A stretch of 5,324 nucleotides of DNA from Sutterella sp. UBA1442 (GTDB lineage Bacteria > Pseudomonadota > Gammaproteobacteria > Burkholderiales > Burkholderiaceae_F). Position numbers and translations under genes: made by a program. The notes under the pieces were generated by a model. That model was not told the origin of the DNA. It made no database searches and was given only the letters and a program-made list of their open reading frames with translations. The stretch covers positions 1-5,324 of the forward strand of contig DCTK01000080.1 of the NCBI GenBank assembly GCA_002329575.1. Direction: 5' to 3'. Numbering within the stretch: the stretch's first letter is position 1; every line of letters starts with the position of its first letter. Shown here piece by piece: positions 1 through 5,324 of this stretch.

Positions 1-26
1 TTTGTAGACTTTGTCAACAGTCTGCA

Positions 27-48
27 GCGACCTTCGGGTCGCTTTTTT
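27..48 (+). terminator. Rho-independent terminator of an upstream gene
   Basis: The arms GCGACC (27-32) and GGTCGC (37-42) pair perfectly around a stable TTCG tetraloop, and six T follow at 43-48. There is no T-run on the opposite strand, so it acts rightward. It must end a + strand transcript that begins outside the window. An in-frame TAG at 5-7 could be that gene's stop, but too little is visible to name the gene. Confidence 0.85.
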
Positions 49-52
49 GTCT

Positions 53-66
53 TTGATAAAGATCAA
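53..66. promoter_or_regulatory. FNR/ANR-type operator
   Basis: The sequence TTGAT-AAAG-ATCAA is a perfect match to the FNR-family dyad TTGAT-N4-ATCAA. FNR-type regulators are oxygen sensors that bind this site when anaerobic. It lies just after the upstream terminator and 104 bases before the small gene at 170, so that gene is the obvious target. The dyad centre is 59.5; a class II activated promoter (centre at -41.5) would place the transcript start near 101. No -10 of good quality lies exactly at the matching place, so the mode (activation or repression) is open. An overlapping inverted repeat AGATCA-N5-TGATCT (60-76) extends the symmetry. Confidence 0.6.
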
Positions 67-80
67 TAAATGATCTAAGA

Positions 81-92
81 TATAAAATAAAT
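81..92 (+). promoter_or_regulatory. Candidate -10 region for the small membrane gene
   Basis: The AT-rich stretch holds TATAAA (81-86) and TAAAAT (83-88), each 5 of 6 to the sigma-70 -10 consensus. No good -35 is visible, which is common at promoters that need an activator such as FNR. The spacing from the FNR dyad is about six bases shorter than the usual class II geometry, so the exact -10 is uncertain. Other AT-rich -10-like words occur at 115-121 and 130-136. Confidence 0.3.
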
Positions 93-169
93 CAAAAAAT
101 GATCTTGAAAAGATTAATAATGTCAACGATAATAATCTTGTGTCAGTTATGGATATTTGGAGATTGAAA

Positions 170-268
170 ATGCGTGAAAATTGGATTTTTGATGTTGTTG
201 CCCAGATGGCCATTGCGAGTGCATTAACGGTGGGCGTGATCGGTTTACTAGTAAGCTTTGTCGCTTAA
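170..268 (+). CDS. Small single-pass membrane protein, 32 residues, function unknown
   Basis: The ATG at 170 is preceded by a clear ribosome binding site, GGAG at 159-162, seven bases upstream. The product is 32 residues. A short polar N-terminus (MRENW, acidic residues E3 and D8) leads into one hydrophobic segment at about residues 9-31, rich in V, A, I, L and G and interrupted by Q12 and T20, and the protein ends right after it. This is the shape of a small transmembrane subunit or regulator of a membrane complex. The gene stands alone between a terminator (27-48) and its own terminator (290-315), with an FNR-type site upstream, which suggests a role under low oxygen. That role is inferred from context. 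I do not recognise the family; it does not resemble CydX or NapE. An in-frame ATG at 149 would add seven residues but would place the GGAG inside the coding region, so 170 is preferred. Confidence 0.6.
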   Translation: MRENWIFDVVAQMAIASALTVGVIGLLVSFVA

Positions 269-289
269 TTTTGCAGAGCTGACAATAAC

Positions 290-315
290 AAAAACCGGCG
301 AAATCGCCGGTTTTT
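290..315. terminator. Bidirectional Rho-independent terminator
   Basis: The two 11-base arms AAAAACCGGCG (290-300) and CGCCGGTTTTT (305-315) are perfectly complementary around an AAAT loop. The six-pair GC core has five T on the 3' side in both directions, so it can stop transcripts from either strand. On the + strand it ends the small gene at 170-268, 21 bases after the stop codon. On the minus strand it would end the candidate small RNA that starts near 523. Confidence 0.87.
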
Positions 316-404
316 GTCGGACCAAAGAAGTTGTTTTAGGACTGAGAGGTTTACCGTCAAGGAGAAATCGGCAAACATCAAATGAGCTTGGGAGAGATCG
401 CCGG
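297..404 (-). repeat. Three copies of a 14-base C/U-rich module
   Basis: Read on the minus strand, related 14-base words occur at 404-391 (CCGGCGATCTCTCC), 374-361 (TTGCCGATTTCTCC) and 310-297 (CCGGCGATTTCGCC). Copies 1 and 3 match at 12 of 14 bases; each matches copy 2 at 10 of 14. Copy 3 is built into the terminator stem. In copies 1 and 2 the UCUCC core is complementary to GGAGA-type ribosome binding sites. All three lie within the candidate small RNA and may be duplicated target-pairing segments. Confidence 0.4.
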
Positions 405-479
405 AAGTTGTTACCCACCCCTTTTTGGTTCCAACGCCCGACGGATTAGCTCAAAACTTCTTATTGACCGATACTTTAT

Positions 480-494
480 CGCAAGAGTCTTGCG
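480..494. repeat. Perfect 7-base inverted repeat
   Basis: CGCAAGA (480-486) and TCTTGCG (488-494) are separated by one base. As DNA this has the symmetry of an operator. As RNA on the minus strand it forms a 5-pair stem with a 5-base loop some 30 bases from the predicted 5' end of the candidate small RNA. The second reading is preferred because it fits a 5' stabilising hairpin, but an operator cannot be excluded. Confidence 0.45.
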
Positions 495-529
495 TGAAGC
501 TTACGGCCTCTAAAAAGTTCGTACCATGA

Positions 530-558
530 ATATTAATGATAATTATTCTCAATTGCAA
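530..558 (-). promoter_or_regulatory. Leftward sigma-70 promoter for the candidate small RNA
   Basis: On the minus strand -35 TTGCAA (558-553) is followed, after exactly 17 bases, by -10 TAATAT (535-530). Each hexamer matches consensus at 4 of 6, and the spacing is optimal. The Fur box fills the spacer, the usual place for repression by Fur. The predicted start is at about 522-524. TTGCAA next to a Fur box is a common look of iron-regulated promoters in betaproteobacteria (established pattern, from memory). Confidence 0.5.
537..551. promoter_or_regulatory. Fur box
   Basis: TGATAAT-T-ATTCTCA matches the 7-1-7 Fur consensus TGATAATNATTATCA at 14 of the 15 bases if the central base is counted as free. 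Against the older 19-base consensus, 532-550 matches at 15 of 19. Fur with iron represses promoters it overlaps. The site sits in the spacer of a leftward promoter and about 130 bases upstream of queA, so the leftward transcript is the better target. Confidence 0.65.
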
Positions 559-679
559 GGGCTCAGTGATACTTTTTTACAAAACAGTTAAATGGCCGTT
601 TATTGAAGGCTTTGGACTTTAAAAAAGTCAAGAAATTCGCTAAGATAGCGACTCTTTGACTTTTTTGGCCGGTAAAGCC
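559..679 (+). other. queA upstream region with nested alternative hairpins
   Basis: No coding region is visible here. GACTTT (615-620) can pair with AAAGTC (624-629). The same AAAGTC also belongs to a longer arm, 621-632, that pairs with 654-666 (one T bulged) around an inner hairpin CGCTA-AGA-TAGCG (638-650), ending in six T at 661-666. The two folds exclude each other and the second resembles an intrinsic terminator 13 bases before the queA start. A weak -10 (TAAGAT, 641-646) with a poor -35 (TTTAAA, 618-623) could instead make this a plain promoter. I see no match to a preQ1 aptamer. Confidence 0.3.
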
Positions 680-2865
<2,186 letters not shown>

Positions 2866-2866
2866 G

Positions 2867-2880
2867 GTCACATTTGTGAC
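2867..2880. repeat. GTCACA-TT-TGTGAC palindrome after tgt
   Basis: Two 6-base arms are perfectly inverted around TT, starting two bases after the tgt stop. It is not a CRP site (the half-sites are in the opposite order to TGTGA-N6-TCACA). As RNA it could fold as GTCAC-ATTT-GTGAC, but the T-run (2887-2892) starts six bases too late for a good terminator. Its centre lies about 58 bases before the likely yajC transcript start, a position suited to an upstream regulator site. The binding protein is unknown. Confidence 0.4.
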
Positions 2881-2919
2881 ATAGCGTTTTTTCGAAGCAA
2901 AAAGCTCGGAAAAGCCCCG

Positions 2920-2925
2920 TATAAT
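2920..2925 (+). promoter_or_regulatory. yajC promoter -10 element
   Basis: A perfect TATAAT lies 60 bases before the yajC start and predicts transcription from about 2931-2932. No -35 resembling TTGACA is found 16-18 bases upstream (the bases there are A-rich) and no TG extension is present. It is either a weak promoter or one needing an activator. It gives yajC-secD a transcript independent of queA-tgt. Confidence 0.5.
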
Positions 2926-2937
2926 TAACAAATCTTT

Positions 2938-2954
2938 GGTTCGACAATCGAGCC
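2938..2954 (+). other. Hairpin in the yajC 5' leader
   Basis: GGTTCGA (2938-2944) and TCGAGCC (2948-2954) form seven pairs (one G-U) around a CAA loop. If transcription starts near 2932 this stem sits close to the RNA 5' end and could protect the transcript. The T-run at 2964-2970 is too distant for this to be a normal terminator. Confidence 0.35.
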
Positions 2955-2984
2955 GGAAAATGATTTTTTTCAATGGAGTAACTG

Positions 2985-3326
2985 ATGTTTTTTATTTCTG
3001 ACGCATTCGCTCAAACGGCTGCCGCCGGTGATACGGGCGGCTTTATCGCCAGCTTGTTGCCGATGATTTTGATTTTTGTAGCTTTCTGGTTCTTCTTGAT
3101 CCGTCCGCAACAAAAGCGTCAAAAGGAACATGCCAAGATGGTTGATGGCTTGTCAAAGGGTGACGAAGTCTTGACCGCAGGCGGCATCGCCGGTCGTATT
3201 GCTGACGTGGCCGATGATTACGTCGTGGTGCAAATTGCTTCCGTTAAGGGCGAGCCTGTCACGTTGACGATCCAACGCTTGGCTGTGCAAACCGTTTTGC
3301 CCAAGGGAACGATTAAGACGTTCTAA
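2985..3326 (+). CDS. yajC: Sec translocon accessory subunit YajC
   Basis: YajC is a small inner-membrane protein of the SecDF-YajC complex that associates with SecYEG during protein export. The 113-residue product matches the family's usual length (E. coli about 110). It has a short periplasmic N-terminus with an alanine-rich stretch, one membrane helix at about residues 20-39 ending in FWFFLIRPQQKRQKEH (34-49), where the RPQ(Q)K basic block is the family signature, and a cytoplasmic domain with GDEVLTAGGIAGRI (59-72) and a final hydrophobic strand (about 97-105). ATG 2985 is preceded by GGAG (2975-2978) at six bases. It lies upstream of secD, its normal partner, but the 137-base gap to secD is wider and more structured than simple coupling would need. 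Confidence 0.95.
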   Translation: MFFISDAFAQTAAAGDTGGFIASLLPMILIFVAFWFFLIRPQQKRQKEHAKMVDGLSKGDEVLTAGGIAGRIADVADDYVVVQIASVKGEPVTLTIQRLAVQTVLPKGTIKTF

Positions 3327-3333
3327 GGCAATG

Positions 3334-3370
3334 AACAAAGCAATCGCCCGTTAAGGACGATTGTTTTGTT
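3334..3370 (+). terminator. Hairpin 1 after yajC, possible terminator
   Basis: Bases 3334-3346 pair with 3358-3370 over 13 positions (one G-U), a strong stem eight bases after the yajC stop. The loop 3347-3357 contains CCCGTTAAGGA. T-rich sequence forms the 3' arm and continues to 3372 (TTTTGTTTT), so partial termination is plausible. Its loop is complementary to the loop of hairpin 3. Confidence 0.6.
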
Positions 3371-3428
3371 TTGTGCGGTCAGTTTTTCAATGATTAACAG
3401 ACCGCCAAAGAGAGCGAGCTTAACGGGC
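3346..3428 (+). other. Loop-loop complementarity between hairpins 1 and 3
   Basis: GCCCGTTAAG (3346-3355) and CTTAACGGGC (3419-3428) are perfect reverse complements over 10 bases; nine lie in the apical loop of hairpin 1, and the partner fills the apical region of hairpin 3. The RNA could form a kissing complex, or the two segments could pair as an alternative to the local hairpins. Hairpin 2 lies between them. I recognise no described RNA family here. Confidence 0.45.
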
Positions 3429-3467
3429 CGTTCTCTTTTTTCAGTTATTTGTGGGGAAAACTCGTGA
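3366..3467 (+). CDS. Possible leader peptide overlapping secD start
   Basis: A 33-residue frame starts at TTG 3366, with AAGGA (3353-3357) eight bases upstream in the loop of hairpin 1. A shorter version starts at ATG 3390 (25 residues) but lacks a ribosome binding site. The stop TGA (3465-3467) overlaps the secD start as GTGA, the classic arrangement for translational coupling. The peptide begins with a short apolar stretch (MFCAVSFSMI), continues with basic residues (NRPPKR) and ends with SLFSVICGENS. A ribosome reading it would open hairpins 2 and 3. The frame is open all the way from the yajC stop and is in phase with yajC. The product matches nothing I know, and the frame may be open by chance. 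SecM, MifM and VemP are known leader peptides that tune sec or yidC genes; similarity here is in position only. Confidence 0.22.
   Translation: MFCAVSFSMINRPPKRASLTGRSLFSVICGENS
3375..3405 (+). other. Hairpin 2 in the yajC-secD gap
   Basis: GCGGTC (3375-3380) pairs with GACCGC (3400-3405). After one mismatch GTT (3382-3384) pairs with AAC (3396-3398), leaving an AT-rich loop. No T-run follows, so it is not a terminator by itself. It lies between the two hairpins with complementary loops and may position them. Confidence 0.5.
3407..3441 (+). terminator. Hairpin 3, terminator/attenuator just before secD
   Basis: AAAGAGAGCG (3407-3416) pairs with CGTTCTCTTT (3429-3438), 10 pairs with one G-U. 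After a bulged A, GC (3418-3419) pairs with GC (3427-3428). A run of six T occupies 3436-3441. It has all the marks of an intrinsic terminator, yet only 22 bases remain before the secD start, too few for another promoter. Transcripts must pass it to reach secD, which suggests conditional termination. Confidence 0.65.
3453..3457 (+). promoter_or_regulatory. secD ribosome binding site
   Basis: GGGGA lies six bases before GTG 3464 and supports that start. A TTG at 3449 is also in frame, but it lies upstream of this site. Confidence 0.6.
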
Positions 3468-5324
3468 ATCGTTATCCATTATGGAAATACATCGTTATCG
3501 GTGTGGCGCTCCTGATCGGGATGATCTACACGACGCCGAATTTCTTCGGTGAGTCTCCTGCAGTTCAGGTCTCGAGCCAAAAAGCGACCGTTAAAGTCGA
3601 TGAAGAGGTTTACCGCCGGGTTGAAGAGGTATTGGCCGCTGCCAATATCGAACCCAACGGCATCTTCTTTGAGCAAGGAGCTCAGCAATCGACGGTCCGT
3701 GTTCGCTTTGATCCGACTCAGGCCGAGTTGCAGTTGCAAGCCAAAGAAGTCATCGAACGAGCTTTAAATCCGGATCCGACGGACCCGGCCTATGTTGTTG
3801 CTTTGAACCTTGTGCCTAACACGCCCGAATGGTTGTTAAAGCTTCATGCGCTTCCCATGTATTTAGGGCTTGACCTTCGTGGTGGCGTGCACTTCCTATT
3901 GGAAGTGGACATGCAAGCTGCTATTGATAAGCGTATCGATGCAACGGCTGCGGACCTTCGTTCTCAATTCCGTGAAGAAAGAATTCGTCATGCCGGCATT
4001 ACCCGTGCGGGCACGGCACTTGACATCGCGTTCAGAAGTGAAGAGGAACGTGCCAAAGCGGTTGACTTGTTACGTAATACTCATCCGGAATTGTCCTTCG
4101 AAGAACACGGAGACGGTCAATATTTCCGTTTGATGGCAACGTTGACAGACGCAACGCTTCGTCAAGTGCAGGAATACGCCTTAAAGCAAAATATTTCGAC
4201 GCTTCACAATCGTATTAATGAACTCGGTGTTGCAGAACCTGTGATTGCTCAACAAGGTAGCAATCGTATTGTTGTGCAATTGCCGGGCGTCCAAGATACG
4301 GCAAAGGCTAAGGATATTTTGGGCCGTACTGCAACGTTGGAAATCCGCTTAGTGGACGATTCCCCGGAAGCTTATGCTCAATTAGCCAATGGCACAGTCC
4401 CGTTTGGTGATGAACGCTACTTTGACCGCAGCGGTGTGCCGATTTTGGTTAAGCGTCAAGTTATCTTGACAGGCGATAACTTAAACGATGCTCAAGCCGG
4501 TTTTGATCAACAAACGCAAGAGCCTACCGTAAACCTCACGCTCGATAGCCGCGGTGCTCGTATTTTCCAAGACGTCACTCGTGACAATGTCGGCAAGCGC
4601 ATGGCCATCATTCTCTTTGAAAAGGGTAAGGGTGAAGTCGTTACGGCTCCTGTGATTCGTCAGGAAATTGGCGGCGGACGAGTGCAAATTTCCGGTCGCA
4701 TGACGACGATGGAAGCGACCGATACCGCATTGCTTCTTCGTGCCGGTTCCTTGGCCGCTCCGATGGAAATCATCGAAGAACGTCTAGTTGGGCCGAGTTT
4801 GGGTGCTGCCAATATTGAAGCCGGTTTCCGCTCAACGCTGTACGGTTTTGCCGCTGTGTCAATTTTCATGATTCTTTACTATCAAGTCTTCGGTGCGGTT
4901 TCAGTTTTCGCACTGACTTGTAACGTCATGATGTTGATTGCGTTGCTCTCAATGCTTCAGGCAACGTTGACTCTACCGGGTATCGCAGCTATTGCTTTGA
5001 CGCTTGGTATGGCAGTGGACGCTAACGTGCTCATTAACGAGCGCGTTCGTGAAGAATTGCGAGAGGGAAGACCTCCGCAACAAGCCATCAGTGAAGGTTT
5101 CGATCGAGCGTTTGCTACGATTTTGGACTCCAACATTACGAGCTTGATCGCCGGTATTGCGTTGTTGATTTTCGGCTCCGGTCCTGTCCGTGGGTTCGCG
5201 GTGGTGCACTGTTTGGGCATCTTGACGTCAATCTTTACTTCCGTGATGGTCTCGCGTGGTGTGATCAACTTAATCTACGGTCGTCGTAAGAAGTTGAAGA
5301 CGCTTCACGTCGGTCAGATTTGGA
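3464..5324 (+). CDS. secD: Protein translocase subunit SecD (3' end cut by window)
   Basis: SecD works with SecF in the inner membrane, using the proton gradient to pull exported proteins through SecYEG from the periplasmic side. 620 residues are visible, in one uninterrupted frame. The order is: membrane helix 1 (about 8-24); a large periplasmic region with PMYLGLDLRGGVHFLLEV (131-148), the family signature; a second periplasmic part with LPGV (273-276), LLLRAGSLAAPM (423-434) and VGPSLG (442-447); then five C-terminal helices from about 455 to 604. LGMAVDANVLINERVREEL (514-532) contains D519, equivalent in position to the proton-relay Asp519 of E. coli. The start is GTG. Length and the ending YGRRKK...VGQIW suggest only a few residues are missing. 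secF is expected next, outside the window. Expression may be set by the structured gap upstream. Confidence 0.96.
   Translation, partial: MNRYPLWKYIVIGVALLIGMIYTTPNFFGESPAVQVSSQKATVKVDEEVYRRVEEVLAAANIEPNGIFFEQGAQQSTVRVRFDPTQAELQLQAKEVIERALNPDPTDPAYVVALNLVPNTPEWLLKLHALPMYLGLDLRGGVHFLLEVDMQAAIDKRIDATAADLRSQFREERIRHAGITRAGTALDIAFRSEEERAKAVDLLRNTHPELSFEEHGDGQYFRLMATLTDATLRQVQEYALKQNISTLHNRINELGVAEPVIAQQGSNRIVVQLPGVQDTAKAKDILGRTATLEIRLVDDSPEAYAQLANGTVPFGDERYFDRSGVPILVKRQVILTGDNLNDAQAGFDQQTQEPTVNLTLDSRGARIFQDVTRDNVGKRMAIILFEKGKGEVVTAPVIRQEIGGGRVQISGRMTTMEATDTALLLRAGSLAAPMEIIEERLVGPSLGAANIEAGFRSTLYGFAAVSIFMILYYQVFGAVSVFALTCNVMMLIALLSMLQATLTLPGIAAIALTLGMAVDANVLINERVREELREGRPPQQAISEGFDRAFATILDSNITSLIAGIALLIFGSGPVRGFAVVHCLGILTSIFTSVMVSRGVINLIYGRRKKLKTLHVGQIW

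Follow-up and report, generated by a model that had tools for sequence, protein, structure and literature searches.

Two terminator-like hairpins between yajC and secD of a Sutterella species as candidate partial terminators

The gap between yajC and secD in Sutterella sp. UBA1442, likely a gut bacterium, holds two terminator-like hairpins, which we read as partial intrinsic terminators inside one operon that would lower secDF relative to yajC; we put the probability of this reading at roughly 0.55. The window analysed here is a stretch of 5,324 nucleotides (assembly GCA_002329575.1, contig DCTK01000080.1) from an incomplete host genome of 1.6 Mb. In the mechanism that we propose, yajC would be transcribed in full from its own predicted promoter (CGTATAAT), RNA polymerase would stop in part at hairpin 1, just after yajC, and again in part at hairpin 3, 22 nt before secD, and secDF would be reached only by readthrough of both hairpins. 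The presumed purpose would be a surplus of YajC over SecDF, as stated for Escherichia coli; published estimates of SecDF abundance differ (PMC8082313). Gene order alone does not explain how YajC could stand above SecDF when both come from one operon. If the tandem terminators act here, the YajC/SecDF ratio would be measurable and could be tuned via the strength of two short hairpins.

The gene order around the gap is tgt, yajC, the gap itself, secD and a SecF-like ORF (Table 1). This last ORF lies directly downstream of secD, with an overlap or a spacing of about 22 nt depending on the start chosen. A preliminary description of the same DNA had placed yajC, the 137-base gap and the secD start, and all of these coordinates are correct. 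A yajC homologue is present in 59 of the 61 genomes searched, and no relative of SecD was found among the viral contigs. The motif that we presume to be the secD ribosome-binding site is also present in five of the six other alignment rows.

Table 1. Features of the yajC–secD region, in window coordinates
Feature	Coordinates	Strand	Remarks
CGTATAAT, predicted -10 of the yajC promoter	2918..2925	+	identical in 9/9 genus members, 50-64 nt upstream of yajC
yajC	2985..3326	+	113 aa ORF, Pfam YajC domain
yajC–secD gap	3327..3463	+	137 nt
Hairpin 1 core	3341..3363	+	terminator-like, d = 12.1; extra pairs extend the hairpin to about 3333-3371
Hairpin 1 segment GCCCGTTAAG (loop and closing G)	3346..3355	+	sequence match
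Hairpin 2	3375..3405	+	predicted fold; without T-run
Hairpin 3	3407..3438	+	terminator-like, d = 22.7; T-run 3436-3441
Hairpin 3 loop segment CTTAACGGGC	3419..3428	+	complement of 3346-3355
GGGGA, presumed secD ribosome-binding site	3453..3457	+	by position
secD	3464..5324 in the window	+	GTG start at 3464; Pfam SecD domain; stop at contig position 5344

The region 3320-3475 folds more stably than all of 200 dinucleotide shuffles (z = -4.81), which bears out the earlier view that three hairpins occupy the gap. Two of them combine a GC-rich hairpin with a T-run between codirectional genes. The core of hairpin 1 begins 14 nt past the yajC stop and is followed by a T-rich tail (3364-3372). Hairpin 3 consists of a 10-bp stem (AAAGAGAGCG/CGTTCTCTTT) with a 12-nt loop (3417-3428), and 22 nt separate the last T of its T-run from the secD GTG. 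The terminator score d comes from our own code for a formula of the d type known from the literature, and gene calls in the sister genome were made with a simple script; all counts of terminators and gaps given here are therefore approximate. At convergent gene ends of the sister genome a hairpin was found in 47 of 70 cases, with a median d of 24.1 and quartiles of 10.6-38.6. Both hairpins of the window fall inside these quartiles, and such middling values, compared with those of convergent gene ends, are compatible with partial termination. Hairpin 3 had been described as a good terminator 22 bases before secD: the position stands, and the strength is better called middling, at 22.7 against the median of 24.1.

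We compared nine members of the genus, the window species included with one genome. Hairpin 3 is found in seven of them, with 9-10 of its 10 positions paired and the end of the T-run 21-23 nt before the secD start. Its 3′ arm together with the T-run (CGTTCTCTTTTT) is identical in the seven, and the same seven (the window and six of the eight others) carry a terminator-like hairpin shortly after yajC. The loops, hairpin 1 and hairpin 2 vary between members, while the 3′ arm of hairpin 3 and its distance to secD are kept. By these sequence comparisons the conserved feature is the position of the predicted terminator before secD, not the match between loops that is discussed below. The layout proposed at the outset, three hairpins of which the third is terminator-like and stands before secD, with no promoter-like site found in between, is kept in seven of the nine. 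The two remaining members, G002 and G006, have hairpins in the gap, but no terminator at d > 0. Scores of hairpin 3 are low in five relatives (6.5-10.9); in G007 the value is 13.9, and the hairpin scored there is a longer one that encloses hairpin 3.

The transcription unit was assessed from promoter predictions. The predicted -10 element of yajC does not vary within the genus (Table 1), yet a consensus promoter scan misses it, there being no good -35, which shows the limits of that scan. Applied to the window gap (3327-3463), the same scan found neither a two-hexamer promoter-like site nor a 5/6 match to the -10 word. Elsewhere in the genus, two of the nine members have two-hexamer promoter-like matches; these are weak, and in both the -10 falls within the last part of the yajC gene, upstream of hairpin 1. 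Single -10-like words occur in the gaps of G001 and G008, downstream of hairpin 1. From the invariant CGTATAAT ahead of yajC and the outcome of the scan in the gap, it is likely that yajC, secD and secF form one transcription unit. Likewise, secD probably depends on readthrough, as had been suggested, because the terminator-like hairpin 3 lies 22 nt upstream of it and the consensus scan found no promoter-like site between the two.

The wider family was represented by 67 genomes, 64 of them with secD, from which 61 gaps belonging to 16 genera were cut out. At least one terminator is present in 36 of the 61 gaps, all within eight genera (36 of the 43 gaps there); the eight were defined by having a hit, so the absence of terminators from the 18 gaps of the remaining eight genera follows from the definition. 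These 18 gaps are GC-rich (0.63-0.78), and the distribution of terminators is confounded by composition, since T-runs are scarce in GC-rich gaps. Tandem terminators with the last one at most 32 nt from secD occur in 7/9, 4/12 and 4/5 gaps of three genera, that is in 15 of the 61 overall, and their sequences are unrelated between the three genera. The number of distinct tandem elements is smaller than 15, as some gaps are near duplicates: G026 and G078 are identical, and G009/G077 and G081/G083 are similar. If the terminators act as proposed, recurrence in three genera would offer natural variants to compare.

To set a base rate, we took 400 kb of the sister genome G005, which contains 106 codirectional gaps of 40-500 nt. 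A terminator is present in 50 of these, two or more in only two, and one at most 32 nt before the next start in 12. A terminator close to the next start is therefore not rare in the genus. The combination of tandem terminators with a close one occurs in a single gap of the 106, which is that between yajC and secD. About one in nine codirectional gaps of G005 thus has a close terminator-like hairpin, an observation that suggests a wider use of intercistronic terminators in the genus.

Partial tandem termination is consistent with the hairpins and their T-runs, with CGTATAAT, with the near-fixed spacing to secD in seven of nine members and with the same layout turning up in two further genera. 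Several observations weigh against it: G002 and G006 lack a terminator with d above 0, the tandem layout is missing from 46 of the 61 family gaps, the loop of hairpin 3 is as long as 12 nt, its d is low in five relatives, and close terminators are common (12/106). The promoter scan is also weak, missing CGTATAAT itself, and -10-like words exist in G001 and G008.

The loops of hairpins 1 and 3 had been described as perfectly complementary over 9-10 bases, and the match does extend to 10 nt (3346-3355 with 3419-3428), one of these bases being the closing G of hairpin 1. The 9-mer CCCGTTAAG lies at 3347-3355 on the plus strand and at 3419-3427 on the minus strand, where 0.04 such occurrences would be expected in the window. 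It was also considered as a genome-wide repeat or binding site, which is ruled out by its 19 occurrences in the genome, compared with 32 for the reversed control. Of 5000 dinucleotide shuffles of the gap, 19 contain a separated match of at least 10 nt, and when loop pairs are shuffled, 46 of 300,000 reach at least 9 nt. These odds hold for one gap fixed beforehand; the window gap was chosen because of its match. This placement of a perfect match in two loops, together with a loop–loop duplex energy of -15.7 kcal/mol, speaks for a switch in which loops 1 and 3 would pair and so block or lock the terminator.

The relatives argue against such control of the terminator by kissing loops. In the six that have both hairpins the loops are complementary over only 2, 4, 3, 4, 3 and 4 nt, and a separated complement of at least 8 nt is absent from all eight other gaps of the genus. 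Compensatory changes between the loops, proposed as a check in the preliminary description, did not appear: complementarity is neither kept nor compensated. Long separated matches also arise without the kissing layout, since three of 27 gaps from genera g10, g16 and g2 have them (8, 9 and 10 nt, all in g16); that of 10 nt is in a 303-nt gap and lies largely inside predicted stems. Both loops of the window are partly closed in the fold predicted from nested pairs, that of hairpin 3 on itself (GCUU/GGGC) and that of hairpin 1 through a two-pair inner stem, and ten base pairs would put a strain on two loops that measure 11 and 12 nt. A kissing-loop switch is therefore very unlikely in our estimation, and the 10-base match of the window species most likely arose by chance, through loops that turn over fast. 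The loop of hairpin 3 starts with AGCCCAG in four sisters and with AGCTTAACGGGC in the window. Purine riboswitches are kissing-loop elements, and the window resembles them in having two apical loops with complementary bases; unlike them, it has no known ligand pocket and no covariation, and the match is found in one species only. A loop match that stands out in a single sequence can thus be incidental, with the terminator's position being the feature that is conserved. As a separate observation, in G003, G004, G005 and G008 the CCCAG of the hairpin 3 loop is complementary to CUGGG at the secD ribosome site, and pairing of the two regions over 5-6 nt may form a pseudoknot. In G001, G007 and the window such pairing would span only 3-4 nt, and it was for that reason dropped as an explanation.

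A regulated attenuator is another reading: a signal, whether a ligand, a protein or ribosomes translating yajC or a leader peptide, would switch the formation of hairpin 3 and make SecDF follow the need for export. Its position directly before secD, kept despite sequence change, is a placement of the leader type, and secretion genes elsewhere are controlled by the nascent-chain sensors SecM and VemP. If the yajC–secD gap is regulated, it would be like these in controlling Sec genes from an upstream region, and unlike them in that the gap has no known conserved arrest peptide. In G003 (L032), G004 (L035) and G005 (L034), and less closely in G001 (L008), the reading frame that crosses hairpin 3 encodes ESEP..FSFSVYSGE or a similar peptide, and in these four of the nine members it terminates at the secD start or overlaps it; in the window it is not a closed ORF and runs into secD. 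The frame has no shared start and is absent as a closed short ORF from five of the nine members, and its similarity may merely mirror DNA conservation. A mutually exclusive antiterminator was not found in the window gap: the forced helix between loops 1 and 3 (nested pairing only) reaches -43.7 kcal/mol, 8.3 worse than the -52.0 of the three hairpins, and when prefixes are folded in 3-nt steps between 3370 and 3463, hairpin 1 stays closed. Rfam gave no match to the gap at the gathering score, the one hit being at chance level (E = 0.99; 20 bits against a cut-off of 60). We therefore regard the regulated attenuator as rather unlikely; regulation by some signal is possible, the hairpin 3 reading frame in the four relatives being the one hint of it. 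A broader version, in which gut Sutterellaceae-like bacteria would have a recurrent, export-tuned attenuator before secD, rebuilt in at least three genera and with kissing loops setting the switch point in the window species, seems to us decidedly improbable. The window also contains a seven-codon ORF (MNKAIAR, 3331-3354) that begins 4 nt downstream of the yajC stop and has its own stop within the loop of hairpin 1. As a leader peptide it was rejected, being found in none of the other eight gaps of the genus, and a leader peptide as regulator is not convincing.

The hairpins could also serve in RNA protection or processing rather than in termination. On this account they would act with their T-runs after synthesis: the 3′ end of yajC would be processed by RNase or protected, and a U-rich tract upstream of the secD ribosome site would serve ribosome docking. 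The T-run does lie 21-23 nt before the start in all seven species with hairpin 3, and several species have, in the yajC leader, a hairpin and a T-rich stretch before GGAG that carry no terminator score. The motif is rare at divergent starts, where 5 of 100 have a close hairpin (antisense control: 2 of 100); at codirectional starts the figures are 12 of 118 (control: 4 of 118). We consider a role at the RNA level unlikely. Alternatively, the gap could contain an unrecognized secD promoter and the hairpins would just separate two transcription units. A terminator right after yajC would be usual for the end of a unit, the g16 gaps of 129-311 nt could hold a promoter, the consensus scan that misses the likely yajC promoter could miss one in the gap too, and there are the -10-like words in G001 and G008. 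The window gap itself has no -10 word of 5/6, and hairpin 3 would still sit 22 nt before secD; we judge a promoter in the gap to be highly improbable.

Partial termination between genes of one operon, the reading that we prefer, has known counterparts. In E. coli the partial terminator between rplL and rpoB is known from experiment. The likeness lies in an intercistronic hairpin that reduces the downstream relative to the upstream genes, which in the window is predicted from sequence; the genes differ. Internal terminators are also reported to set gene ratios in the ABC-importer operons of Ruminiclostridium cellulolyticum (PMC9045158). In such an operon a stem-loop with a U-tract separates the gene for the abundant first product from the membrane genes that follow, which is comparable to the arrangement here. 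The window differs in having two tandem terminators, both predicted, with the second 22 nt from the next start, and the yajC–secD gap concerns other genes in another phylum. The literature searched, in which few subscription journals were covered, yielded no report of intrinsic terminators between yajC and secD and none of premature termination at secD by Term-seq. By that literature, the element is most likely of a known kind in a new place.

Two further observations concern hairpins in neighbouring contexts. The yajC–secD gaps of genus g16 (for example L145, L152 and L156) are up to 311 nt long and contain several long stable hairpins, the first of which is often GGGCGC...GCGCCC. The yajC leader of the window (2918-2984) was considered as the site of a terminator and rejected as such: hairpins are present, but no d score lies above zero. 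By eye, a small hairpin follows CGTATAAT in the leader, and then come a T-rich stretch and GGAG (G000, G003, G004, G005, G006 and G008). The stem of this leader hairpin varies on both arms, with GTCCGA/TCGGAC, GTCTAA/TTAGAC and GGTTCGA/TCGAGCC among its forms.
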